Of a stretch of DNA of 22,180 nucleotides, positions 1 to 22,180 are shown one piece after another. The stretch lies in assembly GCA_025399215.1 (NCBI GenBank), contig MU621370.1, positions 1 through 22,180 on the forward strand. Direction: 5' to 3'. Under the pieces are notes generated by a model. It had not been told where the DNA came from and did no database searches. It saw only the letters and a program-made list of their open reading frames with translations. How positions within the stretch are numbered: position 1 is the stretch's first letter; each line of letters starts with the position of its first letter. A program made the translations under genes and the position numbers. Source of the DNA: Globomyces pollinis-pini. Taxonomy: Eukaryota > Chytridiomycota > Chytridiomycetes > Rhizophydiales > Globomycetaceae.

Positions 1-266
1 TTGTAACCTGGAGTAGCGATTGGAGCAGCAGTCGCGTAAACGTTTGGAGTTTCACAAGGAGTGGTTGCTACGATTGGAGCAGCAGTGTTGTATGGAGCAG
101 TAGCGATTGGAGCGACTTGGTCGTAAGCTGGAGTAGCAATGGCAGCAATAGTTTCAGCACAAGGAGTGGTGGTTGGGGTCACGTAAGCTGGAGCAGCTTT
201 ATCGTAACCATAAGCTGGGGCAGCGATGGAAGAAGAGACAAGGGCGAGGACTACAGCAGAGAACAT
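1..266 (-). CDS. GPI-type Ala/Pro/Thr-rich repeat cell-surface protein, copy 1 (3' part outside window)
   Basis: The reverse strand starts with ATG at 266 and stays open to the window edge (88 codons). It encodes a short secretion signal (MFSAVVLALVSSSIAAPAYG) followed by repeats built from Ala-Pro-Ile-Ala-Thr and Tyr-Asn-Thr-Ala-Ala-Pro, with a Thr-Thr-Pro-Cys-Glu motif repeated between them. It is nearly identical to the complete gene at 10423-11013. Bases 1-103 match 10688-10586 exactly and the signal-peptide region differs only at scattered, mostly synonymous sites. By analogy with that copy it should end in a GPI-type hydrophobic tail, but this lies outside the window. A TATA-like box (minus strand TATAAA, 315-310) sits about 45 nt upstream, the same distance as in copy 2. 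It is divergent from the bZIP gene at 760. Role inferred: abundant cell-wall or surface protein; no enzymatic domain is seen. Confidence 0.8.
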   Translation of the reverse strand, partial: MFSAVVLALVSSSIAAPAYGYDKAAPAYVTPTTTPCAETIAAIATPAYDQVAPIATAPYNTAAPIVATTPCETPNVYATAAPIATPGY

Positions 267-759
267 ATTTCTATTTATTTGGATGAATTCTGTTACGTTA
301 CCAATATACTTTATAGTACTGTCGTGGCAATTAGGCTCTTTTTTCTCTGATGGCGCCTCAAATGGAGTTTGTATTGTGACAAAGCCTGATTGAGGCTGAA
401 TTTTTAGGATCAGTTGTCTCTCAGATAGAAACAGTTGTGTAAAGGCATCTAACCTATGGGATTCAATTGCATCTGATTCTTTCATGCGACATTTGCTCTG
501 CAACCTTAGACACTAAAACTTTTTATCATATTGTCTATCTGATGAATTGATTTTAAGCCATTCGATGAGCAAACGATTGGGATAACTTTCGTAAGTACAG
601 TGTTCTCAAGTTAGTGATGTCTTTTGATTTGACACGTTTTTCGGTAACGGGGTCAAAATTGATTGGTTCAATTGGAGTGATTTGATTGGCTACACGTTTG
701 TAACTGCCTCCTCATGCAAAACTATAAAATATGCTCTTGTTATATCAGACAAATACAAA
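267..759. promoter_or_regulatory. Bidirectional promoter between GPI-type protein copy 1 and bZIP copy 1
   Basis: This is 493 nt between two divergent genes. For the left gene there is a minus-strand TATA box at 310-315 and a GTGGCAA motif at 324-330 that recurs three times upstream of copy 2. For the right gene a block at 661-691 holds ATTGG (reverse CCAAT) at 662-666, 671-675 and 685-689. The first and third keep exactly the same 23-nt spacing upstream of the paralogous bZIP gene (21207 and 21230). The third ATTGG runs into TACACG, an imperfect likeness of the mammalian ERSE-II element (ATTGG-N-CCACG). TATAAA lies at 723-728. No coding exon or RNA gene was recognised here. Confidence 0.5.
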
Positions 760-1611
760 ATGGGCTATGTAAGCGAACAAAAAAACTCTGGTTTGCGGAA
801 ACGAAAGCGAAATAATTCTGAAAAGCAAACGCTCAGGAAGATAAAAAACCGTCAATCAGCACAAGAGTCAAGAGACAAACAAAAGTTGTACATCAAAACG
901 CTAGAAACGACTAATGCTACTCTAATCAAGTCAAATGAAGTTTTAGTATCTAGTATTGAACAGTTAAAACTACAGAATAAGGATTTACTACAAAAATTCG
1001 CTGCTATATTAGGATTGCTAAATTCTGCTAACTCTTCGACCAACTTTTCTAATCGAACGTATGACGTGGAAAACAATATGGCATTTTCTGCAACTAGTAT
1101 ACCCCTTGTTGCTGGGGAACCAGCAGGCAATTCTTTGCTCGAGTCACTATTTAGCAGCAATACTTCATTGGATAATTGGATCTTCTCTTCCGCCTCACAG
1201 TCACTTACTATGACAGATTTTGACCTTAAAACTCCAGAGATGACAGAAACTACACTTCCATTAGACATGAACGATTTATTCAAATTTGAAGAATCTGATT
1301 TACATACTACCCCTCAAACGGCACCAGCCTATCCTACTTTCAAACTTCCAGTACCATCTCTTGATATGAAATCTGACCCAGAAGTGGTCGAATCTCCGAA
1401 GCAGATCTTATCAACCGAGATGTACTTGACGCTCGATATATTGATTCGATGTTTTCCAATGATGCTCTTTGCACATTGCAATCAAAGAATTATATGTCAA
1501 CCTTTGAAACTGGAGACAACTTTTCCTGTTTTTGGTAATCGAATATTCAAGTTTGGTCCTTCATTTCAAAAGCGATTTCCTATCTGTCATGAGCTCTTGA
1601 ATCCAAAATAA
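760..1611 (+). CDS. XBP1/HAC1-like bZIP transcription factor, copy 1 (unspliced form; Ire1-spliced form would end at 1538)
   Basis: The start at 760 is chosen because the paralogue begins at the same place relative to the bZIP; an in-frame start codon upstream at 682 would be TTG. A Lys/Arg-rich NLS (residues 13-17) precedes a basic region with the bZIP signature Asn30-x7-Arg38 in the context KIKNRQSAQESRDKQK. This resembles XBP1/HAC1 (KNR-x-x-A-Q-x-x-R-D). A leucine zipper follows at about 43-90, then a Ser/Thr-rich region with acidic and aromatic patches. Read without unusual splicing the protein has 283 residues and a basic, cysteine-containing tail. Excising 17 nt (1382-1398) between twin hairpins gives 253 residues with a tail beginning EADLINRDVLDARYIDSMF and ending FSCFW at 1538. 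Inferred role: unfolded-protein-response regulator. Another bZIP subclass remains possible, since HAC1 identity rests on the basic region plus the RNA element. Confidence 0.75.
   Translation: MGYVSEQKNSGLRKRKRNNSEKQTLRKIKNRQSAQESRDKQKLYIKTLETTNATLIKSNEVLVSSIEQLKLQNKDLLQKFAAILGLLNSANSSTNFSNRTYDVENNMAFSATSIPLVAGEPAGNSLLESLFSSNTSLDNWIFSSASQSLTMTDFDLKTPEMTETTLPLDMNDLFKFEESDLHTTPQTAPAYPTFKLPVPSLDMKSDPEVVESPKQILSTEMYLTLDILIRCFPMMLFAHCNQRIICQPLKLETTFPVFGNRIFKFGPSFQKRFPICHELLNPK
1375..1406 (+). promoter_or_regulatory. Candidate Ire1 twin-hairpin element with 17-nt unconventional intron (1382-1398)
   Basis: Two adjacent perfect hairpins are visible. The first is GACC-[CAGAAGT]-GGTC at 1375-1389 and the second is ATCT-[CCGAAGC]-AGAT at 1392-1406, with 2 nt between them. 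Both loops have 7 nt with C at position 1, G at 3 and G at 6, as in Ire1 substrates of the HAC1/XBP1 class, which are cut after the loop position-3 G. Cutting both releases AAGTGGTCGAATCTCCG, which has no GT-AG ends. The join turns G|AA into a Glu codon and enters the open frame that ends at 1538. Position 4 after each cut is A rather than the commonest C. Both hairpins are identical in the paralogue at 22133-22164. Confidence 0.65.
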
Positions 1612-1699
1612 TAAACTGTAAATACTTTCTTTTCATTCTTTTTGACGTGCCTATGTTTTGAGAGTCCGTCCCTGACTCATTTTCTTCTTTAAAAAAACC

Positions 1700-3090
1700 A
1701 TGGAGACTCAAGAACAAACAAAACCTAAACAAAAGAAGAAAAAGTCCCTCAACGACTTTTTATCAAAATCTTTGGCAGATATCCCAAAATCACTGTCAAA
1801 ACCGTTCACTACTGGGACTAGAAGAAAGTATATTATACAAAAATACCTTGTGCTCGATGGGAAGAATTCAAAGATGACGCTGCAGCATATGTATATCCAA
1901 CAACTCCAATTAGTAGTGATATTTATTTACCTGCTACTACTGAAATCCAAGTCGATCTTGAAAGAGATGTTGGTAAGGTTATTGGAAACCACTTGGATAA
2001 CTTCAACAGAATATTCAGAGATCAAGGAAAGACATACAGATTTCGAAGCAAGGCCCCCTCTACTCAACAACAAGAAAACTCTTCCAAGCATTTTGGAGTG
2101 CCAGGCACTGTGCTCACTTTAGGTTCCAAAATTTTGTCGTTTGTTGAAGACAAGACTCCAAATGAGTTGCCAGTTAAGCATTTTATAACTGGAAAACTAT
2201 TTGACTTGTTGGAGATGTATAGAGAGGACTTACAATATCAGCAAACCGATCGAAACTATCAAGACATTGGTCGCAAGGATGTGCGAACATTAATCGATCA
2301 AGTTTATGGTTATCTGGAACTAAACAATCTAATTTATGGGTGCGTGACTTGTTACGATGTCACATATTTTCTTTGGCGACCAAAGAGAAACACCCTTCTT
2401 ATTAGTCATCCGATTGCCAATAATTCCCATTCCCCTACACTTCTTCAAGCACTGTATTACTTTGTTCAGCTTGTTTTACAGGACTATGAAAAACAATCCC
2501 GAAACCCCATGGATTCTGAAATATTTTTTAATGTCATCAAAGAAATGGATACTGACGAACATATCAGTGAAGGATCATCAGACTCAGATAGCAACTATTC
2601 AAGCATAGACAAGAGAAAAAAAACAAAATTTAATGTGAGCAAGAACAAAATACCGAAGTATAACCTTACTGTTGATGCTCTTTATGCTGGTACGGTGGTT
2701 GGATATGGAACAACTGGCCAAGTAATTAAACTCAAGGACAGCAATATTGTTGTGAAGCATTGTGATTCTTATAATAATCGCAAAGGATTCAAAATGCTCC
2801 GGAACGAAATTATAATTTACGAAAAGCTTTCCTTACTCAATTTACCATATGTTCCTCATTATTATGGAAAGTGTGAAATTCATGGGCAATATTTTGTTCT
2901 GCTGGAATACATCCCTGGAAAGCATTGTGATTGGCGAATGAGCGCTGAGCTGACGGAGAAGTTTAATTTTATTATTCGAGACTTGAATTCGATTGGTGTG
3001 GTTCATAACAACCTGAGACCATCACACGTACTTTTAACTCTTGATGGGGATATCAAATTGATTGGCTTTGGCAAAGCAAATATTAACTAA
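1700..3090 (+). CDS. Crinkler-type nuclease-fold plus kinase-like protein, catalytically degenerate, with a frameshift near 1821-1828
   Basis: The N-terminus (METQEQTKPKQKKKKSLNDF...) reads from 1700 in one frame. The remainder (KVYYTKIPCARWEEFKDD... to the stop at 3090) lies in another frame that is open from 1822. I tested GT-AG introns to join them and none gives the right phase; one missing A in the GAAGAAAG run would. The middle part (GRKDVRTLIDQVYGYLELNN, then YGCVTCYDVTYFLWRP) matches the region before the kinase in fungal Crinkler-like (CRN) proteins. The kinase-like part has a glycine loop GYGTTGQV (2701-2724) and the ATP-site Lys at 2755-2757. Catalytic residues are lost: HxD reads His-Asn-Asn (3004-3012), the catalytic-loop Asn is His (3025-3027) and DFG is Gly-Phe-Gly (3064-3072). 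It stops 7 residues after that motif. It is either a pseudokinase or a decaying gene. Confidence 0.6.
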
Positions 3091-3557
3091 ATAAGTTTTC
3101 ATCCTAATCTCCCGCTTACTGTTTAAGATTACATAACTTTGGAATTTTTAAAGTGACACGTTGATGATATGGACGTTGAGCGCAATAGTGCAATTGAGAG
3201 TCTTAGATGACTGTTATTAAATTGTAATAAGGTTGGTGTAGAAAAACATTACAATTGTTTGTTTCATCCATCTTTCCCTTGTACGCTTAAGAATTAAGAA
3301 TATAAATATTAAATTAAGCATTCTACATTCATCTACCTATTACGTATTCTCTTTAAATATTTAAGGATTTAAGATTATCAAAGATATACATACTGAAATG
3401 GGTTGAATGATTTTCATTGACAGAGTATCCCTTCTTAATATTGATTTGAGTATCAAGTTAATGTTACAAAAATCCCAATTTTATCTGTGTTTGTATGCTG
3501 AAGTTTGTGTCACTTTTTAACCTTGTCAATTCTCAAAGTAAAATCGCCAACACTTGT
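3091..3557. other. Intergenic, 467 nt, no gene seen
   Basis: This AT-rich stretch lies between the CRN-like gene and the MFS transporter. Both strands were checked for tRNA-like folds, spliced exons and repeats and none is convincing. It presumably holds the 3' end of the left gene and the promoter of the right one. Confidence 0.5.
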
Positions 3558-5774
3558 ATGCAATCAACTTCAGAACAAGGTAGCTATAATTTACTAACAA
3601 TTTTCAAGATACGATTGATCAAGAAGCTGACTTTGGATCTCCTGTAACACCAAACCCTCATTATAAACCTTTGAAAGATCGTGCATTGCTTCATAGATCG
3701 TCTTCGTTCGGAAGTGGTCCTGCACTTGTTATAATTCCAAATACAAATTCAATGAAAGAATCTTCCAGTATTCGATGGTTGGTCTTGCTACTGACTTGTA
3801 TTTTATTATTTGGAAATTATTATGCGTTTGATACACCTGTAAATCATTTAATTTAACTCTTTCATAAGGCTGCTCTTAATATTCCTCTACAAAAATATCT
3901 TGATCATCCATATGACACTTGGCAGTACGAACTCAATATGCTCTACTCTCTTTATTCTTTTCCAAACATGTTTATACCAATTATAGGAGGAAATATTATC
4001 GACGCAAATGACCGCAGATTAGTTCTAGTTATTTTATCTATAATTTTATGTGTCGGTCAAACCATCTTTGCCTTTGGTGTTACGGTCAAGAATATTAACA
4101 TGATGTTTTTAGGTCGGATTTTATTTGGAATTGGTGGAGAATGTATGTCTGTAATCCAAGCAAGCATCACTACTTCGTGGTTCAAGTACTTTTTATGGTA
4201 GTTTAACTGTTTTGTAGAGGAAAGGAGTTGGCATTTGCTTTGGGGATGAGTAAGTAAAAGAAATGAGCTCATTTTGGTAGATATTTGCATATCTAGAATA
4301 GGATCTGTTGTGAATTCGTAAAAATATCTTTGAATTAACACGTTTAGCAATGTATCACCCAGAATAAATAATATGTTTGGAGGACCTTTAGTAGCAATAT
4401 GGGTCGGCAGCTTGGCCTGCTATATTTCATTTGTAGGAGGTTTGCTGCTTGTAGGAATAATGACACTATATTCATCGGAATATAAGCGTGAATTTAACAA
4501 TGCGGATGCGGTTGAATCCACGCCATTGCTGGATACACATGACAGTGACGATTCAGAGATAGAAACTGTTGATGTGAATACTCTCCAATTTTTTAAACCT
4601 GTTCAAGTTGCTTTCATGCAATCCTGCTCTTTACCACTCTCATTTTGGATTCTTTGCACAGTTTGCATTTTGCTATATGGCACAGTGATACCTTTCAATA
4701 CAATCGCGTCAGATTTTTTTATGACTAAATGGTACCCTGGGGATATTGAAAGGGCTGGGATGCTGATGAGGTATGTAAGTGATTTTTCATAATAATAGTA
4801 TACCTGATCTGTTATCTTCCTTTCTAGTGCCGTTTTTAGGATACTTTGTAGACAGTTGGGGTCATCGTATAACCCTATTGATTTTATCATCAATCTCTAT
4901 CGCAATTGTTCACCTTACGTTAGCGTATTCAACTTTAGCTCCACTTTCACCAATGATTTTGCTTGGAATCAGTTATGGTATATATGGAGTAGTAGTTTGG
5001 CCATCAATATCAACTGTAGCATATATTCAAGAACAAAAGCTAGCAAAACCAGGGAAACCTGTTCGTTTGATCGGAACGGCGTTTGGTATTTCGACAGCAG
5101 CATTAAATTTATCTTTGACGGTATTACCAATGATCTCGGCGTACTTAAGAGTTACCTATGACTCCTTCACACCGGTTATAGTATTTTTCGCCCTCTTGGC
5201 AACTGTGGGATTTTTCATGTGTGTTACTCTCTACATCATAGACTCCCATAATGATTTTATCTTACAGAAACCCGAAAGTAGAATCTTAAAAACAATTATC
5301 ACGGATCAAGACCGATTCACTGGCAATTTAGGATTTAGCGACATTTCAACCACCTCAATATCAGTACTAGCATCTTCCAATCACTCTGTTTGCGACTCCG
5401 AGACAGGCGATACTCAACCAAATCATGAGTTTATCTTGGATTTGCCGCAGATTATCGAAGAAAACAACACAATTCCAGCAGCAGATATTTTTAAACCAAA
5501 GCCAACAAAGTTTGAAGCAGAGGGGTACCAAGCAAAAGTTGAAGTAGCACCGATTCAAACAGATTATGGTCCTTCGACCTCTGTTCATAATGGTGCCAGT
5601 TCACCTAAATCATATTCAAGGTCAATTGCAGATGCTATCAACAGCAAGTCGTTAAATGCAAGTCAGGAATTTCATGTACTAGGACCTAGCAGACTGTTTG
5701 CAAAATCGTATGAAATCGCACCATTATCAGAAGATGAATCCAATGAATTTGATGATAAGGCATCAATAGAATAA
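3558..5774 (+). CDS. MFSD1-like major facilitator transporter, seven exons
   Basis: Exons: 3558-3579, 3609-3838, 3869-4185, 4218-4249, 4281-4317, 4348-4770 and 4799-5774, giving 678 residues. All six introns are GT-AG and 28-32 nt long. The spliced protein shows a soluble N-terminus and a first helix WLVLLLTCILLFGNYYAFDT followed by PAAL, a hallmark of MFSD1. The loop GGNIIDANDRRLVLVI carries the MFS D-x-x-D-R-R type signature. WFKGKELAFALGMN, SRIGSVVN and SIPDLLSSFLVPFLGYFVD also align with MFSD1. About a dozen hydrophobic helices are followed by a hydrophilic Ser-rich C-tail of about 180 residues from around 5230. Human MFSD1 is a lysosomal dipeptide exporter, so a vacuolar peptide transporter is the natural inference. 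The start is fixed by the 22-nt first exon (MQSTSEQ) that splices in frame. Confidence 0.85.
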
Positions 5775-5818
5775 GAAGTTGATGGTTATAATGAAATATA
5801 TTTAAAATTGCAAAACGT

Positions 5819-6188
5819 TTACAAGTCTTCGTATGACTTCTTTGCTCTTTCTGTTCTAACTTTCAAATCGAAAGCTGCTTTGACTTGGTATTTTACTCCT
5901 TTCAAATATCTGTCGAAATCTCGTTCTTTCCTTTTTCTACGACGAGCTTCTGGAGCCTTTTCAAAGCGGGATTGTGCTCGAATGGTTTCTCTAACTTTGG
6001 ATTCTTGAAGAATTCTCCTACACAAATCAAATCAACAGAAGTTTCTACCTCAACTCGCCATAGGAAGCATTTGGATTTCCATTAACAACAACTGAGCGTC
6101 CCAAAGATTCATTTCCTTTATCGCATATATGTTTTTTGTAAGTCCTGACTCCCATCCAGGTCCAATTTAACATCCTGTTGAAGATCAT
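5819..6188 (-). CDS. Mitochondrial small ribosomal subunit protein bS21m (MRP21-like), two exons
   Basis: Reverse-strand exons are 6188-6049 and 6017-5819, separated by a 31-nt intron (6048-6018), giving 112 residues. The joined core GRSVVVNGNPNASYGELRRI, followed by LQESKVRETIRAQSRFEKAPEARRRKRKERDF, has the bS21 layout: Gly-Arg-Ser-Val near the start, an Arg-rich helix, the R-x-x-x-R-F-E-K segment and a Lys/Arg cluster. The N-terminus (MIFNRMLNWTWMGVRTYKKH) is Arg- and hydrophobic-rich with no acidic residue, consistent with a mitochondrial presequence. The alternative starts at 6173 and 6155 cannot be excluded. It is convergent with the MFS gene (44 nt apart) and divergent from MEMO1 with only 38 nt between start codons. 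Confidence 0.75.
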
Positions 6189-6226
6189 TGTTGAAAAAAA
6201 AGAAAAACTTGACACTTCCTTTTTCA

Positions 6227-7288
6227 ATGGAACGCAATCGAATTACATCTGGAAATACAAGGAAAGCAACACACAGTGGGAGTTGGTATTCGGATGACGC
6301 ACAGTTACTTGATAAACAACTCCACTCTTGGTTAGAGAACGCAATTGACAAAGATCAACTTCGAGAAAAGTCAATTCATGCTCTCATTGCCCCGCATGCC
6401 GGATTTAGCTACAGGTAATACTTTAATATCCATTTAGTCTAGGTTTGTGAGTTTCAGTTGATTTGTTAGTGCCAAAACTGCTGGATTCGCATATTCACTA
6501 ATTGATCCTGATCAAATGTACATCTATAAACATGTCTAATTGAAGTTAGAAATACTATTTTTCTACTAGGACCATCGCATAAGGTGTATATAAAAGGATG
6601 TGCTCTTTCCAAAAATAGTTTTTATGCAACTCCACTTGGTAATATCTCTGTAGATCGTGAAAGTATCTGTTATTCAGGAACTTACGTGTTTTAGTAACTG
6701 AAAAGCTAAAAGAAACTGGATTGTTTGAAGAAATGTCCTTTGATGTTGACGAGAATGAACATAGTCTTGAACTACATCTACCATTTATACATAAAACGAT
6801 GTCACGGTATATATTTAGCCAATAATTATAGAAAATCTAATGGAAACTATTCATTGGTACCGATATTGGTTGGGCGTCCTACCAAGAATAATGAGACACA
6901 AATTGCTCAACTTTTGTTACCATATCTACAAGATCCTAAAACCTTATTCATTGTTTCAAGCGATTTCTGTCATTGGGGTTCTCGATTTGATTTTACTCCA
7001 ATGGATTCCAAGATTCCAATTCATCAGTACATTAAAGATCTTGATAAACAAGGAATGGAATTAATCGAACGTCTCAACTACAAATCATTTAGCGACTACT
7101 TATCTCTAACAGGTAATACTATTTGTGGAAGAAATGCTATATTACTTTTATTGAAGGTGGTAGAAGCTAAACGTGATGAATACGAATTCAAGTTTGTAAA
7201 ATATGATCAGTCATCTCAAGTTACTGACAAAAGGTCATCCTCGGTTTCTTATGCGGCCGGTGTTCTTTTCAGTGCTGAAAATGAATAG
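6227..7288 (+). CDS. MHO1: MEMO1 / Mho1 family protein, five exons
   Basis: Exons: 6227-6414, 6470-6517, 6550-6662, 6695-6806 and 6832-7288, giving 305 residues (human MEMO1 has 297). Introns are 55, 32, 32 and 25 nt. The spliced protein carries the family landmarks in order: THSGSWY near the N-terminus, IAPHAGFSY, IFLLGPSHKVY, DENEHSLELHLPF, VSSDFCHWGSRF, NTICGRNA and SSSVSYAAG. The His and Cys residues that form the MEMO1 pocket (human His49, His81, His192 and Cys244) are all present. MEMO is a class III dioxygenase-like fold; redox and copper-related functions and signalling roles have been proposed, and the yeast homologue is Mho1. The start fits the family and the divergent neighbour leaves only a 38-nt promoter. 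It is convergent with the Dpy-30-motif gene. Confidence 0.9.
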
Positions 7289-7351
7289 ATAAATATACGC
7301 TTTTTATTGCAATCATCAAGTTCTAATTTATACCGGCTTTGATAAGTAATA

Positions 7352-8002
7352 TTATTCAGCAACAATGTTTGCTGTTTCGGTTGCTTCAGTATTGGTGGTT
7401 ATATTGGATAAACTAGATGTTTTTAGTTTAGAAAGACCCTTCACAATTAGGAACATGAATGAAATAGTTTACCTCTGCAATAAATAGTATTGCTTGTTTT
7501 GGTTCTTCTCCATTCTTCACAAGTGCCAACAAACGTTCAATTACTGGAAGGAGTTGTGGTAATACTGTTCGAGATAGATACGTCTGTGGATCTTCTTTGT
7601 ATTGCCCAAGTACATATGGAATAGATACTCTCCTTTCTTCTTTCCCGTCTTTTTTTGGAGTTATTCCAATAAACGAAAATGGTTGTGAATCAAATGCAGA
7701 TTTTGGTGTTGGAAGAACATCAACACTACCCGTTGAATCTGGACCTAAAGTTGAGTTACTTCATTAATATTACCACCAGAAGTTTTATTTATCGTTAGTC
7801 TATGTAATTGCGATTTCATTGGACTCATAGAAGGTTTTCTTTGAACTGTTGAAGCACTTCCTTCTTTAAATGAAGGAAGCTTTAACAATGATTTTCTGCC
7901 TGTGGAAGGCCTGGTAGATTTAGAGGAACGCAATCCATCTGAACATTAGCTTTATTGGATACCAATAAGTGAATCATCTGAGAACAAATCAGAGTTTGAC
8001 AT
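7352..8002 (-). CDS. Protein with Dpy-30-like dimerisation motif, four exons
   Basis: Reverse-strand exons are 8002-7963, 7938-7774, 7744-7473 and 7438-7352, with introns of 24, 29 and 34 nt, giving 187 residues. The N-terminal half is basic, Ser/Thr/Pro-rich and probably disordered (DGLRSSKSTRPSTGRKSLLK, VQRKPSMSP). The C-terminal half holds PQTYLSRTVLPQLLPVIERL followed by LALVKNGEEPKQAILFIAEGLSK. This follows the Dpy-30 pattern Y-L-x-x-x-V-x-P-x-L ... P-x-x-x-I-x-F-x-A-x-x-L, a two-helix docking/dimerisation module seen in COMPASS Sdc1 and many other proteins. I do not recognise the full-length family. It ends 63 nt from the MEMO1 stop and shares a 213-nt promoter region with the gene at 8216. 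Confidence 0.65.
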
Positions 8003-8215
8003 TTGAATCTAACAAAACGCGTCAAGTTTGAGCTTGAATGTCATCCGATATTGCTTTTACATCAAAGACCCTAAATCTATAATTACTGTATTACAGACGT
8101 GCTTTTTCAAGCAGTCCATTACCCGTGGCGGAGTTTAAAAAGCGCCTTTATTGAGAGGACAAAAATCCACTCTCGATTTATAAACAAACTCAAATAGACC
8201 ATCAAATAATCGAAA
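8003..8215. promoter_or_regulatory. Bidirectional promoter region with TATA-like box
   Basis: This is the gap between two divergent starts. TATAAA at 8179-8184 lies about 32 nt upstream of the ATG at 8216. No coding exon was seen here. Confidence 0.35.
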
Positions 8216-8605
8216 ATGTCAACAGTAACGTTAGTATCTTCAATATTATTCATTATATGCACTTCGATAGTGTGTCTATTTCACTTGGCACTAACATTTG
8301 GTGCTCCTTGGGGATCAGTAGCAATGGGTGGTAAATATCCAGGTGTATTACCAATGAAGATTAGACTTGCTATTTTAGTAAATCAAGTGATCTATATATT
8401 TTTTGGAATCGTTATATTGTCAAGAGCAGAATTGATCTTACCCGGATTTCTCCCCGCTTCACGTATTATCATTTGGATTATAAATGCGTTTCTATTGCTA
8501 GGATTATTTATGAATATGATAACTCCCAGTAAATGGGAAAGAATTATTTGGGTACCAATTTTATTGATCATGAATATCAGTTGCCTTTTAATTGCAATAA
8601 ACTAG
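8216..8605 (+). CDS. Small four-helix membrane protein
   Basis: An intronless ORF of 129 residues with four hydrophobic helices: about 5-30 (LVSSILFIICTSIVCLFHLA), 48-70 (IRLAILVNQVIYIFFGIVIL), 80-102 (SRIIIWIINAFLLLGLFMNM) and 108-127. A glycine-rich loop, LTFGAPWGSVAMGGKYPGVLP, follows helix 1, and a conserved-looking SKWERIIW motif precedes helix 4. This layout resembles small uncharacterised membrane proteins found across bacteria and fungi, but I cannot name a function. The absence of introns stands out in this intron-dense window. The ATG at 8216 is the first in frame after the TATA-like box. Confidence 0.75.
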   Translation: MSTVTLVSSILFIICTSIVCLFHLALTFGAPWGSVAMGGKYPGVLPMKIRLAILVNQVIYIFFGIVILSRAELILPGFLPASRIIIWIINAFLLLGLFMNMITPSKWERIIWVPILLIMNISCLLIAIN

Positions 8606-8710
8606 ACTAATGCAACTGCCTTTAGGTTCTATACTAAGGTGTTTTAATGCCGAGAATGAATCAAGTTGTCATGTATGAGCTGTTTGAGAATCAAACGCGA
8701 CTTTTCTCCC

Positions 8711-9973
8711 ATGGCTCAAATAGCAACTTCACCAGAACCACAAAAACAAAAGGATAAATCTCAACCAAATATTCATTCCGAAGGATATCGGTTTCCCAAT
8801 GTGGTTTAGAATGTCATGTTATCTTACCAATTAGTTTCATCGAAAATCAAAAGAACAAAATGAATCCTCATATCTCACCGCCAATGTATCTGATTATGAG
8901 ATAATCAGGAAAATATGTAATTTGTGGATATGATTTAAATGGTTAGGTGGGATTGAAGATGTCTCATTTTTGGTATTGGCCAAACATCAACCTACTCAAA
9001 AGATGGTATCTTTAAAAATAACAGATTTGACTCTATCACCCGATAATGAATTTATTGAAGAAATCATCAAATCAATCAAGAATAATCGAATGTTACATCA
9101 TAAGAACATTTTACCAAATTTCTTGTCTTTTATCAATGATGATGAACTGTATTCAATAACATTACCTCTCTATGGTTCGCATTATTCAATTTAATGGTAC
9201 TTGTAGGAACGTTACGTGGAATCATGAAAGATAATTTTGAGAATGGATTTTCAGAAGTTGTGGTTGCAACCATCATCAAGGAAGTTCTTAAAGCACTTCA
9301 GTATTTGCATGAGAATCATATCATACACAAGTATATCAATATGTGTTGATTGATATAGTGATATTCGATCTGATAATATTGTCATTGATGAACATGGTGA
9401 TGTGAAGTTGACTGGATTTCGACAGATGCGTATTTTACAGCATGGAGGTCAGATGTCGAAAACAGCATTCTCTCTTGTGGGTGATAATATTGAATGGGCA
9501 GCTCCTGAAGGTATGTAATTACATCTAAATCTAGTGATGTCACAGAATGTGAATTATGATGCATCTGCTGATATGTACAGTATGGGTATTACCGCTATGG
9601 AATTAGGATTTAACCAAACACCTTTTGATGGATGGCCACCCCTAAAGGTTTTACTGTGTAAACAACATTATGAATGTCCTGCTATTAAATCTACAAAGAC
9701 TTTTAGTAAACATTTCTACAAATTTGTTCAAAGTTGCGCACATAAAGTTCCAAGCGAAAGGTAATGCAACCAGTATGAACTCAATCAATAGACCAAAAGT
9801 AACAGAATGTTTAGAACACGCATTTATTAAACAATCAAAGAATTCATCTTATTTGGAACAATCTGTTATCAAACGTTGTAGTAACGAATATCATTTTCTA
9901 AATAATAGAACAACTACAATCTGCACATTCCAGCTCATCCATCTCACATGACCTGGGGTCTCCTACGGACTGA
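8711..9973 (+). CDS. STRAD-like STE20-family pseudokinase, eight exons
   Basis: Exons: 8711-8800, 8835-8916, 8947-9174, 9207-9330, 9359-9510, 9535-9760, 9792-9880 and 9909-9973, giving 351 residues. Introns are 24-34 nt. The kinase-like domain starts at about residue 50 (YEIIRKICGIEDVSFLVLAK) without a glycine loop and keeps the VSLK lysine. It retains LHHKNILPNFLSFINDDELY, HxD as His-Asn-Asp across an intron (9326-9328 and 9359-9362) and its catalytic-loop Asn. The DFG motif is Gly-Phe-Arg (9414-9422), close to Gly-Leu-Arg in human STRAD-alpha. WAAPEVM and MYSMGITAMELGFNQTPF follow. STRAD proteins allosterically activate LKB1 with MO25. I do not see a C-terminal WEF motif. The first intron donor may be 8801 or 8804, and the last exon is less certain than the core. 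Confidence 0.8.
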
Positions 9974-10422
9974 AATCCAGATCACCAAACTCTTTAACAC
10001 GATGTATGATCAAATAAAGTACTGTATTCATGATTGTGGTTTAAATCTCGAATACAAAGACTTTATCATTAACTTCGAAAGCGTGTTAGTACTGTTATTA
10101 GATCTTCAAAACAGTCAGATGCCACGTTTAAGTAATTTCATAAAGATAATTATGATCATCAAGTAGTCAAATTCACTAAAGTTATCTGAATATGGTGTAG
10201 ATTCAATGCATCACAATAACTTTTGGTAATCAACTTAAAGACCATGTCTGGAGACTTTCCTAATTCAAAACACACCCTTCTGTGTCCGTAAATAGCCCGA
10301 TTATTTTCAGTGGCAACTCCAAGACGCCTTTAATACAGTGGCAATTCGGAGACAGTTTTGCCACCACTGAAGTATAAAACGGTTCAATGTCCAACAGGAA
10401 AAGTATCAAATAAATAGAAAAT
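9974..10422. promoter_or_regulatory. Intergenic and promoter of GPI-type protein copy 2
   Basis: An AATAAA lies at about 10013-10018, probably the 3' signal of the pseudokinase gene. Upstream of the next gene, GTGGCAA occurs at 10310-10316 and 10338-10344, and inverted at 10358-10364. The inverted site extends to a full GGTGGCAAA on the minus strand (10365-10357). TATAAA at 10373-10378 is 45 nt before the ATG at 10423. An open frame at 9948-10166 overlaps the end of the kinase gene in another frame and looks fortuitous. Confidence 0.5.
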
Positions 10423-11013
10423 ATGTTCTCTGCTGTAGTCCTCGCCCTTGTCTCTTCTTCCATCGCCGCTCCAGCTTATGGTTATGATAAAGCTGCTCCA
10501 GCTTACGTGACCCCAACAACAACTCCTTGTGCTGAAACTATTGCTGCCATTGCTACTCCAGCTTACAACCAAGTCGCCCCAATCACTACTGCTCCATACA
10601 ACACTGCTGCTCCAATCGTAGCAACCACTCCTTGTGAAACTCCAAACGTTTACGCGACTGCTGCTCCAATCGCTACTCCAGGTTACAACACTGCAGCTCC
10701 AATCATTGGAACTACCCCATGTGATGAATCTATCCCATACAACACTGCTGCTCCAATCGCTACCTCCACACCATGCGCTGAACCAACTCCAGCTGGTTAC
10801 GCACATGCAGCTGCCACTCTTGCTGCTGATGCTTATGGTTACAAAGCACCAGTTGCTACTCCAGGGTATGAACAAGCCGCTGCTATCGCTACTCCAGGAT
10901 ACGGATATGCTGAAGCTACCCAAGCTGCTTCCAGCTACAATGTCATCTCTGGTGCTTCCTCAAATACTTTTATTGGATCTGCAATCATGGCTATTGCTTT
11001 CTTTGCCCTATAA
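10423..11013 (+). CDS. GPI-type Ala/Pro/Thr-rich repeat cell-surface protein, copy 2 (complete)
   Basis: An intronless ORF of 196 residues. Residues 1-20 (MFSAVVLALVSSSIAAPAYG) form a signal peptide. The body is a tandem array of short degenerate units of the type APIATPGYNTAAP separated by T-T-P-C-(A/E/D) motifs, giving four evenly spread cysteines. Other than the signal and tail there is hardly a charged residue. The C-terminus (NVISGASSNTF, then IGSAIMAIAFFAL) has small residues followed by a hydrophobic tail, consistent with GPI attachment. Its codon use is strongly biased to GCT, CCA and ACT, and its GC content is above that of its neighbours, suggesting high expression. Inferred role: structural cell-wall protein, plausibly O-mannosylated. 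The 5' part is nearly identical to copy 1 at the left edge. An AATAAA lies near 11038. Confidence 0.85.
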   Translation: MFSAVVLALVSSSIAAPAYGYDKAAPAYVTPTTTPCAETIAAIATPAYNQVAPITTAPYNTAAPIVATTPCETPNVYATAAPIATPGYNTAAPIIGTTPCDESIPYNTAAPIATSTPCAEPTPAGYAHAAATLAADAYGYKAPVATPGYEQAAAIATPGYGYAEATQAASSYNVISGASSNTFIGSAIMAIAFFAL

Positions 11014-11104
11014 TTATACTTTTACTTATGAAGATCTAATAAATATGTATCAATAATTAATGGTTTATAATTTTGATAGTATAATGAGACGCGTTTATTG
11101 ATTT

Positions 11105-11238
11105 TTATTTTGGAGTTGTTTCTTCCAAGCATGGAATACCTACATTTTGTGTACTAAAGGTACGATTGCATTCTTTGGGTATATCATCTTATTTATGTCA
11201 TTGACAGCTTACCTGATTTTAAACCAACATTTTTGATG
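11105..11238 (-). CDS. Candidate C-terminal exons of a small unidentified gene
   Basis: On the reverse strand, 11238-11213 and 11187-11105 join across a 25-nt GTAAG...TAAG intron (11212-11188). They read IKNVGLKSDDIPKECNRTF followed by STQNVGIPCLEETTPK and a stop. The amino-acid composition looks like real protein and the join removes stops in both flanks. Upstream, the same frame could continue across another candidate intron (11265-11239) into 11266-11340, but I find no convincing start codon before the HGD stop at 11389. It could be the end of a small gene packed between HGD and the GPI-type gene, or chance. I recognise no family. Confidence 0.3.
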
Positions 11239-11388
11239 CTGATTCCAAATCAAAGCATTAGTTACTATAATCCAATCAAGTTGATTCTATTTAGATTATA
11301 ATGTGCATCAATTCGGTAATTGTTATAAGTACTTTCATATTTTGTACAATTATTTAAGAATGAAGTGAAGAAAATGAAAGATGAATAT

Positions 11389-12955
11389 TTATTGAGGTCC
11401 AGCATTGATATTGTTTGGATCAAAAAACTTTTTCATACGTGTCCAACAAGTATAATACTCTGATTGTAAAACACTACCTCCCATATGCTTTTCGTTTGAT
11501 AGGGCCCATTTGGAGACTGATAATGATTGGTTTGTTTCAAACATGAAAGCTAATCCATCAGGTCGTAATTTAACTGAAATTAGTTTTATAATAGATTACC
11601 AGGTTGTAGTTTTTCGGTGGATGCTTTGGAAAAGACGTCGGCATCGGGTCCGTGACCGGTCATGATGCTATGGAGGGATGCTCCACCAGGAACGAATCCT
11701 TCTTCTTTGGCATCATATCCACCAGAAATGAGACCCATGAATTCTGCCATGCAGTTACGATGGAAGTATGGAGGTCTAAAGGTATTTTCGGCGACCTAAG
11801 GATGAATATTGGTGACGGTTACCATCCAACGAGGAGGGAAGATGACAAAATCTGCAAGAGCTACACCAGGTTGACCAGATTTGACTGTCAAGACAGTAAA
11901 TATGGAAGGATCTGGATGATCGTAGGATACAGTATTGATGGTATTGAATTTAGCAAGATCATATTTAAAAGGTGCATAGTTTCCATGCCAAGCGACAACA
12001 TCAAATGGAGAATGATCCTAACCAGATATGAATAAATAAAATTTCGATACCTGTTGAGCAACAAACAAATGACCTTGATATTTATTGATGATTTCATAAG
12101 TAGTATCATCAATATCTTCATAAGCAGCAACAGGATACAAGAAATCTCTTGGATTAGCTAGTCCATTTGATCCTAAGAATGAGTATTGGAAAATGGGTAC
12201 CGATAGGACCTAAGTCGGGCAATTCAAAGTGACGATCATAAACTTCCAGAATGTAACCTCGACGTGGTCCATCCGTAAAGTCGACAGCGAAACGAATACT
12301 AGATATTAAATATTTAATTATACCCTCTCTAGAAAATAAATAGGATGACAACTTACAGGGATGACGATAATTTCACCAGGAGATACATGCAAGTGACCCA
12401 TTTCAGTTTTAACGTTCAAGTCACCCAATTGAGGGACGATCAAGAAATCACCATCTGAATTGTACATTGCTTTCTTCTTCATTCCAGTGTTACAACCATA
12501 AACATGAATAGCCAAACCTATGAATAAGAGGAAGAGGAGTGATATACCTGTACGAGTTGAAGGGTTACCTTGACCACATACAGTATTTATACCCATTGAG
12601 AAGTCGATTGGAGTATCAGGGATCGGGAAAGGGGACCAACGTAATTGATTCGGAGTTGATTCACATTGATCAGATGAATGAGTATCAAAGTTATTGACGA
12701 GAGAAGTGGGTAATTTTGAAAAGGGACGATGAACGGCAGCAGGTCTAATACGATATAACCAACTAAAATAATTTAATGAATGATATAGTACGAATGTAAA
12801 TTTTCATTTCTTGGTAGAGTGAAAGCAGTACCAGATAATTGTTCAGCAATGAGACCGTAATTAACTTTTTGAGGGGAATTACAAGCAGTAGGTAAAGCAT
12901 TTGGTAGTGCTTCAGTAGCAAAATGATTATTAAAACCTGAATTGTAAGAATACAT
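11389..12955 (-). CDS. Homogentisate 1,2-dioxygenase, nine exons including a 5-nt microexon
   Basis: Reverse-strand exons: 12955-12792, 12762-12548, 12517-12357, 12328-12324, 12298-12201, 12172-12051, 12017-11823, 11795-11600 and 11573-11389, giving 446 residues (human HGD has 445). All eight introns are 25-33 nt. The enzyme opens homogentisate to maleylacetoacetate in tyrosine and phenylalanine catabolism, using Fe(II). Landmarks in order are [108 protein letters not shown] and HGPDAD. The iron ligands (His and Glu of FHRNCMAE, and His of HGPDAD) are intact. The microexon AGAGG supplies the conserved Arg-Gly of VIP-RG-IRF. It is divergent from PEX7. The C-terminus (NAGPQ) is not a peroxisomal PTS1, so the protein is probably cytosolic. 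Confidence 0.95.
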
Positions 12956-13251
12956 TTTTTAGGTAAAAGTTGTCATAAATTAAAAAAATTGAAATTGTGG
13001 GGGGTCATGTGTTGAAATGTATCAACGTGAGTATTTATTAGTATTAATAGCTTATGTAGTACTAATGCTATTAATAGTTTATGTAGTACTACAGTATTAA
13101 TAGTGTTAGTATTAATAGATTACTGTAAGAAGAAATAGAATCCTATCAGTATCCAATTACTAGTAATCAGTAACTATTTAGTATCCAATTAGTTTTATTC
13201 AGGTAATTGTTTCTTTAAAAGTATTTTGAGGGTTAGGGTTCAAGTTTGAAA
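12956..13251. promoter_or_regulatory. Bidirectional HGD/PEX7 promoter with short direct repeats
   Basis: This holds 296 nt between divergent starts. A 23-nt unit (TATTAATAG then C/T then TTATGTAGTACTA) occurs at 13042-13064 and 13069-13091 with one mismatch. Further TATTAATAG copies lie at 13095-13103 and 13110-13118. A second pair, AGTATCCAATTA, lies at 13148-13159 and 13180-13191 and contains CCAAT in both. A single GGGTTAGGGTT is at 13230-13240. No coding exon was seen. Confidence 0.55.
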
Positions 13252-14468
13252 ATGAAAAATAGATTCCATACAAAAGGATATCAAGGTTATTCAGTAATCC
13301 ATTTCATTCTTAACAAAAGGTCGAATTCAGTCCTTTCTTTCAAAATAAATTAGCTATTGCTTCCGCTGCTAATTTTGGTATCGTTGGAAATGGTCGTTTA
13401 TTCATTTCCGATTTATCAGGAATCCAAAAATCGTATTATATTATTATTAACACTAAAGTTATGATACTCAAGATGGTCTATTCGATTTAGCTTGGTCTGA
13501 AAATCATGAAAATCATATCATCACTAGGTATTAATACCTTGTTAATGGATTTAGTGGTGGGGATGGTTCAATTAAACTTTGGGATGTATCACTAAATGAT
13601 TACCCAATTCATAACTACACTGAACATATTAAAGAAGTCTTTTCGGTTAATTGGAATTTGGTCACTAAAAATGTTTTCATCTCTGGTTCTTGGGATCTTT
13701 CCATTAAACTAGTATGTACACTACCATGTTCTATCAATTGATTACTTACTGGACTTTATATATTTCAAACACTGAAAGTGTTTGTTACTCTTCAAAAATC
13801 AACCAGTCATAGTATCTAACAAGTACTTTTATGAAAGTGTTTTTGAATACAAATAATACTCAAATCACTGATGTAATTTGCCCATCTTACAAAAAATCAT
13901 ACCATCTATTCATTATAGTAGTTGCTAACAGTTATAGTGGAATCCAGAAATGCCAAAATCACTACAAACATGGCAAGAACACACAGCCTGCATTTACCAA
14001 ACAACCTGGTGTCCACATAACCCAGACACATTCGCATCCGCCTCCGGTGACCAAACTGTAAAGTTGTGGGATGTTCGTCAACCGCGATCCGTAAACACCA
14101 TTCATGCACACACCAACGAAATCCTTGCTTTAGATTGGAACAAATACAAACGTGATACCATCGTTACTGGAAGTGTTGATACTACCATCAAAGAATGGGA
14201 TCTTAAAATGCCTAATCGACCATTAAATGAAATCAAAGCTCACGACTATGCTGTTCGTAGATTGAAATGTTCCCCTCATGATGCTTCTATAGTGGCCTCT
14301 GTATCGTATGATATGACTATGCGATTGTGGAATTTAACTAATATGCAACAGATTTATGTTCATGATGATCATACAGAGTTTGTTCTAGGAGTGGATTTTA
14401 ATTTATTTCAACCAGGTCTCTTGGCAACTTGTGCTTGGGATGGTTTCGTAGATATCTTTCATCCTTAA
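13252..14468 (+). CDS. PEX7: Peroxin-7 (PTS2 receptor), WD40 protein, five exons
   Basis: Exons: 13252-13293, 13320-13432, 13459-13527, 13555-13711 and 13938-14468, giving 303 residues, slightly short for PEX7. Introns are 26, 26, 27 and an exceptional 226 nt. The N-terminus (MKNRFHTKGYQGYSVEFSPF) and IASAANFGIVGNGRLFISDL are typical of PEX7. WD repeats follow: TSGGDGSIKLWDV, SVNWNLVTKNVFISGSWD, FASASGDQTVKLWDVRQP, VTGSVDTTIKEWDL, VASVSYDMTMRLWNL and a closing ATCAWDGFVDIFHP. PEX7 binds PTS2-bearing enzymes such as thiolase in the cytosol and delivers them to the peroxisomal docking complex with a co-receptor. It is divergent from HGD. Confidence 0.92.
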
Positions 14469-14976
14469 TACAACTTGTAAAACATGTATCAACATAACAT
14501 TTTGCGTTTCCATTCCCAATGGCAGTCTTTTATTCAACGAGCTCGTCAGTCCCCTCCATCTTCACATCATAATCTCTTATTACGTTAGCAATAACTCATT
14601 ACTACTCCAAGTTTCGTAATATTATAATAAGATTACATTTATCCATCTCAAGTGCTATCGAACCTTTTGTTTGCCGAATTGTATCTTTAGACGGTTCTTA
14701 AAACAATCCTTTTGAATACTTGCCCCTACCTCAACAAATTTGATACATAGATAAGTACATAATTGCTAATAAAATCCGCCGTTTGACACTCATTGATTGG
14801 GAGTTCATGAATTCAACACCATCTTTCATCAATAACCCATTGTAAGTTGCTATCATTTATTCCCCAACAGTCCACGACATTCATATCAGCAACATCCAAA
14901 TCCTTTCGGTGATTGATGTAAAAAAAAACGATAATTCAATTAGTTTATCCAATACAAAAAGAAACCAATTGGATAA
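14469..14976. other. Intergenic, 508 nt, with a candidate spliced micro-ORF at 14807-14916
   Basis: Most of this stretch shows nothing recognisable. Near its right end ATG at 14807 opens a frame that, after removal of a 29-nt GTAAGT...CAACAG segment (14842-14870), reads MNSTPSFINNPF followed by PRHSYQQHPNPFGD and stops at 14916. It contains two Asn-Pro-Phe triplets and lies 60 nt before the SAM carrier ATG. It could be an upstream ORF in that gene's leader, a tiny gene, or chance. Confidence 0.3.
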
Positions 14977-15928
14977 ATGAACCAAGGACCAAAACAGAAC
15001 CGACCAAGCTATGCAAGCTCATTAATAGCAGGTGGAATAGCTGGTACCACAGTAGATGTTATCCTATTTCCATTAGATACCATCAAAACTAGATTACAAT
15101 CTAAATCAGGATTCATCAAATCTGGAGGATTTAAAAATATATATTCAGGTTTATCATCAGCAATATTAGGAAGTGCACCAAGTGCATCTTTATTCTTTTT
15201 AACGTATGAAAGTATGAAATCAATATTTAATCAACATACTCATTGGAATCATATGGTTGCTGCTTCAGTAGGTGAGATGATGGCTTGCATAGTTCGAGTT
15301 CCAACGGATTGTGTTAAACAACGAATGCAAGTTGGAATGTTTAATAGTTTGGTGGAGGCTGGGAAGGATGTGTTGCGTAAAGATGGTGTCCTTGGGTTTT
15401 ATAGAGGTTATGGAATGACTATCTTTAGGGAGGTATGTACTAAAGTTCTTGTATGCATCTATCATTTATGGTCATCTTTCACTAAATTGGATTATTGTCA
15501 CTCATTTTTTAGATTCCATTTGCTTCGATTCAATTTCCTCTTTATGAACAGTTAAAGAAACTTGTTTACAACTCGAAACATAGAAAAGCTAATGGATTTG
15601 AATCCAGCATATGTGGAATGGTAGCTGGTGGTACGGCAGCAGCTCTTACCACACCTTTAGATGTTGTTAGAACACGTATCATGCTTTCCAGCAAGGTATT
15701 TATCCATCAATCTAATGTTAGTCTGGTGGTGCTGTTAGTATCAGTGGTATATGCTCAGATATATATAAACAAGGTGGATTTAAATTGTTTTTATCTGGGA
15801 TTGGACCTAGAGTGATGTGGATTTCTATTGGAGGCAGTATATTTCTTGGTTTGAACAATTTTTTCTAAACTATTGTAGGAGTTTATGAATCTGCTCGTGA
15901 AATTTTGTCTAATGAAACTTTGTTCTAA
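14977..15928 (+). CDS. Mitochondrial S-adenosylmethionine carrier (Pet8/SLC25A26 type), four exons
   Basis: Exons: 14977-15432, 15513-15695, 15722-15848 and 15879-15928, giving 271 residues (human SLC25A26 has 274). Introns are 80, 26 and 30 nt. Three mitochondrial-carrier repeats are visible, each with a P-x-D-x-x-K/R-x-R signature: FPLDTIKTRLQ, VPTDCVKQRMQ and TPLDVVRTRIM. Family landmarks of the SAM carrier include SLIAGGIAGTTVDVILFPLD, GLSSAILGSAPSASLFFLTY, GFYRGYGMTIFREIPFASIQ and FLSGIGPRVMWISIGGSIFLG. It exchanges cytosolic SAM for matrix S-adenosylhomocysteine across the inner membrane, feeding mitochondrial methylation and lipoate/biotin synthesis. It precedes PET127 on the same strand. 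Confidence 0.9.
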
Positions 15929-16074
15929 TATTCGTAAATTAATACAAATTCTATCATCTGTGTCTTTAGAATCCAACGATCTATTTCATTGACATCTAAA
16001 CAATTGTTAGTAAATGATGACTTGATAGTTCAATCAGTTTCTATTTTTCTTTTTTTTTTATAGTTTAATTTTTG

Positions 16075-17749
16075 ATGTCTTGGAAAACTAGACTGTTGAA
16101 GTCTATACCACCAACAAAAGAAGGACTTGAATCATTAAAGATACAATCGAATCGTACCAGAACCACATCAAAAACATCATTCAAAAAAGAAACTAAAAAT
16201 GAATTGGAAAATTGGAAATTTAAACTAACTGCTAATCAAATTAACAATCAAAGTAAGGCATTCAACATATTGAATTAAATGTATAGTCATTCAACAACCT
16301 AATTTTATTTATCCACCTAGACTATCTCATCAATTGGACTCTATACTATTCGAAAAAAAACCTCAATTTGTAATTGATCCAAGTTCCCAAAAATCAAGTA
16401 AATGAACCATTCTATTTTATACTAGATTTCACCGATTTTGTAAATCAAATTCCAAACGTACAAGATTTTGATTTCACTAAAATACCACCATATAAAGTTG
16501 CATCTACTGATTCCAAATTATTAGAATATACCAAATCATCTCAATCCAAGTACTATTCTTCCACATCATCCATTGTCAATATCCTATCACAATTAGATAT
16601 ATTAATAACCAATCGTAAATCCATGTCAAAACAATCCTTTATACCCACCATTCAAGAATCCTTGAATTTTAGAATATCACGTTACTCCATCTCTGGATCA
16701 TTAAATACTTTAAAATATCAGGATGGTGTTTATGCTATTGATAAAGCTCCTGATGATGATCAACGTTATAATGTTTTACAAGATCTTGGACATGTGATTG
16801 AACTATTATTAACGATGCCTACTTCAACCTTTAGAAAAACATTTGTGAAAAATGATGTTACATATGATAAAGATATGATATCCAATCAACGAGAATCGTT
16901 TAATTATCGTAAAATTGGAGATTTCTTGTTAAGATCACAATTGGATGCATATCATCCTGATATTGGAATTTTTGATTTAAAAAGTAGAGCTTCATTACCT
17001 ATACGAATGGATGTGGAAAACTATAAAGAATCCATTCATTATGATATTTATCAACATTCTGGATTAGTTGAATCATTTGAACGAGAATACCATGGTTTAC
17101 TTACAAACTCTTTTTTGAAATTCAAGTACTTTTTTGTTTAATTTTTGATAATCGTATAGTTTACAAGCTCGAATAGGTGATATGCATGGTATGTTTCTAG
17201 GGTATCACAATACCGAAAAGTTTTTTGGGTTTCAATATATACCATTAAGTGAAATGGATAATGCTTTATATACAAATACTATAACTGCTGAAACAACTTT
17301 TTCACTCTCTATTGGATTATTACAACATATTTTAGATCTTGCCGTTGATGCCTTACCTAAACAAGACCTTCAACTCTTTATCGAACCCGTCTATAACAAT
17401 GTAATTCGTAAAATCAATTTATATTAGTATACCAATGTATATGTCACATCACTTGACAATGAATCACTTGAACCATTACAATTTTTTGTTAAAGTGAAAT
17501 CAAAAGTAAATGATCGAATAATGGATAAACCAATGATTAATGGAAAAGATGATGTATGGGAATTGTATTACGATATTGAAAGAAAACGATTTGATCGGGA
17601 TCGATATACTCGATACTTGAAATCTTATAAAGATTTATAGTTTGTTTTGTTTGATACACTAATTTTTTTTTATATTTAGTGGTGGGGTTAATTATTTCAA
17701 GGGTGCATTTAATACTAAACTACGTAAACTTTCAAGAAAACAATGGTGA
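16075..17749 (+). CDS. PET127: Pet127 family mitochondrial RNA-processing protein, six exons
   Basis: Exons: 16075-16252, 16287-16397, 16426-17125, 17160-17400, 17428-17639 and 17680-17749, giving 503 residues. Introns are 34, 28, 34, 27 and 40 nt. The N-terminus is basic and amphipathic (MSWKTRLLKSIPP), as for mitochondrial import. The Pet127 core is clear: FDFTKIPPYKVASTDSKLLE, KYYSSTSSIVNILSQLD, IFDLKSRASLPIRMDVENY, SGLVESFEREYHGLLTNSFL and LQARIGDMHGMFLGYHNTEK, followed by FFGFQYIPL. Yeast Pet127 is an inner-membrane-associated protein involved in 5' processing and turnover of mitochondrial RNAs. The stop is TGA, so TGA is not reassigned. The last short exon, ending LRKLSRKQW, is supported by splicing but less by family match. 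It is convergent with ROK1, 87 nt away. Confidence 0.85.
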
Positions 17750-17836
17750 TTTATAATGATTATCATTAGAATAAAGAAAACAAAAAATAAAATTCTAATT
17801 ACATCAACAAAAATGAATTTATATTGGATGTAATAG

Positions 17837-19666
<1,830 letters not shown>

Positions 19667-19947
19667 AAAAAAAAAAAAAAAAGAATTTGTTTTGTTCAAC
19701 TGTATGGATACAAGCAAGACAAACTAAGATATTATAGATAACCAAAAGAGGGAGGATTTGTAAACAAGAATAACTAATTTACTTATAAATCTTTGGATAC
19801 ATCTCACTGACACTAACTCAACTGAGACTAAAAGAAGCATTGCTCTCTACTTGCATCCATTATCTACACATCAGATTGTTCACAACTACAATTGGTAGAG
19901 TCTAAAGTTGTGTAGGATGACAATAATTTTTTTTTACATTTTTCAAA
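19667..19947. promoter_or_regulatory. Bidirectional ROK1/eIF3i promoter
   Basis: This 281-nt region separates the two start codons. A 16-nt A run (19667-19682) abuts the ROK1 ATG and could serve as a nucleosome-excluding tract or an untranslated pyrimidine leader on the minus strand. No other gene was recognised. Two translation/ribosome genes sharing it would permit joint control; that is inference. Confidence 0.4.
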
Positions 19948-21101
19948 ATGGTTCGTCAACAATTTATTAATAGATTCTAGAAACCAATCTTATTGATGGG
20001 ACATACTCGTGCACTGACAAAAGTCAAGTACAACAGCGAAGGTGATTTATTATTTTCGGTATCAAAAGATAATCAACCTTCAGTTTGGTATTCTCACAAT
20101 GGGGAACGATTGGGAACATTCGATGGTCATAATGGTACTGTCTGGGATATCGCAATTAGCAGAGATTCAAACTTATTATTGACTGCTTCTGCTGATAACA
20201 CTTGTAGACTATGGAATATCAATAATGGTGTTCAACTGTTTCAATGGACCACTTTAAGTGCCGTAAGATCCGTTGATTTCGCAGAGGGAGATCATAAAGC
20301 ATTGTTTGTCACAGATGCTACCATGGGAAATAAATCTACAATTCATGTTGTAAACATTCAGTCCAACACTGCAAAACGTAACATATCCTTTGTCTTTTAA
20401 CTTTTTCTAAAGAGACTAGCAAAATTGAATCTCAGATTGTTATTACGGGATCCAAGGCCACTCAAGCACGATGGGGAAAATTGAATAAAACAATAATTAC
20501 TGGACATGATGATGGTACAGTGTCGATATGGGATGCAGAAACTGGAGATATTTTGGATTCAAATAAAAAACACACTGGACCTATTACAGATATTCAATTT
20601 GGAAAAACCAAAGATTATTTCATCACATCATCAAAAGACTGTACAGCAACAGTGTTCACTGCTGAACCTTTAAAAGTCTTCAAAAGATACGAAACTGAAC
20701 GACCAGTCAATTCTGCTGCTATATCTCCTCTTAAACCACAGGTAAGTTGCATTGCTATTATATTACATCTCGAAACATTTTCCATATATAAAGGTCAAAT
20801 TAATTATTATAGATTGTATTAGGTGGTGGTCAAGATGCAATGAATGTCACAACCACATCTGCAAAGCAAGGGAAATTTGAAGTTAGATTCTACCATTTGG
20901 TATTTGAAGAAGAAATAGGAAGGGTTAAAGGACATTTCGGACCTATTAATACATTGGCTTTCCATCCATCTGGAACTGGATACGCATCTGGTGGAGAAGA
21001 TGGATTTGTTAGAGTTCATCACTTTGATGACAACTATTTCAAATTTAGGTACATTGGACTTTTTATTGACTTTTAGATTCCCAGAAGAAAAGGAAGTATA
21101 A
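19948..21101 (+). CDS. TIF34: Translation initiation factor eIF3 subunit i (TIF34), five exons, first coding exon is ATG alone
   Basis: Exons: 19948-19950, 19981-20377, 20413-20741, 20813-21048 and 21077-21101, giving 329 residues (human eIF3i has 325). Introns are 30, 35, 71 and 28 nt. The family starts M-K-P-I-L; here Lys-Pro-Ile-Leu-Leu directly follows an acceptor (ATTCTAG) and the only fitting ATG lies before a 30-nt intron, so the start codon forms its own coding exon. WD40 landmarks: [94 protein letters not shown] and [20 protein letters not shown]. It is a seven-bladed propeller in the eIF3 b-i-g module that helps scanning and start selection. A downstream in-frame ATG at 19996 would lose the conserved N-terminus. 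Confidence 0.93.
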
Positions 21102-21283
21102 ATATGAATTTAGTTTATATAAAGTATCGTATGATAGTCCCAAAACTTTTACATTGTGTATTTGAGCCGTCGCTTTTGATGTGGCGTGAAAACGGGGATG
21201 ATTTTGATTGGTTCAAATGGTCAAATTTGATTGGCTGGAGCAAATCATAAAAGCAATGAAAATAAAACTTTACAAAATAGAAA
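21102..21283 (+). promoter_or_regulatory. Promoter of bZIP copy 2 with conserved paired ATTGG boxes
   Basis: ATTGG at 21207-21211 and 21230-21234 repeats the 23-nt spacing found upstream of copy 1 (662 and 685). The surrounding 31 nt are recognisably the same, apart from loss of the central ATTGG. Outside this block the two upstream regions have diverged. CCAAT-binding (HAP/NF-Y) control is inferred. Confidence 0.5.
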
Positions 21284-22180
21284 ATGAGCAATGTAAACGA
21301 GCAGAACAACTCTGGTTTGGGAAAGCGAAAGCGAGAGGATGTTGACAAGCAAACACTCAGGAAGATAAAGAACCGTCAATCAGCTCAAGAGTCAAGAGAC
21401 AAACAAAAGTTGTATATCAAAACTTTAGAAACAACAAACGCTTCTTTGCTCAAATCAAATGAACTTTTGGTGTCCAGTGTTGAGCAGTTAAAACTGCAGA
21501 ACAAGGATTTATTGGAAAAATTTACTGCCATAATGGGATTGTTGAATTCTGCAAATTCGTCCAATAGCATTCCAGCTGCGACCTATAATGGAGCAACTGT
21601 TGTGAGGACTCAAGTATCTACTGCTGAAGCAGTTGATCAAGGAAACTCTCAAGTTAGCTTTTTGGAATCTCTCTTTGCTCTGCCCTCTCCCACCGTAACG
21701 AATACCACATCAACGGGAGATACCAACTTGTCTTCATACCTTCAATCTTGTTCAGAAGTTGCTTCCGTTTCTTCAGAGACTTTGCCAAGTTCTACAACTA
21801 CTTCTGATTTGATTCCCGAGACAATACCACAAGCTACCAGCGATGCCAATCTTGAAGTGTCTCAAGTTGATCTTTGGGAAACCTTGTTTGCCCTGCCATC
21901 TCCATCAGTGACATACACTTCTTCAGTTGTTGACTCAAGCGTATCTACAGTTTGCCAATCTCCTACCGACAGTTCTTGTGAAATGAAGTCACCAGACTCT
22001 CTGGGAGCTATAACAGAACTAGACACAAGCAAATTCTTTACATTTGACGAACCTGACTTATATTCTACCCCTCAAACGGCACCAACCTATCCTACTTTCA
22101 AACTTCCAGTACCATCTCTTGATATGAAATCTGACCCAGAAGTGGTCGAATCTCCGAAGCAGATCTTATCAACCGAGATG
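21284..22180 (+). CDS. XBP1/HAC1-like bZIP transcription factor, copy 2 (3' end outside window)
   Basis: The ORF runs from ATG 21284 to the window edge (299 codons). The basic region is identical to copy 1 from TLRK to LYIKTLE, with Asn30-x7-Arg38, and is followed by a near-identical leucine zipper. Beyond residue 95 the proteins diverge. Copy 2 is longer and holds two similar acidic/hydrophobic motifs, SFLESLFALPSPTV (residues 125-138) and DLWETLFALPSPSV (196-209), where copy 1 has a single LLESLF. Many Ser and Thr residues follow. The last 116 nt (22065-22180) match copy 1 (1307-1422) with one mismatch and include both hairpins of the candidate Ire1 element. Both C-terminal alternatives lie beyond the window. 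Inferred role: unfolded-protein-response activator paralogous to copy 1. Confidence 0.75.
   Translation, partial: MSNVNEQNNSGLGKRKREDVDKQTLRKIKNRQSAQESRDKQKLYIKTLETTNASLLKSNELLVSSVEQLKLQNKDLLEKFTAIMGLLNSANSSNSIPAATYNGATVVRTQVSTAEAVDQGNSQVSFLESLFALPSPTVTNTTSTGDTNLSSYLQSCSEVASVSSETLPSSTTTSDLIPETIPQATSDANLEVSQVDLWETLFALPSPSVTYTSSVVDSSVSTVCQSPTDSSCEMKSPDSLGAITELDTSKFFTFDEPDLYSTPQTAPTYPTFKLPVPSLDMKSDPEVVESPKQILSTEM
22133..22164 (+). promoter_or_regulatory. Candidate Ire1 twin-hairpin element in copy 2 (intron 22140-22156)
   Basis: The sequence is identical to 1375-1406: a 4-bp stem with loop CAGAAGT, a 2-nt spacer, and a 4-bp stem with loop CCGAAGC. The same 17 nt would be removed. It lies in a 95-nt block identical between the paralogues, while the preceding coding region is much diverged. 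Confidence 0.6.

Follow-up and report, generated by a model that had tools for sequence, protein, structure and literature searches.

Does the bZIP gene near the left end of this contig carry an Ire1-type intron of only 17 nt, of the kind known from HAC1 and XBP1, and does its removal give the protein a new C-terminus? The window analyzed is the entire contig C281 (22,180 bp), one of 459 contigs in an 18.5-Mb genome, and it contains two HAC1-like genes, both on the forward strand. Ribosomal protein uL3 of this genome has its best PDB matches in 6uz7 and 5it7, from Kluyveromyces lactis, with further fungi ranking ahead of animals, and points to an ascomycete-like fungus; a PEX7-like WD40 protein compared with PDB carries no lineage signal. 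Exon 1 of copy 1 (760-1381) starts with the ATG at 760 and codes for the N-terminal part common to the spliced and unspliced products, consisting of 207 aa and the first nucleotide of a Glu codon that is divided between the exons. The bZIP domain lies at 817-972 (Pfam bZIP_1, 2e-8; bZIP_2, 8.6e-8) and is also matched in a genome-wide search. Copy 2 (21284-22180, with its bZIP domain at 21344-21496) runs off the contig end. Both Pfam models exceed their curated cut-offs in both copies, and neither copy is matched in NCBIfam. The bZIP domain is generic, and similarity to it does not in itself prove HAC1 orthology.

The first-pass annotation had described two adjoining hairpins with 7-nt loops, CAGAAGT and CCGAAGC, and these are located exactly as claimed. 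The 5' splice-site hairpin (1375-1389) has a stem of GACC (1375-1378) paired with GGTC (1386-1389), to which a U-G pair (1374-1390) could be added, and a loop at 1379-1385 with a predicted cut after 1381. The 3' splice-site hairpin (1392-1406) pairs ATCT (1392-1395) with AGAT (1403-1406), and its loop at 1396-1402 has a predicted cut after 1398. Cutting each loop after its third base removes the predicted 17-nt Ire1 intron (1382-1398) and shifts the reading frame. The intron is made up of 4 loop, 4 stem, 2 spacer, 4 stem, and 3 loop nucleotides, and this is close to the geometric minimum for two separate hairpins with 7-nt loops and 4-bp stems. GAAG is repeated at both junctions, and cuts after any of positions 1380 to 1384 give an identical product. 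The Saccharomyces cerevisiae Ire1 motif, as described in PMC8104961, is CNG(C/A)NGN within a 7-nt loop, cut after the third base, and both copy 1 loops match it. The A after each cut had been called unusual, but this is mistaken: the motif allows either C or A at that position, and the S. cerevisiae HAC1 3' splice-site oligonucleotide in the same source carries the loop CCGAAGC.

Following removal of 1382-1398, exon 2 (1399-1538) finishes the split Glu codon and adds 45 more codons before a TAA stop at 1536-1538, yielding a 253-aa protein with 46 new codons and the C-terminus ...KSDPEADLINRDVLDARYIDSMFSNDALCTLQSKNYMSTFETGDNFSCFW. This new frame has a stop at 1374-1376 and is open from 1377 until the stop at 1536. 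The 46-residue post-splice tail contains 8 acidic, 3 basic, and 7 aromatic residues, in agreement with the 46-codon acidic and aromatic extension that had been proposed; a Pichia pastoris HAC1 primer given in PMC2905327, translated here, has the ending DFVFFQE and is likewise acidic and aromatic. Without splicing, the bZIP frame continues through 1382-1611, with a stop at 1609-1611, and codes for a 283-aa protein. A 19-residue, moderately hydrophobic stretch is present in the unspliced frame at 1423-1479 (mean Kyte-Doolittle 1.35), and it may be a mere by-product of the shifted frame.

Of the competing explanations, the least improbable is that the hairpins are meaningless and that the gene encodes just the 283-aa unspliced bZIP protein, whose frame is open as far as 1609. 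The two frames were compared by a codon-usage model built from 30 open reading frames (ORFs; 9,847 codons, with the HAC1 copies excluded), the same ORFs also being used for calibration. Relative to base composition, the 44 exon-2 codons scored give +7.2 bits in the post-splice frame, a value that 125 of 206 true-frame windows do not exceed and that none of the 22 open shifted-frame windows, a small sample, reaches. The unspliced frame scores -1.0 bits (18 of the 206 true-frame windows are no higher, and 6 of the 22 shifted-frame windows reach it), and the third frame scores -6.8 bits. Contrary to what is expected if the hairpins are meaningless, on this background the score of the unspliced tail is close to that of shifted frames, and the score of the alternative frame is typical of coding sequence. 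With frame-1 codons of the training ORFs as the background, the post-splice frame scores 16.2 and the unspliced frame -3.9; against frame-2 codons the order is reversed (8.8 for the unspliced frame and 6.3 for the post-splice frame), and this is the one of the three backgrounds that favors the unspliced frame. A genuine post-splice frame would make the unspliced frame its frame 1, which agrees with the score of -3.9; a genuine unspliced frame would make the post-splice frame its frame 2, which disagrees with the score of +6.3. Codon usage favors the post-splice frame overall, and the tail is coding-like. Copy 1 thus has both the change of frame and a coding-like tail; copy 2 retains no more than 24 bases of its exon 2, too few for an open frame there to be informative.

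The combination of twin loops, phase shift, and new tail had also been judged improbable by chance, and counts of the loops agree with this. No other CNG(C/A)NGN loop between 700 and 1700 on the forward strand is closed by 2 or more base pairs, and no other CNGNNGN loop by 3 or more. Twins with loops no more than 60 nt apart and stems of at least 3 bp were sought on both strands of 21 sequences totaling 221,181 bp, a set that includes the window, the Ire1 and Trl1 stretches, one further stretch of contig C1, and the first 10 kb of contigs C2 to C18, and which is weighted toward the starts of large contigs and hence not a random sample. There are two CNG(C/A)NGN twins in this set, which are those of copy 1 and copy 2, and four CNGNNGN twins, of which the other two are without an open frame. 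Calculated from the density of single hairpins, and with an open frame not yet required, the chance expectation per 852-nt gene is 0.0002 twins (stem of at least 4 bp) or 0.001 twins (stem of at least 3 bp) for CNG(C/A)NGN, and 0.0007 or 0.004, respectively, for CNGNNGN, the looser form employed in the first-pass annotation. These per-gene values argue against a chance origin, although with the loosest motif (0.004 per gene) about two twins are expected over the scanned sequence. The genome-wide bZIP search gives 14 matches at an E value of 0.01 or lower among the 18 candidates scored, and a twin within 60 nt is present at 2 of these 14 loci (with flanks of up to 1.5 kb, shorter at contig ends), both of which are the HAC1-like copies.

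RNA folding offers more to the chance explanation: the stems are only 4 to 5 bp, and the bare 51-nt piece folds no better than shuffled sequences (z, 0.29; equaled or bettered by 117 of 200 shuffles). An exon-exon clamp is predicted that pairs 1347-1366 with 1409-1429, most pairs having a probability of >0.9. In the energy minimum (-22.2 kcal/mol), a possible zipper, with 1368-1375 as its exon-1 strand, pairs 1372-1375 with 1402-1405 and 1368-1369 with 1406-1407 and competes with both hairpins. The form with the twin hairpins and the clamp lies 3.6 kcal/mol above the minimum (-18.6 kcal/mol), and pairing probabilities are 0.09 to 0.14 for one hairpin and 0.02 to 0.04 for the other. With 24-nt flanks, the borders of which were picked after the fold was seen, the clamp is equaled by none of 2,000 shuffles and by 5 of 5,000 random genomic places; with 45-nt flanks it is equaled by 10 of 2,000 shuffles and by 453 or 527 of 5,000 genomic places, and with 60-nt flanks by 111 of 2,000 shuffles. 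Support for the clamp is therefore modest, and weaker with wider flanks. As a whole, the fold of 1345-1436 has a z of -1.73 (13 of 200 shuffles and 185 of 1,500 GC-matched genomic 92-mers are as good), and that of 1290-1500 has a z of -2.62 (3 of 200 shuffles are as good). The predicted zipper of the energy minimum appears to resemble the rearrangement between exons that has been put forward for XBP1 and HAC1 in work described in PMC6037481. For a bipartite 3' untranslated region (UTR) stem-loop of the S. cerevisiae type, by which the mRNA docks on Ire1, comparison of folds alone shows 94 of 200 shuffles to be as good as the native sequence at 1536-1640. No Rfam family scores above threshold anywhere in the window, and the five sub-threshold matches within 1300-1480 belong to unrelated families.

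Copy 2 has both hairpins (22133-22164), identical to those in copy 1, and a predicted intron at 22140-22156. Over their first 92 codons the two genes differ with a dS of 0.95 and a dN of 0.09, and there is zero synonymous change in codons 188 to 221, and likewise in codons 181 to 195. The copies share 95 identical bases that span the hairpins and most of the clamp and reach the contig end, a pattern in keeping with selection at the RNA level; gene conversion, or an effect of the assembly or of the contig end, may also account for it. Because the identical run extends upstream of the clamp and stops at the contig end, as conversion or an assembly effect could produce, copy 2 is not an independent witness, and its identical twin weighs against a chance origin only as a nonindependent copy. 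With the codon usage and the per-gene expectations set beside the short stems and poor local fold, we regard a chance origin of the hairpins as improbable.

The missing tail of copy 2 was not found elsewhere in the genome, as DNA or as protein, among the best-scoring candidates. A kinase-like gene located 3' of copy 1 (1993-3090 of the window) is 80% identical to a paralogue that runs exactly to the end of contig C271, and for this reason the copy 2 tail probably lies in an assembly gap. This arrangement suggests that the HAC1-like gene and its kinase-like neighbor were duplicated together in a segmental duplication. The window also contains two copies of a gene for a small, secreted-looking Ala/Thr/Pro-rich protein (MFSAVVLALVSSSIAAPAYGYDKAAPAY...), one at about 3-266 on the reverse strand, truncated by the left contig end, and one at 10423-11013 on the forward strand.

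The genome codes for both enzymes that such an intron would need, Ire1 with its kinase and RNase parts and an exon ligase. Ire1 is encoded on contig C1, and its kinase-RNase part matches yeast Ire1 chains at 2.8e-115; the ligase, kinase, and CPD domains of Trl1 are all matched, piece by piece. Counted along the alignment to 2rio/3fbv, this Ire1 has Ser, Asp, and Lys at S. cerevisiae positions 988, 992, and 1059. According to PMC8104961, Asp and Lys at two Ire1 interface positions are linked to promiscuous cleavage capable of RIDD, and the great majority of species, along with both forms of human Ire1, have a Schizosaccharomyces pombe-like interface of this type. By that rule, the Ire1 here is predicted to have an S. 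pombe-like, RIDD-capable interface. The kinase-RNase part of the gene is interrupted by three introns of 27, 28, and 29 nt (697-725, 1421-1448, and 1717-1743 of stretch L007 on contig C1), which have GTAT/GTAC donors and a TTAAT-like motif ahead of the AG and are very short spliceosomal introns.

A different account of the two overlapping frames is that they reflect error or decay, as from an assembly indel or a pseudogene, or else programmed ribosomal frameshifting. The assembly is indeed fragmented and copy 2 stops at a contig end, but the sequence here is identical in both copies, and the dN and dS values of the first 92 codons indicate purifying selection; the lack of any in-frame XXXYYYZ slippery heptamer in the frame overlap argues against frameshifting, and these explanations together are very improbable. 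The least credible proposal is that a spliceosomal GT-AG or GC-AG intron, rather than Ire1, causes the frame switch, for although very short introns do occur in this genome, as in IRE1, and a scan of 1150-1545 gives seven GT/GC-AG candidates of 15 to 150 nt with the same phase and no stops, all seven are poor when inspected by eye, none having, like the three IRE1 introns, both a GTAT/GTAC donor and a TTAAT-like motif ahead of the AG: the sole GTAC donor (1351) leads to an acceptor at 1487 that lacks the motif, and removes 137 nt together with most of the tail, the candidates from 1384 and 1387 also end at 1487, and the other four start at 1451-1496 and retain the unspliced frame until there.

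The best explanation is that copy 1 contains a functional HAC1/XBP1-type Ire1 regulatory intron in an unfolded-protein-response gene of an ascomycete-like fungus, and we put the probability of this at about 0.86. The bZIP domain, the loops, the frame switch, and the presence of Ire1 and Trl1, with no convincing spliceosomal or frameshifting alternative, support the Ire1-type reading advanced in the first-pass annotation, as judged from sequence. In ER stress, Ire1 would cleave each loop on the 3' side of its third base (1381 and 1398, respectively) and release the 17-nt piece, while the exon flanks would be held paired by the clamp (1347-1366 with 1409-1429), possibly zipping via 1372-1375 and 1402-1405. 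The tRNA ligase Trl1 would then join the exons, and the spliced mRNA would code for the 253-aa bZIP factor with the acidic, aromatic tail, replacing the 283-aa unspliced form. A search of viral and prokaryote contigs, among which fungal genes would hardly be expected, gave no confirmed relatives.

In animals, the hydrophobic segment of XBP1u directs the nascent chain, together with its mRNA, to the ER membrane. By analogy, the predicted intron could be part of a larger arrangement in which two diverged HAC1 genes have introns at a floor of about 17 nt, a hydrophobic segment of the unspliced product (YLTLDILIRCFPMMLFAHC) targets chain and mRNA to the ER, and a RIDD-capable Ire1 both splices and degrades; we consider this extended version unlikely. 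If the Ire1 regulatory intron itself is real, it would lower the known limit on the spacing of Ire1 sites that is compatible with cutting and religation, and it would provide a compact natural substrate for testing the clamp and zipper model. The gene pair also allows one to ask why this fungus retains two HAC1-like genes with a common element.

The predicted intron has features in common with each of the known systems, as these are described in the sources cited. Animal XBP1 also has twin 7-nt loops, and pairing of its exons is proposed to eject the intron (PMC6037481), but 26 nt are excised, and the ligase is RTCB instead of Trl1 (PMC4891664). S. cerevisiae HAC1 has the same 3' loop and the same cleavage motif (PMC8104961), together with a frame change to a short tail and ligation by Trl1 (Rlg1) (PMC6116095). 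It differs in that its 252-nt intron pairs with the 5' UTR and blocks translation (PMC6116095), a role that is unlikely for an intron of 17 nt. The stem-loops are close together in HAC1 of filamentous ascomycetes, as they are here, although the introns are longer (20 to 26 nt); in Verticillium dahliae, the unspliced HAC1 protein is the longer one, as here, and the gene also has a conventional intron of 53 nt (PMC8071499). Yarrowia lipolytica HAC1 similarly has closely spaced twin stem-loops, with a longer intron of 29 nt (PMC10608004). HAC1 introns in the sources covered range from 19 nt, in Candida albicans, to 848 nt (PMC6222058, PMC6116095, PMC8071499, and PMC10608004), and no HAC1/Ire1 intron of 17 nt was found in a literature search, which did not extend to the survey of Hooks and Griffiths-Jones. 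HAC1 of C. albicans, a member of the CTG-Ser1 clade, is, like copy 1 as predicted, a bZIP gene in which a very short Ire1 intron lies toward the 3' end and its removal replaces the C-terminus (PMC6222058, PMC6116095). Compared by published description, its intron is 19 nt and that predicted here is 17 nt, which would undercut the shortest intron in the literature covered.
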